64,000 bases of DNA from assembly GCF_028369065.1 (NCBI RefSeq), contig NZ_JAQNDA010000010.1, forward strand, positions 1-64,000, in the 5' to 3' direction. Positions 1 to 64,000 of this stretch are shown piece after piece (the first letter of the stretch is position 1; each line of letters starts with the position of its first letter). A program made the translations under genes and the position numbers. This DNA comes from Marinobacter sp. SS21 (GTDB taxonomy: Bacteria; Pseudomonadota; Gammaproteobacteria; Pseudomonadales; Oleiphilaceae). Below the pieces are notes generated by a model. It did not search any database, had not been told where the DNA came from, and saw only the letters and a list, made by a program, of their open reading frames with translations.

Positions 1-63
1 TCAAGATGGCGGGAGAGGGGCAAAAAAACACACAAATAACGGGAGAATAGCGTCTGAATCTTC

Positions 64-99
64 GATTTTTGCCGGCTAAAACCAAGATCGGCAAAAATC
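64..99. repeat. Perfect 11-bp inverted repeat
   Basis: Arms GATTTTTGCCG (64-74) and CGGCAAAAATC (89-99) are perfect reverse complements around a 14-base loop. The A/T tracts flank a short GC block on the outside, the wrong order for a Rho-independent terminator on either strand. It lies beyond the 3' end of the small gene at 211-453. I support no gene in bases 1-210. A GGGACAGATTT-type half palindrome lies on the minus strand at 126-143, resembling the REP-like hairpins elsewhere in the window. Confidence 0.6.
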
Positions 100-210
100 A
101 GCGGTTATTCAGAGCTTCCCTAACCGAAAAATAAATCTGTCCCGGTTTTCCAGGTGATTCCGGAGAAAGCAGATCTTTTCCGATTTTCTTACTTTTCATC
201 ACTGTAATGG

Positions 211-453
211 TTAAGCCAATTCCCATGGTCGATCCGTTCGGCCATAAACGGGCTTTAAGACACCAGTATCTCGCAATTTCTGTGCGGCCCACCTGGCATC
301 GTACTGCCAGGAATAGACTAAGTCTCCGGAAGCTCTTATTTCTGATTCATAGTGATCCCAAAGATCTTTAGCAATTTCTTTTGGCCAGCCAGAGCCCCCG
401 CGTGCTTTTAAACACTCAACAATCCATTTCATCATGTCTTCACGATTCGCCAA
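211..453 (-). CDS. Small winged-helix-like hypothetical protein
   Basis: An 80-residue protein that I do not recognise as a named family. Its C-terminal half (RWAAQKLRDTGVLKP, then PWELA) resembles the end of a winged-helix domain such as the Mrr N-terminal domain, so nucleic acid binding is possible but inferred. I chose a TTG start at 453 because GGGAGG lies just upstream. The longer ATG frame from 492 would begin inside the attC-like site at 478-549. It is the cassette after the RloC-like gene on the same strand. Its stop TAA lies inside GCTTAAC (210-216), matching the RYYYAAC core of an attC R box. No convincing full attC follows it. Confidence 0.6.
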   Translation of the reverse strand: MANREDMMKWIVECLKARGGSGWPKEIAKDLWDHYESEIRASGDLVYSWQYDARWAAQKLRDTGVLKPVYGRTDRPWELA

Positions 454-477
454 GAGAGCCCCTCCCTGACCCAAGAC

Positions 478-549
478 ATTTAACGCTCGCATTTTCGGCT
501 GGCTTGGAGCGCAGCGGTAAACCAGTTCGACAACATGCTTTTGTTAGGC
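478..549 (-). other. Integron attC-like recombination site
   Basis: Read on the minus strand, the site opens with GCCTAAC (549-543) and closes with GTTAAAT (484-478), matching the attC core motifs RYYYAAC and GTTRRRY. Between them GCAT and ATGC pair, each set back four bases from the outer TAAC/GTTA pair, which gives the R-spacer-L layout of attC. A central stem of seven pairs (CTGGTTT with AAGCCAG, one G-T) encloses a 13-base loop. The stop codon of the RloC-like gene lies inside GCCTAAC, as is common in gene cassettes. That gene is preceded by GTTAGGC (2983-2977), the exact complement of its own GCCTAAC, as expected if cassette 478-2983 once circularised. Confidence 0.7.
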
Positions 550-2958
550 ATGTTCTACCCCAATACTTTGAAGTAACGCTGAATACTGGTCTGGATCTTT
601 TTCTTTAATTTTCCGTAATATAAAATTCGCCGTTGTCTTCATCTCAGGAACATCAATTGGCAAAACACTTCTCTCAAAGACACCCGCCAAATGTGAGAAT
701 TCATTATTGATGCGATCCGTTAATGACGCAGCCAATGCATCATCTCCAAAAAAGCGCGCCAATTTGTCATCTTTTTCCACTGCATTTGGATACTTGTAGT
801 ACAAAAACGCCTCTAGGAACTTCCGAGTATTGTTCCCGAAGTTGTAGTAGCAATCATGATTTTCATCACCATCTATCTGGGCATGGGCACACCTATAAAT
901 TTGGTGAAACAGGAAGTTGAACTCTGTGACGTAGTCTTTCAGGTATCGAGGCATCAACTTGATATCACTGACTTGATCTGTTCGTGTGATGATAAAATAT
1001 TGAGATTTGTTTTTATTCAAAGCACCGGGAAGTCGCTTCAAATACTTTAAAAAATCCAAGTTGTGAGTTGAAATAAAAAGCTGTTTGAAACGATCACGCT
1101 CTTTTATCTCACCGCTATCTTCATATTTCTCCGGCGTTACGATCTCGGAATTAATAAGGCTGTAGACAAAAAAGATATGATTTGCATCCAAGCTGGAGAT
1201 AGGATCATCAACCCAGATAATCGGCTGATTGCCTTTAGTTTCTATGTCTTCAAGTTTAGCCATGAAGTAACAGAAGGCTATCAAACTACATTCGCCCTCA
1301 CTGAGGTGGAATGCTTTTTTATCATTTCTGGTTACCTCAAATCGGTATCCAGATGATGCGTTCCCGGGATTTGCTTCAATGGCTTTGAGTGAAAGATTTT
1401 GATGACCGAAGAAATTATTCAAATAATCATTTACACGGTCAGCTCCCTTGCTTTCATCTTTTAGATGAGCCTTCAATTCAGCTATTTTCTCTCGTTTTTT
1501 ATTAACATTTTCTTTTGCGAAGTTTCTAGTCTTCTCCGCTAAGCCCATGGCCTCATTCAGTGATTCAATGGACTTATTCTCTTCTTCATACTTTATGTCT
1601 GTTATGAATGTAAAAACTTCATGGAGGCGGAGAGCCGCACGAGCTTCAGATTGGTCAGAGCTTAGTGAAGCTGTAAGCTGGTTGGATTCGTTTCTGAGTT
1701 GCTCATACAAATCCCTGACCGCATTCAAATCTTTTTCAACCGACTGAGGTTCATTGAATTCAAGAGGTTTAAAGATGTCATCTCTTCGTTTTTTGATCTG
1801 TTTTCTTATGGAATCCAGGCTCTCAATGTAAGACGTTGATAGGGTCGACAACTGTTCTGTCAGCGAATCTAAGTCGGCCGTGTAGTTAGTGTAGAAATCC
1901 GAGTTTTTGACTTTCATTAGATTAGGGACTCTGGATCGCTCACTTTCAATCGATCCAAGCAGGGCTTCCAGCTCTTGACGAAGGTCTTCAGACTCCTGAT
2001 TAAAATGCTTGTCCAGCTTCTCCCACAAATCTTCAGGAAGGTCGCTGCCACAAAATGCGCACTTATCTCTCTTCTCTTGATGGTGGCCCCGACCAGTCCT
2101 TACCCACGTTGCCAGAGCCGCATCGTTTAGCAACTCCTGAATTGGTTCAGATGCCTGAATCTTTTTTCCGATTAAATCTTTAGCCTTTGAAGCTATTACA
2201 GAGCATTGGAGATTGAAAGTCGTTGATTCAGGGATTTCTGATTTGGGTTCTTCTCTGAGGAGGTCATGAAAATTGCCTACTTGCTCATCAGAAATCGGAG
2301 AGTAAGTGTCTTTGGTAACATCCGAGATGTCTGCCTTTATTTTAGAAACATTGTAGTTGGCATCACCAAACGCTTTATTATGTTTGATTCCGGTGCCTGA
2401 CTTATTGGCTTTATCACGTAACTTTCGTTCCAATTCTGACGACTTGTCGTCATGGTATTTTCGGGCTTTTTTGAAACTCTCCTCAGCACCGAGGAACTCC
2501 CCCAGCAGACCAGACTTATCCTCTTCGTTGCCAAGTTCGGCTTCAAGCTTCTCAATTTCTTCCTCAAGCTTTGTATTGTCTTCCCCTAATATAGCGAAAG
2601 AATTGATGGAATGTTCATCATCAACAATGAAACGTAGATTGTCCCGGACAAAGTCTTCATTGAAAACCCGAACAACTTGACCATGATTTCTTAGTGAATT
2701 CTGCGTCGCAGTGCTGCCACCATCAAAAGACACCCGAAACTCGGGTGAACTATATTTCTCTGAGATACAACCGGTTTCTAAAGCTCGAAGGATTCGAGAA
2801 AGAGTTGTTTTTCCAGAATAGTTGCGTCCATACAGAATATTTAGGCTTTTAAATTCTGCGATATTATTCCCAGTATCTCGCACGGATGATGACCACTGAA
2901 AATCATCATAGACAGCCATACCTTTTATCGAGTCTATTTTTTTAATATGTCCGCTCAT
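544..2958 (-). CDS. RloC/PrrC-like ATPase with putative anticodon nuclease site
   Basis: A protein of 804 residues in the AAA_13 (RloC/PrrC) group of SMC-like ABC ATPases. Seen: Walker A GRNYSGKT (44-51), long coiled coils from about 110 to 500 interrupted by a CAFC zinc-hook motif near 300, an LSEGE signature, Walker B IIWVDDPISS, and the D-loop/switch His in FISTHN. The C-terminal region has R712-x3-E716 and H756, the Arg-Glu-His arrangement of the PrrC and RloC tRNA anticodon nucleases, although related ATPases with similar C-terminal motifs exist. The family is known for cleaving tRNA anticodon loops during phage attack. The ATG at 2958 follows AAGGA at good spacing and is preferred over an upstream GTG at 2985. 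The gene fills an attC-bounded cassette. No hsdMRS genes are adjacent, unlike classical prrC. Confidence 0.75.
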   Translation of the reverse strand: MSGHIKKIDSIKGMAVYDDFQWSSSVRDTGNNIAEFKSLNILYGRNYSGKTTLSRILRALETGCISEKYSSPEFRVSFDGGSTATQNSLRNHGQVVRVFNEDFVRDNLRFIVDDEHSINSFAILGEDNTKLEEEIEKLEAELGNEEDKSGLLGEFLGAEESFKKARKYHDDKSSELERKLRDKANKSGTGIKHNKAFGDANYNVSKIKADISDVTKDTYSPISDEQVGNFHDLLREEPKSEIPESTTFNLQCSVIASKAKDLIGKKIQASEPIQELLNDAALATWVRTGRGHHQEKRDKCAFCGSDLPEDLWEKLDKHFNQESEDLRQELEALLGSIESERSRVPNLMKVKNSDFYTNYTADLDSLTEQLSTLSTSYIESLDSIRKQIKKRRDDIFKPLEFNEPQSVEKDLNAVRDLYEQLRNESNQLTASLSSDQSEARAALRLHEVFTFITDIKYEEENKSIESLNEAMGLAEKTRNFAKENVNKKREKIAELKAHLKDESKGADRVNDYLNNFFGHQNLSLKAIEANPGNASSGYRFEVTRNDKKAFHLSEGECSLIAFCYFMAKLEDIETKGNQPIIWVDDPISSLDANHIFFVYSLINSEIVTPEKYEDSGEIKERDRFKQLFISTHNLDFLKYLKRLPGALNKNKSQYFIITRTDQVSDIKLMPRYLKDYVTEFNFLFHQIYRCAHAQIDGDENHDCYYNFGNNTRKFLEAFLYYKYPNAVEKDDKLARFFGDDALAASLTDRINNEFSHLAGVFERSVLPIDVPEMKTTANFILRKIKEKDPDQYSALLQSIGVEHA

Positions 2959-2976
2959 GCACGTCCTTTTGAAGAT

Positions 2977-3034
2977 GCCTAACACCTAAGCATTTAATGG
3001 TCGTGCGCAGCACGACCTTTAAAGCGTATTAGAT
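2977..3034 (-). other. Degenerate attC-like site upstream of the RloC-like gene
   Basis: On the minus strand the site ends in GTTAGGC (2983-2977), a perfect attC R' core, just before the RloC-like gene. Its far end ATCTAAT (3034-3028) departs from RYYYAAC only at the last base. The middle forms a strong hairpin, GGTCGTGC and GCACGACC around GCA, extended by TTTAA/TTAAA. The 58-base length is near the minimum for attC. The degenerate core could mark the end of the cassette array. From 3035 to the NERD gene I see nothing else. Confidence 0.5.
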
Positions 3035-3173
3035 GGAACGCTTCGTTATTGCAAAAATACCGAACGCGGCATAATGCTCATCCCCCGAAGCACTCCATGA
3101 AAATCATTAAATAAAAACAAATACCTACAGACCCAACAACACCCTGAACTGTAATAACGACGATTCGTCATCA

Positions 3174-3956
3174 TCACAAAAACGCCGAATCAACCACCCC
3201 TCGACACCCAGGAAACCCCTTACACCCCCAAAACTCCTCCCCAACATTCTCCCCACGCTTAACAACCCGCTTCACCATCTCCCCCTCGCACTTAGGACAC
3301 CGAGGCTCCCTCTCCTTCCTCGCCACAATCTCCCTAACATGCGCCACATGCTCCCGATTAGTCCGAAATGAAGCAGCCAATCGCCCAGACTCAACCCTCT
3401 CAACAACCTCCCTAACCTCACCCTCAGAAAGCACCACCTCCGAATGCGACTTAATAAACCGAATATATCCCCCACCCTGCGTCACATTCCCCGGCATCTC
3501 CGTCTTAAACGTCGAATCCCCCACAAACACCACCAACGAATGCACCTGCTGATCCCCCAACCCCAACAAGCTCTGCAACGTCTTCACATGCTTGTAGTTC
3601 TGATGCAGCGGATTCTGAAACTTCTGCGAGTACTTATAGATCTTCTGCGTCCAATACCGCTGATTGGCACTGCCAAAGATCCACCCCTTCATGTTCTTGG
3701 TTTCCACCACAAACACCCCGTATTGGGAAACGATGATGTGGTCGATCTGGGTGGTGCCGCCTTCGGTGGGCAGGGTGACGTTCTTGATCAGGTGGTAGCG
3801 GTTCTTGTCGAGAAACAGGCGAGCGGAAGCATTGACGAGGAATTCACCCATCTTGCCCTTGAACCAGGGCGACTTGATCACGCCTGCTAGGATGGCAAGG
3901 GGAATCAGATACCAGAGGGCGTTAAAAACAGGCTGAAGAACCGGGGAGTAGTCCAT
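3174..3956 (-). CDS. NERD domain protein with C-terminal zinc finger
   Basis: 260 residues. An N-terminal membrane helix lies at about 10-27. A nuclease-related (NERD) domain spans roughly 33-150, with GKMGEFLV, an IDHIIV motif and VETKNMKGWI, which match the Glu...Asp...ExK pattern of restriction-endonuclease-like folds. A topoisomerase-type zinc ribbon lies at about 219-255 (CPKC...CKGFPGC). NERD proteins are presumed nucleases or DNA-processing factors. The substrate is unknown. Base composition changes abruptly inside the gene: upstream of about 3660 the codons end mainly in C/G as in neighbouring genes, while the 3' part uses T/G-ending codons with many AGG and GGG. This suggests a mosaic origin or imported DNA. 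Confidence 0.8.
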   Translation of the reverse strand: MDYSPVLQPVFNALWYLIPLAILAGVIKSPWFKGKMGEFLVNASARLFLDKNRYHLIKNVTLPTEGGTTQIDHIIVSQYGVFVVETKNMKGWIFGSANQRYWTQKIYKYSQKFQNPLHQNYKHVKTLQSLLGLGDQQVHSLVVFVGDSTFKTEMPGNVTQGGGYIRFIKSHSEVVLSEGEVREVVERVESGRLAASFRTNREHVAHVREIVARKEREPRCPKCEGEMVKRVVKRGENVGEEFWGCKGFPGCRGVVDSAFL

Positions 3957-4196
3957 CCGTCATCCTTAACTGACAGCAATTCGTTCCATCTTGTTTAGCT
4001 ACACATTAGCGCAAAGTCTTTACCTCGCCCCCTAGGTCATTGAAAAAATTCGTAAACGAACCGTTGCACGGCAATGGGCGTGCCGTGTCACCCATCGGGC
4101 TGCCGCCAGAGCGGACCCAGCCACAGGCTCCACGCCACAACATTGACAACCCCCTAAACCCCGGTAGAGTCGGTAAAAAAACGGAGACACAGGCCT

Positions 4197-5216
4197 ATGG
4201 AAACCTCCCCCAAACCACCCCGCGTGGTCATCTTCGGTGCCGGTAGCGTGGGCTGCTACCTGGGTGCCCGACTGATGTCGGCGGATGTTGACGTCACCTT
4301 CGTCGGGCGGCCACGGATGCAACAGGTGCTCAAAGCGCATCCACTGCGGGCCACGGATTACGAGGGCTTCCAGTACGAGGCCTACCTCAGCGAGGGCCAA
4401 TACGTGACCACCCCGGAGGCAGCCGCCCAGGCCGATCTGGTGTTGGTGACGGTGAAGTCGGCCGCCACCGAGGAGGCGGGGCGGGCCTTGGCCGAGCATG
4501 TGCGGCCCGGTACGCCGGTGATCAGCCTGCAGAACGGCATTTCCAACGCCGAACGGTTGCGGTCGGTGATGCCTGGTGCCGATGTGCTGGCGGGCATGGT
4601 GCCGTTCAATGTGCTGCAGAAGAGCCCCGGTCATTTTCACCACGGCACCGAGGGGCACCTGATGACCGCGCGCCACTCGGCACTGACCGCCCTGCTACCC
4701 CGATTCATTCAGGCTGGACTGCCGCTGGAGCTGCGCGACGACATGCTGTCGGTGATGTGGTCCAAGCTGCTGCTCAACCTGAATAACCCTATCAATGCCC
4801 TGAGCGGAGTGCCGCTGCTGAAGGAGCTGTCGCAGCGGGATTACCGGCGCTGTCTGGCGCTGGCGCAGGAAGAAACCCTGGCGTTACTGAAGGACGCCAA
4901 GATGCCGTTGGTCAAGCTGACCGGTGTGCCGATGGCACTGATTCCCAAGGTCATGCGGCTACCAGACTGGCTGTTTACCCGGTTGGCGCGAACGATGCTG
5001 GCCATCGACCCCCTGGCCCGTTCCTCCATGTGGGAAGACCTGGAAGCTGGCCGCCCGACCGAGGTGGACTGGATCAATGGTGAAGTGGTACGCCTGGCCG
5101 GTTCGCTGGGGCAACAGGCCCCGATCAACGCGCGCCTGACCGAGCTGGTGCGTGAGTGTGAGCAGCAACGGCGCAGCTGGAGCGGTGCCGACCTGCTGCG
5201 GGCATTGACCCACTAA
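4197..5216 (+). CDS. panE: 2-dehydropantoate 2-reductase
   Basis: 339 residues of the ApbA/PanE family, which reduces ketopantoate to pantoate with NADPH in cytosolic pantothenate and CoA synthesis. The Rossmann nucleotide-binding motif GAGSVGCYLG lies near residue 15. The C-terminal helical domain carries the family's WSKLLLNLNNPINAL segment, with the catalytic Lys and the substrate-binding Asn. Length is slightly above the usual 300. The ATG follows GGAGA. Paralogues with uncertain substrates exist in many proteobacteria, so the exact substrate is less sure than the family. About 240 bases separate it from the divergent NERD gene and should hold both promoters. Confidence 0.8.
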   Translation: METSPKPPRVVIFGAGSVGCYLGARLMSADVDVTFVGRPRMQQVLKAHPLRATDYEGFQYEAYLSEGQYVTTPEAAAQADLVLVTVKSAATEEAGRALAEHVRPGTPVISLQNGISNAERLRSVMPGADVLAGMVPFNVLQKSPGHFHHGTEGHLMTARHSALTALLPRFIQAGLPLELRDDMLSVMWSKLLLNLNNPINALSGVPLLKELSQRDYRRCLALAQEETLALLKDAKMPLVKLTGVPMALIPKVMRLPDWLFTRLARTMLAIDPLARSSMWEDLEAGRPTEVDWINGEVVRLAGSLGQQAPINARLTELVRECEQQRRSWSGADLLRALTH

Positions 5217-5276
5217 AGCCGCATCGACCAATTAAAGGCAAATCACTCTCATTTGCAGGCGATAGGATTACAGCGT

Positions 5277-5343
5277 TGTAAGCCAAATCGCACACGGCCA
5301 ATCAGCAATGTCCTGTTTGCCCCAAGCCCCGTATCCGTAGAAT
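5277..5343 (+). promoter_or_regulatory. GacA-box-like site and promoter of the GGA-repeat RNA
   Basis: TGTAAG (5277-5282), six bases, then CGCACA (5289-5294) resembles the GacA upstream activating sequence TGTAAG-N6-CTTACA that controls rsmX/Y/Z genes in pseudomonads. The second half matches at four of six positions. A -10 like TAGAAT lies at 5338-5343, with only a weak -35 (TTTGCC, 16 bases upstream), as expected for an activator-dependent promoter. The box centre lies about 64 bases before the predicted start near 5350, close to the spacing known for GacA-controlled sRNA promoters. Confidence 0.55.
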
Positions 5344-5349
5344 AGCAAT

Positions 5350-5520
5350 TGTCAGGGATGACATGCCTGCAAGGACGCAGGTTCAAGGATGAAAGGACTG
5401 ACTCACAGGATGTGGGTCAACAGGGATGATGGCCAAGGATTGGCTAGGCCTGAAGGAACAGGCGTTTGGTTGGCTACGGATAAGGAACACAGGGACAGTG
5501 ATCCTGTCCGAGCCCCCTTT
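5350..5520 (+). ncRNA. Predicted CsrA/RsmA-sequestering sRNA (CsrB/Rsm type)
   Basis: This intergenic stretch is a chain of small hairpins with GGA in the loop: 5350-5363 (loop GGGA), 5366-5381 (AAGGAC), 5382-5393 (AGGA), 5400-5418 (AGGAT, seven-pair stem), 5432-5444 (AGGAT) and 5448-5463 (AAGGAA). More GGA motifs lie between them at 5395, 5424, 5478, 5484 and 5493. Loop-presented A(N)GGA is the binding site of CsrA/RsmA, and arrays of it define the CsrB, RsmY and RsmZ sRNAs that titrate this regulator. A closing stem pairs GGCT and CGGA (5472-5480) with TCCGAGCC (5507-5514), followed by CCCTTT, and would serve as terminator. There is no reading frame with a credible start. Being upstream of the comEA-like gene, it could instead be a long 5' leader. 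Confidence 0.75.
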
Positions 5521-5635
5521 CTGGTGGTTCTATTCGCCGAGCATTTCTCCCAGATCCCCCTCCACTGAAGGATACAGCCCTCCTCAGACTTGGGTCGCGC
5601 TGACGCCCGTACCAATTCTATTCAGGAGACTTTGT

Positions 5636-5917
5636 ATGACCCGTAATTCGCTGTTGGCCACTTTGTGCCTGGTATTGTGCCTATTCACCGGCCTTGCTCA
5701 CGCCGAGCCGGAGATGACCGACCATCCGATCAATATCAATACCGCCACGGTGGAGGAGCTGCGTGCGCTGGAGGGCATCGGCGAGAGCAAGGCCCGCGCC
5801 ATCGTTGCTTACCGTGAAAACCATGGCCCGTTCCAGAGCGAGGCCGAACTGACCAATGTGCGTGGCATCGGCGAGCAGATCCTCAGCAAAAACACCCCGC
5901 GTATTACCCTCGAGTAA
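5636..5917 (+). CDS. ComEA-like helix-hairpin-helix periplasmic protein
   Basis: 93 residues. A signal peptide (residues 1-22, ending AHA) is followed by a helix-hairpin-helix domain, ININTATVEELRALEGIGESKARAIVAYR and a second GIGEQIL turn. This matches the small ComEA proteins of Gram-negative bacteria, which bind incoming double-stranded DNA in the periplasm. Whether this species is naturally competent cannot be judged here, and no other com or pil genes are near. The ATG at 5636 follows AGGAGA. The frame is open further upstream, but that part overlaps the GGA-repeat RNA and carries no family similarity. Confidence 0.85.
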   Translation: MTRNSLLATLCLVLCLFTGLAHAEPEMTDHPININTATVEELRALEGIGESKARAIVAYRENHGPFQSEAELTNVRGIGEQILSKNTPRITLE

Positions 5918-5937
5918 TTTCTACTGTCGCTGCACTA

Positions 5938-5961
5938 AAGTTGGGCTGGACAGCCCAACTT
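5938..5961 (+). terminator. Hairpin after the comEA-like gene
   Basis: AAGTTGGGCT (5938-5947) pairs perfectly with AGCCCAACTT (5952-5961) around GGAC. The stem is strong but no long T-run follows, so termination is likely rather than certain. The loop itself contains GGA. Confidence 0.55.
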
Positions 5962-6017
5962 CCGCTGCATAAGGTTGTGTAAGAAGCCTGAACAACCACG
6001 CGCAGCAGGATCTTGCC

Positions 6018-6812
6018 ATGGCTGATCCGATCAAAATGTATCCACCGAAACCCGCCAGGGTGTATTTTTTCGGCACCTGCCTGGTCGACCTGTTTTACCC
6101 CGAAGCCGGGCTGGCGGGGATCAAACTGTTGCAACGGGAAGGCATTGAGGTGCAGTTCCCCCAGGGGCAGACTTGCTGCGGCCAGCCCGCCTACACCTCG
6201 GGCTATCACGACGAGGCCCGCGCCGTCGCGGCAGCGCAACTGAAGCTGTTTCCAGAGGACTGGCCCATTGTCGTGCCCTCTGGGTCCTGCGGCGGCATGA
6301 TGCGCAAGCACTACCCCCAACTGTTTCGCGATACGCCGCAACTACAGCAGGCCCTGTCGGTGGCTGCCAGAGTCTGGGAGCTGACCGATTTCCTGCTCAA
6401 TGTGTGCAACATCAAACTGGAGGACCTTGGCAAGCCCACCACAGTGGCCCTGCATACCTCCTGTTCGGCCCGCCGTGAACTGGGGCTGGCCGACGTTGGC
6501 CCGACCTTGCTGGGGCAACTGCAGAATGTCACCCTGGCCGAGCAAGTGCGGGCTGAGGAATGCTGCGGTTTTGGTGGCACCTTCGCGGTTCGGCACCCGG
6601 CCATTTCCGGGGCCATGGTCAGCGAGAAGGTGGAGGCCATCGTCGATACCGGGGCGCGGGAATTCGTCACCACCGACTGCGGCTGCCTGATGAACATGGT
6701 CGGCTACGCCGACAAGGCCCAACAACCACTCAGCGGCAAGCACATTCTCAGTTTTCTCTGGGAGCGCACCCAAGGGCCGCCACCACACCACGCCGGGGAG
6801 CAAGAGCCATGA
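6018..6812 (+). CDS. lutA: L-lactate oxidation iron-sulfur protein LutA
   Basis: 264 residues of the LutA/YkgE family, one of three subunits of the iron-sulfur-flavin complex that oxidises L-lactate to pyruvate. Two CCG domains are visible: TCCGQPAYTSGY with GSCGGMM (about residues 50-100), and HTSCSARRELG with ECCGFGGTFAV (about 150-195). Their cysteines bind an Fe-S cluster as in heterodisulfide reductase subunit B. The stop overlaps the lutB start as ATGA (6809-6812), indicating translational coupling. No lactate regulator (lutR/lldR) or lactate permease is next to the operon here. Confidence 0.9.
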   Translation: MADPIKMYPPKPARVYFFGTCLVDLFYPEAGLAGIKLLQREGIEVQFPQGQTCCGQPAYTSGYHDEARAVAAAQLKLFPEDWPIVVPSGSCGGMMRKHYPQLFRDTPQLQQALSVAARVWELTDFLLNVCNIKLEDLGKPTTVALHTSCSARRELGLADVGPTLLGQLQNVTLAEQVRAEECCGFGGTFAVRHPAISGAMVSEKVEAIVDTGAREFVTTDCGCLMNMVGYADKAQQPLSGKHILSFLWERTQGPPPHHAGEQEP

Positions 6813-8251
6813 GCCTCGGTCCCGCCTCCCAACACACCCACCGTGATGCCGTGCGGGAGTTCCACCCCCGGGCCCGGGCGGCGATTCACAACCCCCAGAT
6901 CCGCCGAAACTTCCGCAGGGCGATGGATGGGTTGATGAGCAAACGGCGGGCCGCCTTTGAGGGCTGGGATGTGGAGGCCCTGAGAACCCTCGGCGCCAAC
7001 GTTCGTCAACGCGCCCTTGCCCAGCTGCCGGAACTGCTGGTGCAGCTTGAGCAGCAGCTGATTGCCAATGGCATCCAGGTACACTGGGCCAACGACGCCG
7101 ACGAGGCCTGCCACATAGTGGGCAACATCTGCGCGGCACGCCACGTCCGACGGGTCATCAAGGGCAAATCCATGGTGTCCGAGGAGATGGAGCTGAACGA
7201 CTACCTGGCGGAGCATGGCATCGAGGCGTTGGAATCGGACCTGGGGGAGTACATCGTCCAGTTGGCCGAAGAAACGCCCTCCCACATCATCATGCCGGCC
7301 ATTCACAAGAACACCGGCGAAATCTCCGAACTGCTGCACCACAAGACCGGCACTGACCGCTCCGACGACGTGGAATACCTGACCGCCAGCGCCCGGGCCC
7401 AGTTGCGGGAAAAGTTCATGCTGGCGGATGTGGGTGTGTCGGGCGTAAATTTCGCGGTCGCCGAGACCGGCACCCTGTGTCTGGTGGAGAACGAAGGCAA
7501 TGGCCGCATGACCACCACGGTTCCGGCCTGCCACATCGCAGTGACCGGGATCGAGAAGGTGGTGGCCAGCATGGACGACGTCGCCGCCCTGCTTGCCCTG
7601 CTCACCCGCTCGGCCACCGGCCAGCACATCACCACCTACTTCAACCTGATCTCCGCTCCCCGCCAGCCAGATGAACTGGACGGCCCGGAGGAGGTGCACG
7701 TGGTGCTGGTGGACAACGGCCGCTCCACGATTTACCAGGACGACGAATTGCTGGATACCCTGCGTTGCATCCGCTGCGGCGCCTGCATGAACCATTGTCC
7801 GGTGTACACCCGGGTGGGCGGGCATGCCTACGGCACCACCTACCCCGGCCCGATTGGCAAGATCCTCATGCCCCATCTGCTGGGGCTGGACGAAACCCGA
7901 CACCTGCCCAGCGCCTCCAGCCTGTGCGGGGCCTGCGCCGAAGTCTGCCCGGTGCGCATTCCCATCCCGGACCTGCTGGTTCGGTTACGCCAGGAGTCGG
8001 TGGATGGCGACCATTTGCACCCTGGCCGGGTGCGCGGCCATGGCAGCAAGCGCAGCAAATCCGAAGCCCTGGCCTGGAAACTCTGGCGCTGGCTCCATAC
8101 CCGCCCGGCGATGTACCGCTGGGCCACGGGGATGGCGGTGCGGTTGCGCATTCTGCAGCCCCGCAAACTCGGGGCCTGGACCGATTACCGCACGGCACCC
8201 CGGCTGGCTCGCCGCAGTCTCCATGAACGAATGAGGGATGAACGGCCATGA
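6809..8251 (+). CDS. lutB: L-lactate oxidation iron-sulfur protein LutB
   Basis: 480 residues. An N-terminal LUD (DUF162-like) domain, with GVNFAVAETGTLCLVENEGNGRM near residue 210, precedes a ferredoxin-like region holding CIRCGACMNHCPVY and CGACAEVCPV (about 316-385), which binds two [4Fe-4S] clusters. This is the electron-transfer subunit of the LutABC lactate dehydrogenase. The ATG at 6809 lies in the ATGA overlap with lutA. The frame is open further upstream, but that part lies inside lutA and has no family similarity. The stop overlaps the lutC start in the same way at 8248-8251. Confidence 0.92.
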   Translation: MSLGPASQHTHRDAVREFHPRARAAIHNPQIRRNFRRAMDGLMSKRRAAFEGWDVEALRTLGANVRQRALAQLPELLVQLEQQLIANGIQVHWANDADEACHIVGNICAARHVRRVIKGKSMVSEEMELNDYLAEHGIEALESDLGEYIVQLAEETPSHIIMPAIHKNTGEISELLHHKTGTDRSDDVEYLTASARAQLREKFMLADVGVSGVNFAVAETGTLCLVENEGNGRMTTTVPACHIAVTGIEKVVASMDDVAALLALLTRSATGQHITTYFNLISAPRQPDELDGPEEVHVVLVDNGRSTIYQDDELLDTLRCIRCGACMNHCPVYTRVGGHAYGTTYPGPIGKILMPHLLGLDETRHLPSASSLCGACAEVCPVRIPIPDLLVRLRQESVDGDHLHPGRVRGHGSKRSKSEALAWKLWRWLHTRPAMYRWATGMAVRLRILQPRKLGAWTDYRTAPRLARRSLHERMRDERP

Positions 8252-8904
8252 GCGCTCGCGAACAGATTCTGCAGCGGCTCAAACACCGCCGCGGTCACAC
8301 CCTGGCGATGCCAGAGTGCGATTATTCCGTACTGGATCGGGGCAAGGCGTCGCAAGCGGAACGGCTGCAGCAGTTTGAACAGACCCTGGAGTCCGTACAC
8401 GGGGAGGTTCACCGGGTGCACCGCAACGACTGGCTGGAGCGCCTGGCCGAAGTGCTGCAGGCCCGCAGGGCACGCAACCTGCTGATTCCCGGGGTGCACC
8501 CGATTGGTCAGGCGGTTCGCGATGCCCGCCAGCCGGGCTTGCCGGAGTTGCTGTACTACGACCGCCCGGTGGAAAACTGGCAGCGGGAGCTGTTCACTGA
8601 GGTGGACGCCAGCCTGACCTCCACCCGCGGCGGCATTGCCGAAACCGGCTCGCTGATCCTCTGGCCCACCACCGACGAACCCCGGCTGATGAGCCTGGTG
8701 CCGCCGGTGCACATTGCCGTGCTAGAGGCCGCCGAACTCTACGGCACCTTTCTGGAAGCCCTTCGCGCCCAGGGCTGGGCCAAGGGCATGCCCACCAACG
8801 CCTTGCTCATTTCAGGGCCGTCCAAGACCGCGGACATCGAGCAGACCCTGGCCTACGGGGTCCATGGCCCCAAGGAACTGATCGTTCTGGTGCTGGAAGA
8901 TTAG
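8248..8904 (+). CDS. lutC: L-lactate oxidation protein LutC
   Basis: 218 residues, a stand-alone LUD (DUF162) domain. The diagnostic segment ASLTSTRGGIAETGSLILWPT (about residues 113-133) and the C-terminal GPSKTADIEQTLAYGVHGPKEL are both present. LutC is the third subunit needed for growth on L-lactate in bacteria using LutABC instead of LldD. It begins inside the lutB stop codon, completing a tightly coupled three-gene operon. It ends 20 bases before the convergent DUF3592 gene, leaving little room for a terminator. Confidence 0.92.
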   Translation: MSAREQILQRLKHRRGHTLAMPECDYSVLDRGKASQAERLQQFEQTLESVHGEVHRVHRNDWLERLAEVLQARRARNLLIPGVHPIGQAVRDARQPGLPELLYYDRPVENWQRELFTEVDASLTSTRGGIAETGSLILWPTTDEPRLMSLVPPVHIAVLEAAELYGTFLEALRAQGWAKGMPTNALLISGPSKTADIEQTLAYGVHGPKELIVLVLED

Positions 8905-8924
8905 AGAGCAAAAAGCGCGGGCGA

Positions 8925-9623
8925 TCAGCTGGCCAGCTGCGGCAGGAACGAGGTGTCTACCCAATACCGCTTCAGGTTGGTCTCATCCACCAGCACCGGC
9001 ACGGTGTCACCCTGGATATGATCGGTTGGATCAAACCACAGGTTGTCGCTGTGGAACACGTGAATTTCCGAAGTCTGCGGATGTTGCCATTGGCACACGA
9101 TGCGATAGGGGCTGCGGCCGTTGACCTTGAGCCCGGTGTTGCGCTCCACGCCCTGCAACGTCGCGTGAATCTGCACCCCTTTGTGCTTGAGATAGTCCCG
9201 GGAGCGCCGTTTCAATACGCCCGCCAGCACCATGCCACCGCCAACGGTTGCGAATACCAACCCCAGCACACCCACAATCACCGCCCCACCCCACAGCGAA
9301 AAGAAGCCATTGATGCGGGCCCCCTCCGGGTTTGAGGTCTCGTACAACACCGACACTCGCTCACCCCGGTTGTACGATGGCGGATTGGAGCCGGTGTTGG
9401 ATTTGAACTCCACCTGCCGGCCATCGTCATCCTGGAACACCACCACGGGGTAGTAGGAAACCGAATCGCTGGATCGGGACCGGACCAGTTCCACCACTTC
9501 CCCTTCGGCGGTGACGGCCTGCTCAAGAAATGACGCGGTGTTGCTGTAGAGAAAATAGGCACCCACCAGCATGCCGAGGCCAATGAGGGAGAAAACGTAT
9601 TTGATGATGTTTAGGGTTTTCAA
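8925..9623 (-). CDS. DUF3592 membrane protein
   Basis: 232 residues with two membrane helices (about 7-27 and 112-136) flanking and following a beta-rich domain containing SYYPVVVFQDDDGRQVEF, NRGERVSVLYETSNPEGARI and similar strands typical of DUF3592. The second half repeats a related fold. Molecular function is unknown. It starts with TTG behind AAGGA at eight bases. It is the last gene on the strand of the type VI effector island, 190 bases after the DUF6708-like gene. An immunity role against the VasX-like toxin is a guess from position and membrane location. Confidence 0.7.
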   Translation of the reverse strand: MKTLNIIKYVFSLIGLGMLVGAYFLYSNTASFLEQAVTAEGEVVELVRSRSSDSVSYYPVVVFQDDDGRQVEFKSNTGSNPPSYNRGERVSVLYETSNPEGARINGFFSLWGGAVIVGVLGLVFATVGGGMVLAGVLKRRSRDYLKHKGVQIHATLQGVERNTGLKVNGRSPYRIVCQWQHPQTSEIHVFHSDNLWFDPTDHIQGDTVPVLVDETNLKRYWVDTSFLPQLAS

Positions 9624-9813
9624 CGAGTCAGTCCTTTTCAGACGTTGAGGGTGAGCCGATAACCGAAAGTATGGCCAGGTTTGCGCCGCCCTGCTGAATC
9701 CTTGGCCTGGCTAACGGAAACCGCATCTTACGAAATTCGGTCTGCCTTCGCTAACGGACAGGGCGACCGGCGTCAGCGGCCAGGTCATCCTCTACCCGCC
9801 AGCATGGGCTGCT

Positions 9814-10806
9814 TCAATTTCTAGGCAGGTGGGCCCAGCGTTCTTTCTCGGCCTCGGCGTAGCCTTCCTCGATATCCGCCAATTGGGTGGTGGGGCCATC
9901 GGGCCGCATACGCTCCTGCACCACCTCCGGCCATTGATTGTGGGAGCGGCTTCGGCAAATCTTGTAGGTGACATCGGCAGTAAACCATACGGGATGAAAC
10001 GCGTAGGCCGACACCAATCCAAAAAACACATTGCCCGAAATTCCTTGGCCCTCGGCCTTTTCCTGTGCAAACTCGTCTTGCGCCTTCTTTAGTAGGCCGC
10101 GCATGGAAAATTGCGAGCGCTCCAGCTGCTTGGCAATGAAGTCCCCCTTCTCTGGAAGTTGATGACCAAGGTCGTCAAACCAGGGCCCCTCGTTCATGTA
10201 TGCCCGCAGGTATTCCCACAGGCTGACCAGGGTCTGAAGGCGCTTGCCGGAGGTGTGGCCGCCGATGTTCAGGGCGATTCGGTCTTCCGGGTGACCGAAG
10301 CGCTGCAAAATGATCTCCAGGTTGCCATGCACCATCGAGCCGGCGTATTGATTGACATTGCGATACTCGTAGGCCACCGCCTCGATGCCCTCCCAGGGAG
10401 TGTGGTAGAGCTTGCCGTTAAGGTCGTAATAGATCTCCCGAGTACGGCGGTTGAACACGATGGGTAGGGGAAAGGGGCGGTAGAGTTCCCAAATAAAAAA
10501 GACGGCAAAAAACGCTGCACCAAATGCCAGAACTTGCAAGGCAAGGATGGGCGATCCAGCGAATAGGTATACAGCTGCAGCCGCCGCACAGCCGGAGAAG
10601 AAAAACGCGCCCGCTCCCGAGGGAAGCCCCTTGGTCTCCGCAGTGGCTGTCTTCAGCGTGAGGTAATCCTCGGTGTGGAGTTCGACACTGCCGGGCTGGG
10701 ATGGTCGATAACCGCTGGGCTGGTCGCCCTTGAGCAACTGCCGGGGGAACTGCCCCGCCAGTTTTTCCCCCACCGCGTCGAACAATTGCTTGGCACTCTT
10801 GATCAT
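9814..10806 (-). CDS. DUF6708-like membrane protein of the type VI effector island
   Basis: 330 residues. Two adjacent membrane helices lie at about 63-105. They are followed by FNRRTREIYYDLNGKLYHTPWEGIEAVAYEY, a pattern I associate with DUF6708 proteins found beside type VI effectors. The ATG overlaps the stop of the VasX-like effector gene (10803-10806), so the two are translationally coupled. Inner-membrane location and coupling to a presumed pore-forming toxin make an immunity protein the simplest guess, but an accessory effector role is equally possible. Family assignment is moderate. Confidence 0.55.
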   Translation of the reverse strand: MIKSAKQLFDAVGEKLAGQFPRQLLKGDQPSGYRPSQPGSVELHTEDYLTLKTATAETKGLPSGAGAFFFSGCAAAAAVYLFAGSPILALQVLAFGAAFFAVFFIWELYRPFPLPIVFNRRTREIYYDLNGKLYHTPWEGIEAVAYEYRNVNQYAGSMVHGNLEIILQRFGHPEDRIALNIGGHTSGKRLQTLVSLWEYLRAYMNEGPWFDDLGHQLPEKGDFIAKQLERSQFSMRGLLKKAQDEFAQEKAEGQGISGNVFFGLVSAYAFHPVWFTADVTYKICRSRSHNQWPEVVQERMRPDGPTTQLADIEEGYAEAEKERWAHLPRN

Positions 10807-13457
10807 GACAGGTTCACCTTCACGGGTGGCAGCTCCAGGCCGGGCTGGGGCTGGTAGGTCAGCTCGCCTTCGATGCTCTCCGGTTTATCGCTGTTGTGGT
10901 AGACCCGGCGGTAGACGGCGGTGCCCACGGGCGGCTCGATGCGGGTGCCCTGGTGGCGGTCGAAGTCGCTGCCGGTCCAGACCACCGGAAAATTCTCGAA
11001 CTCGCTGTCCTGCATACTCTGCCTGTCCTCCTCGGTGAACCAGCGCCGGAACTCGTCCTCGGCCCAGGCCAGGGAACTGAAGCTGCGGACGCGTTTCCGC
11101 TCGTGGCCTTCGAAGTGGATCATACTACGGGTCAACCCCGGCTGGCCCGGCAACTCCAACAACAGCAGGCATTCCTGGACATGGTCCCCGGTGCGCGGGT
11201 TCAGGCTGGGGTAACGTTCCAAAGTCAGTTTCACTGGGAACACCACCTGATAGAGCCGCTCCATCTCGGTGCGGTACTCCCCGGCCCAGTCTGCTGGTTG
11301 GATGCCGAAGCGGGTCTTGGCAAGCCAGCGTTCCAGGGGCGTGTTCTGGATATAGAAGCGGGTCACCAACCCACCGATCAGTGTGGCGGTCAGGCCAATG
11401 GACAGGGCGGTCACCCAGCCTCCCAGCCGGGACAGGCCGCGCACGGCGGAGGCGGCTTTCAGCCCCAGGGCCACGGCGCGGGCCTCACGGTAGGCGCGGA
11501 AGGCCTGTACCCCCAGAGCCAGTTGCCCTGCCGACACCCCCGCCAGCCCCACCTCCAGGGCAGCGGTATCGTAGTCGCCGCTGCGCCAGGATTCGAAGGC
11601 CTGGAGTCCGAAGACGATAATATCGAAGGCGGCAGTTATCGACGCGAAGAGCGCTGAAAGTGCCCCAATGCCATGGCTATAGGCGGCTGGATTGTCCGCT
11701 TTCGACAAGCCCTCCCTCCAATTAAGTTCCGCCAGTTTGTGTTGGACCGAAGTATACGCGGTGGCGACGGCAGCCATTGCTTCTCCAAACTTCGCTCCCG
11801 ACTCAACATTACCTTCTTTATAAAGCTCGCTGCCCATCAGCACTAGGTTTATCCCCGTCACCAACACCAACAACGACCGCACCGGCGCCTTCTCCAACGC
11901 CCCGTCCCGCCAGGTGTAGGGATTGTCGCGGGTAAAATGGGCCGCATTGGCAGGCTGGAGCCGTAGCAACGACAGACGTTGCACCGGGGCGTCGGTGGCC
12001 GGGGTGTAGCGGGCGGGCTTGCCGTTGGCAGCCTCACTGAGCCACTGGTTGGCCTGCACGCGGTCGACGTCTTCCACCGCCAGTTGCTGGCCGGAGCGGG
12101 CCAGGGCCGCAAGCAGGAAACCGCTGCCCAGGGCCGATATCTGGGCGGGCACCCGTTGCAGCTCCGCCGCAGCCACCGGACTCAGGGCGGTGAACAGGGC
12201 CTCGTGGGCTGGTACCGGGGCGTGGAAGCTAAGCCGGTGGAGGCGGGCGTTAATGGCAGTGGCGAAGGCGGCGGTGGCCTGGGGCAGGCCTTCCAGGGCT
12301 TCTGCGGTGAGGTCTGTGATTTCGACGAGCTTCTTGAGATCCCCCAGCGCCACGACTTCCCTCAGCCCCAGCAGGGCATGCCACAGCCACAGGGCGCGGC
12401 TGGTATCGAGTTCCATCATGCGTCCGATGGCCGCCGCGCCCCGGCTCATGTAGGATGGCCCCAGCAGGCTGATGCTGAACTTTTCCGCCAAGATGGTGCG
12501 ATGGTCTTCCCGGGCCAGGTCCAGGCTTTCGCAGGCGCTGGCCAGGGTGCCGGGGGCGTCGTCGCAGTCCAGGGTGCCCATCCACTCGATCCAGGCGTCC
12601 AGCAGGCCGATGATCACGGTCTCGAACTGTTCCTGGGAGGTGTCGGACTCCCGCCACGCCTGTTGCAACCGCCCCTGGTCGGTGAGTTCGACGAGTTTCT
12701 GGTTGAGTTGCTGGTCGCCGTTGGACAGCTCGCGGATGATGCCGGCAAGGCCCCACTCGCCGCCAAATCGGGATCGCAACAGCTCCTGGTTGTCGTGGGT
12801 CAGGCGGACCAGCGCGGCCAGGTCTTCGGTGATGCCCCAGGGGTCGTCCACCAGCGCCACGGACCGCTGCTCCAGCCGCTGGGTCTGGCGGGCCAGGTTG
12901 GGCCAATGGGGCACCACCGGGGTCAGGCCTGACCAGTCAAAATCCGGTGCGGCGATCACTTCCGGCAAACCGTTGAATACCGACTCATCAAGCACCTGAC
13001 TATGAGGAGCCGCCCCCGGGATGACCTTGCGCATGTGCCGGGGGCGCTGCCCGGCATCGTTGGCCAGGGTCTCGAAGTGGCGATCGGACCAGCGGTTGGG
13101 GGTCCAGGCCAGGTACACCGGGTCCCCCGCCGGCACTTGCAGGTAGGCAAGCCGGCGGGCGTCGATGACTGGCCCGCCCCGGTCGGTCTCGCCGAGCAAC
13201 CCGTTGCTGACCTGGAACTCGGCCAGACGGCCCTCCAAGTCGATCCAGACATAGAGCCAGCCATCCCTCAACAGCCGGGGCACGTAGTGCATGTTCCGCT
13301 CGCGCAGGTTAGTGTAGCGCTCGAGCACCGGGAACCGACCCGGTAATCGCGGCAGTTCAAGACTTTCAAGCAGCGGCCCTTCGTACGCCAACGGGGCGAT
13401 GGCGTAGCGCAGGGGCAGCAGAGCGGTCATCAGTGGGCAGGTGGCGCAGCCGGTCAT
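10803..13457 (-). CDS. VasX-like type VI secretion membrane effector
   Basis: 884 residues. The N-terminus (LLPLRYAIAPL, then YVPRLLRDGWLYVWID at about 58-72) matches the N-terminal domain of VasX and BTH_I2691-type effectors, which carry a MIX-like delivery marker. Several hydrophobic helices lie in the C-terminal half, between about 510 and 720 (for example SLLVLVTGINLVLMGSELY and ALSIGLTATLIGGLVTRFY), as in colicin-like pore formers. VasX-type toxins are exported on VgrG and depolarise target membranes. The gene sits between its presumed DUF4123 adaptor (4-base overlap) and the DUF6708-like gene (4-base overlap). No nuclease or lipase motif was seen. Confidence 0.75.
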   Translation of the reverse strand: MTGCATCPLMTALLPLRYAIAPLAYEGPLLESLELPRLPGRFPVLERYTNLRERNMHYVPRLLRDGWLYVWIDLEGRLAEFQVSNGLLGETDRGGPVIDARRLAYLQVPAGDPVYLAWTPNRWSDRHFETLANDAGQRPRHMRKVIPGAAPHSQVLDESVFNGLPEVIAAPDFDWSGLTPVVPHWPNLARQTQRLEQRSVALVDDPWGITEDLAALVRLTHDNQELLRSRFGGEWGLAGIIRELSNGDQQLNQKLVELTDQGRLQQAWRESDTSQEQFETVIIGLLDAWIEWMGTLDCDDAPGTLASACESLDLAREDHRTILAEKFSISLLGPSYMSRGAAAIGRMMELDTSRALWLWHALLGLREVVALGDLKKLVEITDLTAEALEGLPQATAAFATAINARLHRLSFHAPVPAHEALFTALSPVAAAELQRVPAQISALGSGFLLAALARSGQQLAVEDVDRVQANQWLSEAANGKPARYTPATDAPVQRLSLLRLQPANAAHFTRDNPYTWRDGALEKAPVRSLLVLVTGINLVLMGSELYKEGNVESGAKFGEAMAAVATAYTSVQHKLAELNWREGLSKADNPAAYSHGIGALSALFASITAAFDIIVFGLQAFESWRSGDYDTAALEVGLAGVSAGQLALGVQAFRAYREARAVALGLKAASAVRGLSRLGGWVTALSIGLTATLIGGLVTRFYIQNTPLERWLAKTRFGIQPADWAGEYRTEMERLYQVVFPVKLTLERYPSLNPRTGDHVQECLLLLELPGQPGLTRSMIHFEGHERKRVRSFSSLAWAEDEFRRWFTEEDRQSMQDSEFENFPVVWTGSDFDRHQGTRIEPPVGTAVYRRVYHNSDKPESIEGELTYQPQPGLELPPVKVNLS

Positions 13458-14080
13458 AACACCTCCGTGTGTTGGTCGTTCGTGATCTGCTCCTGGGTAT
13501 CGGACAGGGCTTGGACCAGCGCTTCGCTAAAGCGGAAGCAGGGCTGGATAGCCGCCGTGCCGTCAAAGCCTGCAACACCCTGGCAGTCCAGGCGTGCCAC
13601 CGTGAGCTGGTGATGCCGGACCTCCGCCTGGCCCGCACCATAGGACAGGCCGGTCACCCGGCTCCAGAAAGCGGTTGGCAACAGCGTTTCGGCGTTTACC
13701 AGGCGCGCCACCACGTTGGCGTCCGCCAGCCTTAGCCAGACCACACGGCCATCCGCCAGCCGCACCTGCACCCGGGCCCGGAAATACCCGGCAAATTCCT
13801 CCAGCATCATCCCGGTATGGAACACCACAGCCCGTGCCAGGGCCGGGTGACGTTGGTACCAGTGGCCCGTCAGCTCCGGGTTGTCGTCCAGGGAAAGTAA
13901 CAGAGGTCCCAACGGCGCCAGGGCGTCGTGAACACCATCGGCCAGTACCTGCACAGGCGGGTCGCTGATACCCAGATCATAGAGCCCGCGTATCCCCGCA
14001 GGGAGGCTGGCACCATCTATGGCCAGGTAACGGTGTTCGCCCGGAGCCAGCGGTGCCCCCGTAGCCCATTCCTGACTCAT
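13454..14080 (-). CDS. DUF4123 type VI effector adaptor
   Basis: 208 residues of the DUF4123 family. Visible features are an N-terminal [32 protein letters not shown], and a central [20 protein letters not shown] region. DUF4123 proteins act as chaperones that load a specific effector onto its VgrG spike (known from Vibrio VasW/Tap-1 and Pseudomonas homologues). Gene order vgrG-DUF4123-effector, with 4-base overlaps on both sides (14077-14080 and 13454-13457), strongly supports this role for the VasX-like protein. Confidence 0.85.
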
Positions 14081-16266
14081 ATTGTGGCCTCCCCTTCACC
14101 GCCAAGGGCCGAACAGATCTCCGCGAAGGTGTCCTGGTCCCTGGCGGCCTTACGGAAATTGGCGGCCTGTTTGGCAATCGCGCCGGAGGGTGTTTGCAAC
14201 GGTGCCAGCGCAGCATCCGGCCTGGCATTGTCGCGCACTCCGGCTGTCGCCAACGGCGACGACGCATTGTCCGGCTGTACCTGGTCGACAAGCACGCCCG
14301 GTTGCTTGGGTACCTGTGCCGAAACCCCCGTCCCACTCCCCGGCGATCCTCCCGAGTTCATTTTCACCATCGGCCCGGACACGGTGACGCCGCTGGGATC
14401 AACTTTGACGAAGCTGCCGCCGGCTTTGAGAGTAACTTCAGCCCCAGCCTCGATAACGACTTTCATGCCGGCCTTATGGTGGATTTCGTTGCCGGCCTCG
14501 ATGAGCTGGGCCTGGCCTTGTCGGCTGTGGTGGCTACCGTTGACGGTGAGGCTGTAGTCGCCGCCAATCTTGGTGCGCTGTTCGCCGTCCACGGTGAGGT
14601 GGTCGTTGGCTTTGATATGGCCGATGCGGTCGTTCGCCACGGTCAGGTGGCTGTCGTGCTTGATGACCTCGGTGCGGTCATGCTCGGTGAGCAGATCCAG
14701 GTCCTTCTGGGCGTGGAGGTAGATCTGTTCCTGCTCAGCTTCGTCCTCGAAGCGCAGTTCGTTGCTACCCTCGCCCTTGTGACTCTGGGTTTTCAGCACC
14801 GTTCTTGTCTTGTGCTCCGGCAGTGCATAGGGCGGCGTGTTGGTGGCGTGGTAGGTACGGCCGGTGATGATGGGCTGATCCGGGTCGCCGTCGAGGAAGC
14901 TGACGATGACCTCATGGCCGATACGGGGCAGCGCCATGAAGCCGTACTGGCCGCCGGCCCAACCCTGGCTGACTCTGAGCCAGGCGCTGCTGTGCTCGTC
15001 ATTGATTGAGTAGCGGTCCCAGGGGAAACGCACTTTCACGCGACCGTGCTCGTCACAGTGGATCTCCTCGCCAGCCGGGCCGGTGACGATGGCGATCTGC
15101 GGGCCGTCCATCAGCGGGCGGTTGGTCACCTGTGGTCGCCAGCGCCTATCCGCCGGGATGGCCTCGAAGCTGTTGTGGTAGGTGGTGGGATCGCTACCGC
15201 CCTCCTCTTCCAGGGCCTGGGGCTGCTTGCCAGTATGGACGATGCCGGTCAGCAGCCAGTCCCGGTTGAGGTCGACTTGGCCGTGGCCGGTCAGGGGCAG
15301 CTTGGCGCCTGCGGCAAGGTCGGGACGGTTGCTGCTGCCACGGGCAACGCTGGCGTCACTGCGCAGGGCGTCCAGTCTGGCCTGGCTAAAGGCGCTGCCG
15401 CTGGCATCGCTCTTGAAGCGGCCGGGGTAGTCGTAATACTGATAGTCGTCGCGCTGGTGATCGATGCCGGCCGCCGCCTGCTCGTGCATCAGGGCGTAAG
15501 CGGGATTGCGGAAAGTGTAGTCCTTCATCGCCACCGAGGCGGCGCGAACCCGTTCGCGGTAGCTGAACCTGAACACCGCCGGCTGACGGCTGCTGCCACC
15601 GGCGCTGGCGTTGTAGCTAGCCTCCGGCAAGGTGACGGTGTCGCCGTGGTGATCGGCGATCACCAGCGGTTGGTTGTCCTGCGTTCCATCGAAGCGAAAG
15701 TGCCAGCCCTCTTCCGCCGCCAACCGCTGCAGGAAGTCGAGGTCGCTCTCCCAGTGCTGAACGCAGTACTCCCGTTCCTGCGGGGCGCGCTTGAGGTCGA
15801 ACACCGTGTCGGCGATGCCGCGCTCGTCCAGCAGCGTCTTGAGGATGCTGTCCGGGGTCTGGGCCTGGAAGATACGGCTGTTGTGCATCAGCCCCAGCCG
15901 CCACAACGGCGGCTTCACCACCAGCTGGTAGCGGGTGCGGCGGTGGCCGCTGTCGCCGCGGGCGAATTCGGAGACCACGCCGGTGAAGCGGCGCAGCAGC
16001 TGGCCATCCTGCCAGACGGCCAGTTCCACGGATTGTTCGAGGATCTGGTCCAGGGAGGGGGACAGACTTGAAGTGTGTCCCCCGGACGCGCTTGAGCTGG
16101 CACCGATACCGGGATCGCTGCTGGCCAGTTCCAGGGTGCCATGGAACAGCTCAGAGAGAGCTTCAGAGAATTCGAACGCGACCACCACAAACAGGTCGGC
16201 GGGGAGGCTGCCTACACGGGCAGTAAACTGCAGGCCCTTCGCAGTCGGGAGATTGGCCTCGGGCAT
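14077..16266 (-). CDS. vgrG: Type VI secretion spike protein VgrG
   Basis: 729 residues. A gp27-like hub spans about 10-400 ([47 protein letters not shown]). A gp5-like OB region follows ([52 protein letters not shown] split around residue 430). Then comes a beta-helix needle and an Ala/Pro/Gln-rich tail of about 100 residues. The tail probably engages the DUF4123 adaptor or effector. No other type VI structural genes are in the window, so this is an orphan vgrG island. Oddly, a perfect-armed palindrome is embedded in codons 62-70 (16057-16083), adding a Gly/Ser-rich stretch where most VgrGs have a short loop. Confidence 0.93.
16057..16083. repeat. REP-like palindrome inside vgrG
   Basis: GGGGGACA, G, ACTT, G, AAGT, G, TGTCCCCC reads as a 27-base palindrome with one G-G mismatch. 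The GGGGACA...TGTCCCC arms match the intergenic hairpins at 24161-24227 and, more loosely, 16315-16337. It keeps the vgrG frame and encodes Gly-Gly-His-Thr-Ser-Ser-Leu-Ser-Pro. Confidence 0.65.
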
Positions 16267-16314
16267 GTCTTCAATCCTTGAAGTACGTCGTCCAATTAAT
16301 CACCCAGGGTCCCG

Positions 16315-16337
16315 GGGACTAATTCCGGATTTGTCCC
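16315..16337. repeat. Degenerate REP-like hairpin upstream of vgrG
   Basis: GGGAC (16315-16319) and GTCCC (16333-16337) flank AATTCCGGATTT, itself nearly palindromic. Another GGGAC follows at 16345. It lies in the 230-base gap between alkB and vgrG, within 70 bases of the vgrG start, and resembles a decayed copy of the GGGACA/TGTCCC family. Confidence 0.45.
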
Positions 16338-16496
16338 TATGACTGGGACTGAATTGCTCATCCTGAGCAAGCCCCGATTATAACGGCCGTGGAAATGATT
16401 GAAACCCACCCCACCGGAACCCGATAACAGTTTGGAACGAAACATCAAGGAGCAAGCCCCCCGGGAAGAGACTCTCACCAGGGGCCACAAATCGGA

Positions 16497-17633
16497 TCAG
16501 GCCAGCTGATGTTCCTCGCCCTTGTAGTAGGCTTTAACCCTCGGGTTCATTACCTTCTTCCATAGGGGCGGGATACAGGCCAGTACCACCATGGCGGCGT
16601 AACCTGCCGGCAGCTGAGGGGCTACGTCATGATGGCGCAGCACCTGATAGCGACGCTTGGCGTAAGCGTGATGGTCGCTGTGGCGTTGCAGATGGAACAG
16701 GAATACGTTGGTCAGGAAGTAATTGGAGTTCCAGCTGTGTTCCGGGGTGGTGCGCTCGTAACGTCCGTTCTCCAGCTTGCGACGGTGCAGGCCATAGTGT
16801 TCCAGGTAATTGACGATTTCCAGAAGGGTGAAGGCGACGAAGCTCTGGCCCAGGAAGAACGCGGCGCCCAGCCAGCCGAACGCGGCGGTGAAGGCCACCA
16901 GGGCCAGGGCACTGATGCCATACCACCAGATCAGCTCGTTACGCCAGCTCAACGGCTTGAGGCCCTTACGCTCCAGACGTTGAGCTTCCAGTTTCCAGGC
17001 ATTGAGGAAATTACGAACATAGGCCCGTGGCAGAAAATTATAGAGAGACTGATCGTACCGGGAAGAGGACGCATCTTCTGGCGTAGACACATGGACATGG
17101 TGACCACGCAGATGCTCCACCTTGAATCCCGCGTAACAGACCAGGGACAACAGGAAGCCACCGGCCCAGGTTTCCAGGCGCTCGTCCTTATGGATCAGCT
17201 CGTGGGCTACATTGATACCCAGACCTCCCACAATGCCAATGGAAAAAATCCAGCCAATCGCCCCCAGGGTGCTGAACATGCCCGAGCCCAGCAACGTCAT
17301 TGACCACACCAGCAGTGCGGCAAACAGGACCACCCAGCTCAGGGTGAGAAATTTGTAGAAACGCTCCTTGTTCATCTCCGGGACTTCCTCAACCTCGTCC
17401 GGATTCAGGGCGTCCTGTCCCAGCAACAAATCCAGCACCGGAATGATCACAAACACCACCACCGGCGCCCCCCAGGCAAACAGATTCACCAAATCCAGCG
17501 CTTGACCCGCGACCAATAACAGAGCGGGAATCGCCAACGGCAGCATGGATATCACAAAGGCGTATTTCTTGAGGATCAGCAGTAACCGGCGGCGGGCCGG
17601 ATTCTGACTTGCGGTTGTGTTGCTCGTGCTCAC
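16497..17633 (-). CDS. alkB: Alkane 1-monooxygenase AlkB
   Basis: 378 residues of the integral-membrane diiron alkane hydroxylase family, which oxidises medium-chain n-alkanes to 1-alkanols with rubredoxin as electron donor. The conserved histidine clusters are present: HELIHK (about 138), HLRGHHVHVSTPEDAS (about 168), NYLEHYGLHR (about 272) and LQRHSDHHA (about 312). Six hydrophobic helices are visible. The start is GTG at 17633, preceded by AGGG. No rubredoxin or rubredoxin reductase gene is adjacent. It is transcribed divergently from a GntR-type regulator, an arrangement known for alkB2 of Alcanivorax. Confidence 0.95.
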   Translation of the reverse strand: MSTSNTTASQNPARRRLLLILKKYAFVISMLPLAIPALLLVAGQALDLVNLFAWGAPVVVFVIIPVLDLLLGQDALNPDEVEEVPEMNKERFYKFLTLSWVVLFAALLVWSMTLLGSGMFSTLGAIGWIFSIGIVGGLGINVAHELIHKDERLETWAGGFLLSLVCYAGFKVEHLRGHHVHVSTPEDASSSRYDQSLYNFLPRAYVRNFLNAWKLEAQRLERKGLKPLSWRNELIWWYGISALALVAFTAAFGWLGAAFFLGQSFVAFTLLEIVNYLEHYGLHRRKLENGRYERTTPEHSWNSNYFLTNVFLFHLQRHSDHHAYAKRRYQVLRHHDVAPQLPAGYAAMVVLACIPPLWKKVMNPRVKAYYKGEEHQLA

Positions 17634-17723
17634 AGTACATCCCTCTTTCTTGCTAGTAAGGCGTGGGAGGCGGTTCTGCTCGGCGCATGTCCGGCCTTCA
17701 CTCCCACCTTTTCATAGGTATTG

Positions 17724-17787
17724 GGGGTGACGTGAGTTTATCGTCACCCCTATTTGCATTATTGTCCTACAATATAGCAATCGTCAA
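17724..17787 (-). promoter_or_regulatory. alkB promoter with 9-bp inverted repeat at the start site
   Basis: On the minus strand, TTGACG (17787-17782) and AATAAT (17763-17758) are spaced by 18 bases and form a good sigma-70 promoter pointing at alkB. Immediately downstream, GGGGTGACG (17724-17732) and CGTCACCCC (17742-17750) form a perfect inverted repeat that would cover the transcript start. This suits a repressor site, with the divergently encoded GntR protein as first candidate, or a leader hairpin. The rest of the 300-base alkB-gntR gap (17634-17934) holds only short A/T-rich dyads around 17800-17840, possibly the gntR promoter region. Confidence 0.6.
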
Positions 17788-17934
17788 CCATGACATCACC
17801 GAATATTCGGGAGATGATCGAACTCGGAATCATCAGGACCGCCAAATCAAGGCCTTAAGAGGGGAAAACCAGCTGTGTTACACTCACCTAAGCACGCATA
17901 CTCGGGTCACCGTGGCCCGCTTCAGAGAGCAGTT

Positions 17935-18609
17935 ATGGAATTTCAGGTTCCCAACACGTTGGCCGAACAGATCGCCAACTACCTGGCCGAGCAGATCATG
18001 ACCGGCCACATACACCCCGGGCAGCGGGTTCATGAAGCCAAGGTGGCCAGCGAGCTGAAAGTCAGTCGGGCCTCGGTCAAAGAGGCGCTCTACACGCTGG
18101 AACGCTGGCACCTGGTGGACATCACCCCGCGCAAGGGTGCCTCCGCAACCAGGCTCGATGCGGAACATGCCTCAGAACTCTACGATGTCTATATGCACCT
18201 GCTGCAGATGCTCGTGGAGCGATTGATCGACCGTTGGCAGGCATCGGACCGGGATTTGTTGCTCGCCAAGATTGAACAGGTGACCCGCCGCCTCACCACC
18301 GACGCCGATGTACTGGCGGTGGTGGAGGCAAGCTTTGATGTGATGGACACCTGTTGTCAGGTGGTGGGCAATCCCTACCTCACCGAGGCGCTGGCCAACT
18401 TCAAGCCAGCGGTGAGCCGCACCTATTACCTGAGTGCCGATCGCTACCGCCAAGACTTGAAACGCACCGCCCAGTTCTTCAGCGGACTCACCCGGGCCGT
18501 GCTGGAACGGGACAAGGCCACTGCGGCGGAGCACATCCAGGCGTTCTTCCAGCACCAACGACAGCTGATCTTGCAGGCGCTTTCTCCTGAGCCGGCCGCG
18601 GCCCCCTAG
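17935..18609 (+). CDS. GntR-family regulator divergent from alkB
   Basis: 224 residues. The N-terminal winged helix (LAEQIANYLAEQIMTGHIHPGQRVHEAKVASELKVSRASVKEALYTLERWHLVDITPRKGASAT, residues about 8-70) is typical of GntR proteins. The all-helical C-terminal part (about 75-220) looks like an FCD ligand-binding domain. The ATG at 17935 is preceded by GAGAG. An in-frame GTG 60 bases upstream adds residues without family similarity. Divergence from alkB suggests control of alkane hydroxylation, perhaps in response to a fatty acid or acyl-CoA. That is inference from context and from the similar Alcanivorax layout. Confidence 0.8.
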   Translation: MEFQVPNTLAEQIANYLAEQIMTGHIHPGQRVHEAKVASELKVSRASVKEALYTLERWHLVDITPRKGASATRLDAEHASELYDVYMHLLQMLVERLIDRWQASDRDLLLAKIEQVTRRLTTDADVLAVVEASFDVMDTCCQVVGNPYLTEALANFKPAVSRTYYLSADRYRQDLKRTAQFFSGLTRAVLERDKATAAEHIQAFFQHQRQLILQALSPEPAAAP

Positions 18610-18668
18610 GCGGAACGACCACGGCATCTTATCCGGCCTGAAAAACCGGTTTAGACGAACACAACGTA

Positions 18669-18700
18669 GATAGACAGATAGACAGATAGACAGCTAGGCA
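18669..18700. repeat. 8-bp tandem repeat (GATAGACA)
   Basis: Three perfect copies of GATAGACA and a fourth, degenerate copy lie in the 174-base gap before the DUF523/DUF1722 gene. Such a tract can vary in length by slippage. It is about 85 bases upstream of the start codon. Confidence 0.8.
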
Positions 18701-18783
18701 AAACACAACCCGAGCGAAGGAGGACGAGCAAAAACGTCATAGGCGCACTCGTTTTTACACCGTCTCCGAAGAGGGCCCCCACT

Positions 18784-19728
18784 GTGAGCAAAATCCCCGT
18801 AGGCATCAGCACCTGCCTTCTTGGCGAACAGGTACGCTATGACGGTGGTCACAAGCACTCCCGATTCTGCACCGAGGTACTGGCGCGCCATTTCGATTTT
18901 CACCCCACCTGCCCGGAAGTGGCCGCGGGCCTGGGCACACCTCGTCCGGCGGTTCACTTGCGCGAGATCGACAACAACCTCCGTCTGATCGACGCCAAAG
19001 GCAACGCCGATCACACCGAGTCGATGCAGGCCGTCATCGACCAGGTTGTCCCGTCACTGGGCCATCTGCGGGGCTATATCCTGATGGCCAAATCCCCCAG
19101 TTGCGGCATGGAACGCATCAAAGTGCATAACGAAGAGGGGCAGTTGATCCACCGGGACGGAAGGGGTCTGTTCGCCGAGGCCCTGATGCAGGCTTACCCC
19201 CTACTACCGGTTGAAGAAGAAGGCCGTCTGCACGATGACCAGCTGCGGGAAAATTTCGTCGAACGGGTGTTCGCCTATGACGACTGGTTGCAGAACGTCG
19301 TCGCTGACCTAAGCCCAGAGGCGCTGATCCAATTCCACACCCGCCACAAATTCCAGCTGCTGGCCCACAACGAAGCGATCTACCGAACTCTGGGGCCATT
19401 GCTGGCTGACCTGAAATGCACGCCGCTTGAGCAGATTGCCAAGCAGTATATCAGCGGGTTCATGGCGGCCATGGCCTGCAAGGTCAGCCGGGGGGCCCAT
19501 GTCAACGCCATGCAGCATTTGATGGGCTACCTGCGGGATTCCATGGGCGACGCTGACCGCCAGGTGCTGACGGAGCAGATTGAGGCCTATCACCGGGGCG
19601 AGCTGCCCTTGATTGTCCCAATGACGTTACTGCGCATGGCCCAGCGGCGGGAGCCGGTGGACTATGTGGCACTTCAGCAATACCTCAGCCCCTACCCGGA
19701 CGAGCTGGGACTGAGGAATCGGGTCTGA
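18784..19728 (+). CDS. DUF523-DUF1722 protein (YbgA family)
   Basis: 314 residues. The N-terminal DUF523 domain (about 1-150) has PVGISTCLLGEQVRYDGGHK, CPEVAAGLGTPRPAVHL and a SPSCGMERI motif with conserved cysteines. The C-terminal DUF1722 (YbgA) domain (about 190-305) contains FHTRHKFQLLAHNEAIYRTLG. The two-domain protein is widespread in proteobacteria, often near photolyase genes. Its activity is not established, and conserved cysteines suggest metal or thiol chemistry. The start is GTG at 18784. Its stop codon lies inside a hairpin shared with the convergent trhO gene. Confidence 0.9.
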   Translation: MSKIPVGISTCLLGEQVRYDGGHKHSRFCTEVLARHFDFHPTCPEVAAGLGTPRPAVHLREIDNNLRLIDAKGNADHTESMQAVIDQVVPSLGHLRGYILMAKSPSCGMERIKVHNEEGQLIHRDGRGLFAEALMQAYPLLPVEEEGRLHDDQLRENFVERVFAYDDWLQNVVADLSPEALIQFHTRHKFQLLAHNEAIYRTLGPLLADLKCTPLEQIAKQYISGFMAAMACKVSRGAHVNAMQHLMGYLRDSMGDADRQVLTEQIEAYHRGELPLIVPMTLLRMAQRREPVDYVALQQYLSPYPDELGLRNRV

Positions 19729-19750
19729 CAACCAATCAGACCCGCGTTTT
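19721..19750 (+). terminator. Terminator overlapping both convergent stop codons
   Basis: GGGTCTGA (19721-19728) pairs perfectly with TCAGACCC (19736-19743) across seven bases, and GCGTTTTCTC follows. The left arm contains the TGA of the DUF523/DUF1722 gene. The right arm contains the TGA of trhO on the other strand. The T-run favours termination of plus-strand transcripts. Confidence 0.7.
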
Positions 19751-20743
19751 CTCTCCTGCCGCGCTCTTGGCGGCCTGACGCGCCCGCTCGGCCTGCTTGC
19801 GGGATTTTCGCTCGGCAATGACCTTGGCCGCCTCGCCACCGACGTGGGTTTCGCCACGCTGTTCGGCCAACCGGATCTGGCGCTCACGCTCGGCAAACCG
19901 GGCCTTCTGCGCATCGCTGAGGGAGTCGATGCACTGGTGGCAGCTCACCCCCTGCTCATACTCAGGACGCTGCTTGTCATCCTCGGTGATGGGCCGGCGG
20001 CAAGCGTGACACTGGTCAAAGGCACCCCGTTCCAGCTGATGGTTGACCGTCACCCGGTCATCGAAGACAAAGCATTCCCCGCGCCATAGCGACTGTTCCT
20101 CGGGCACTTCTTCCAGGTACTTGAGAATTCCGCCCTTGAGGTGGTAGACCTCCTCGAAGCCCTGTTCTTTAAGGTAGGCGGTGGATTTCTCACAACGGAT
20201 ACCACCGGTACAGAACATGGCCACTTTCTTGTGCCGAGTCGGATCGAGGTTCTGTTGGACGTAGCCAGGAAACTCGCGGAACGTATCGGTAGCGGGGTTG
20301 ACCGCGTTCTTGAAGGTACCGATTTCCACCTCGTACTGGTTACGGGTGTCAATCAACAACACCTCTGGATCGGAAATCAGCGCGTTCCACTGTGCCGGCT
20401 CCACATAGCTACCCACAATCCGTTTGGGATCAATATCCTCCACACCCATGGTGACGATTTCTTTTTTCAGCTTGACCTTGGTGCGCTTGAAGGGCTGATC
20501 GTCCACGAAGGATTCTTTGTAGTCGATGCCATCGAAACGAGCATCGGTATCAATCCAGGCCTTGATTGCGTCAATGCCCTCACGACTGCCGGCGATGGTG
20601 CCGTTAATGCCTTCCCGGGCCAGCAGCAACGTGCCGCGTACGCCCTGCTGTTCCATCAGCGTCAGCAGGGGCTGGCGCAGGGATTCATAATCTTCAACAA
20701 CTGCGAACTTGTAGAGTGCGCAGACCACAACAACATCGGTCAT
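19736..20743 (-). CDS. trhO: tRNA uridine(34) hydroxylase TrhO
   Basis: 335 residues of the rhodanese-related YceA/TrhO family, which hydroxylates U34 of certain tRNAs to 5-hydroxyuridine using oxygen, the first step toward mo5U/cmo5U. An N-terminal acylphosphatase-like region ([17 protein letters not shown]) precedes a rhodanese domain with active-site loop [19 protein letters not shown] (about 178-196). A cysteine-rich C-terminal segment ([21 protein letters not shown], about 243-270) could bind zinc. The Lys/Arg-rich tail is longer than in Escherichia coli. The gene appears monocistronic, with the shared hairpin at its 3' end. Confidence 0.93.
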
Positions 20744-20890
20744 CGGATTCTCCTGCGAGCCGGATCGTAAATCCGGAGCATCGATTCATTGAATTGATAA
20801 ATCGGCTAGTTGATTAACTGGTTAATGGACTAATCAAAGAATAGCCGCGTGAAAAGGCGGACGAATTTTAACCGATCGAAGAAAGGTTGG

Positions 20891-20916
20891 AAAACGCCCC
20901 GGCTGACGCGGGGCGA
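20891..20916 (-). terminator. Terminator of the outer-membrane barrel gene
   Basis: On the minus strand CGCCCCG pairs with CGGGGCG (20915-20895) around a seven-base loop and is followed by TTTT. It lies about ten bases after the stop codon of the 20927-21496 gene. Confidence 0.75.
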
Positions 20917-20926
20917 TTCGACAGAC

Positions 20927-21496
20927 TTAAAACCGGTACATCAGCCCCAAGGTTGCGGCCGAGACTTCCGTTTCACTGTCCTTGAAGAGCGTCAGGTACT
21001 CCAAGCTGACATCGGACTTGTCGTTGATCGCGATGTTGGCGCCCAAGCCATAGGACACATCATCGTCATTACCGGCATCGTTGAACACTTCATCGCCGTC
21101 TACGCTGACGCTAACCTCGGATTTGATACCGGTGTACCCCAGGATGATGTACGGATAGATTGGGGTCGGGTTTGGAATGCCCGCCAATACATAGGCGCCA
21201 ATGGAGCGCTTGGTTTCCACTGTCAGTTCCGCGCCGCCCAGGCTGCTGGAGTCATCCGTCAGCCCAAAGCCGCCCCGGCCCTCAACAGCGATGTAGTCGT
21301 TAAGTCGACCACCAATCCGAAATGACAGATGGCCATATTTGAAATCATTCGGGATACCTTCCTCATCGACATCAACATGGATTCGGGACAGGTTTACTCC
21401 GAGATAGCCTTTTGGTGAAGCACTCTCTTCGGCCTGAACACCCACCGCCATCATCGCTGCAAGGGAAGCCGCCAACCACTTGTATTTCATCATCAC
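20927..21496 (-). CDS. Small outer-membrane beta-barrel protein
   Basis: 189 residues. A signal peptide (1-22, ending VQA) is followed by alternating amphipathic strands (GYLGVNLSRIHVDV, LSFRIGGRLNDYIAVEGRGGFGL, GAYVLAGIPNPTPIYPYIILGYT) and a C-terminal strand ending in aromatic YRF, as in eight-stranded OmpA/opacity-like porins. The function is unknown. Such barrels are often adhesion, stress or structural proteins. It is monocistronic, with its own terminator. GGATGTG and the doubled ATG at the start leave one codon of uncertainty in the initiation site. Confidence 0.8.
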   Translation of the reverse strand: MMMKYKWLAASLAAMMAVGVQAEESASPKGYLGVNLSRIHVDVDEEGIPNDFKYGHLSFRIGGRLNDYIAVEGRGGFGLTDDSSSLGGAELTVETKRSIGAYVLAGIPNPTPIYPYIILGYTGIKSEVSVSVDGDEVFNDAGNDDDVSYGLGANIAINDKSDVSLEYLTLFKDSETEVSAATLGLMYRF

Positions 21497-21541
21497 ATCC
21501 TTAATTCGAAATGCTGTCCGTCCAGTCGGACGCTCACATAC

Positions 21542-21573
21542 AAAAAGCCGCCCCCTCCACCGGATGGAGCGGC
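21542..21573 (-). terminator. Terminator downstream of the DsbA-like gene
   Basis: On the minus strand GCCGC and TCCA pair with TGGA and GCGGC in a GC-rich hairpin with extra Gs on the 3' side, then TTTTT follows. It lies about 80 bases after the DsbA-like stop codon and about 45 bases before the barrel protein gene. Confidence 0.7.
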
Positions 21574-21651
21574 CTGCATGTTAAAGCATTTCTCATTAAT
21601 AATGCGAACAAGGCGTCGCCCTTGCGGACATTCCCCGCTACACCATCAAGC

Positions 21652-22380
21652 TCATTCTGCCGCGGCCAACTCCCGCTCCACCACCGCCGACAGCTGTCCC
21701 CAACCCGGCCGTGTCAGCTGGATATTGTCGACCAGTACGGTGGGGGTGCTCAGCACCCGCATCTGCTGGGCCACCTGGACACTGGCTTCGATGTCCTCCC
21801 GGTGCAGCTCGGTGGTCATGCAGCGGCGGAAACGGCGCTCGTCCAGGCCCTGCTCGGAGGCGTAGCGGGAAAACATGTCGACCGGCTTGCTGGTGCCGCT
21901 CCACTCACCCTGCTTGGCGAACAGCGCATCGTGCATCGCCCAGTAGCCATCCTGATCACCGGCGCAGCGGGCCGCCATGGCTGCGGGCATCGCGTTCTGG
22001 TGCTGACGCAGTGGCAGATCGAAGAACACGAAACGCACCTTGCCCGCGGCGACGTACTCCTCCTTCAGCCGGCGACTGGCGTCGGCAAAACGACCACACG
22101 CCGGACACTGGTAATCGGCGAACTCGCGCACCACCACCGGGGCGTCCTCGGCCCCAACGCTCACACCAAAACGATCTAGATGGACGGGAAATGGCTCCGC
22201 CTCGGTCGCAGCCACCGGCAGGGCCTCAGAGGTTTTCTCCGGCGGCTGGGTCATCAGCACCAGACCTGCGACGATGGCGATCACCACCGCCACTGCAATG
22301 GCCAGCCACCCCAGCCTTCGCCGCCCGGCTCGATCATAGCCTGGCTGTCCCGTGGTCTTTCGCCGATTTGCCTCACCCAT
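21652..22380 (-). CDS. Membrane-anchored DsbA-family thiol oxidoreductase
   Basis: 242 residues. A basic N-terminus precedes one membrane helix (about 22-44) and a periplasmic thioredoxin fold with YQCPACGRF (CPAC active site, near 100) and the cis-proline loop STPTVLVD (near 214). It resembles the single-domain thioredoxin-like proteins related to DsbG and to the thiol domain of bacterial VKOR, rather than canonical DsbA. It probably oxidises or isomerises disulfides in the periplasm. Its partner is unknown, and no dsbB-like gene is next to it. The ATG at 22380 has a near-perfect AAGGAG at six bases. An upstream in-frame codon at 22416 lacks such a site. Confidence 0.85.
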   Translation of the reverse strand: MGEANRRKTTGQPGYDRAGRRRLGWLAIAVAVVIAIVAGLVLMTQPPEKTSEALPVAATEAEPFPVHLDRFGVSVGAEDAPVVVREFADYQCPACGRFADASRRLKEEYVAAGKVRFVFFDLPLRQHQNAMPAAMAARCAGDQDGYWAMHDALFAKQGEWSGTSKPVDMFSRYASEQGLDERRFRRCMTTELHREDIEASVQVAQQMRVLSTPTVLVDNIQLTRPGWGQLSAVVERELAAAE

Positions 22381-22583
22381 AACCGCTCCTTTGTGTCTTG
22401 GGAACCATTGAATCACTCCGAATCACCTCAGAACGCCAGAGCGAGTCCGGAGTTCTGCAGAGGCTCCCTTTGTTAAATTGACGCTAAGATCATGTCAGAC
22501 CGTAAAAAGTTCCGCCATGATAATAACAAAAGACACAAATGCCATTCCCCGTTTCGCCGCTGGCCTAGTCGTGATAGGCATCA

Positions 22584-22922
22584 CTACTCGTCCATCAACT
22601 GGCGCACCAGGCGATTGAGACGATCCACCTCCCTGCGCAGGTTCTGGACATCGTCGAGCAGATCCAGAGACATGGCCAGGCCAGGCAGGTTGAGTTTCAG
22701 GTCCCGCTGCAGGCGCTGGGCCTTCTGCAACCGGGTCAGCGCCGGCAGATCAAACAGCCACTCCTGCACCTCCCCTTCGGTCAGCGGGCTGATCACGCCG
22801 TAGCTCACCAGTTTGATGACGAACTCCGCATGGATGTCTCCCCGCTCACACAGCTCCCGAAGGGTAAAAGTGGCCTGGGTATCACCCAACTCCACCGTCA
22901 GTGTCCGTTCCTCCTGATTCAT
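22584..22922 (-). CDS. cbpM: Chaperone modulator CbpM
   Basis: 112 residues. Following cbpA at ten bases, it matches CbpM: an N-terminal MerR-like helix-turn-helix portion (TLRELCERGDIHAEFVIKLVSYGVISP), then a C-terminal helix rich in Leu and Arg (LDDVQNLRREVDRLNRLVRQLMDE). CbpM binds the J domain of CbpA and blocks both its DNA binding and its co-chaperone activity. The ATG at 22922 is chosen because the protein begins there in family register. The frame extends upstream into cbpA without similarity. Confidence 0.9.
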   Translation of the reverse strand: MNQEERTLTVELGDTQATFTLRELCERGDIHAEFVIKLVSYGVISPLTEGEVQEWLFDLPALTRLQKAQRLQRDLKLNLPGLAMSLDLLDDVQNLRREVDRLNRLVRQLMDE

Positions 22923-22932
22923 CGCCGCCCCC

Positions 22933-23886
22933 TCACACACCCAGTTTGCTGCGCGGATTGAAGGTACCCTCCAGCTGCGCCAGTTGCTGATACAGCGCCT
23001 CGGCCTGCTCGCTGTGCTGCTGCGGCATGACCACCTGCAGCAGCACCATCTGGTCACCGGGATGCTTGCCCGGCAGGCCCTTGCCCTTGAGCCGCAGCTT
23101 GCGACCGGTGGAGGCCCCCTTGGGCAACTTCAGGTTTACCTTGCCCCCCAAGGTGGGCACGGTCACCGTGGCTCCAAGCGCCGCCTCCCAGGGGCTCACG
23201 GGCACCGTGACCACAATATCCCGGCCCTCCACGGTGAACAGCGGATGGGGCGCCAGTTCCACTTCTATAAACAGATCGCCAGACTCACCGCCGTTCACGC
23301 CGGGAGAGCCCTGACCCTTGAGGCGGATATGCTGACCTTCTCGCATGCCCGGCGGAATCTTGACTTTCAGGGCCTTGGCGCGGGCTTTCAGGTGGGAGTA
23401 ATCCACCGAATCGTGAACGGTAAAGCTCACCTGTTTTTCGCAACCATGAAAGGCTTCTTCCAGGAACAACGCCAGGCGAGCATGAACGTCTTCTCCCCGC
23501 ATCGGCCCTTTGGGCCGAAAGCCAAAGCCGCCGTGGCGACTGGCACCACTACCGAAGATGGACTCAAAAAAATCGCTGAATTGACGCGCGTCGGCTTCGG
23601 TGTAACCGCCAGCACCAAAATTGGACGCACTGTGCCAACCTGGCGGCGGCTCGAATTGGCCACCCCGACTGCCGTACTGACGCAGATGGTCGTACTCCGC
23701 CCGTTTCTCTGGGTCCTTGAGCACCTCGTAGGCCTCGCCCACGTCCTTGAACTTCTCGTCGGCATTGGCCTCCTTACTGACGTCCGGGTGGTATTTCCGG
23801 GCCAGTTTGCGGTAGGCCTTCTTGATATCCTCCGGCGTCGCGGATTCGCTCACGCCTAAGGCCGCGTAATAGTCCTTGAACTCCAT
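22933..23886 (-). CDS. cbpA: Curved DNA-binding protein and DnaJ-type co-chaperone CbpA
   Basis: 317 residues. An N-terminal J domain (2-68) carries the HPD motif in [16 protein letters not shown] Gly/Phe-rich linker follows (about 75-130), then two DnaJ C-terminal beta domains ([20 protein letters not shown], about 135-305) with no intervening zinc finger, which distinguishes CbpA from DnaJ. It stimulates DnaK and binds curved DNA in stationary phase. ATG 23886 follows GGGAGG at five bases. Upstream lies a run of 17-bp tandem repeats (23956-24108) that could influence its promoter. cbpM is co-transcribed. Confidence 0.93.
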
Positions 23887-23955
23887 GATGCCTCCCGCAG
23901 CCACCGTTTTACTTGCGCACTATTGAGGAGAAGAACTGAAGCCGGTCGTTCATCA

Positions 23956-24108
23956 GGCTCTTTGTTAACTCAGACTCTTTGTTAACTCGGACTCTTTGTT
24001 AACTCAGACTCTTTGTTAACTCGGACTCTTTGTTAACTCAGACTCCTTGTTAACTCGGACCCTGTTTTAACTGGGGCGCTATTTTAGCTGGGGCTCTGTA
24101 GTAACTAT
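23956..24108. repeat. Nine-copy 17-bp tandem repeat
   Basis: Nine consecutive 17-base units, of which the first six are near-identical (GACTCTTTGTTAACTCR, alternating A or G at the last base) and the last three are decayed. Each good copy contains the palindrome GTTAAC. The array lies between fba and cbpA, 70 bases upstream of the cbpA start on its strand. There is no unique spacer between units, so it is not a CRISPR array. Confidence 0.92.
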
Positions 24109-24160
24109 TGTAGGCGGGAGGAAATTTACAAGGCGGGAATACCACCGGTGGGGCAGATAC

Positions 24161-24227
24161 GTCAGAGGGGGACAGGTGTGCAAACCTGTCCCCCTCTGAC
24201 GGAAGGGACAGACTCACCGTCTGTCCC
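24161..24227. repeat. Two adjacent GGGACA-type hairpins after fba
   Basis: The first hairpin has perfect 17-bp arms (24161-24177 and 24184-24200, GTCAGAGGGGGACAGGT) around six bases. The second pairs GGGACAGAC (24205-24213) with GTCTGTCCC (24219-24227). They follow the fba stop by 26 bases and may terminate or stabilise the fba transcript. The paired GGGACA/TGTCCC layout resembles REP elements, and related palindromes occur at 16057-16083 and 16315-16337. Confidence 0.8.
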
Positions 24228-24253
24228 CGGACAACGCTGATCCCAGAGAGGGA

Positions 24254-25318
24254 TCAGTTCACCTTCGGGTCAAGCTCACCGGAGGCGTAACGCTCGAACA
24301 TGGTTTCCAGGTTCACCGCCTTGATCTTGCTGGCATTACCGGCGGTACCGAAGGCCTCGTAACGGGCGATACAGATCTCGGTCATCGCCTTGACGGATTC
24401 CTTCAGGTATTTACGGGGATCGAACTCGGCGGTGTTCTGCGCCAGGAAACGACGGATGGCACCGGTGCTGGCCAGACGCAGATCGGTGTCGATGTTGACC
24501 TTGCGCACGCCGTGCTTGATGCCTTCGACGATTTCCTCAACCGGTACACCGTAGGTTTCCGGAATTTCACCACCGAACTCGTTGATCACCGCCAGCCAGT
24601 CCTGGGGCACAGAGCTGGAACCGTGCATCACCAGGTGGGTATCCGGAATGCGCTTGTGAATGGCCTTGATCTGATCGATAGCCAGGATGTCGCCGGTGGG
24701 CGGACGGGTAAACTTGTAAGCGCCGTGGCTGGTGCCGATGGCGATGGCCAGGGCGTCCACCTTGGTCTTCTTGACGAAGTCGGCCGCTTCTTCCGGATCT
24801 GTCAGCATCTGGCTGTGATCCAGCTTGCCTTCGGCGCCGATACCGTCTTCTTCACCGGCCATGCCGGTCTCCAATGAGCCCAGGCAACCCAGCTCACCTT
24901 CCACGGACACGCCACAGGCGTGCGCCATTTCCACGGTGCGGCGGGTGACATCGACGTTGTACTCATAGGAGGTCGGGGTCTTGCCGTCCTCGCCCAGGGA
25001 GCCGTCCATCATCACCGAGCTGAAGCCCAGCTGGATGGAGCGCTGGCAGACCGCAGGGCTGGTGCCGTGGTCCTGGTGCATGACCACCGGGATATGGGGG
25101 AATTCCTCAATCGCCGCCAGGATCAGGTGGCGCAGGAACGGCGCACCGGCGTAATTGCGGGCACCGGCAGAGGCCTGCACGATCACTGGCGAGTCGGTTC
25201 TGTCCGCCGCTTCCATGATGGCACGCATCTGCTCAAGGTTGTTCACGTTAAACGCGGGGACTCCGTACCCACGCTCAGCGGCGTGGTCCAGCATCTGGCG
25301 CATCGAAATCAGGGCCAT
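24254..25318 (-). CDS. fba: Class II fructose-bisphosphate aldolase
   Basis: 354 residues of the zinc-dependent class II aldolase family (Calvin-cycle CbbA-like subtype), cleaving or forming fructose 1,6-bisphosphate. Visible are the zinc ligands in VVMHQDHG (about 79-86), EGELG (about 135), and the H of MHGSSS (about 216). [14 protein letters not shown] near 270 binds phosphate. Length and motifs are complete. It is the last gene of the tkt-epd-pgk-fba cluster, 92 bases after pgk. No pyruvate kinase gene intervenes, unlike in some relatives. Two REP-like hairpins follow the stop codon. Confidence 0.95.
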
Positions 25319-25410
25319 GGGGCACTCTCCTTAAATGAAACTCAATCGGTTCGAAGCTTTTGTGGAGCCCAGTCTGCGCTGGGCACCTAACGGCCTGGCA
25401 CCTAACGACT

Positions 25411-26571
25411 TTAGGCGCCGCGCTCTTCCAATACAGCAACGGCGGGCAGTACTTTGCCTTCGACAAACTCGAGGAAGGCGCCGCCGCCCGTGGAAATATA
25501 GGAAATCTTGTCATTCACACCGTACTTATCCACCGCCGCAACGGTGTCGCCACCACCGGCCAGGGAGAAGGCATCACTCTGGGCGATGGCATCCGCCAGC
25601 GCCTTGGTGCCGTTGCCAAACTGGTCGAACTCGAAAACGCCAACCGGACCGTTCCACAGAATGGTCTTGGCGGACTTCAGCAGTTCGGCGAACTGGGCAG
25701 CGGTCTGCGGGCCTACGTCCAAAATCATATCGCCCTCGGCGACCTCGGCGATGGTCTTGGTGGTGGCTTCGGCTGTCTCGGCGAATTCGCTGGCAACCAC
25801 TACGTCGCTCGGTAGTGGGATGTTCACCTTGGCAGCTATGGCCTTGGCGGTGTCGAGCAGATCGTGCTCACACAGGGATTTGCCCACTGGGTGATCTGCC
25901 GCCGCCAGGAAGGTGTTGGCGATGCCGCCACCGACGATCAGCTGGTCACAGATCTGGGACAGGGCATTGAGGACGTCGAGCTTGGTGGACACCTTGGAGC
26001 CGCCAACGATGGCCACCACCGGCTTGGCCGGATTGTCCAGGGCCTTGCCGAGAGCGTCCAGCTCCGCCGCCAGCAGCGGACCGGCACAGGCTTGCGGAGC
26101 GAAACGGGCGACACCATGGGTAGAGGCCTGGGCACGGTGAGCGGTGCCGAAGGCATCCATCACGTAGACATCGCAGAGGGCGGCGTATTGCTTGGACAGG
26201 GTTTCGTCGTCCTTCTTCTCGCCCTCGTTGAAACGGACGTTCTCGAACAGCACCACCTCACCATCGGCCACGTCCACGCCGTCCAGGTAGTCCTGCACCA
26301 GGCGCACGTCCTGCCCCAGCAGACCGGACAGATGCTCGGCCACCGGCTTCATGGAGGAAGCTTCGTCGTAGACGCCCTCTTCCGGACGGCCCAGATGGGA
26401 CATCAGCATAACCTTGGCCCCGGCTTCCTGGGCGGCCTTGATGGTCGGCAGCGAGGCGCGAATGCGGGCGTCACTGGTCACTTTGCCGTCTTTGACGGGT
26501 ACGTTCAGGTCTTCCCGGATCAGTACGCGCTTACCGGCGAGGTCCAGATCGGTCATTTTCTTGATGGCCAT
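25411..26571 (-). CDS. pgk: Phosphoglycerate kinase
   Basis: 386 residues, the usual bacterial length. It transfers phosphate between 1,3-bisphosphoglycerate and ADP in glycolysis and gluconeogenesis. N-terminal substrate-binding segments are clear ([31 protein letters not shown] split around residue 25, SHLGRPEEG near 60). The nucleotide-binding C-terminal domain has [16 protein letters not shown] (about 190) and [16 protein letters not shown] (about 345). It is separated from epd by 207 bases that hold a palindromic element, so it may have its own promoter or be subject to processing there. Confidence 0.96.
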
Positions 26572-26641
26572 AAGGTCGTCTCTTCAACTATGTTCAGTGT
26601 TTACGTCAAATTTCTTGGAAAAGCATGCCGCAACGCCTAAC

Positions 26642-26753
26642 AGCGTGGGCAGGGAGCCCCTTTCCCAGACCGTCTGTGGCCATGGATGGCCACGGACGAG
26701 CGTACATGAATGTACTCGTAGCGTGTCTGGGGAAGAGGCTCCCTGACCGCGCT
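26642..26753. repeat. Palindromic element A (pgk-epd gap)
   Basis: Imperfect arms at 26642-26670 and 26725-26753 match at 25 of 29 positions. The 54-base centre carries GGCCATGGATGGCC and a second dyad GTACATGAATGTAC followed by TCGTAGCGTGTC. The same centre recurs, inverted, in element B (32401-32494) and in part in element C (32585-32769), defining a dispersed family. It encodes no protein. Here it interrupts the tkt-epd-pgk-fba cluster. Confidence 0.8.
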
Positions 26754-26778
26754 AACCACCCAAGATTGAGGGCTATAT

Positions 26779-27807
26779 CTAACTCAATTCCAGCCAGCTT
26801 CGGCTGACATCCAGCATCCGATTGGCAAAGCCCCACTCATTATCAAACCAGCACAGCACCTTCACCATGCGGCCGCCGGTCACCCGGGTCTGGCCACCAT
26901 CCACCACGCCGGAATGGGCGTCGTGGTTGAAATCGGAACTGGCCAGCAACTCATCGGTGTAGCCAAGGATGCCTTTCAAACTCCCCTGCGCCACCTGCTG
27001 GAGCAATTCGTTTACCTCAGCCACGGAGGTTTCCCGGCGCACATTCAACGTCATATCGATGGCGGATACATTGGTCGTTGGCACCCGCATCGCCACGGCG
27101 CTGAAGCGATCCTTCATGTTAGGCAGCAACCGCTCGATACCCCGCGCCAGCCCGGTATCCACCGGCACAATGTTCTGCAAGGCACTGCGGGTGCGGCGCA
27201 GATCGTGGTGGTGGTAGGCGTCGATGACCGGCTGGTCGTTCATGGCCGCATGGATCGTGGTGGTCACCCCCTGCTCCACGCCCAGGGCCTCATCCAGCAC
27301 CCGAATCACCGGGACAATGCAATTGGTGGTACAGGAGGCATTGGAAACAATCTGATCGGCGGAGGTCAGTGAGTCCTCGTTAACCCCGAACACCACCGTT
27401 CTATCGACATCCGCCTCCGCAGGCTGGGAAAACAGCAGGCGCCTGGCGCCCGCATCGAGGTGGGCCTGAGCGGTGGCGCGATCCGAGAACGCGCCGGAGC
27501 ATTCCAGCACCAGATCAATGCCCAGCTCCCGCCAGGGCAGCTCGGCGGGCTCGCGGCAGCTGACGACAGCAATCGGGTCACCGTTGACCAGAAGCCGGTC
27601 CTGAGCCACCGCCACCTCGCCCCGGAACCGGCCGTGGGTGGAATCGTAGCGGGTCAGATGGGCGATGGTGTCGAGGTCCGAGAGCTCATTGATGGCAACC
27701 ACCCGCAAGCGGTCACGAAAGCCGCCCTCGTACAGTGCGCGCAACACGCACTGGCCGATGCGGCCGTAGCCATTAATGGCAACTCGATAGGGCGCCTTGG
27801 CGGACAT
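26779..27807 (-). CDS. epd: Erythrose-4-phosphate dehydrogenase-like GapA-family enzyme
   Basis: 342 residues of the glyceraldehyde-3-phosphate dehydrogenase fold. NAD binding is shown by INGYGRIGQCVLRALYE, the catalytic cysteine by SNASCTTNC (about 158), and the partner region by TTIHAAMNDQPVIDAYHHHDLRRTRS. The MNDQPVIDAYH segment is characteristic of Epd, which makes 4-phosphoerythronate for pyridoxal phosphate synthesis, rather than glycolytic GapA. Gene order tkt-epd-pgk-fba matches that of enterics and pseudomonads. It could also serve as the gluconeogenic GAPDH, as in some relatives. The ATG overlaps the tkt stop by one base. Confidence 0.85.
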   Translation of the reverse strand: MSAKAPYRVAINGYGRIGQCVLRALYEGGFRDRLRVVAINELSDLDTIAHLTRYDSTHGRFRGEVAVAQDRLLVNGDPIAVVSCREPAELPWRELGIDLVLECSGAFSDRATAQAHLDAGARRLLFSQPAEADVDRTVVFGVNEDSLTSADQIVSNASCTTNCIVPVIRVLDEALGVEQGVTTTIHAAMNDQPVIDAYHHHDLRRTRSALQNIVPVDTGLARGIERLLPNMKDRFSAVAMRVPTTNVSAIDMTLNVRRETSVAEVNELLQQVAQGSLKGILGYTDELLASSDFNHDAHSGVVDGGQTRVTGGRMVKVLCWFDNEWGFANRMLDVSRSWLELS

Positions 27808-29807
27808 CAGTCTTCCAGCAGCTCCCGGGCCACCGCCAATACGTTGTCCACGGTGAAGCCGAATTCCTTGAACAGTTCACCGGCCGGCGCCGACTCACCA
27901 AAGGTGCTCATGCCCACGACACGGCCATCGAGGCCCACGTACTTGTACCAGTAGTCTTCGATGGCGGCTTCGATGGCGATGCGGTTGGACACCTCCAACG
28001 GCAGCACCTGCTGCTTGTAGTCGGCGCTTTGGGCGTCAAACACGTCGGTGGACGGCATGGAGACCACCCGCACCTGGCGGCCGTCCTCTCGCAGAACCGC
28101 CGCCGCGTCCTGGGCCAGGCCCACTTCGGAACCGGTGGCAATCAGGATCAGTTCCGGCGTGCCGTCGCTGTCAGACAACACATAACCGCCCTTGGCCACA
28201 TTCGCCAGCTGCTGATCGTCCCGAGCCTGATGCGGCAGTCCCTGGCGGGAGAACACCATCGCCGTCGGACCGTCTTTGCGCTCGATCGCCGTCTTCCAGG
28301 CCACCGCTGACTCAACCGCATCCGCCGGACGCCAGGTGCTCATGTTCGGGGTGGTCCGCAGGCTGGCCAGCTGTTCGATGGGCTGGTGGGTCGGACCGTC
28401 TTCGCCCAGACCGATGGAATCGTGGGTGAACACAAAGATGGAACGCTGCTTCATCAGCGCCGCCATGCGCACCGCGTTGCGCGCGTATTCCATGAAGATC
28501 AGGAAAGTGGCACCGTAAGGCACGAAGCCGCCATGCAGGGCGATGCCGTTCATGATGGCGGACATGCCGAATTCGCGCACACCGTAATAAATGTAGTTAC
28601 CGCTGGCGTCGTCCCGGGTCAGGCCCTTGCTGCCTTCCCAGATGGTCAGGTTGGAACCGGCCAGGTCGGCGGAACCGCCCATGAATTCCGGCAGCAACGG
28701 ACCGTAGGCGTTGAGGGCGTTCTGGGACGCCTTGCGGCTGGCGATGGTGTCGCCCTTGTCCTGACATTGGCGAATGTAGGCGTCGGCCTTGTCGGCGAAA
28801 TCCGCCGGCAGGTCTCCGGCCATGCGACGTTTGAACTCAGCGGCCAGTTCCGGCTCGGCCTTTTCATAGGCGGCAAAGGTCTCGTTCCAGGCCTGCTCGG
28901 CTGCCCCGCCTTTCTCACGGCCGTCCCAGCCAGCATAGATGTCGTCCGGCACTTCGAACGGGCCGTGATGCCAGCCCAGGTTCTCCCGGGCCAGGGCGAT
29001 CTCGTCATCCCCCAACGGCGCGCCGTGGCAGCTTTCCGTGCCCTGCTTGTTGGGCGAGCCGAATCCGATGATGGTCTTGCAGCAGATCAGGGTCGGCTGA
29101 TCGGTATTGGCGCGGGCCTGCTCGATGGCCTGCCGAACCGCCTCGGCGTCGTGGCCGTCCACCGCCGGAATGACTTGCCAGCCGTAGGACTCAAACCGCT
29201 GCGGGGTGTTATCGGTGAACCAGCCGTCCACTTCACCGTCGATGGAGATGCCGTTGTCGTCGTAGAAGAACACCAGCTTGCCCAAGCCCAGGGTACCGGC
29301 CAGGGAGCACACCTCATGGGAGATGCCTTCCATCAGACAGCCATCACCCAGGAAGGCGTAAGTGTAATGATCCACGATGTTGTGGCCAGGACGGTTGAAC
29401 TGAGCCGCCAACGCCTTTTCCGCCAGGGCAAAACCAACCGCGTTGGCGATGCCCTGGCCGAGTGGGCCAGTGGTGGTTTCAACGCCAGGCGTATATCCGA
29501 ACTCCGGGTGGCCCGGGGTTTTGGAGTGCAGCTGACGGAAGTTCTGCAAGTCGTCGATGGAAACGTCGTAACCGCTCAGGTGCAGCAGGGAATAGACCAG
29601 CATGGAGCCATGGCCGTTGGACATGACAAAGCGGTCACGGTTGATCCACTCCGGGTTGGCCGGGTTGTGGCTCAGGTACTCATTCCACAGCACCTCGGCG
29701 ATATCCGCCATACCCATGGGCGCGCCCGGGTGGCCGGATTTGGCTTTCTGCACCGCATCCATGCTCAGCGCGCGAATGGCGTTGGCGAGATCTTTGCGAG
29801 ACGGCAT
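27807..29807 (-). CDS. tkt: Transketolase
   Basis: 666 residues, full length for the thiamine-diphosphate enzyme that moves two-carbon units in the non-oxidative pentose phosphate pathway. Visible are the N-terminal [18 protein letters not shown], the ThDP motif [18 protein letters not shown] (about 155), and the pyrimidine-binding [17 protein letters not shown] (about 460). It is first gene of the tkt-epd-pgk-fba run and overlaps epd by one base. The 227-base gap to the divergent SahR-like gene contains the palindrome at 29973-29992, which could also influence this promoter. Confidence 0.96.
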
Positions 29808-29972
29808 TGACTGTTCTCCACTGACTTTAAAATGAGTAAGAAAAAAATAGGCGCGTATTTTCGCCGATTACTAGGCGCGGGGGCAAATCGGAAAACCGAG
29901 AGACGCCAGGCCAGGCCCTTGCGGTTGTCAATTCGACCGATTCGCGCACATCTTCGCGCACACAGGAAATCT

Positions 29973-29992
29973 ATATCAATATTTTTTGATAT
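29973..29992. promoter_or_regulatory. Predicted SahR operator between tkt and sahR
   Basis: ATATCAATATTTTTTGATAT is a near-perfect palindrome: ATATCAA, six bases, TTGATAT. The same sequence, differing only in the central spacer, precedes metK at 31065-31084. It lies just upstream of the -35 of the predicted sahR promoter. A shared operator for an ArsR-family regulator and its target is the simplest reading. Confidence 0.75.
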
Positions 29993-29997
29993 GGCCA

Positions 29998-30026
29998 TTG
30001 CCTGACCGCTTCTGCCGGTCTACACT
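29998..30026 (+). promoter_or_regulatory. Predicted sahR promoter
   Basis: TTGCCT (29998-30003) and TACACT (30021-30026) are spaced by 17 bases. A start about seven bases downstream would fall almost on the ATG at 30035. No Shine-Dalgarno sequence is present, so the mRNA may be leaderless. Confidence 0.5.
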
Positions 30027-30034
30027 CCTCTCCC

Positions 30035-31042
30035 ATGACCTCAATAGCGACAATCCCAAACATGGCGACACCGGCCACCATCGACACTCTTGCGCCCATT
30101 TACAAGGCCTGCGGCGATGCGCTGCGCCTGGAAATTTTGCGAGTGCTGCGCCGGGACACCTTTGGGGTACTGGAGCTGAGCCAGCTGTTCGATATGCGCC
30201 AGTCCGGCATGAGCCATCACCTCAAGGTCATGAACAAGGCCGGACTGCTGGAGCCCCAGCGGGAAGGCAATGCAATCTTCTACCGTCGCCCCTTGCACCT
30301 GGACAGCGACACCCTGACTGACCGGACCATCCGCCAGATCTTCGAGACGGTGGATCTGGTCCCCCTACCTCAGCCCCTGCAGGACAGGATTGAGGCAATC
30401 CGGGACCAACGTGCCGAGCAATCCCAGGCCTTTTTTTCCCGGCACGCCGAACAGTTCCGTGAACAACAAGAGCTGATTGCGGCCTTTGAACTGTACGCCG
30501 AGCCCACCGCGGAACTGGTGCGCCAGCGGGCGGCGCGACAGAACTGGCGCATTGCCCTGGAAATTGGCCCCGGAGAAGGCGGCTTTCTCCCGATGCTGTC
30601 GGAAACTTTCGAGCACGTGGTGGCCTTGGACAACTCCCGGGACATGCTCGCCAAGGCAACGCGAACCTGCATCGACGAGCACCTCAACAATGTGGACCTG
30701 ATTGAAGGTGTCACCGACACCCTGCTGGCCAGAGGCGATGCGTTCGATCTGGTGGTGGCCAACATGGTTCTGCACCATGTGCCGAGCCCAGCGGACATCT
30801 TTCTCGATGCGGCGGCGCTGATGAATGCGGACGGCTGCTTTGTGATCAGTGACCTGTGCAGCCACGACCAGGACTGGGCCAAGCACAACTGTGGCGATCT
30901 GTGGCTGGGCTTTGAGCCGGAAGAGCTCACTGCCTGGGCCGAAGACGCCGGACTGACTTGCGGAGAGTCCCTGTTTATCGGGTTGCGCAATGGCTTCCAG
31001 ATTCAAGTACGGGAGTTCTGGAAATCGACCGGCTCCAGTTAA
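30035..31042 (+). CDS. sahR: SahR-like ArsR regulator with methyltransferase-type sensor domain
   Basis: 335 residues. The N-terminal ArsR winged helix (about 20-95) has ACGDALRLEILRVLRRDTFGVLELSQLFDMRQSGMSHHLKVMNKAGLL split across its helices. The C-terminal class I SAM-methyltransferase fold (about 150-330) shows ALEIGPGEGGFLPML as motif I and VVANMVLHHVPSP. This architecture is that of SahR, which senses S-adenosylhomocysteine and represses methionine-cycle genes in proteobacteria. Its neighbours metK, ahcY and metF are the expected regulon, and identical palindromes precede sahR and metK. The start is uncertain: ATG 30035 and ATG 30062 both lack a ribosome site. Confidence 0.82.
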   Translation: MTSIATIPNMATPATIDTLAPIYKACGDALRLEILRVLRRDTFGVLELSQLFDMRQSGMSHHLKVMNKAGLLEPQREGNAIFYRRPLHLDSDTLTDRTIRQIFETVDLVPLPQPLQDRIEAIRDQRAEQSQAFFSRHAEQFREQQELIAAFELYAEPTAELVRQRAARQNWRIALEIGPGEGGFLPMLSETFEHVVALDNSRDMLAKATRTCIDEHLNNVDLIEGVTDTLLARGDAFDLVVANMVLHHVPSPADIFLDAAALMNADGCFVISDLCSHDQDWAKHNCGDLWLGFEPEELTAWAEDAGLTCGESLFIGLRNGFQIQVREFWKSTGSS

Positions 31043-31064
31043 AAAAACCGAACCTTTTTTAACC

Positions 31065-31084
31065 ATATCAATTTTTTTTGATAT
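31065..31084. promoter_or_regulatory. Predicted SahR operator before metK
   Basis: ATATCAATTTTTTTTGATAT repeats the palindrome at 29973-29992 with only the middle changed. It sits 84 bases before the metK start. A -10-like TACAAT overlaps and follows its right arm (31084-31089), so a bound regulator would block the promoter. Confidence 0.78.
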
Positions 31085-31167
31085 ACAATCACCAACCCAT
31101 AACCCATTGGATTCCGGTGGCAACGACAGCCGACCGACGCGTAACCGCTCATACAGGAGCCAAAACT

Positions 31168-32358
<1,191 letters not shown>

Positions 32359-32373
32359 AAACGATTACCCAGC

Positions 32374-32396
32374 CCGCCACCTTATTGGGGTGGCGG
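32374..32396 (+). terminator. Hairpin after metK
   Basis: CCGCCACC (32374-32381) pairs perfectly with GGTGGCGG (32389-32396) around seven bases, 16 bases after the metK stop. No T-run follows, because palindromic element B begins at once. Termination is plausible but unproven. Confidence 0.5.
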
Positions 32397-32400
32397 CGCT

Positions 32401-32494
32401 GAGGTAAGGCCTTTGCGGACACGCTGCGGGTACATCCCTGTACGCTTATTTCCGGCCATCCATGGCCTCCAATAGTCCGCAAAGGCCTTACCTC
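32401..32494. repeat. Palindromic element B (after metK)
   Basis: Perfect 20-bp arms (32401-32420 and 32475-32494, GAGGTAAGGCCTTTGCGGAC) enclose 54 bases. Read in reverse complement, the centre has GGAGGCCATGGATGGCCGG, then AGCGTACAGGGATGTAC and CGCAGCGTGTC, matching element A. Partial arm matching continues a few bases outside. Together with element C it occupies most of the 477-base metK-ahcY gap. The stretch between B and C (32495-32584) shows nothing else I can name. Confidence 0.85.
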
Positions 32495-32584
32495 ACCACC
32501 GCTTTCCACAGCGGAGACAGCTTCTCCAAACTCATTTTTACGTTTGGAATGCTGTTAGACAGCCATCACCAAAAGTTCGATCGA

Positions 32585-32769
32585 GGTGGTGGGGGATACC
32601 TGCCCCGGAATGTCGGAGGCCAGGGATGGCCGGAGTCAAGCGCACATGGGTGAGGCAAGCGCTTACAAAGCATCGCTTTGTGCGCAGCCGAACGGCGGCA
32701 ATCTATGATTGCCGACTGGACCCCGCAGGGGTGCTTGTAGCGGTTCCGGGGCAGGTATCCCCCACCACC
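32585..32769. repeat. Palindromic element C (before ahcY)
   Basis: Perfect 26-bp arms (32585-32610 and 32744-32769, beginning GGTGGTGGGGGATACC) enclose 133 bases. The left part of the centre matches element B in GGAGGCCAGGGATGGCCGGA and AGCGCACATGGGTG. The family sequence then breaks and resumes near 32731 as GTGCTTGTAGCG. The extra middle segment of about 75-80 bases holds its own small hairpins, such as GGCAATC-TAT-GATTGCC. The right arm ends 66 bases before the ahcY start. Confidence 0.82.
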
Positions 32770-32835
32770 GAAACACCCAGACTTGAGGCAATGGAGAACG
32801 CACTCCAACGCCAAAGACACTGACAGGAGAACACC

Positions 32836-34230
32836 ATGAGCACTCCGGCAGAACAACTGAACGCCAACCAGGATTACAAAGTCCGCGACATTTCCCTCGC
32901 CGACTACGGCCGCAAGGAAATCCAGATTGCCGAAGGCGAGATGCCGGCTCTAATGGCCCTGCGCAACAAATACAAAAGTGAGCAGCCGCTGAAAGGCGCC
33001 AACATCCTGGGCTGCATCCACATGACCATCCAGACCGCCGTACTGATCGAAACCCTGGTGGAACTGGGCGCCAACGTGCGCTGGTCCTCCTGCAACATCT
33101 TCTCCACCCAAGACCACGCCGCCGCCGCGATCGCGGCCCAGGGCATTCCGGTCTTCGCCTGGAAGGGCGAAACCGAGGAAGAATACGAATGGTGTCTGGA
33201 ACGTACCGTCGGCGCCGACGTTGACGGCTGGGAACCCAACATGATCCTGGACGACGGCGGCGACCTCACCGCCCTGCTCCACGACAAATACCAGACCATC
33301 CTGGCCAACTGCCACGGTGTTACCGAAGAAACCACCACCGGCGTTCACCGCCTGCAGGAGATGCTCCGCGAGGGCACACTGAAAGTGCCGGCGATCAACG
33401 TCAACGACGCCGTTACCAAGTCCAAGAACGACAACAAGTACGGCTGCCGTCACAGCCTCAACGACGCCATCAAGCGCGGCACCGACCACCTGATGGCCGG
33501 CAAGAAGGCACTGGTGATCGGCTATGGTGATGTGGGCAAGGGCTCCGCTGCCTCCCTGCGTCAGGAAGGCATGATTGTTAAGGTCACGGAGGCCGACCCG
33601 ATCTGCGCCATGCAGGCGTGCATGGACGGCTTCGAAGTGGTGTCACCGTACATTGACGGCGTCAACACCGGCACCGAAACCGGGGTGAACAGGGACTTGC
33701 TGGGCACCACCGACCTGCTGGTCACCACCACCGGCAACTTCAACGTCTGTGACGACAACATGCTCAAGGCCCTGAAGTCCGGCGCCGTGGTGTGCAACAT
33801 CGGCCACTTCGACAACGAAATCGACACCGCCTTCATGCGCAAGAACTGGGAGTGGGAAGAGGTCAAACCGCAGGTACACATCGTCTACCGCGACAAGGCC
33901 AGCAACGACCATCTGATCCTGCTGTCCGAAGGTCGCCTGGTGAACCTGGGCAACGCCACCGGTCACCCGTCACGGATCATGGATGGCTCCTTCGCCAACC
34001 AGGTGCTGGCGCAGATGTACCTGTTCGAGCGCAAGTTTGCCGACCTGCCGGAGGACGCCAAGGCCAAGGGCGTCTATGTTCAAGTACTGCCCAAGCAGCT
34101 GGATGAAGAAGTGGCCCGGGCGATGGTGGAAGGCTTTGGTGGCGTGATCACCAAACTGACCCCGGAGCAAGCCAAATACATCGGTGTACCGGTTGAAGGC
34201 CCGTACAAGCCGGAAAGCTACAAGTACTGA
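32836..34230 (+). CDS. ahcY: S-adenosylhomocysteine hydrolase
   Basis: 464 residues. It splits S-adenosylhomocysteine into adenosine and homocysteine, removing the product inhibitor of methyltransferases. Seen are [15 protein letters not shown] (about 56), [16 protein letters not shown] (about 80), the NAD-binding [19 protein letters not shown] (about 223) and the C-terminal KPESYKY tail that completes the partner's NAD site. It contains the long insert region near [11 protein letters not shown], found in bacterial forms. ATG follows AGGAGA. metF lies 22 bases downstream and is probably co-transcribed. I see no SAH riboswitch upstream. Confidence 0.97.
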
Positions 34231-34252
34231 TTGCTGACCCCGGAGACGTAAC

Positions 34253-35122
34253 ATGCAGTCCCAAAAACAGTTCAAACGCCGATTCAGTTTCGAGTTCTTC
34301 CCGCCGAAGACCGAGCAGGGCAAGGAAAAACTTCAGGCGGTCCGTGACCGCCTGGCCGCCGTGAACCCGGACTTTTTCTCGGTCACCTTCGGTGCCGGCG
34401 GTTCCACCCGCGACCGCACCCTGGAAACCGTCGTCAACCTGCACCAGCAGGGCATCTCCACCGCGCCGCACCTGTCCTGCGTGGGTGGCACCCGGGAGAG
34501 CGTTGCCGAGCTGCTGGACCTGTACCGCGATAACGGTATCAACCGCATTGTCGCGTTACGAGGCGACCTGCCCTCAGGCATGGGCGCGGCCGGCGAGCTG
34601 CGCTACGCCAACGAGCTGGTCAGCTTCATCCGTGAGCACAGTGGCGATGCCTTCAACATTGAGGTGGCGGCCTATCCGGAATTCCATCCCCAGGCCCGCA
34701 ACGCCGAGGAAGACCTGAAGAACTTCGCCCGCAAGGTTGAGGCTGGGGCCAACAGTGCCATTACCCAGTACTTCTTCAATGCGGACAGCTATTTCTACTT
34801 CATCGACCGGCTGGAGCAGCTGGGGGTCACCATTCCGGTGGTTCCGGGCATCATGCCCATCGTCAACTTCTCCAATCTGGTGCGTTTCTCCGAGATGTGC
34901 GGCGCTGAAATTCCCCGCTGGATTCGCAAACAGCTGGAAGCGTACGGTGACGACTCCGCCAGCATTCGCAAATTCGGCGAAGAAGTGGTGACCGAGATGT
35001 GCCAGAAACTGCTGGCTGCCGGCGCTCCCGGCTTGCACTTCTACACCCTCAACCAGGCCGAACCCAGCATCAACATCTGGCAGAACCTGGGCATTGATCA
35101 AGGCGAAAAAATCGCCTTCTGA
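34253..35122 (+). CDS. metF: 5,10-methylenetetrahydrofolate reductase
   Basis: 289 residues, a TIM-barrel flavoprotein that makes 5-methyltetrahydrofolate for remethylation of homocysteine. FSFEFFPPKTEQG contains the conserved catalytic Glu, VTFGAGGSTRD and HLSCVGGTRESV follow, and IVALRGDLPSG is the FAD-binding region. With sahR, metK and ahcY it completes a methionine-cycle group, lacking only methionine synthase. The last codons fall in a GGCGA-AAAAA-TCGCC hairpin. Confidence 0.96.
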   Translation: MQSQKQFKRRFSFEFFPPKTEQGKEKLQAVRDRLAAVNPDFFSVTFGAGGSTRDRTLETVVNLHQQGISTAPHLSCVGGTRESVAELLDLYRDNGINRIVALRGDLPSGMGAAGELRYANELVSFIREHSGDAFNIEVAAYPEFHPQARNAEEDLKNFARKVEAGANSAITQYFFNADSYFYFIDRLEQLGVTIPVVPGIMPIVNFSNLVRFSEMCGAEIPRWIRKQLEAYGDDSASIRKFGEEVVTEMCQKLLAAGAPGLHFYTLNQAEPSINIWQNLGIDQGEKIAF

Positions 35123-35131
35123 TCACCTTCC

Positions 35132-35159
35132 ACCGGCTGGCCACCCCGGGACAGCCGGT
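35132..35159 (+). terminator. Hairpin after metF
   Basis: ACCGGCTG (35132-35139) pairs with CAGCCGGT (35152-35159) around 12 bases, ten bases after the metF stop, followed by CCCTCTCTCTC rather than a T-run. A weak terminator candidate. Confidence 0.4.
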
Positions 35160-35302
35160 CCCTCTCTCTCCCGACACAGCCGCTGTGCCCGCTCACCAAG
35201 ACCTTGGTTTCCCGTCACCCTTGCTCCCGTAGTCTAGACTGAAAACGACGCACCTATTCTGTAGACCCCTCAGGGTCCAGACGAGTAAGACGAGGAGCCC
35301 CC

Positions 35303-36052
35303 ATGATGAACAATTGGCTGAAAGCACTCACCGCGTCTGCCCTAATCGTGGCAGCGGGCAACACCCAGGCGGAGACCCTGCGAGTGGTTACCGACCCGAG
35401 TTTCGTGCCGTTCGAAATGATGGATCAGGATACCGGCGAGATGATCGGGTTCGATATGGAGATCCTCGCGGAGGTCGCCAAACGCGCCGGTTTTGATTAC
35501 GCGCTGCAAACCATGGATTTCAACGGCATCATCCCGGCCCTGCAAACCGGCAACGTGGACATTGCCATCGCAGGCATTACCATCACTGAGGAACGGGAAC
35601 AGATCGTCGACTTCTCCGACCCTTATTACGACTCCGGCCTGCGTATTCTGGTGCGGGAAAGCAACGATGATGTAAATGAACTGAAAGATCTGGAAGGCGC
35701 CAAGATCGGCACCAAGATCGGCAGCACCAGCTACGACTTTCTGGTATCCAACCTGGCAGACAACGACGGCGTCACGCCGTATCCCGGCAGCTCCGACATG
35801 TACATGGCGCTGATGTCCCGTGCAGTGGATGCGGTGTTCTACGACGCCCCCAACGTCGGCTACTTTGCTCGAACCCGGGGCGAAGGCCGGGTCAAAACCA
35901 TCGGCCCCCTCTACGAAGGCCAGCAGTATGGCATTGCCCTCAAACAGGGCAGCGAGTGGCTGGACAAGGTCAATGAGGCACTCGCCAGCATCAAGGCAGA
36001 TGGTACCTACAAAGCCATCTATGAGAAGTGGTTCGGCCCGATGCCGGAATAA
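35303..36052 (+). CDS. Polar amino acid ABC transporter substrate-binding protein
   Basis: 249 residues. A signal peptide (1-23, ending TQA) precedes a type 3 solute-binding domain: LRVVTDPSFVPFEMMDQDTGEMIGFDMEI split near residue 30, GIIPALQTGNVDIAIAGITITEER (about 75), and a C-terminal NEALASIKADGTYKAIYEKWFG. This matches the GlnH/glutamine-glutamate-type family; exact amino acid specificity cannot be read from sequence. ATG follows GAGGAG. It is first of three genes with permease and ATPase. Confidence 0.92.
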   Translation: MMNNWLKALTASALIVAAGNTQAETLRVVTDPSFVPFEMMDQDTGEMIGFDMEILAEVAKRAGFDYALQTMDFNGIIPALQTGNVDIAIAGITITEEREQIVDFSDPYYDSGLRILVRESNDDVNELKDLEGAKIGTKIGSTSYDFLVSNLADNDGVTPYPGSSDMYMALMSRAVDAVFYDAPNVGYFARTRGEGRVKTIGPLYEGQQYGIALKQGSEWLDKVNEALASIKADGTYKAIYEKWFGPMPE

Positions 36053-36153
36053 CGGCCAGCGCTTGAGCGCCGGAGGCACAAGCGGCGGGCCAGGTCACCC
36101 AACCACTCGCCAAGCCGGCGCCACCACACCATCGGCCCTGGGAGAGACCACTC

Positions 36154-36825
36154 GTGGAGTTCCAGTTCGAATTTGACTGGCAGGCGGCCATCAATTCCCT
36201 TCCCTTTCTGCTGAAAGGCATCCCCTACACCCTGCTGATCTCATTCGGCGGTCTGGCCATCGGGTTTGTCCTGGGCATTCTTTTCGGCCTGCTCAGCCTC
36301 AATAAGCACCGCGCCCTGAAATGGCCGGCCACGGCCTACATCGAGGTCTTCCGCGGCACACCGATCCTGGTGCAGGTACTGTTTATCTTTTACGGTCTAC
36401 CTGACATTATCGGCGCCCCCATCCATCCACTGGTGGCCGGCATTGCCGCGATTGCACTGAACTCTGGCGCCTACATTTCCGAAGTGGTCCGGGGCGGCGT
36501 GCAGTCCATCGACCGGGGGCAGACCGAAGCCGGACTGTCGCTGGGTCTGTCCCGCAGCCAGACCTTCTGGGCAATTATCTGGCCTCAGGCGTTTCGACGG
36601 ATGATTCCCCCCCTGGGCAACCAGGCCATCGTCAGCATCAAGGACACGTCGCTGTTTTCGGTGATTGGCGTAGGCGAACTGGTGCGCCAGGGCCAGGTCT
36701 ACATCGCCAATACCTTTACCGCCTTTGAGGTCTATTTTGCGGTGGCGGTGCTGTATCTGATCATCACCCTGTCGCTGTCGCTGGTGCTGCGCTTCTTCGA
36801 ACGCCGCGGCCTGGGCTCTGCGTGA
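36154..36825 (+). CDS. Polar amino acid ABC transporter permease
   Basis: 223 residues with about five membrane helices. The His/Glu/Gln permease signature is present: [18 protein letters not shown] (about 70) and the ATPase-contacting EAA loop [25 protein letters not shown] split around residue 115. A single permease gene implies a homodimeric channel. It starts with GTG at 36154, about 100 bases after the binding-protein gene, and ends 13 bases before the ATPase gene. Confidence 0.92.
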
Positions 36826-36838
36826 GGAAACCGTCACC

Positions 36839-37585
36839 ATGGCACACATCGTAAAAATGCAGGGCATGAACAAGTACTTTGGCAGCCTCCATGTCCTCAA
36901 GGATATTGAACTGACGGTGGAATCCGGCGAGGTGGTGGTCATCATCGGCGCCAGCGGCTCCGGCAAGTCCACCCTGATTCGCTGCGTGAATGGCCTCGAA
37001 GAGTTCGAGTCAGGTCAGCTTACCGTGGACAACCGCTCGCTTGCGCCCAGGGGCGGCAATCAGAGGTCGCTGTCCGCGATCCGCAAAGAGGTAGGCATGG
37101 TTTTCCAGCAGTTCAACCTGTTCCCGCATCTCACGGTAAAACGCAACATTATGCTGGCACCGATCAAGGTCAAGAGCACCCGTGAGGCGGATGCGGAAAA
37201 GACCGCCCTGCGCTTGCTGGACCGGGTCGGCATCGGCAACCAGGCGGAGAAGTACCCATCCCAGCTCTCCGGGGGCCAGCAGCAACGGGTGGCCATTGCC
37301 CGGGCCCTGGCCATGGAACCACGACTGATGCTGTTTGATGAGCCTACATCGGCGCTGGATCCGGAAATGATCGGGGAAGTTCTGGACGTGATGCGGGAAC
37401 TGGCCAAGGAGGGTATGACCATGATGGTGGTCACCCATGAGATGGGCTTCGCCCGGGAAGTGGCCGACCGGGTGATCTACATCCATGAAGGCCAGATTGT
37501 GGAACAGGGCCAGCCAGACGCGGTGTTCGACAATCCGCAGAACGAGCGCACCCAGGCGTTCCTGTCCCGGGTACTTAGCCACTGA
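36839..37585 (+). CDS. Polar amino acid ABC transporter ATPase
   Basis: 248 residues of the GlnQ-type ABC ATPase family. Walker [10 protein letters not shown] (about 37-45), Q-loop [10 protein letters not shown], signature [15 protein letters not shown] (about 141), Walker [15 protein letters not shown] and switch His in VVTHEMGFA are all intact. It powers uptake through the permease encoded 13 bases upstream. Downstream, the convergent DUF2505 gene ends 43 bases away. That gap contains CAGCCA-GCTT-TGGCTG, a small hairpin that may separate the two transcripts. Confidence 0.95.
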
Positions 37586-37628
37586 GCGGGCCAGCCAGCT
37601 TTGGCTGACCGCCCCTTATAAAGCCCCG

Positions 37629-38132
37629 TCAGGCCTGTGCCGCGTACAGCAGGGCGCAGCTGGCGGCGTGTTCCCGCTCAATCTTGAGCCGGGAGTCCTC
37701 CAGCAGGAATTTGGCCACTTTCTTGCCGATCAGCGGCAGATCGCAGCGGACGCTGAGCGTCACGTAGTTGATACAGTTATTCTGGTGACCCTGCAGGCGC
37801 ATGTTGCCCTTGATTTTGGCGGGCACGCCTTCGATGTGGACGCGAAATTCACAGTGCCACTCGTTATCATCTTTACGGAACCAGTGTTCCTCCTGCCGGA
37901 CCCGATTCCACTCTTTGTGGAAGCTGGCGAGAATGCCTGGCACTTCCCGGGCGCTGCGCACCTCTCTGGAAATCACCAGCTTTCCGGTCTGATCGGAACG
38001 ATTGCACTCGTCGACATGCACATTACGAGCCCCCACATCCGCATTCTTCTGCAGAATGTGCTGCTCATTGAAAAAGGCACCCAGCACTCGATCAAGGCTC
38101 GAGTCATAGGCGTGTGTTACTTCCAGCTCCAT
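37629..38132 (-). CDS. DUF2505 family protein
   Basis: 167 residues matching DUF2505, a START/SRPBCC-like fold seen in proteobacteria and actinobacteria. The N-terminus ELEVTHAYDSSLDRVLGAFFNEQHILQKNADVGARNVHV (split here across residues 2-40) and a basic C-terminal helix with LIGKKVAKFLLEDSRLKIERE are recognisable. The fold suggests binding of a hydrophobic ligand. No function is known. The gene stands alone, divergent from bioA. Confidence 0.8.
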   Translation of the reverse strand: MELEVTHAYDSSLDRVLGAFFNEQHILQKNADVGARNVHVDECNRSDQTGKLVISREVRSAREVPGILASFHKEWNRVRQEEHWFRKDDNEWHCEFRVHIEGVPAKIKGNMRLQGHQNNCINYVTLSVRCDLPLIGKKVAKFLLEDSRLKIEREHAASCALLYAAQA

Positions 38133-38315
38133 AGCGGCCTCCGAATCTTCTTATTGAATGATTTTCCTGCGCTGAGCAAATCCGGACATTGGCCGCTAGG
38201 TCAGGTAACGCTGGCATTGTAGCCAGCATTTCCCCCCGCGTTCCGTCAAGGTGTAAAAGTCGGGATCACCTCAGTATGATTGGGGCTCGCTATCAGACCA
38301 CAGCCTGAGACCGGT

Positions 38316-38388
38316 TGCGACCGACCGCCACCAATGTCTAATGCCACGAACCGGGCTATCCGGTGGCGGCGTAGTAAGATCGGTCGCA
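38316..38388 (+). promoter_or_regulatory. Structured inverted repeat in the bioA leader region
   Basis: TGCGACCGA and CCGCCACC (38316-38332, contiguous) pair with GGTGGCGG (38362-38369) and TCGGTCGCA (38380-38388). The 3' side is interrupted by ten unpaired bases (38370-38379). The result is a 17-pair split stem ending 34 bases before the bioA ATG. It could be an mRNA leader structure or a compound operator. I could not match it to a known riboswitch or to the BirA operator. Confidence 0.6.
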
Positions 38389-38422
38389 CTCTTGAGTAAA
38401 GAAGCCGACAGGAGAGATCACC

Positions 38423-39772
38423 ATGCGCAATGCCGACTTGGTCGCGAGAGACCTCAAGTTTGTCTGGCACCCATGCACACAAATGAAAGACCACGAAAGC
38501 CTGCCACTGATTCCCATCAAGCGTGGCGAAGGCGTCTGGCTGGAAGATTTTGAGGACAACCGCTACATCGACGCCGTCAGCTCCTGGTGGGTCAACTTGT
38601 TTGGACACGCCAACCCCCGGATCAATGCCGCCATCCAGGAACAGATTGGCAAGCTGGAGCACGTAATCCTCGCCGGCTTCAGTCATGAGCCGGTGGTCAA
38701 CCTGTCCGAGCGGCTGGTGGAGATCACCCCGCCGGGACTGAACAAGTGCTTCTACGCCGACAATGGTTCTTCCGCCATCGAAGCGGCGCTGAAAATGAGC
38801 TATCACTACTGGAAGAACCACGACAAACCGGGTAAGAAGAACTTCGTCAACCTGAGTAACAGCTACCACGGTGAGACCCTCGGCGCACTGGCGCTGGGGG
38901 ACGTTGCGCTGTACAAGGACACCTACCAGCCGCTGCTGATGGAAGTCATCACCGCACCGTCGCCGGACGCCTTCAACAAGGAGCCGGGTGAAACCGACGA
39001 GCAGTATGCCCTGCGCCAATTTGAGGCGATGGAGAAAATCCTTGCCGAGCAGCACGAAGAGATCTGCGCGGTGGTGGTAGAGCCGCTGATCCAGTGCGCC
39101 GGCGGCATGCGCATGCACCACCCGATTTACCACACCAAATTGCGGGAAGCCTGTGACCGCTATGACGTTCACCTGATTGCCGATGAAATCGCGGTGGGCT
39201 TCGGCCGCACCGGCACCCTGTTCGCCTGCGAGCAGTCCGGCATTACCCCCGACTTCATGTGCCTGTCCAAGGGACTGACCGCCGGTTACCTGCCGCTTTC
39301 GGTGGTGCTGACCACCGACACCGTGTACAACGCCTTCTACGACGACTACGAAACCCTGCGCGCCTTCCTGCACTCCCACAGTTACACCGGCAATCCCATT
39401 GGCTGCGCGGTGGCGCTGGCCACGCTGGATATATTCCGCGACGACCAGGTGATCGAAAACAATCGCCGGCTGTCCGCCTGCATGGCGGAATCGGTGGCCC
39501 ATCTGGCCGACCACCCCCATGTTGGCGACATCCGTCAGCACGGCATGACGCTGGCCGTCGAGATGGTCAAGGACAAGGCCAGCAAGACCCCCTTCCCCTG
39601 GCAGGAGCGCCGGGGCATCCGGGTGTACCAGCACGCCCTGACCCGCCAGGCTCTGCTGCGGCCATTGGGCAACGTCGTCTACTTTATGCCGCCCTATGTC
39701 ATCACCGAGGAGCAGATCCGCCATCTGGCCCAGGTCGCCACCGAGGGCATCGAAATTGCCATCAGGGACTGA
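38423..39772 (+). CDS. bioA: Adenosylmethionine-8-amino-7-oxononanoate aminotransferase
   Basis: 449 residues, a class III PLP aminotransferase that uses S-adenosylmethionine as amino donor in biotin synthesis. Diagnostic segments are WHPCTQMKDHE (N-terminus), SSWWVNLFGHANPRI (about 53), NGSSAIEAALKMSYHYW (about 113), SYHGETLGALALGD, DEIAVGFGRTG (about 254) and the PLP lysine in CLSKGLTAGYLPLS (about 283). The SSWWVN motif separates it from other class III transaminases. No other bio gene is adjacent. rsmE follows after three bases. Confidence 0.95.
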   Translation: MRNADLVARDLKFVWHPCTQMKDHESLPLIPIKRGEGVWLEDFEDNRYIDAVSSWWVNLFGHANPRINAAIQEQIGKLEHVILAGFSHEPVVNLSERLVEITPPGLNKCFYADNGSSAIEAALKMSYHYWKNHDKPGKKNFVNLSNSYHGETLGALALGDVALYKDTYQPLLMEVITAPSPDAFNKEPGETDEQYALRQFEAMEKILAEQHEEICAVVVEPLIQCAGGMRMHHPIYHTKLREACDRYDVHLIADEIAVGFGRTGTLFACEQSGITPDFMCLSKGLTAGYLPLSVVLTTDTVYNAFYDDYETLRAFLHSHSYTGNPIGCAVALATLDIFRDDQVIENNRRLSACMAESVAHLADHPHVGDIRQHGMTLAVEMVKDKASKTPFPWQERRGIRVYQHALTRQALLRPLGNVVYFMPPYVITEEQIRHLAQVATEGIEIAIRD

Positions 39773-39775
39773 GCG

Positions 39776-40525
39776 ATGAGGACGCCCCGCATCCACACTC
39801 CGGTGGCACTGGCCGCCGGCGCCAGCGTCGATCTGGACGAACAGGCATCCCAGCACGTTGGCCGGGTTCTGCGCATGCAGGTGGGCCAGGCCCTGCTGCT
39901 GTTCAACGGTGACGGTTACGATTACCCGACCACCATCACTGAGGTCGGCAAACGCCGAGTCAGCGTCACCGTGGCAGAGCCCCAACCGAACCACAGCGAA
40001 TCACCGCTACGCCTGGTTCTGGGCCAGACCCTGTCCAAGGGCGACCGCATGGACTACGCCATTCAAAAAAGCGTGGAAATGGGCGTATCTGCCATCGCCC
40101 CCTTGGTCACTGAGCGTTGCGACGTTCGCCTAAAAGGCGACCGGGAAGAGAAGCGCGTGCGCCACTGGCAGGCGGTGGCAATCAGTGCCGCTGAGCAGTG
40201 TGGCCGCGCCCGGGTGCCGGAGATCCTGCCGGTGATGACCCTGGAGCAATGGTTTGAGCACACCCGGGCGCTGGCCGTGCGGCTGGTGCTTCACCATCGC
40301 GCCAGCCAGTCCCTGGCCAGCCTGGCCAGACCGGACGAAGTGGCGCTATTAATCGGCCCCGAAGGCGGCTTGTCCGAGGCTGAAATCGACGCGGCGGAAC
40401 GGGCGGGCTTCCTGCCGACCACCCTGGGCTCACGGGTACTGCGCACCGAAACCGCGCCGGTGGCGGCCATGGCGGTATGCCAATGGCTGTGGGGGGATTT
40501 TGGCCCGCCGCCAGCATGCGACTGA
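39776..40525 (+). CDS. rsmE: 16S rRNA (uracil1498-N3)-methyltransferase
   Basis: 249 residues of the SPOUT superfamily RsmE, which methylates U1498 of 16S rRNA using S-adenosylmethionine. An N-terminal PUA-like domain (HVGRVLRMQVGQALLLFNGDG) precedes the SPOUT knot with KGDRMDYAIQKSVEMGVSAIAPLVTERC split near residue 90, LLIGPEGGLSEAEI (about 193) and LGSRVLRTETAPVAAM (about 220). Start is three bases after the bioA stop, with GGGACTGAGCG as ribosome site region. Both genes consume S-adenosylmethionine. Confidence 0.95.
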   Translation: MRTPRIHTPVALAAGASVDLDEQASQHVGRVLRMQVGQALLLFNGDGYDYPTTITEVGKRRVSVTVAEPQPNHSESPLRLVLGQTLSKGDRMDYAIQKSVEMGVSAIAPLVTERCDVRLKGDREEKRVRHWQAVAISAAEQCGRARVPEILPVMTLEQWFEHTRALAVRLVLHHRASQSLASLARPDEVALLIGPEGGLSEAEIDAAERAGFLPTTLGSRVLRTETAPVAAMAVCQWLWGDFGPPPACD

Positions 40526-40708
40526 GACGTTGCCAGGCAGTAACGCCAGTCTTTATCGGCACCCCAGTCATTGACAATATTAACAGTCGGCAACATTATC
40601 CAGCGGTTGCTTCAGGAACCCATACTTGGCGAGGCGCGCTTTTGACCGGACCGGCTCGGTCTTTAGCTCCAATAAAATCAAAACGATAAAACGACACGCG
40701 AGTTCCGG

Positions 40709-41944
40709 ATGACGAATATTTTTTATCAAGCTGAATTCTGGCAGTACCTCAGTATTCCGGTCATTGCCGCGTTGATCGGCTGGTCCACCAACTGGCTGGC
40801 CATCAAGATGACGTTCTACCCCCTCGAATTCATCGGCAAGCGCCCCATCTGGGGCTGGCAAGGCATCATCCCCTCCAAGGCCAGAAAGATGGCCGCCATC
40901 AGCGTTGACGCCACCATCTCCAAGATCGGCACCGTGCAGGAGATTTTCGAGCAAATCGACCCCAAGGTGCTGGCGGCGCATACGGTGTCTTCGGTTCTTC
41001 CCCGCGTTGAAGAATACGTCGATGAGATGATGCTGACCGAGTATCCCACCTTCTGGGAGAACCTGCCCATGTCCGCCCGGCGCATGGTCTATGACCGGGT
41101 TCGCAAGGCCACGCCGCAGCTGGTGGACAACCTGGTGGACGATCTGACCGATAACATCGAAGGCCTGCTGGACATCAAGGGCATGGTCATCGAGCGGCTG
41201 GCGAGCGACAAGCGCCTGCTCAACCGCATTTTCCTGGAGTGTGGCGAGGTGGAGTTCCGCTTCATCGTCAACTCCGGGCTCTACTTTGGATTCCTGTTCG
41301 GGCTCATTCAGATGGGCGTCTGGTACTTTTACCAGAGCTGGTGGGTACTGCCGATTTTCGGTTTGCTGGTGGGCTGGGCTACCAACTGGATCGCGCTTAA
41401 CGTGATTTTCCGGCCGCTACACCCCAAAAAAGTGGGACCCGTCAAAATCCAGGGCCTGTTCCTGCGACGCCAGACCGAGGTCGCCCACTCGTTTTGCCAC
41501 ATCGTCACCCACGAAATCCTCACCGTCGGCAACATCATCAATGCCGTCCTCAATGGCCCTAACGGTGAGCGCGCCCAGAACATGGTGAGGAAACACATCA
41601 AGCCACTGGTGGACGAAACCGCCGGCATGGGCAAGGCCCTGACCCAGATGGCCTTCGGTGCCACCGGCTTTGCCACCCTGAAAAACCAGGTTGGCGAGAA
41701 GGCCCTGGAAATCTCCCGCACCTCGTTCAACAACCCAGTGTTCGAGCAGGACCGCGCCCGGGCGGTGGAATCCATTATGGTGGAGCGGATGGTGGCGCTG
41801 TCTTCCGAGGAATTCCAGGACTTGCTGCGACCCTGCTTCCAGGAAGATGAGATCAAGCTGATCATGGTCGGCGCTTTCCTGGGATTTGTCGCCGGTGCCG
41901 GTCAGTTCATCTTTGTCTTCGGCCAGTCTCTGAATTTATTCTGA
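40709..41944 (+). CDS. DUF445 family membrane protein
   Basis: 411 residues with a hydrophobic helix near 12-30, another pair near 190-235 and one at the C-terminus (LGFVAGAGQFIFVFGQ). The repeated segment GWSTNWLAIKMTFYPLEFIGKRP and GWATNWIALNVIFRPLHPKKVGP is typical of DUF445 (YheB-like) proteins. Long helical regions lie between. The role is unknown; relatives are envelope-associated. It follows rsmE by 183 bases, in which I see no convincing element, and is closed by a strong hairpin. Confidence 0.85.
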   Translation: MTNIFYQAEFWQYLSIPVIAALIGWSTNWLAIKMTFYPLEFIGKRPIWGWQGIIPSKARKMAAISVDATISKIGTVQEIFEQIDPKVLAAHTVSSVLPRVEEYVDEMMLTEYPTFWENLPMSARRMVYDRVRKATPQLVDNLVDDLTDNIEGLLDIKGMVIERLASDKRLLNRIFLECGEVEFRFIVNSGLYFGFLFGLIQMGVWYFYQSWWVLPIFGLLVGWATNWIALNVIFRPLHPKKVGPVKIQGLFLRRQTEVAHSFCHIVTHEILTVGNIINAVLNGPNGERAQNMVRKHIKPLVDETAGMGKALTQMAFGATGFATLKNQVGEKALEISRTSFNNPVFEQDRARAVESIMVERMVALSSEEFQDLLRPCFQEDEIKLIMVGAFLGFVAGAGQFIFVFGQSLNLF

Positions 41945-41985
41945 ACGACATCTATACTTCCCCAAAGTCAATCTGGAACCACTGC

Positions 41986-42009
41986 CCCGCCCAGCCATAG
42001 CTGGGCGGG
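41986..42009 (+). terminator. Strong hairpin after the DUF445 gene
   Basis: CCCGCCCAGC (41986-41995) pairs perfectly with GCTGGGCGGG (42000-42009) around CATA. Only TTA follows, not a long T-run. It also lies 24 bases before the HDOD gene start, so it could form in that mRNA leader. Confidence 0.6.
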
Positions 42010-42033
42010 TTACCAGTTCGGGGAGGGCGTTTC

Positions 42034-43059
42034 ATGCCAGGTTTACTATCCTGGATTTCAGAACTGTTCGGCAGTAAACAGGGGGCTCCGCCACCCACCG
42101 GCTCGCGTTTGCTCAACCCGGCCGCGTCCAGCACCATCAACCCGGTTACCGGCACTGCCACACTGCACAAGCTGGAACAACACCTGTTCTGCTGGCTGCT
42201 GGACTCCCCACCGTCGGCACTGACGCCTAACAACGGCGATGCTCACGCGGTGCTGACGAAGCTCGCCAATCGGGTACAGCAGGGCACGCTGGATGAACTG
42301 CCGCAGCAACCCGAGACCTTACCAATGCTACTGCGGGCCTTGGCAGACCCCAACGTCAGCCGCCAGGAAATATCGGACATCCTGCTACAGGACTCTGAGC
42401 TATCCGATCAGCTCCTGATCATGGCTAACAGCCCCTTTTTCCGCCCCGGGGAGGACGCCATCGACTCGGTGGACAAAGCGGTCTTTATGCTTGGCATCAA
42501 CGGTATTCGCAACATCATTTCGGCGACCCTACTGCGCCGAATGATGGCGGCTCGAAACAGCGGCGAAGCGTTGTTCGCGCAACGTGCCTGGCACTGGGGG
42601 CTCTGCTGTGGGCGTGCCGCGGAGCTGATCGCCCAGATCCAGAACAAGGACGGCAGCGCCTACTTCCTCGTCGGACTGTTACCCGCGCTCTCCTATCTCA
42701 CCTTGCACCGGGAAACGCTGCGCATCTACCGCAGCGCACAGGCAAGCCCTGACATCCGCCCGTCGGTGATTCAGCAGGCACTGCAGCTCCACGCCTGGGA
42801 CATCAGCCAACACATCGCCAACCACTGGAACCTGCCACCCCGTTATTCTGCCTATCTGCTGGAAGCCGAACGCCCGGTTCCCCGCAAACCGGACGCCCCG
42901 CTGAACGACGGCATCATCCTCGGAACCCGAGAGATATTGCGCCATTCCCACCAGCGCAACATGGGCGAAACCGAACTGCTGGGGTTACTGGCGTTGACCG
43001 AAGCGCAGTTCCAGTCGGTTCACCAGACCTTGCTAAAATCCCTTCGAGAAGGCAACTAA
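42034..43059 (+). CDS. HDOD domain signalling protein
   Basis: 341 residues. The HDOD domain spans about 85-290: LLRALADPNVSRQEISDILLQDSELSDQLLIMANSPFFRPG, then IDSVDKAVFMLGINGIRNIISATLLRRMM (both split around residues 95-170). HDOD domains are HD-like helical modules in regulatory proteins, usually without full metal-dependent hydrolase motifs. Here the HD pair appears absent. The N-terminal 80 residues are unrecognised. No EAL, GGDEF or receiver domain is attached. It ends three bases before the convergent YihY gene. Confidence 0.88.
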   Translation: MPGLLSWISELFGSKQGAPPPTGSRLLNPAASSTINPVTGTATLHKLEQHLFCWLLDSPPSALTPNNGDAHAVLTKLANRVQQGTLDELPQQPETLPMLLRALADPNVSRQEISDILLQDSELSDQLLIMANSPFFRPGEDAIDSVDKAVFMLGINGIRNIISATLLRRMMAARNSGEALFAQRAWHWGLCCGRAAELIAQIQNKDGSAYFLVGLLPALSYLTLHRETLRIYRSAQASPDIRPSVIQQALQLHAWDISQHIANHWNLPPRYSAYLLEAERPVPRKPDAPLNDGIILGTREILRHSHQRNMGETELLGLLALTEAQFQSVHQTLLKSLREGN

Positions 43060-43062
43060 GGC

Positions 43063-44382
43063 TCACTCCGTCGGTGCCTGCTGGTCTTCTTTCAACAACC
43101 GATCGAAGGTGATCGAGCCGCTGACGATGGGGCGATTCAACAGTGACGCCGGTAACACCCGGGGAAGCCGGTCGGTGACGCCATCGTCATCCCGTCGCAC
43201 CGTGCGCAACACGTCCTCAACGGTAATCAGATCCAAAGAACGCGCCGGCACCAGCAAGTCGCCAGTGCCCCCCGCCAATGACAGCAACCCGGCCCGGATC
43301 AGTTTGTCGCTCACCTGCCGGGTCACCTCCGCCGGCACCCGCAACCGGGACTCCAGCGCCTCCTGCTGGGGCGCTGGACGTCCCTCACTGAAGGGCTTAC
43401 AAACCAGCCACATCATTACCAGAGCCACGTTCTCCTGCAGCTCGGCGGAGGAACGGACCCGGTATCGCTTGGCAATTGCCCCCGGGTTTTGCAGATAGAA
43501 CGCTATGCTGGAACCCAGCAACAGGATCATCCAGTTCACATACACCCAGATCAGCAGAATGATACCGATGGCGAAGCTGGAATAGATGGCGGCGTATTTC
43601 GCGGAACCCGCCACAAAGGACGCAAACAGCATGCTGCCGGCCTGCCAGGTTATTCCTGCCAGCAAGCCCCCGACGAAAGCATACCTGAGTTTGACCCGGG
43701 TATTGGGCATGAAGACATAGACAAAGGTGAACGCCCCCACCACCAGGAAAAACGGCATCAGTCGGCTCACCGCCAGGATCAGCGAGCCGAACGGCTCGAT
43801 GGCCATCAGGCCCTGGACGAAGGTGGAGGACAAAATGGTGGCGGTCATTCCCACCGCGGACACCATCAACAGCGGCCCGATCATGATCACACTGAGGTAG
43901 TTACTGAAGCGCTGCGCCATGGAGCGCATGTCTGGCACGCGCCAAATCACATTGAACGACCGCTCGATCTTCTGTACCAGCGAGATGACCGTATAGACCA
44001 ACAGACCCAGCCCCACCGACCCGAGCACCCCCACCTTCATGTTGTCGACGAACTCGAGTATCCGGTTGCCCAATTCAATGCCCTGCGGTCCCATCGGCTC
44101 AAAGAACTGGAACAGGAACGGCTCCATCTTCTGGTGGACATCCATGGCCTTGAGCACGGAGAAGCTCAGCGCCAGCAGCGGGACAATGCTGAGCAACGTG
44201 GTGTACACCAGGCTCATGGCATGCAGGGTCAGATTACCCAGCAGCAGATCCCGCCCCAGCGCATAGACGGTGCGGCCCAAGGTGTAGAGCCAGGTCCAAG
44301 GGCGATGCTGGGGCGGGTTGGGGTTGGCAAGAATCCATTGTTCAACGGCGTTGAGCCGGTCTTTGAATTGACTGGAGGTCAC
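43063..44382 (-). CDS. YihY/BrkB family inner-membrane protein
   Basis: 439 residues with six hydrophobic helices between about 25 and 300 (for example SLVYTTLLSIVPLLALSFSVL and VGGLLAGITWQAGSMLFASFV split across helices). AYTTLLSIVPLLA-like and NVIWRVPDMRS segments are typical of the family once annotated ribonuclease BN. The C-terminal 140 residues form a soluble winged-helix-like tail (EALESRLRVPAEVTRQVSDKLIRAGLL). The function is unknown; transport or envelope roles are suspected. Confidence 0.88.
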   Translation of the reverse strand: MTSSQFKDRLNAVEQWILANPNPPQHRPWTWLYTLGRTVYALGRDLLLGNLTLHAMSLVYTTLLSIVPLLALSFSVLKAMDVHQKMEPFLFQFFEPMGPQGIELGNRILEFVDNMKVGVLGSVGLGLLVYTVISLVQKIERSFNVIWRVPDMRSMAQRFSNYLSVIMIGPLLMVSAVGMTATILSSTFVQGLMAIEPFGSLILAVSRLMPFFLVVGAFTFVYVFMPNTRVKLRYAFVGGLLAGITWQAGSMLFASFVAGSAKYAAIYSSFAIGIILLIWVYVNWMILLLGSSIAFYLQNPGAIAKRYRVRSSAELQENVALVMMWLVCKPFSEGRPAPQQEALESRLRVPAEVTRQVSDKLIRAGLLSLAGGTGDLLVPARSLDLITVEDVLRTVRRDDDGVTDRLPRVLPASLLNRPIVSGSITFDRLLKEDQQAPTE

Positions 44383-44440
44383 GATTTGTCCTGTTCACGC
44401 GCAAATGGGGTGTAATGCTTACTGTCTGGCCTCTAGGATA

Positions 44441-44540
44441 GTCGACTCACGCCACCTGTCGTCGACTCAAACCACAGGCAGTCCTCTCAAACCACATGCA
44501 GTCCTCTTTAACCGCTGCGGCCCTCTTACACCACATAGTG
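44441..44540. repeat. Five-copy degenerate 20-bp tandem repeat
   Basis: Five units in strict 20-base phase begin GTCGACTCAC, GTCGACTCAA, GTCCTCTCAA, GTCCTCTTTA and CCCTCTTACA, the middle ones sharing ACCACA. The last unit runs into the final codons and stop (44526-44528) of the hydroxyacid dehydrogenase gene, which suggests expansion from the gene end into the gap before yihY. Confidence 0.75.
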
Positions 44541-45488
44541 GGCATTGGTGCCGGCCCGGAAGCCCTCCAGGTTACCGGCGGTGATCCAGACGATACGCTG
44601 CCGCGCCTCCTGGCTGGCCCAGGCCGAATGCGGCGTCAGGATCAGATTGGGGATATCGTCGGCCAGCAAGGGGTTACCGTTGCGAGGCGGCTCCTCGCTC
44701 AAAACGTCGAAGCCGGCGCCGCCGATGGTGCCGGATCGCAGCGCCTCCGCCAGCGCCTGCTCGTCCACCAGACCACCGCGACTGGTATTGATGAGCAGCG
44801 CATGGGGCTGCATCTGCTTCAGCTGCTCGGCGCCAATCAGGTGCCGAGTGTCCTCGGTCAGCAGGCAATGCAGGGACAGCACGTCCACCTTGGGCAACAG
44901 CTCGGCCAGCGGCAATCGCGGATAGCCGTCCACTTCGCCCCGCGGCTGGCCGGGCCGACATCCCAACAGGACGTTCATACCGAAGGCCCGTGCCCGGGCC
45001 GCCACGCCCTGCCCCAGATCGCCGTAACCGACGATCCCCAGGGTACGGCCCTCCAGCTCCATAATCGGGTGTCCCATCAGGCAGAACATATCGCTGGCCG
45101 CCCACCTTCCGTCCCGCACATCGCGATGGTAGTCCAGGAGCCGGGTGGCAAGCGCCAGCATCAGCGTCATGGTGTGCTGAGCCACGGTGGAGCGGCCGTA
45201 GTTCACCACATTCACCACGCGAACGCCGTGGTCGCGGGCGGCCTCCAGGTCCACATTATTGACGCCGGTGGCCACCACCGCCACCAACTTGAGCTCCGGA
45301 CAGGCCTCAAAATGAGCCCGAGTGAGAACAACCTTGTTGGTGAGTACGGTGTCGTACCCTTTGAGCCGGGCTAACACCTGATCCGCATGGGTTCGCTCGT
45401 GGATCATCAGCTGATCGACCACCCGTTCGATCGGCTCCAGGCTCACATCGGCCCCCAACGTCTTGGCATCCAGGAAAACCGCTTTCAT
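44526..45488 (-). CDS. D-2-hydroxyacid dehydrogenase, glycerate dehydrogenase-like
   Basis: 320 residues of the D-isomer-specific 2-hydroxyacid dehydrogenase family. The NAD-binding loop is GRTLGIVGYGDLGQGVAARARAFG (about 145). Catalytic Arg, Glu and His lie in INTSRGGLVDE (about 232), SEEPPRNGNPLL (about 262) and LTPHSAWAS (about 285). NNVDLEAARDHGVRVVNVVNYG near 95 fits hydroxypyruvate/glycerate reductases (HprA-like). Substrate is inferred, not proven. The 3' end is embedded in a tandem repeat. Confidence 0.88.
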   Translation of the reverse strand: MKAVFLDAKTLGADVSLEPIERVVDQLMIHERTHADQVLARLKGYDTVLTNKVVLTRAHFEACPELKLVAVVATGVNNVDLEAARDHGVRVVNVVNYGRSTVAQHTMTLMLALATRLLDYHRDVRDGRWAASDMFCLMGHPIMELEGRTLGIVGYGDLGQGVAARARAFGMNVLLGCRPGQPRGEVDGYPRLPLAELLPKVDVLSLHCLLTEDTRHLIGAEQLKQMQPHALLINTSRGGLVDEQALAEALRSGTIGGAGFDVLSEEPPRNGNPLLADDIPNLILTPHSAWASQEARQRIVWITAGNLEGFRAGTNAHYVV

Positions 45489-45758
45489 AGAGCTTCCTTA
45501 TCTCGCATTGTTACGCAGCATGTTGCTTTAGTGCCCGAACAGCTGACTGCTCAGCTGACTGAACAGGCGCCAGGACAATCCAGGGTTTCAACTTTCTGTC
45601 AGTAGATTACACTCATTGAGACAGGCGCTGAACACACCGGCAGTCGACGCCCGGGCTTTCCGCTGACGCCTGCCTGCGGTTGGCCAGGACGCGAGGTGAT
45701 ACCCCATGGGTCCGGCCGGGTTCAGCGGCGCGTTTCACCCCCAGCGAAGAGAACGGCC

Positions 45759-46418
45759 ATGGAACACGAATTCTGGCATAACCGATGGGCCAACAGCGAA
45801 ATCGGTTTTCATGAGGGCAGCGTCAACCAATTCCTCCATGACCACTGGTCCATTGTGGTCGACGGCAGCAACGATGACACCGTGCTGGTGCCCCTGTGCG
45901 GCAAGGCCCACGACATGTGGTGGTTGAACGACCTTGGGCATCCGGTGATCGGCATTGAGTTGAGCGAGATTGCCTGCAAAGACTTCTTCACCGAGGCCGA
46001 GGAGAAAGCCTCCGTTCACCCCGGTGAACCGTTTATTAAGTTCCGACACGACACCCTGGAGTTGTGGTGCGGCGATTTCTTCCAACTGGTTCCCGAGGAC
46101 GTGAAGAACGTGCGCCTGGTGTACGACCGCGCCGCTCTGATCGCCTTGCCGGCCCCGATGCGCAAGCGCTATGTCGAGCACCTGACCGCGGTGCTCCCGG
46201 ACAGTACCCACATTTTGCTGCTCACCCTGGACTACCAGAACGAGGACGTCAAAGGCCCCCCGTTCAACGTCAGCGATGAAGAGGTACGAGCGCTGTATGG
46301 GGAGGACTACGATGTGGAGTTGCTGCTGAAGCAGGACATGCCGCCGGATAGCCCCTTTGCCAAGCGCAAGGGACTGCACCGGGCCACGGAAAGCGTTTTT
46401 CGGCTCAGCAAACTGTAG
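45759..46418 (+). CDS. tpm: Thiopurine S-methyltransferase
   Basis: 219 residues of the TPMT family. EFWHNRWANSEIGFHEGSVNQFLHDHW (split, residues 4-30), VLVPLCGKAHDMWWLNDLGHPVIGIELS (SAM-binding motif I, about 46-72) and VYDRAALIALP (about 126) are diagnostic. In gammaproteobacteria Tpm methylates thiopurines and helps detoxify selenite or tellurite, using S-adenosylmethionine. ATG 45759 is preceded by AAGAGAA. The upstream in-frame extension is not conserved. The 270-base gap to the divergent dehydrogenase gene contains only a short CAGCTGACTG direct repeat (45540-45562). Confidence 0.93.
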   Translation: MEHEFWHNRWANSEIGFHEGSVNQFLHDHWSIVVDGSNDDTVLVPLCGKAHDMWWLNDLGHPVIGIELSEIACKDFFTEAEEKASVHPGEPFIKFRHDTLELWCGDFFQLVPEDVKNVRLVYDRAALIALPAPMRKRYVEHLTAVLPDSTHILLLTLDYQNEDVKGPPFNVSDEEVRALYGEDYDVELLLKQDMPPDSPFAKRKGLHRATESVFRLSKL

Positions 46419-46430
46419 ACTTGCACCACA

Positions 46431-46772
46431 TCAGTGCGAAACGCGAGGCTCATGACGGTAACGGCGCCGCTGCTCCGGGGCCAGAACATACTTGACCACG
46501 GCTTGCTCACTGGCGCCAAACACGGCGAAATTCTGCCGTCCGTGACGCAGGGTCATGCCCCGATTTGGCCCGGAAGTCGCGTCCAGTTCGTCGATATCCT
46601 GGCCGTCATCCTCCCAGAAACACACCGGGCAGATCTGGTAGCTGCCACGCTCGGCGAGCGTAATGTAATCGCAACAGGGGCACTGGGCCCGGGGTTCGGG
46701 CCCCAAGGGCCCTTCCCACTGGAGAGAGTCGTCCTTGCCAAGAATACGCTTGAGCCAATTGAGCATGACCAT
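46431..46772 (-). CDS. CPCC-family cysteine-rich protein
   Basis: 113 residues. AQCPCCDYITLAERGSYQICPVCFWEDDGQD (split around 29-60) is the CPCC signature, with two CxxC pairs that probably bind zinc, followed by GPNRGMTLRHGRQNFAVFGAS, typical of the family. Its function is unknown. Initiation could be at 46772 or two codons later at 46766, and neither has a strong ribosome site. It ends 12 bases from the convergent tpm gene. Confidence 0.85.
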   Translation of the reverse strand: MVMLNWLKRILGKDDSLQWEGPLGPEPRAQCPCCDYITLAERGSYQICPVCFWEDDGQDIDELDATSGPNRGMTLRHGRQNFAVFGASEQAVVKYVLAPEQRRRYRHEPRVSH

Positions 46773-47072
46773 CGTTTGTCCGTCGATTCACCATCGCCAC
46801 CCCCTGACCGGGTCTTGGTGGCACGAAGCGTGCAGTGTACTGATTTAGGGGCAAATCGCCACCGGTAGATCGGGCCGGATCCACCGGTCCATCCACCCAA
46901 TCCCAGCCCCGACCGCGCGCCATTAATCTCGGGCCTGGTCGGGAAACAAAAGCATCGGTGACACTGTCCAACAGCCAAGGACTGAACTAAGCTGAACATA
47001 TCGGCGGCGGCACCTGCCGATGGGGTAACGAGTCCGTCGACACCATTCTTCACTATCCAACACATGACACCA

Positions 47073-47087
47073 AACGCCACTGGCGTT
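47073..47087. promoter_or_regulatory. 15-bp palindrome in the prkA upstream region
   Basis: AACGCCACTGGCGTT has perfect seven-base arms around a central C, 131 bases before prkA. An operator in the prkA promoter region is plausible; the binding protein is unknown. The remaining 445-base gap (46773-47217) shows no gene. It has weak dyads such as GCCGATG and GCGGCGGC near 47000 but nothing I would name. In enterics the homologous operon depends on stress and nitrogen sigma factors, but I could not place a convincing sigma-54 site here. Confidence 0.45.
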
Positions 47088-47217
47088 GCCAACCGAAACG
47101 GGGATTTATACGTGAATCACGAATAACAGACAGGGCTACTGAACGCTGACGGCGAGGCTGTCAGGCCCCATCACAATTCCAAGTTCAGTGGTCCCGTCGC
47201 CATAGCGAGGGTGAACC

Positions 47218-49140
47218 ATGAGTATAGTGCAGCACTTCAAGACACGGTATGACGCTACCCAGGAGGAAGAGTATTCCCTGGAGGAATACCTGGAGATCTG
47301 CAAACAGGACAAATCCGCGTACGCCACCGGCGCTGAGCGCATGTTGCTCGCCATTGGCGAGCCGGAACTGGTGGATACCTCGCGGGATACCCGGCTGTCA
47401 CGCATCTTTTCCAACAAGGTCATCAAGCGGTATCCGGAATTCTCCGAGTTCTACGGCATGGAAGAAGCCGTGGAGAACATTGTCTCGTTCTTCCGTCATG
47501 CCGCCCAGGGCCTGGAAGAAAAGAAACAGATTCTCTATCTGCTGGGACCGGTTGGCGGCGGCAAGAGCTCCCTCGCCGAAAAGCTGAAGCAGCTGATGCA
47601 GAAGGTGCCCTTCTACGCCATCAAGGATTCGCCGGTTAACGAAACCCCTTTGGGCCTGTTCGATCCAGACGAGGACGGCCCGATCCTGCTCGACGAGTTT
47701 GGCATTCCCACCCGTTACCTCACGAACATCATGTCGCCCTGGGCGGTTAAGCGGCTGCACGAGTTTGGCGGCGACATTGGCAAGTTCCGAGTGGTGAAAC
47801 GCTACCCCTCGATCCTCGATCAGGTGGCGGTCTCCAAGACCGAGCCCGGGGACGACAACAACCAGGATATTTCCGCTTTGGTGGGCAAGGTCAACATTCG
47901 CATGCTGGAGGATTATTCCCAGGACGATCCCGACGCCTACAGTTTCAGCGGCGGTCTGTGCCGCTCCAACCAGGGCCTGATGGAGTTCGTGGAGATGTTC
48001 AAGGCGCCGATCAAGGTGCTGCATCCGTTACTCACCGCCACCCAGGAAGGCAACTACAACACCACCGAAGGCATGGGCTCGGTGCCCTTTGACGGCATCA
48101 TCCTGGCCCATTCCAACGAGTCCGAGTGGCAGACCTTCCGCAACAACAAGCACAACGAGGCGTTTCTGGATCGGGTCTACATCGTCAAGGTGCCCTACTG
48201 CGTGCGGGTGACCGAAGAGATCGAGATCTACCAGAAGCTGCTGAAGAACAGCTCGCTGTCTGGCTCGCCCTGTGCCCCGGACACCCTCAACATGCTGGCC
48301 CAGTTCTCCGTGCTGTCACGGGTCAAGGAGCCGGAGAATTCCAGCGTGTTCTCGAAAATGCGGGTCTATGACGGCCAGAACATCAAGGACACCGACCCCA
48401 AGGCCAAGTCGATCCAGGAGTACCGGGATGCGGCCGGGGTGAACGAAGGCATGGAAGGCCTGTCCACCCGCTTTGCCTTCAAGATCCTGTCCAAGGTGTT
48501 CAATTTCGACACCACCGAAGTGGCCGCCAACCCGGTGCATCTGCTGTATGTGCTGGAGAAGCAGATTGAACAGGAACAGTTCCCGGCCGACACCCAGGAA
48601 CGCTACCTGCGCTTCATCAAGGAGTTCCTGGCGCCGCACTATGTCGAGTTTATCGGCAAGGAAATCCAGACCGCGTACCTGGAGAGCTACAGCGAATACG
48701 GCCAGAACCTGTTCGATCGCTACGTCACTTACGCCGACTTCTGGATTCAGGACCAGGAATACCGTGACCCGGAAACCGGCGAGATCCTCGACCGCTCCGC
48801 CATCAACGACGAGCTGGAGAAGATCGAAAAACCGGCGGGCATCAGCAACCCGAAGGACTTCCGCAACGAGGTGGTCAACTTCGTGCTGCGGGCCCGGGCC
48901 AACAACCAGGGCCAGAACCCCTCCTGGCTCAGTTACGAGAAGCTGCGCAGCGTGATCGAGAAGAAAATGTTCTCCAACACCGAAGATCTGCTGCCGGTAA
49001 TTTCCTTCAATCCAAAAGCAAGTCAGGAAGATCAGAAGAAACACAAGCAGTTTGTCGAACGGATGGTCGACCGGGGCTACACCGAGAAGCAGGTTCGCCT
49101 ATTGGCGGAATGGTACCTGCGGGTTCGGAAGTCCCAATAA
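47218..49140 (+). CDS. prkA: PrkA serine protein kinase / AAA+ protein
   Basis: 640 residues, full length for PrkA (YeaG in Escherichia coli). The N-terminal AAA+ module has Walker A LLGPVGGGKSSLAEKL (about 107) and an ILLDEFGIPTRYL segment (about 158). A C-terminal kinase-related domain follows. PrkA proteins are stress and starvation factors reported to phosphorylate themselves and other proteins, and also proposed as proteases. The start follows GAGGGTG. It is first gene of the conserved prkA-yeaH-spoVR operon. Confidence 0.95.
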   Translation: MSIVQHFKTRYDATQEEEYSLEEYLEICKQDKSAYATGAERMLLAIGEPELVDTSRDTRLSRIFSNKVIKRYPEFSEFYGMEEAVENIVSFFRHAAQGLEEKKQILYLLGPVGGGKSSLAEKLKQLMQKVPFYAIKDSPVNETPLGLFDPDEDGPILLDEFGIPTRYLTNIMSPWAVKRLHEFGGDIGKFRVVKRYPSILDQVAVSKTEPGDDNNQDISALVGKVNIRMLEDYSQDDPDAYSFSGGLCRSNQGLMEFVEMFKAPIKVLHPLLTATQEGNYNTTEGMGSVPFDGIILAHSNESEWQTFRNNKHNEAFLDRVYIVKVPYCVRVTEEIEIYQKLLKNSSLSGSPCAPDTLNMLAQFSVLSRVKEPENSSVFSKMRVYDGQNIKDTDPKAKSIQEYRDAAGVNEGMEGLSTRFAFKILSKVFNFDTTEVAANPVHLLYVLEKQIEQEQFPADTQERYLRFIKEFLAPHYVEFIGKEIQTAYLESYSEYGQNLFDRYVTYADFWIQDQEYRDPETGEILDRSAINDELEKIEKPAGISNPKDFRNEVVNFVLRARANNQGQNPSWLSYEKLRSVIEKKMFSNTEDLLPVISFNPKASQEDQKKHKQFVERMVDRGYTEKQVRLLAEWYLRVRKSQ

Positions 49141-49261
49141 GGAGCCGCCGATGGGGGCACCGAAACCGTCAGCGGCCGGGTCGCACAAGGCCCGGTCGGC
49201 GACGGCTTCGGGGCCTTGCTCCGCCACTCCTTGGTTTTCGGGTTAACGAAGAGGTGCAGTT

Positions 49262-50554
49262 ATGGGGATGACCCACATTGTCGACCGGCGCCTGAACGGC
49301 AAGAACAAGAGCGCGGTGAACCGGGAGCGGTTCCTGCGCCGTTACCGGCAACACATCAAGAAAGCCGTAGCGGACGCGGTACAGCGCCGCTCGATCACCG
49401 ATATTGAACGGGGCGAAAGCGTCAGCATTCCGTCCCGGGACATCCAGGAGCCCATTTTCCGTCACGGCCAGGGCGGCCGACGGGAAATCGTCCACCCCGG
49501 CAACCGTGAGTATGTCACCGGCGATACCCTGCCAAAGCCCCAAGGCGGCGGTGCCGGCCAGGGAGGCGGCCAGGCCAGCCCCGACGGTGAGGGGATGGAC
49601 GAGTTCGCCTTCCAGATTACCCAGGAGGAGTTCCTCGACTTTCTGTTCGACGATCTGGAATTGCCCAACCTGGCCCGCAAGCGGCTCAAGGACACGGAAA
49701 CCTTCAAGTACGTGCGGGCCGGTTACTCCACCCAGGGGGTGCCGGCGCGGCTGGACGTGGTGCGATCCCTGCGTGGCGCCCATGCCCGACGCCTGAGCCT
49801 GGGCGGCGCCCGGCGTCGTAAGCTGAAGGAGCTGGAGGAGCAATTGGCCGAATTGCTGGCCGCACGGGCGGAACCGGACGCTGCCTTCAGCAAAGAAGAC
49901 CAGATTCAGGTACTGGAGGATGAGATCGCCCGCCTCAAAGGCAACCTGAAGCGCATCCCGTTCATCGACGAAATTGACCTGCGTTATCGTCAGCATCGCA
50001 AGGAACCTCAGCCAGCCACCAGTGCCGTCATGTTCTGCCTGATGGACGTTTCAGGCTCCATGACGCAAATGCACAAGGACATTGCCAAACGCTTCTTCAT
50101 CCTGCTCTACCTGTTTCTCAAGAAGAACTACAAGAAAATCGATGTGGTGTTCATACGCCACCACACCAGCGCCAAGGAGGTGGACGAAGAAGAGTTTTTC
50201 TACTCCCGTGAAACCGGTGGCACCATCGTGTCCAGCGCATTGAAGCTGATGAAGAAAATCGTCGAGGCCCGCTACTCACCAGCGGAGTGGAATATCTATG
50301 CGGCCCAGGCTTCGGACGGCGACAACTGGAACGACGACTCCCCGGTCTGCGGCAAGCTACTAAAAGACGGCATCCTGCCCCTGGTGCAATACTTCGCTTA
50401 TGTCGAGATCACGCCCCAAGATCACCAGATGCTGTGGTATGAATACGAGAAAATCATGGAAGAGCGCCCCCACAGCTTTGCCATGCAACAGATTGCCGAT
50501 GCCGGTGAAATCTACCCTGTATTCCGCCACTTGTTCGAGAGGAAGGCTGCATGA
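49262..50554 (+). CDS. yeaH: YeaH/YhbH (DUF444) family protein
   Basis: 430 residues. The N-terminus ([34 protein letters not shown] split) and ISIPSRD-like region are typical of DUF444. A central helical region (about 180-230) precedes a C-terminal von Willebrand A-like domain with the metal site [21 protein letters not shown] (DxSxS, about 260). Partner of PrkA in a stress operon; YhbH is needed for sporulation in Bacillus. It is translationally coupled to spoVR by ATGA at 50551-50554. Confidence 0.93.
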
Positions 50555-52098
50555 GCGATACTGTCGATCAGGCCCGCAAGGCGACCGACCGCAACCCGAT
50601 ATCGACCGGGTCCGAGTGGACCTTCGAGCTGATCGGGCGATACAACGAAGAAATTGCCAAGTGCGCCGAGGAATTCGGTCTGGAAACCTATCCCAATCAG
50701 ATCGAAGTCATCAGTGCGGAGCAGATGATGGACGCCTACAGTTCGGTGGGCATGCCGGTGGGTTATCACCACTGGTCATTCGGCAAACAGTTCCTCAATA
50801 CCGCCAAAAGTTACCAGCGGGGGCAGATGGGTCTGGCCTATGAGATCGTCATCAACTCGGACCCCTGCATCGCATACCTGATGGAAGAGAACACCCTGCC
50901 CATGCAGGCCTTGGTGATTGCTCACGCCTGTTACGGCCACAACTCGTTTTTTAGAAACAACTACCTGTTCCGCACCTGGACCGACGCCAGCGCCATCATT
51001 GACTATCTGGTATTTGCCCGTAATTACGTCTCTGAGTGCGAGGAGCGCTACGGGGTCGAAGCGGTGGAGGAAATCCTCGACTCCTGCCACGCCCTGATGA
51101 ACTACGGCGTCGACCGCTACAAGCGCCCCGCCCCCATCTCGGCCTCGGAAGAGCAGCGACGGCAAAAGGAGCGGGAGGAATACCTGCAGCGGCAGATCAA
51201 CGACCTCTGGCGCACCATTCCCAAGAGTGCGGACGACGAGGACGAGAAGAGCCGCCGCAAGCAACGCTACCCGGAGGAACCCCAGGAGAACCTGCTGTAT
51301 TTCATTGAGAAGAACGCGCCGCTGCTGGAAACCTGGCAACGGGAAATCATCCGGATCGTGCGCAAGATCGCGCAGTACTTCTATCCCCAGCGCCAGACCC
51401 AGGTGATGAACGAAGGCTGGGCCTCGTTCTGGCATTACACCCTACTCAACCGTTTGTACGAAAAAGGCCTGGTGACCGATGGCTTCATGATGGAATTCCT
51501 GCAGAGCCACACCGCGGTGATTTACCAGCCACCGTTCAACAGCCCCTGGTATTCCGGCATCAACCCCTACACCCTGGGCTTCTCCATCTATTCCGATCTA
51601 CGCAGGATTTGCGAGAACCCCACCGACGAAGACCGGCACTGGTTCCCGGACATCGCCGGAACCGATTGGGTGGAAACCCTGCACTTCGCGATGAAGAACT
51701 TCAAGGACGAAAGCTTTATCCTGCAATTTCTGTCACCCAAGGTGATGCGGGATTTGAAGCTCTTTGCCATCGAGGACGACGATCAGGAAGACTTCTACCG
51801 GGTGACCGCCATTCATAACGAATCCGGCTACCGGCTGCTGCGCGAGAAACTCGCCAGACAGTACAACCTGAGTTACCGCGAACCCAACATTCAGGTATGG
51901 AATGTGGACCTGCGGGGCGACCGCTCCCTGACCCTGCGTCACGTTCCCACAGACCGGGTCCCGCTGGACGACGATACCAGCGAGGTGTTGCGACATACCC
52001 ATCGGCTGTGGGGGTTCGATGTTCACCTGGAGAGTATCGACGACGACACCGTGGTCCAGGAGTTCCACTGCCCCCCCCGGGATCTGGACGACAATTAA
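50551..52098 (+). CDS. spoVR: SpoVR family protein
   Basis: 515 residues matching SpoVR/YcgB throughout: [33 protein letters not shown] (split, about 50-82), [18 protein letters not shown] (about 127) and [17 protein letters not shown] (about 285), whose His and Glu residues resemble a metal site. It is essential for spore cortex formation in Bacillus and of unknown biochemical role in Gram-negatives, always with PrkA and YeaH. Last gene of the operon. The 141 bases after it hold no clear terminator. Confidence 0.95.
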
Positions 52099-52239
52099 GG
52101 AGCAGGCCCCGGGACCCGTTTGCCGTTTCCGAAGGAAAAGGGAGAACGGGCCACCAAAGCATCGGCAAATTCCTGGCAATGACGTACACTTTGGCTAAAT
52201 TGATCGTCAGTTCTTCGTATTCATCGCGCAGGAGCATCG

Positions 52240-53934
52240 ATGAAGTTCAGCCCGGTCAGCTTTGCTTTGCTGGCAACCCTTCCCCTGGTGGGTCTTGCCG
52301 AGCCCGCCGATGACGCCATTGAACATTGGCTATCCGAGGAGTTTCAGCCATCCAGCCTCAGTCGCGACCAACAGCGGGCTGAGTTGAACTGGTTTGCCCA
52401 GGCAGCGGCGCCGTATCGGGGCATGACCATTCGGGTGGTGTCCGAGCGCATTGACACCCACGCCTATGAGGCCAACGTGCTGGCCCGTGCTTTCACCGAC
52501 ATCACCGGCATTCAGGTTATCCATGAAGTCACCGGCGAAGATGACCTGGTCAAGAAAATCCAGGCCCAGATGGATACCGGGCTCAACATCTACGACGCCT
52601 ACATCAACGATACCGATTTCATCGGCACCCATTACCGTCGCGGTAAGACCCTGGCGTTGACCGACTACATGAGCGGGGCCGGCGCCGATGTCACCCTGCC
52701 CAGCCTCGATCTGGACGACTTTATCGGCCTGGCCTTCGGCACGGCGCCCGACGGTAAGCTGTACCAGCTGCCGAGCCAGCAGTTTGCCAATCTCTACTGG
52801 TACCGGCACGACTGGTTCAGCCGCCCGGACCTGCAGCAACAGTTCGAAGACCGCTATGGTTACGCGCTGGGGGTGCCACAGAATTGGGCGGCCTATGAGG
52901 ACATTGCCGATTTCTTCAGCCACCAGGTCCGCGAAATCGACGGCCAGCGGGTGTGGGGGCACATGGACTATGGTCGCACCGACCCCTCCCTGGGCTGGCG
53001 CATTTCCGATGCCTGGCTCAGCCTGGCTGGTGCTGGCGACCCTGGATTGCCCAACGGTTTGCCGGTGGATGACTGGGGAATCCGGGTGGAAGGCTGCCAC
53101 CCGGTGGGCGCATCGGTGGTGCGGGGGGGCGCCATGGACAGCCCCGCCGCCATCTACGCGGTGGAGACCTACATCGAATGGCTGCAGCGCTTTGCGCCGC
53201 CGGCCGCCTACGACATGACCTTCACCACTTCCGGCGAATGGGTCGCCCAGGGCCAGGTCGCCCAGCAGGTATTTTGGTACACCGCCTTCCTGCCTGCACT
53301 CACCGGCCCCAATTCCCGGGTGCAAAACGACCAGGGCGAGCCGTTGTGGCGGGTGGCCCCCTCTCCTCGCGGCGCCTATTGGGTACCGGGCATGAAGTCC
53401 GGCTATCAGGACGCCGGAGGCTGGACCTTGCTGCGTAACACGCCGCCAGACCGATTGGCGGCGGCCTGGCTCTATGCCCAGTTTACCGTGTCGAAAACCG
53501 TCTCTCTGCGCAAGCTGTTATTAGGGCTAACGCCCATCAGGGCGTCGGACATCCACTCCAAAACCTTTGGCGATCGCGCCCTGGCACTGGGGGGACTGGT
53601 GGAATTTTATCGCAGCAATGCCCGCAACATCTGGACGCCCACCGGCACCAATGTGCCGGACTACGCCGCATTATCCGGGATCTGGTGGCAACAGGTGGGA
53701 CGGGCGGTGCGAGGAGAAGTCAGCGTTGCCGACGCCATGTCGAACATGGCCAGCCTGGTCGACGCCGAGCTTGCGCAGTTGGCCCACAAATCAGACCGGC
53801 GCTGTGCTCCGCGGCTGAATTCGCCAGAGCCCAGGGCGACCTGGCTGGCACGGCCCGGAGCGCCCAAGCCAGCGATGGACACTGACGTCGCCCCCCAAAC
53901 CCTGAGTTACGAGGAGGCGATCAAACAGTGGTAA
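52240..53934 (+). CDS. Orphan extracellular solute-binding protein (family 1 type)
   Basis: 564 residues. A signal peptide (1-20, ending GLA) precedes a family 1 (sugar/glycerol-type) binding-protein fold: GMTIRVVSERIDTHAYEANVLARAFTDITGIQVIHEV (split, about 62-100), KLYQLPSQQFANLYWYRHDWF (about 168) and EWVAQGQVAQQVFWYTAFLPAL (about 330). It is longer than usual family 1 proteins (about 430). No permease or ATPase gene is adjacent, so it either works with a distant transporter or in signalling. The next gene starts at its stop codon (TAATG), indicating coupling to another periplasmic binding protein. Confidence 0.8.
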   Translation: MKFSPVSFALLATLPLVGLAEPADDAIEHWLSEEFQPSSLSRDQQRAELNWFAQAAAPYRGMTIRVVSERIDTHAYEANVLARAFTDITGIQVIHEVTGEDDLVKKIQAQMDTGLNIYDAYINDTDFIGTHYRRGKTLALTDYMSGAGADVTLPSLDLDDFIGLAFGTAPDGKLYQLPSQQFANLYWYRHDWFSRPDLQQQFEDRYGYALGVPQNWAAYEDIADFFSHQVREIDGQRVWGHMDYGRTDPSLGWRISDAWLSLAGAGDPGLPNGLPVDDWGIRVEGCHPVGASVVRGGAMDSPAAIYAVETYIEWLQRFAPPAAYDMTFTTSGEWVAQGQVAQQVFWYTAFLPALTGPNSRVQNDQGEPLWRVAPSPRGAYWVPGMKSGYQDAGGWTLLRNTPPDRLAAAWLYAQFTVSKTVSLRKLLLGLTPIRASDIHSKTFGDRALALGGLVEFYRSNARNIWTPTGTNVPDYAALSGIWWQQVGRAVRGEVSVADAMSNMASLVDAELAQLAHKSDRRCAPRLNSPEPRATWLARPGAPKPAMDTDVAPQTLSYEEAIKQW

Positions 53935-54644
53935 TGCGCCTTGCAGTTCGCCTGTTGGCCGGCCTGATGGTGACGTCGGCAGCGATGGCCGCCCCCCTTA
54001 AACTGATTACATTTCCGATACCACCGCTGGTCCGTATTTCCGACCACCAAGCGCCATCAGGCTATGCCCTCAACGTCATTCACCGCATGTTTGAATTGGC
54101 CGGGGATGACTACGAACTGGACTTCCAACCTGAGAAACGCGCCATACGCAGCGCCACCGAAGCCCCCAACACCTGTGTCTTCCCGATCGACCGCTCCCAG
54201 GAGCGGGAAGCCAGCCTGAGTTGGATTGGCCCGGTTTCCATTTCCCGGCACGGCTTTTACAGCCACCCGGATCGCCCCCTCACCATCCGCACCCTGGCCG
54301 ACGCCCGCCCCTACACCATCAGCAGTCACTTGGGCAGCGGCCTGGGTGAATACCTCCAGAGCCTGGATTTTCGCATGCACCTGGCCAGCAAAAATCACCT
54401 CGGCTTGTTGATGCTGAACGCGGGCCGGGTGGACCTGTGGATCTCGGACACCCGCTCCGCGCCGATCCTTGCCGAGCGCCTGAACCTCAGGCTGAACGCA
54501 CCGGAACTGGTGTTTTTCACCACCCTGCGATCGCTTGGCTGCAATCGCCAGACCAGCCCGGAAAGGCTGCAGGCACTGGAGAACGCCCTGCTGGCGATGT
54601 ATAGCAGCGGCGAACTCCAGGCCATTCTTGACCTGGAGCCCTGA
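53934..54644 (+). CDS. Periplasmic type 3 solute-binding-like protein
   Basis: 236 residues. A signal peptide (1-20, ending AMA) precedes a small binding-protein fold resembling bacterial extracellular solute-binding family 3: LITFPIPPLVRISDHQAPSGYALNVIHRMFELAGDDYELDFQPEKRA (split, about 24-70), SLSWIGPVSISRHGFYS (about 97). The ATG at 53934 overlaps the previous stop by one base. An upstream GTG in frame adds two codons. With the preceding gene it forms a two-gene unit of binding proteins without a transporter, perhaps sensing the same ligand. Confidence 0.75.
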   Translation: MRLAVRLLAGLMVTSAAMAAPLKLITFPIPPLVRISDHQAPSGYALNVIHRMFELAGDDYELDFQPEKRAIRSATEAPNTCVFPIDRSQEREASLSWIGPVSISRHGFYSHPDRPLTIRTLADARPYTISSHLGSGLGEYLQSLDFRMHLASKNHLGLLMLNAGRVDLWISDTRSAPILAERLNLRLNAPELVFFTTLRSLGCNRQTSPERLQALENALLAMYSSGELQAILDLEP

Positions 54645-54652
54645 ATCCGCCG

Positions 54653-56803
54653 TTATCCCAAGACGGTTTGAGGCGCCGATGCCAGCAGCAGGCTCCGAGC
54701 GGTTTCCGACAGCTGCGGCAGGAAGGTGACGATCAAAAGCGCGCTACCCATGACCAGCACCGGCAGGATGAAGCGGAAATTGCGCTGCCAGAAGGTGCCG
54801 TGCAGGCTCTCCCAGGCGACGGGCACACCGACCACCTGTCTGGTCAGCAGGTGATTGAGGGCCACCGGCGGGGTTAGATACCCCATCTCGAAGGCCAGTA
54901 CCGTCATCACCCAGAAATGCAGCGGCTCAATGCCGTTGCCGAGGGCAATCGGGGCCAGGGTCGCGTTCACCAGCAACACGGCGCCATAGGGGTCCATGAT
55001 CATCCCGATCAATACCAGCATGCCCATCAGCAGCGCCAGGGTCAGCCACACCGAGCCCAGGCTGTCAGGGAACAGCTCCAGCAGGCCGGAGCGCTCGATC
55101 AGTCCGCCGACGCTGACCGACAATGCCATCAGCATCAACAAGGCGCCGATCAACGCCGTGGAATCGTCCGTTGCTCGTAGCACCGCCTGACGATAACCGA
55201 CCGGCACGGGCTGGTCGGGCGATGTCTCCGGTTGGCCGAGATCCGGGTCGGCTTCCTTCAGCAGCCATCGCTCCATGGCCAGAATCAGCAACATCACCAG
55301 CGGCAGAATGGCCGGTGCCGAGAACTCATCCAGACCACGGTCCAGCAGCAGTTCCCACACCATGACCACGGCGGCAAACGCCGCGATATAAGGCAGCAGC
55401 GGTACCAGCGCCCGCAGCATGCCCGGTATCGCCTGCATCGGCGAGGCGGTCTTGAGGCTGGAACGCCCCCCCAGCAACAGTACGAACAGGGTATACACCA
55501 AAGCCGTCAGCAGCAGCACCCGGGCTCCGGCGCTGAACAGCTCATCGGTGGTGACGCTGTTGTTCAGCGTCGCCACTATGACCACCAGCAGGCAGGGCCG
55601 GAGCATGGTGCCCATGGAACCGGAAATGGCCGTGGTGGCGAGCGCCAGCTGCTCAGACGTTCCCGCCCGCCGCAGTTCCCGGTACAGGGTCATGCCGGCG
55701 GCCAGGATGAAGATTCCCGAGGCACCGCTGTAGGCCGTCGGCAGGGCCGTCAGCAACAGCACCACCACCCCCAGCCACTTGGGTGGTAACTGCCAGGGCC
55801 GGATCACATCGAACACCTTGCGGGGCAAATGACTGCGCGCCAGCAGCATGCCCACCCAGACATAGAGCCCGAGGCTCAGAAACAGCGCCGACAGCTCCGC
55901 CATCATGTTCAGGTACACCGCAATACCGTGATAGAAGCCGTGGAACATGAACTGCAGCGCCGCACTGAGGCACATGACGCTGTACAGTGGCACACTCAGC
56001 AAGGCCCGGGGCCAGGAGCCGGTGCGGCTCAGGTCGGTTCGGGATTGACTGAGCTGGTAAGCAGAGATCACCGTCAGCAGGCCGAATCCGGTCACCCAGA
56101 TATCGTGCATGAACAGGTGCGCCAGCGGCATGCCGGCGGCTGCCTGGGCCAGTTCCTGCTGGCGGTAGAGCCAGGCCGACAGGGTCAATAAGGCATTGGC
56201 GACCAACTGGGCGACGGTGGCGACCCGGTCATCCTGCTGACTTTCCACCGGACGCAACGAGATGTGCTGGCGCCGTAAGGTGGCGGCCGCGGCGCAGAAC
56301 AGCAGCATCAGCCCCAACAGCACCCGGCGGTTGCCCGTAACCATGATGACCGCTTGCGACAAGCCCGCTTCCATGGTGGCAAAGGCCGTCACCGCAGGCG
56401 TATTGAGCGCCTGCAAACGTTGCCACCTGGACCATTCCCCGCGGCAGGTCTCAGCCTGACGCCGAAGGGATTCGTGGATGGCCTCGCGGTCGATCTGACC
56501 GCCAAAGACGTCGGCAAAGGGGTCCTCGGCCAGCTCCGCCTGCTTGGCGCGCACCGCCACCTCAACAGCCTGCCCCAGATCCGGGTGCTGTTCACAACGC
56601 GGCTGTTCCAGACGATCAATCACCCGCAAATTGAAGTAGTCGGGCCAGGTGGCGCTACCGACCTCCAGCAAGCGTGAGTGCAGGGTTTCTCCCACCGACG
56701 CTAACAGCGTGAGTACCAGAATAACCAGCATGGGCAGGCTGGAAAGCCAGCGGGCAAGACTCAGCGAGCCGGATCGGCTCAGGGTATCGGAGTGTGCGGA
56801 CAT
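54653..56803 (-). CDS. TRAP transporter membrane protein, fused DctQ-DctM type
   Basis: 716 residues. The first third (about 1-250) has scattered helices and a soluble segment and could stand for the small DctQ-like subunit. The C-terminal 430 residues are a DctM-like large permease with about 12 helices: LPTAYSGASGIFILAAGM (about 356), ISGSMGTMLRPCLLVVIVATLNN (about 395), and the DctM end MIMDPYGAVLLVNATLAPIA plus GYLTPPVALNHLLTRQV. TRAP transporters import organic acids using ion gradients. No separate small permease gene exists here. It starts three bases after the binding-protein gene. Confidence 0.85.
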   Translation of the reverse strand: MSAHSDTLSRSGSLSLARWLSSLPMLVILVLTLLASVGETLHSRLLEVGSATWPDYFNLRVIDRLEQPRCEQHPDLGQAVEVAVRAKQAELAEDPFADVFGGQIDREAIHESLRRQAETCRGEWSRWQRLQALNTPAVTAFATMEAGLSQAVIMVTGNRRVLLGLMLLFCAAAATLRRQHISLRPVESQQDDRVATVAQLVANALLTLSAWLYRQQELAQAAAGMPLAHLFMHDIWVTGFGLLTVISAYQLSQSRTDLSRTGSWPRALLSVPLYSVMCLSAALQFMFHGFYHGIAVYLNMMAELSALFLSLGLYVWVGMLLARSHLPRKVFDVIRPWQLPPKWLGVVVLLLTALPTAYSGASGIFILAAGMTLYRELRRAGTSEQLALATTAISGSMGTMLRPCLLVVIVATLNNSVTTDELFSAGARVLLLTALVYTLFVLLLGGRSSLKTASPMQAIPGMLRALVPLLPYIAAFAAVVMVWELLLDRGLDEFSAPAILPLVMLLILAMERWLLKEADPDLGQPETSPDQPVPVGYRQAVLRATDDSTALIGALLMLMALSVSVGGLIERSGLLELFPDSLGSVWLTLALLMGMLVLIGMIMDPYGAVLLVNATLAPIALGNGIEPLHFWVMTVLAFEMGYLTPPVALNHLLTRQVVGVPVAWESLHGTFWQRNFRFILPVLVMGSALLIVTFLPQLSETARSLLLASAPQTVLG

Positions 56804-56806
56804 GGG

Positions 56807-57928
56807 TTACTCAACCGGATTGCTGCATTCTTCCCTGCCGCTGTCGGCGCGGCAGCGAATCTTGCGCTGCAGGGTCAGCATATCGGCACTGTAATAACCT
56901 TCATCCCGCAATTGCAGGCGAGCTTGCTGCATCATCCGCTCGTAATCGAGGCGGTCCTGGTCGGGAATGTCGATCCACCAGCGCTCAGGCACCTTGGCCT
57001 CCTCCATAGCCACCCGACTGATGATCTCGTCAAAGCCCTCATAAAAGGCCTCGCGGACGAACTGGGCCAGCTCATTGGGTACCACCTCGGCACGCCCGAT
57101 CAACTGCATGGTGATGTGGGTCAACGGCATCTCGATGATGCCGCCATCCGGCGACAGGCCTTTGTGCAGCTCCAGCACCTCGTAGCCCGCCAGCGGTGCG
57201 GCCAACACATCCACCACGCCGGTATTGAACATGTTGGGGGCGTTGACGATATCCGCCACCACCGGCGTGGCGCCCACCCCAGCGATCATCCGCGCCTGGG
57301 TCGGGTCATAGTCAAGCACCACCACTCGCTTGCCGGAAGCCTTGGCCAGCGTGTTGACGGATCGGTCATTAACGAACACATGGGCCGCCCCGGCCGGGGC
57401 AATGCCCATCACCACATAATCGCCACTCACCATGCGCTCGGCGCTGCGGGGATCGGCCATCAACTGCAGTGCCAGCCGCATCTGATTCCGTTCGGGAAAC
57501 CCACCGATGGAATCGAGCGTACCGGTGTACTGATTGAACAAACGGGCTCGCAACCCACTCATCAGCGCGGCATCACAGGTTCCGGACTTGAGTTCCTCCA
57601 CCATGATGGATTCACTGGTGTAGGGCACCATTTCCACATTGATACCGAACTGGATGATCTTGCGGCGCTGGTCCTGGGCGGCTGCAAAAAGGGGTCCGGA
57701 ACGCCCGAAGATGTCCCAAATACAGACACGGTAGACACGATCGGGATCAGGCTCCAGACCGGTCAACGCCTGCATGGCGGCAATGCGCTGCGACAGCGGC
57801 AAGGTGGTATCGTAGACCTGGTCGCGGAATGAGGACTCATTGGCCAGTGCCGGGGTGGCAAACAGAACAAAAAGCCACAGCAAGGCGGCTTGGCATCGCC
57901 GGGTAAAGCGGGGCATAGGGGCAGACAT
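56807..57928 (-). CDS. TRAP-associated periplasmic solute-binding protein (DUF6091-like)
   Basis: 373 residues with a signal peptide (1-30, ending ALA) and a DctP-like fold that is far from classical DctP: RVCIWDIFGRSGPLFAAAQDQRRKI (about 66), ELKSGTCDAALMSGLRARLF (about 112) and a C-terminal helical region. It matches what I recall as the putative solute-binding family DUF6091 found with fused TRAP permeases. The substrate is unknown. It is the first gene of a two-gene TRAP operon. Confidence 0.75.
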   Translation of the reverse strand: MSAPMPRFTRRCQAALLWLFVLFATPALANESSFRDQVYDTTLPLSQRIAAMQALTGLEPDPDRVYRVCIWDIFGRSGPLFAAAQDQRRKIIQFGINVEMVPYTSESIMVEELKSGTCDAALMSGLRARLFNQYTGTLDSIGGFPERNQMRLALQLMADPRSAERMVSGDYVVMGIAPAGAAHVFVNDRSVNTLAKASGKRVVVLDYDPTQARMIAGVGATPVVADIVNAPNMFNTGVVDVLAAPLAGYEVLELHKGLSPDGGIIEMPLTHITMQLIGRAEVVPNELAQFVREAFYEGFDEIISRVAMEEAKVPERWWIDIPDQDRLDYERMMQQARLQLRDEGYYSADMLTLQRKIRCRADSGREECSNPVE

Positions 57929-58054
57929 TGTTGTTATACCTGTTATCAGAGAATCAGGAGGCGAGTCCTCGCCTCCCCGGTCGTCAAGGCTACCAACTTT
58001 CAGATCCTGACAACCTGTCTCTTTGGGCCAGCGCCAGCTGCCTGGACCACAACC

Positions 58055-58957
58055 TCAAGGGTTCGCCTGTGCCGACGCTGGTTTCGACTGCGCCGTTCCG
58101 GCAATCAGACGCCGTCCGAAGCTGACCAGGACAAATCCGGTGGGAAACATCAACACGCCATAGACCGCGGCAGGAATGGACATATCGCTGGATTCCAGCA
58201 GGGTCAGGGTCACCATCAGGGCGATGGTGCCGTTCTTGATACCCAGCTCCATGGCCACCGCCAGGGACTCCCGCTGGGACAGCCCCGAGCATCGACTCAC
58301 CAACAGGCCCAGGGCAATCCCGGCGATGTTCAACAGGATCGCCGCCGGCCCCGCCTGCACCAGTAGCTCACCAATTCGGTCGCGAATACCGTAGAGCAGG
58401 CCAAGGATCAGCAATGCCAGAACCAGCCCGCCGAACACACTGACCGCACCTTCGGCCCGCTGTGCCAGGGCCGGCGCCCGTGTTCGTACCGCCATGCCAA
58501 GCGCCACCGGGAACAGTACAATGCCCACCAGCATGGCAATGGTCTTGCCGATCGGCAGGACAATGTCTTCCTGGGTTCCGAACTGCAGCTGCAGCGCCCA
58601 ATTTGTGAAGAGGGGCAGCGTGAGAATGGTCAGCAGGCTTGCGGTAACGGTCAGCAGGATGGACAAAGCCACATGGCCTCGCGCCAACAGCACGAACAAA
58701 TTAGAGGTCGTGCCACCGGGACAGGCGGCAATGATCACCAGACCCACCGCCATCGCCGGGGCCAGCCCCAACAACCAGGCCAGGGCGAAAGCCACCAGCG
58801 GCATCAGTAAAATTTGGGCAAAGGTACCGACGATCATGCCGCGGGGGTTGATCGTCACCTGCCGAAAATCCCGCAAGGTCAGGGTCATGCCGATACCGAT
58901 CATGATGATGAACAGGGAAATCGGCAGTCCAACGGATACGAGTGGGCTGGATTCCAT
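58055..58957 (-). CDS. Bile acid:sodium symporter (BASS) family transporter
   Basis: 300 residues with about nine to ten hydrophobic helices. GLVIIAACPGGTTSNLFVLLARGHVALSI (split near residue 75) and AMELGIKNGTIALMVTLTL (about 238) are the two crossing-helix motifs of the BASS fold that bind sodium and substrate. Bacterial members carry organic anions such as pantoate or keto acids. The substrate here is unknown. It ends about 130 bases after the TRAP binding-protein start on the same strand, so it may precede that operon. The 161-base gap to the Crp-like gene holds only T/G-rich repetition. Confidence 0.9.
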   Translation of the reverse strand: MESSPLVSVGLPISLFIIMIGIGMTLTLRDFRQVTINPRGMIVGTFAQILLMPLVAFALAWLLGLAPAMAVGLVIIAACPGGTTSNLFVLLARGHVALSILLTVTASLLTILTLPLFTNWALQLQFGTQEDIVLPIGKTIAMLVGIVLFPVALGMAVRTRAPALAQRAEGAVSVFGGLVLALLILGLLYGIRDRIGELLVQAGPAAILLNIAGIALGLLVSRCSGLSQRESLAVAMELGIKNGTIALMVTLTLLESSDMSIPAAVYGVLMFPTGFVLVSFGRRLIAGTAQSKPASAQANP

Positions 58958-59118
58958 AAGTGTCTCCTGGGTTGTTATTGTTGTTGCCGCTTTTAGTGTT
59001 GCCGGCGATGTTGATGTTATTGTGGTTACCGTCAGCTCGCCCCCCTCGGGGGCGGCAGAGCAGGCGCGTTCAAGAGGCCGTTATCACGTTAGCAACGCAG
59101 TCGTTTTACACGGTCGCG

Positions 59119-59811
59119 TCAATCCAGCGTTTTCAAGTGGGTCAGCAGTGCTCCGGGGTCGGTGAGCGTCACCCGGCCGTATTCAAGCCGCAGCAAACCA
59201 ATCTCCTCAAAGCGCTTGATGACCTTATGCACGCCCTGCCGGGTCATCCCCATCATATTGGCGATATGTTCCCGGGTCAGGTAGAACGTCACGGGCTCGG
59301 CACTGACCTCGCCGATGCCCTGTATTTGTGCCAGAAACAGCAAGCGGCGCCCGATCCGGGCCTCGATGCCCCGCAACGCGTCGTCCTCGATGATGGACAT
59401 CGCCGACCACAGCCGCCGGCTGATCAGGTCCATAACCACCGGATAAGCCTGGGGGAAGCGCGCCAGCAACTGACGAAATCCCTCCCCGGGCAATTCGATG
59501 ATCGTCGCGTCTTCATGGGCGGTGGCCCCGTAGACTCTCGGGGTGCCCGGGGAGAACACGGTATCTCCGAACCAGGCGCCCGCGCCGAAAATGATCAACA
59601 TGGCCTCCCGTCCGGCGGCATTGACCGAGCTGATTCGCACCGTACCGTCGGCAATCACGCACAGCGTGGCCTGCATCGAACCTTTGGCGTATATCGGCTT
59701 ACCGGCGACAAAATGCTTCACCCGCGCCATCGCCGCCGCCTCGTCGAGTGCCTGCCCTGGCAGTCCGGCCAAAAGCGGACAGGCCTGAAGAACGGATTTA
59801 GGTTCAATCAT
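59119..59811 (-). CDS. Crp/Fnr-family transcriptional regulator
   Basis: About 230 residues. An N-terminal cyclic-nucleotide-type beta roll (PIYAKGSMQATLCVIADGTVRISSVNAAGREAMLIIFGAGAWFGD split, about 38-82) precedes a Crp-type winged helix (LTREHIANMMGMTRQGVHKVIKRFEEIGLL, about 180-210). No Fnr-type cysteine cluster is present, so oxygen sensing by Fe-S is unlikely. ATG 59811 starts in family register. In-frame alternatives at 59835 (ATG) and 59844 (TTG) cannot be excluded. It is divergent from the aldolase gene and probably controls it or the BASS transporter. Confidence 0.85.
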   Translation of the reverse strand: MIEPKSVLQACPLLAGLPGQALDEAAAMARVKHFVAGKPIYAKGSMQATLCVIADGTVRISSVNAAGREAMLIIFGAGAWFGDTVFSPGTPRVYGATAHEDATIIELPGEGFRQLLARFPQAYPVVMDLISRRLWSAMSIIEDDALRGIEARIGRRLLFLAQIQGIGEVSAEPVTFYLTREHIANMMGMTRQGVHKVIKRFEEIGLLRLEYGRVTLTDPGALLTHLKTLD

Positions 59812-59931
59812 GAATGGAGTGTACCCAGTTGCCATCCAGCACAATGTAAACCATTTGACAGTTTTACGCCTCTACACCTGCCTACACTCAAAAAACACCC
59901 AACAATAACCCACACCGAGAGAACACTGATT

Positions 59932-60702
59932 ATGTCCGATCAATTGGCGATCCCCTCCAAGCAAGGGCAAGTCAGCGCCGAAGAATGGCAGCTTCGCGTT
60001 GACCTGGCCGCCGCCTACCGTCTGGTCGCGCTGTATGGCTGGGACGATCTCATTTTCACCCACATCTCCGCCCGTATCCCCGGCGAAGAGCATCAGTTCC
60101 TGATCAACCCTTACGGCATGATGTTCGAAGAAATCACCGCATCAAGCCTGGTACGGGTGGATCAGGCCGGCAACAAGGTTAATCCGGACGATTTCGACAT
60201 CAACCCGGCCGGCTTCACCATCCACAGCGCCATCCATGCGGTTCGGGACGATGCGGTCTGCGTCATGCACACCCACACCACCGCCGGGGTCGCGGTGTCG
60301 GCCCAGCAGGAAGGACTGCTGCCGCTGTCCCAGCAGAGCCTGTTTCCGCTGTCCAACCTGGCGTACCACGATTACGAAGGCGTAGCCCTGCGAGAGGACG
60401 AGAAAGCTCGGCTGCAACGGGATCTGGGCAACAACAATTTCATGATCCTGCGCAATCACGGCCTGCTCACCACCGGTGCCAGCATCGCCGATGCGTTCCT
60501 GGGCATGTACATCCTGCAGCGCGCCTGCGAGGTCCAGATCCAGGCCCTCGCCGGCAGTCGCCCCATGACACCAGTGCCCGACGGCATTGTCGACACCATC
60601 CGCCAGCAGGCCACGCAGGTAACCAAAGGCATGGGTGGCAAACTGGCCTGGCCAGGGCTACTGCGCAAGCTGGATCGCATCGATCCGGGTTTTCGGAACT
60701 GA
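59932..60702 (+). CDS. Class II aldolase/adducin family protein
   Basis: 256 residues of the zinc-dependent class II aldolase/adducin fold. VALYGWDDLIFTHISARIPG (about 32), the His-x-His site in VCVMHTHTTAGVAVS (about 110) and the third His in ILRNHGLLTTG (about 172) would bind the metal, as in fuculose-phosphate aldolase. Substrate unknown; adducin-like members may lack aldolase activity. ATG 59932 is preceded by GAGAGAAC. The frame is open far upstream, but only antisense to the Crp-like gene. The HD-domain gene follows after 13 bases. Confidence 0.9.
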   Translation: MSDQLAIPSKQGQVSAEEWQLRVDLAAAYRLVALYGWDDLIFTHISARIPGEEHQFLINPYGMMFEEITASSLVRVDQAGNKVNPDDFDINPAGFTIHSAIHAVRDDAVCVMHTHTTAGVAVSAQQEGLLPLSQQSLFPLSNLAYHDYEGVALREDEKARLQRDLGNNNFMILRNHGLLTTGASIADAFLGMYILQRACEVQIQALAGSRPMTPVPDGIVDTIRQQATQVTKGMGGKLAWPGLLRKLDRIDPGFRN

Positions 60703-60715
60703 ATAGGGAAACACC

Positions 60716-61312
60716 ATGAGTGATGATAAAGCGCCGCGAGCGCGCTTCCACCATATGAAAAACGGCACCGCGGAAGACTGGCACATCATTGCCCAGTCCT
60801 TTGGTCAGTTCGCCAAATCGCTGCCAGACCGCATCCTGGAACACTTGCGCTTGCTGGAGGGGGACTTCGGCGGCTTTCCGGTGGACCGTCTCAGTCACTG
60901 CCTGCAGACCGCAACCCTGGCGCACCGGGACGGCAAAGACGACGAATATGTAGTCTGCGCCCTGCTACACGACATCGGCGACACCCTCGGCTCGTACAAT
61001 CACGCCGATGTTGCCGCCGTGCTGCTGGAGCCCTTCGTCAGCGAGGCAAATCACTGGATGATCAAGCACCACGCCATCTTCCAGGGCTACTATTTCTTCC
61101 ACTACCTGGGCCTGGACCGGGACCTGCGGGACAACTACCGGGACCACCCTCACTTCAAACGGACCATCGAATTCGTCAGCAAGTACGATGCGCCGGCGTT
61201 CGATCCGGAGGGCGAAATTCTGCCGCTGGAGTACTTCGAACCGATGGTGCGCCAGCTCTTCGCCAAGCCGGTACGCTCGCTGTACAAGGAGGCAGAGGAC
61301 GCAATGCAGTAA
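60716..61312 (+). CDS. HD-domain protein, possibly a PhnZ/TmpB-type diiron oxygenase
   Basis: 198 residues. Metal-binding residues in HD order: H61 (LSHCLQTATLA), H85-D86 (CALLHDIGD), H96, then H118/H119 (KHHAIF) and an Asp in SKYDAPAF. The HCLQTA and ALLHDIG segments with extra histidines resemble PhnZ and TmpB, mixed-valence diiron enzymes that cleave phosphonates, more than nucleotide phosphohydrolases. This is inference from motif look only. It is co-directional with the aldolase gene 13 bases upstream. An alternative is a generic HD phosphohydrolase. Confidence 0.8.
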   Translation: MSDDKAPRARFHHMKNGTAEDWHIIAQSFGQFAKSLPDRILEHLRLLEGDFGGFPVDRLSHCLQTATLAHRDGKDDEYVVCALLHDIGDTLGSYNHADVAAVLLEPFVSEANHWMIKHHAIFQGYYFFHYLGLDRDLRDNYRDHPHFKRTIEFVSKYDAPAFDPEGEILPLEYFEPMVRQLFAKPVRSLYKEAEDAMQ

Positions 61313-61326
61313 CCGACCTGCCTTGA

Positions 61327-61351
61327 GCCGGCCCTTCCCCCGAGGGCCGGC
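61327..61351 (+). terminator. GC-rich hairpin after the HD-domain gene
   Basis: GCCGGCCC (61327-61334) pairs perfectly with GGGCCGGC (61344-61351) across nine bases. It is followed by CTTCCC without a T-run. In the rest of the 300-base gap before the wax ester synthase gene, the only clear element is a perfect 10-bp palindrome TATACGTATA (61402-61411), a possible operator. Confidence 0.5.
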
Positions 61352-61613
61352 CTTCCCGCCCAGAAATTGCGCCTTTAGCTTCACTCGCCCCATTACGTGG
61401 TTATACGTATACTCAAAAAAATACATGGAACCGATGAGCGGTAACGCCCGTTCTTCTAAGATGTAATTAAGAATCACGTCCGAGCGTGCGCAAAGACACG
61501 CAAGAATGGAAGCAACGCAGCCCGACCTCGGTCCCGGCACCGGTGGCTGGCTCACTAAATAAAACGATCCCCTCAATCCCCAGGTATGGGCGAGAGCGGC
61601 AAGAGGACTGAGC

Positions 61614-63056
61614 ATGAAACGTTTGGCAACACTGGATGCATCCTGGCTGGCGGTAGAATCCGAAAACACCCCCATGCACGTCGGCAATCTGCAGATTTTT
61701 TCACTTCCGGAAGGCGCGCCGGAAACCTTCCTTCAGGACCTGGTCACCCACATGAAGTCCGAGCGGGAAGTCGAGAAGCCTTGGTGCTACAAACTCGCCT
61801 TCCCCGGCAACCTGGGCCGAGTGGTCGCCCCCGCCTGGAAAATCGATAACGACATCGACCTGGATTACCATGTCCGCCACTCGGCCCTTCCCCGCCCAGG
61901 CGGCGAACGGGAGCTGGGCATCCTGGTGTCACGCCTGCACTCCAACCACCTGGACTTCAACCGTCCGCTGTGGGAGTGTCACATCATCGAAGGACTGGAA
62001 AACAACCGTTTTGCGCTCTATACCAAGATGCATCATTCGCTGATCGACGGCATCAGCGGCATGCGCCTGATGCAACGGGTACTGAGCACCGATCCCAACG
62101 ACACCGACATGGCGCCCCCCTGGGCGGTGCGCCCGGAACAACGCCGCGCCAGCAAGACCGACAACGAGGCGAGCGTCCACGCCGCCTGGTCCCAGGCCCG
62201 GGAAGCCCTCAGGCTGCAGACCGATATCGCGCCGCGACTCTGGGATGCCATGTCCCGCCTGGTCAGCTCCGCCCGCCATCCCGAAGATGGCCTGATGGCG
62301 CCGTTCACCGGGCCGGTGTCGCCGCTTAACCATCGGGTCACCCCGCAGCGACGCTTTGCCACCCAGCATTACCAGTTGAGCCGCCTGCGTCGACTGGCCA
62401 AACTGTCCCACGCCTCCCTGAATGACATCGTGCTGTATCTGTGCGGTACCGCACTGCGCCGGTTCCTGCTGGATCAGCACCAGCTACCGGATACCCCGCT
62501 GACCGCCGGCATTCCCGTCAACATCCGCCCGGCGGATGATCAGGGCACCGGCACCCAGATCAGCTTCATGATCGCCTCACTGGCCACCAACGAAGGCGAT
62601 CCCTTGCAGCGGCTAGCGGCCATCAAAGAGTCCACCCGCCGGGCCAAGGAACACCTGCAGAAGCTGCCCAAGAAAGCGCTGACCCAATACACCATGATGT
62701 TGATGTCACCGTATATCCTGCAGTTAATGTCGGGCCTCGGTGGTCGCATGCGTCCGGTGTTCAACGTCACCATTTCCAACGTGCCGGGACCAAACCACAC
62801 CCTGTATTACCAAGGGGCCAAGCTCGAAGCCATGTATCCGGTGTCACTGATTGCACACGGCGGTGCCTTGAACATCACCTGCCTGAGCTACGACGGATCA
62901 TTGAACTTCGGTTTCACAGGCTGCCGCGACACCCTGCCCAGCATGCAACGGCTGGCGGTATATAATGGCGAGGCCCTGGACGAACTGGAAGAACTGCTGA
63001 CGCCGCCCGCTGACGAACCGCGAGCCGCCTCCAAGGAGGAGGCTGCCGAGGCCTGA
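61614..63056 (+). CDS. Wax ester synthase / acyl-CoA:diacylglycerol acyltransferase
   Basis: 480 residues of the bifunctional WS/DGAT family, which joins acyl-CoA to fatty alcohols (wax esters) or diacylglycerol (triacylglycerol) at the membrane for carbon storage. The catalytic HHxxxDG is seen as MHHSLIDGISGMRLMQ (about 141). NVTISNVPGP (about 384) and the N-terminal LDASWLAVESENTPMHVG match the WS1/WS2 enzymes of Marinobacter closely. ATG follows GAGGACTGAGC. It stands alone, convergent with the FabR/DesT-like regulator 18 bases away. With alkB it fits a hydrocarbon-to-storage-lipid lifestyle. Confidence 0.95.
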   Translation: MKRLATLDASWLAVESENTPMHVGNLQIFSLPEGAPETFLQDLVTHMKSEREVEKPWCYKLAFPGNLGRVVAPAWKIDNDIDLDYHVRHSALPRPGGERELGILVSRLHSNHLDFNRPLWECHIIEGLENNRFALYTKMHHSLIDGISGMRLMQRVLSTDPNDTDMAPPWAVRPEQRRASKTDNEASVHAAWSQAREALRLQTDIAPRLWDAMSRLVSSARHPEDGLMAPFTGPVSPLNHRVTPQRRFATQHYQLSRLRRLAKLSHASLNDIVLYLCGTALRRFLLDQHQLPDTPLTAGIPVNIRPADDQGTGTQISFMIASLATNEGDPLQRLAAIKESTRRAKEHLQKLPKKALTQYTMMLMSPYILQLMSGLGGRMRPVFNVTISNVPGPNHTLYYQGAKLEAMYPVSLIAHGGALNITCLSYDGSLNFGFTGCRDTLPSMQRLAVYNGEALDELEELLTPPADEPRAASKEEAAEA

Positions 63057-63073
63057 ACCGGCCCCGCTTTGGA

Positions 63074-63709
63074 TTACTCGGGGCGGTTCCCTGTCTGCCA
63101 GTTAGCCGCCCCGACAAAGATCAGTTGCAGGCACCGGGTGGTGCGTTTTTTGATCTGTTCGATCTGGTAATCGTCATCCGGCTCAACACCGATGAGGTCG
63201 GTCAGGCTGAAGGCCACCGTGCGTACCACCAGATCACAGGTCAGCTCCAGATCGGCATCACCGAGATGCTCCGCCAGCCGCAGGCGACGCAAGTCATTGC
63301 TCAATTCGCTTGAGAAAAAGCGCAGCTCGCTACGAATCCCCTCCTGCACGGCCCGGCTCTCGCCCGCCAATCCCTGGGCCATGAAGATGAAGAAATTGCG
63401 GTTCTGCTGAACGTGGCTGATGAAAATCGCCACGGACTCCTCCATCAACTTGTCTGCCTGCAGGACGTTTTGCCGCGCCTCTCGCATCATGCGCCGCAGT
63501 ACCAGCCCCAACTCGTCAACCAGTTGCAGCCCCAAATCATCCATATTGCGGAAGTGCCGATAGAAGGCGGTGGGCACGACACCGGCCTGCCGAGTGACCT
63601 CACGAATCCCCAGGCTGGCAAAATGGCGCCCCTTCCCCACCAGGGTCAGCGCGGCCTCCATCAGCTTATCCCGGGTTTCTCCCGGCTTACGACGCTTACG
63701 TTCAGCCAT
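63074..63709 (-). CDS. FabR/DesT-like TetR-family lipid regulator
   Basis: 211 residues. The N-terminal TetR helix-turn-helix (about 12-60) reads SLGIREVTRQAGVVPTAFYRHFRNMDDLGLQLVDELG across two segments, very close to FabR and DesT, which sense the unsaturated:saturated acyl ratio and repress fab or desaturase genes. The C-terminal ligand domain is all-helical. It neighbours a wax ester synthase gene. GTGTACAC-type palindromes upstream (63810 and near 63989) resemble FabR/DesT operator cores. Its target may be the gene beyond the right edge. Confidence 0.85.
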   Translation of the reverse strand: MAERKRRKPGETRDKLMEAALTLVGKGRHFASLGIREVTRQAGVVPTAFYRHFRNMDDLGLQLVDELGLVLRRMMREARQNVLQADKLMEESVAIFISHVQQNRNFFIFMAQGLAGESRAVQEGIRSELRFFSSELSNDLRRLRLAEHLGDADLELTCDLVVRTVAFSLTDLIGVEPDDDYQIEQIKKRTTRCLQLIFVGAANWQTGNRPE

Positions 63710-63809
63710 AACGAACGACTTCTCTTTCCCAATCGATAGCGGTTATGCACCCGATAAGTCACCGCCGGACAAGCTGGTGCAGGCAGGGCAGTCACGAAGC
63801 GGCAAACAA

Positions 63810-63817
63810 GTGTACAC
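63810..63817. promoter_or_regulatory. GTGTACAC palindrome upstream of the TetR gene
   Basis: An eight-base perfect palindrome in AAGTGTACACAA, about 100 bases upstream of the TetR-family start. A second, imperfect copy is at 63989-63996. The spacing and the GTGTAC core suggest an operator pair for a lipid regulator; this is inference. Confidence 0.4.
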
Positions 63818-63967
63818 AAAAAAATCATCCGTGCGACACAGATCCAGTCATTAAGGGCCACAAGCTGTTTTTCGCCACCACAGTTTTAGCTTCCGCCGGC
63901 TTCAGACAGGCAATCACTACAGAATTTCAATGAGTTACGACACTCCATGCGCTGACCTAGGAATTTG

Positions 63968-63997
63968 TTGACAGCCCAGCATCCACTTGTGTACATT
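63968..63997 (+). promoter_or_regulatory. Promoter at the right edge overlapping a GTGTACAT site
   Basis: TTGACA (63968-63973) and TACATT (63992-63997) are spaced by 18 bases, a good sigma-70 promoter directed off the right end. GTGTACAT (63989-63996) covers the -10, so a repressor there would block it. The 220 bases between the TetR gene and here contain no other gene. Confidence 0.55.
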
Positions 63998-64000
63998 TGT

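Follow-up and report, generated by a model that had tools for sequence, protein, structure and literature searches.

A predicted CsrA-titrating RNA upstream of comEA in the genus Marinobacter

The window analysed here is a stretch of 64,000 nucleotides from Marinobacter sp. SS21 (contig NZ_JAQNDA010000010.1, positions 1 to 64,000). In it, a ketopantoate reductase family gene and a comEA-like gene, both on the plus strand, flank a GGA-rich segment in which an earlier note, made from the letters of the DNA, had proposed a small RNA that titrates CsrA/RsmA. The features of the locus are collected in Table 1. The 5′ end of the RNA lies probably at about 5350, a position suggested by relatives at which the first hairpin is complete. 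The panE/apbA-like gene stands upstream in 6 of 121 loci (66 loci were covered by only 250 nt upstream). Elsewhere in the window, on the minus strand, positions 544–2985 encode an 813-residue AAA_13 protein (PF13166, 500.7 bits), which is matched very strongly by PDC-S06, a PADLOC model of a candidate defence system (1083 bits), and resembles PrrC weakly; adjoining it, positions 3174–3956 (minus strand) encode a protein that combines a NERD domain with a zinc ribbon of the topoisomerase type, the latter scoring just under its cut-off.

Table 1. Genes, predicted RNA elements and promoter elements at the locus (window coordinates)
Feature	Position	Strand	Remarks
Ketopantoate reductase family gene (panE/apbA-like)	4197..5216	+	PF02558, PF08546; upstream of the RNA
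Inverted repeat TTACAGCGTTGTAA	5268..5281	+	Fits an additional half-site, conserved in part (consensus gct.ACa....tGTa; 76 of 120 loci), that runs into the GacA box
GacA/UvrY-type box TGTAAGCCAAATCGCACA	5277..5294	+	2 mismatches to TGTAAGN6CTTACA; starts at −73
GCAATGTCCTGTTT	5305..5318	+	Counterpart, matched by eye, of the conserved promoter element gcgaat.TCcgaTt
−10 element TAGAAT	5338..5343	+	87 of 121 loci have the exact sequence no more than 22 nt from the start
Predicted CsrA/RsmA-titrating small RNA	5350..5522	+	173 nt; 11 GGA including 10 ANGGA; ends judged from relatives, 3′ end least certain
Hairpin 1, loop GGA	5350..5363	+	Fold; consensus helix 1, 98.3% of cells paired
Hairpin 2, loop GGA	5365..5382	+	Fold; consensus helix 2, 97.1% of cells paired
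Closing stem (5391–5396 with 5516–5521)	5391..5521	+	Window's own fold; absent from the genus consensus used for covariation
Hairpin 3, loop GGA	5399..5419	+	Fold
Hairpin 4, loop GGA	5430..5446	+	Fold
Hairpin 5, loop GGA (GCCTGAAGGAACAGGC)	5448..5463	+	Fold; consensus helix 6, 100% paired, 2 double-change pairs
Hairpin 6, long 3′ hairpin, GGA in the apical loop	5472..5514	+	Fold; consensus helices 7 and 8, 97.7% and 92.2% paired
comEA-like gene (helix-hairpin-helix protein)	5636..5917	+	PF12836, 75.4 bits

The minimum-energy fold of 5350–5522 (plus strand) is a chain of hairpins with GGA in six loops (at 5356, 5373, 5408, 5437, 5455 and 5493) and free GGAs in the linkers. In this predicted fold the probability of being unpaired exceeds 0.95 for 8 of the 11 GGAs; the linker GGAs at 5387 and 5424 are almost always unpaired, the one at 5395 is mostly paired (probability of being unpaired 0.35), and those at 5478 and 5484 are paired within the long 3′ hairpin. 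The stability of the fold of 5355–5525 corresponds to a z-score of −3.3, and none of 200 shuffled sequences was equally stable. The 173 nt at the locus hold 10 ANGGA motifs, compared with a maximum of 5 in any 173-nt stretch outside it on either strand of the 64 kb. The earlier description of six GGA-loop hairpins with further unpaired GGAs is thus borne out by the fold, its stability and the ANGGA density, and folding, a check that the earlier note had proposed, agrees with it; the closing stem it described is likewise present in the window's own fold, though outside the consensus that we used for the genus. Many (A)NGGA motifs in loops and linkers, as in CsrB/Rsm-type sRNAs, recur in the relatives, where the RNA has a median length of 202 nt: across 121 genomes we counted 5–14 ANGGA (median 10) and 6–17 GGA per RNA.

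A DNA search found a single copy of the locus in the own genome and, when that genome is counted, the core of the RNA in 40 of 61 genomes. A covariance model made from 29 of 30 aligned sequences (one divergent row, L045, was excluded) detected the RNA in 121 of 124 Marinobacter genomes, among them all 110 of good quality; the three genomes without a match are 62–82% complete. The counts over 121 loci include one of the two copies in genome G082 and a copy without comEA in genome G084; 16 starts were taken from a blastn anchor and the others from the model, and several of ten weak loci, when inspected, turned out to be longer RNAs clipped by the model, with misplaced starts. For identities and the promoter consensus we used the 76 of 120 loci with typical length and start, in which mean pairwise identity is 0.73 for the RNA, 0.71 for the comEA coding DNA and 0.27–0.48 for the flanks. 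The RNA is also present in one genome from another genus of the same family (G307), where comEA follows it and a panE-like gene precedes it.

Base pairing is kept in 93.4% of the cells of an alignment that was built without structure, the weakest consensus helix being helix 5 (73.7% paired). When the partners were shifted by 1–3 columns, pairing fell to 22–40%, a control in which the structure is favoured because it was drawn from the consensus. Changes on both sides were observed in 14 of 43 pairs (mean of 5.3 in shuffles, 0 of 500 of which reach 14); the compensatory stem changes whose absence would have counted against the earlier claim are therefore there. The segment also appears to be non-coding, as had been claimed: each of the six frames contains a stop in 105–117 of the 121 genomes, and the comEA frame is open from the start of the RNA to the start of comEA in 0 of 120 loci, while some plus-strand frame is open across the whole RNA in 31 of 121 genomes. 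Conserved structure and absence of coding capacity are thus found together, as in CsrB/Rsm-type sRNAs. In the present genome the comEA frame is open back to position 5426, inside the RNA (5426–5635, plus strand), so that automated gene calling could produce an erroneously extended ComEA of 163 residues.

In 107 of 121 loci the sequence that best fits the GacA/UvrY-type pattern TGTAAGN6CTTACA begins at −73 and departs from the pattern at 0–4 positions. Boxes with at most two mismatches occur in 69 of 121 loci, versus 3 of 1210 shuffled upstream sequences (single-base shuffles, 10 per locus); the best box has four or more mismatches in 23 of the 121. At two mismatches the own genome contains the pattern 26 times and the reversed control 56 times, so that a single match means little and the evidence lies in the fixed position in relatives. 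Two further two-mismatch boxes, both on contig C14 of the own genome, lack a nearby GGA chain (at most 4 ANGGA per 173 nt) and were set aside. A generic scan of 5100–5750 reported no sigma-70 promoter, and its sole terminator-like site was hairpin 5, inside the RNA. A box of the same type, TGTGAGAGATCTCTTACA, is described upstream of E. coli csrB (PMC4682653). The genome encodes one CsrA (91.1 bits). Over residues 1–52 it is identical to 1vpz, a CsrA homolog of solved structure; among these residues are L4 and R44, which a figure legend of PMC7652899 highlights. Immediately before uvrC lies the gene of a GacA ortholog (294.6 bits; cut-off 280). The regulatory parts that accompany CsrB/Rsm-type sRNAs, namely an upstream GacA/UvrY box, GacA and CsrA, are thus found in this genome.

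The check with Rfam models that the earlier note had proposed yielded no match in the window at gathering score. The best match, PrrB_RsmZ (RF00166), spans the full length of the model and scores 25.2 bits, below the curated cut-off of 44; RsmY (RF00195, cut-off 57 bits) gave no match at the locus at E up to 10, and CsrB and CsrC gave none to the Marinobacter RNA at gathering score. No Rfam family of any kind was matched in 5 loci of the comEA-side RNA at E up to 0.1 or in 10 loci at gathering score. The RNA is therefore of the CsrB/Rsm kind, but it is not a recognised RsmZ, RsmY, CsrB or CsrC. Some other Rfam matches in the own genome were read and rejected, since by eye they lie at gene ends over terminator-like hairpins: RsmZ matches on contigs C5 (two, overlapping on opposite strands) and C27, and an RsmY match on C9. 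This reading covered the matches just named; RsmZ also matches on C26 and C12, and RsmY has other matches. Among weak matches of our own model outside the genus, those in G321 and G323 look by eye like chance, the one in G354 is GGA-rich and the one in G279 partly so; the stretches examined in these four genomes contain no comEA match. The G354 sequence (L172, contig C1, 119460–119733, minus strand) comes from another family of the order and is possibly an independent CsrA sponge.

Weak additional matches of the covariance model also led us to a second GGA-rich RNA family, R2. Fourteen extra regions were read: six were poor in GGA and dropped (G016, G022, G030, G086, G121 and the second match in G074), six gave the R2 family, and the others were those of G084 (contig C34) and G307. 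A model made from six R2 sequences matches 121 of 124 Marinobacter genomes, with 108 matches among the 110 of good quality; three of these are weak, short matches. Outside the window, the own genome has a sponge-like R2 sequence (L289, contig C23, 16296–16501, minus strand, 148.4 bits), directly 3′ of which a hairpin with a T run is seen by eye. In the loci from the 30 best-scoring of the 121 genomes, counted without shuffles, a box with 1–3 mismatches is found at −185 to −188 in 30 of 30 and an intrinsic terminator in 28. Rfam yielded no family in 9 R2 loci at E up to 0.1, nor in 20 at gathering score, the own R2 included. The two RNAs have in common a nearly identical 5′ hairpin (CGTCAGGGATGACAAG in the majority of copies read), the type of box, the genus and richness in GGA (14–15 in 10 of the 30 R2 loci). 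They differ in that R2 has its box at about −186, an intrinsic terminator and other neighbours, vanZ-like genes and, in relatives, mnmH-like genes (names assigned by eye).

An intrinsic terminator is usual for CsrB/Rsm-type sRNAs but does not define them. For the comEA-side RNA, a scan for simple hairpins with loops of 3–8 nt placed terminator-like hairpins between the closing stem and comEA in 14 of 120 loci, not above chance (53 of 600 shuffles); in 16 of 121 loci an 8-base stretch close to the 3′ end contains at least six T. We file the RNA as a new member of the CsrB/RsmZ kind and note the absent terminator as an exception.

The earlier note had also pointed to comEA, suggesting either a tie between carbon-storage regulation and DNA uptake or simply a conserved locus. 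The adjacency is real: comEA follows the RNA on the same strand in 120 of 121 loci, at a distance of 58–246 nt (median 111), and did so in 30 of 30 loci of an earlier sample, the own one included. In a survey of comEA, which 271 of 293 genomes of the order match, the 30 best-scoring loci were fetched, and the region upstream of comEA contained 7–11 ANGGA per 200 nt in 12 of 12 Marinobacter loci versus 1–3 in 18 of 18 others. Fifteen of 80 named loci were examined as well: three from Marinobacter had 9–11 ANGGA per 200 nt before comEA, and 12 from outside the genus had 2–5 anywhere on the strand, some of these stretches ending at contig ends. Together with G307, the survey therefore indicates that the link is confined, among the loci examined, to Marinobacter and one related genus. 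In G082 the duplicated RNA-comEA unit (L291, contig C1, 677000–679700) adjoins what by eye is a ClpB/ClpV-type ATPase-like gene.

Covariation, fold, the fixed GacA-type box, the CsrA and GacA genes and conservation throughout the genus all support the claim of a CsrA/RsmA-titrating sRNA, and we consider it highly probable that the locus encodes a Csr/Rsm-type sponge RNA, predicted to be driven by GacA and to work beside a second sponge RNA. Phosphorylated GacA would bind the box at 5277–5294 and switch on a promoter with its −10 element at 5338–5343, and an RNA of about 173 nt would be made from near 5350. Its eight exposed GGA sites would bind several CsrA dimers and thereby withdraw CsrA from its target mRNAs, allowing expression of the genes that it represses. 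The RNA would act alongside the second sponge RNA encoded elsewhere in the genome. That the GGA chain is instead a product of chance or of unrelated repeats, such as a repeat array or coding sequence, is hardly credible given the single copy in the own genome, the compensatory changes, the occurrence throughout the genus, the fixed position of the box and the stops in each frame in most relatives.

Since no terminator beyond chance was found before comEA, the sponge may double as a comEA leader. This extension of the sponge reading says that the comEA mRNA has the RNA as its 5′ portion, both coming from one GacA-driven promoter, that the sponge acts in trans, either processed or still attached, and that comEA output rises with GacA. 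In its favour are the same-strand position close before comEA in nearly all loci, promoter-like scores that, like terminators, are not raised in the gap, comEA following each of the two RNA copies in G082, and the 18 comEA loci examined from other genera, in none of which such a chain was seen; Xanthomonas RsmU (PMC7694677) and a comEA-like RNA of P. putida (PMC7937890) offer parallels. However, the gap is poorly conserved (mean pairwise identity 0.35, versus 0.27 far upstream, in 76 of 120 loci) and holds a short conserved element, cCtG.c...Acg, that could be a comEA promoter of its own; in G084 a full-length copy has no comEA within the 800 nt examined, a shortened copy standing before comEA; and Rho-dependent ends or processing would give the same picture. 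We regard the extension as possible but doubtful, and slightly more doubtful still the full statement that, with the sponge in the comEA 5′ leader and at least some transcripts spanning both, one GacA-driven promoter makes both a global CsrA antagonist and a DNA-uptake protein. If true, a dual-function mRNA leader would couple the Gac/Csr switch to competence across the whole genus. Much less probable is a leader that acts in cis, the GGA chain being a CsrA-binding 5′ UTR with a role in comEA regulation but none in CsrA titration. The position upstream of comEA would suit it, CsrA does act on leaders such as that of pgaA (PMC7652899), and 98 of 120 loci have an AGGA no more than 16 nt from the comEA start, a place at which CsrA might bind too, although this motif is common in ribosome-binding sites anyway. 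Still, the RNA ends at least 58 nt before comEA, its number of GGA and ANGGA motifs is seemingly beyond the need of control in cis, R2 with its terminator shares the 5′ hairpin and the box, and the G084 copy has no comEA nearby.

No publication on Csr/Rsm sRNAs of Marinobacter was among the matches listed in our literature search, which covered 20 of 184 and 25 of 284 matches to its two most direct queries and in which subscription journals are thinly covered. In the second of these sets a single listed paper names Marinobacter, PMC5864184, and to judge by its title it deals with Alteromonas. The two RNAs, their boxes and the covariance models make the Gac/Csr circuit of the genus directly testable.

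Among known systems, RsmZ/PrrB (RF00166) resembles the Marinobacter RNA in its chain of GGA hairpins, and control of RsmZ by GacA has been published (PMC2375449); its model has 133 positions, compared with the longer Marinobacter RNA, which lies beside comEA. Another Rsm RNA, RsmV of P. aeruginosa, is placed at 1011621–1011812 of PAO1 (PMC9308961). CsrB and CsrC of E. coli likewise carry many GGA sites, and csrB has a UvrY box upstream; that box is centred at −183/−182 (PMC4682653), whereas the Marinobacter box starts at −73. Also tied to comEA is RsmU, an RsmA-sequestering RNA of Xanthomonas (PMC7694677). RsmU is processed from the comEA 3′ UTR and in the cited text is reported only in Xanthomonas, whereas the Marinobacter RNA lies upstream of the gene and has its own GacA-type box. 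In P. putida a comEA-like RNA is listed among Rsm-bound RNAs (PMC7937890). The known comEA-linked Rsm RNAs, including that of P. putida, are parallels and, by any test applied here, not homologs. With comEA coupled to a predicted sponge on one side in Marinobacter and to RsmU on its other side in Xanthomonas, one may ask whether CsrA titration and DNA uptake have been linked repeatedly.
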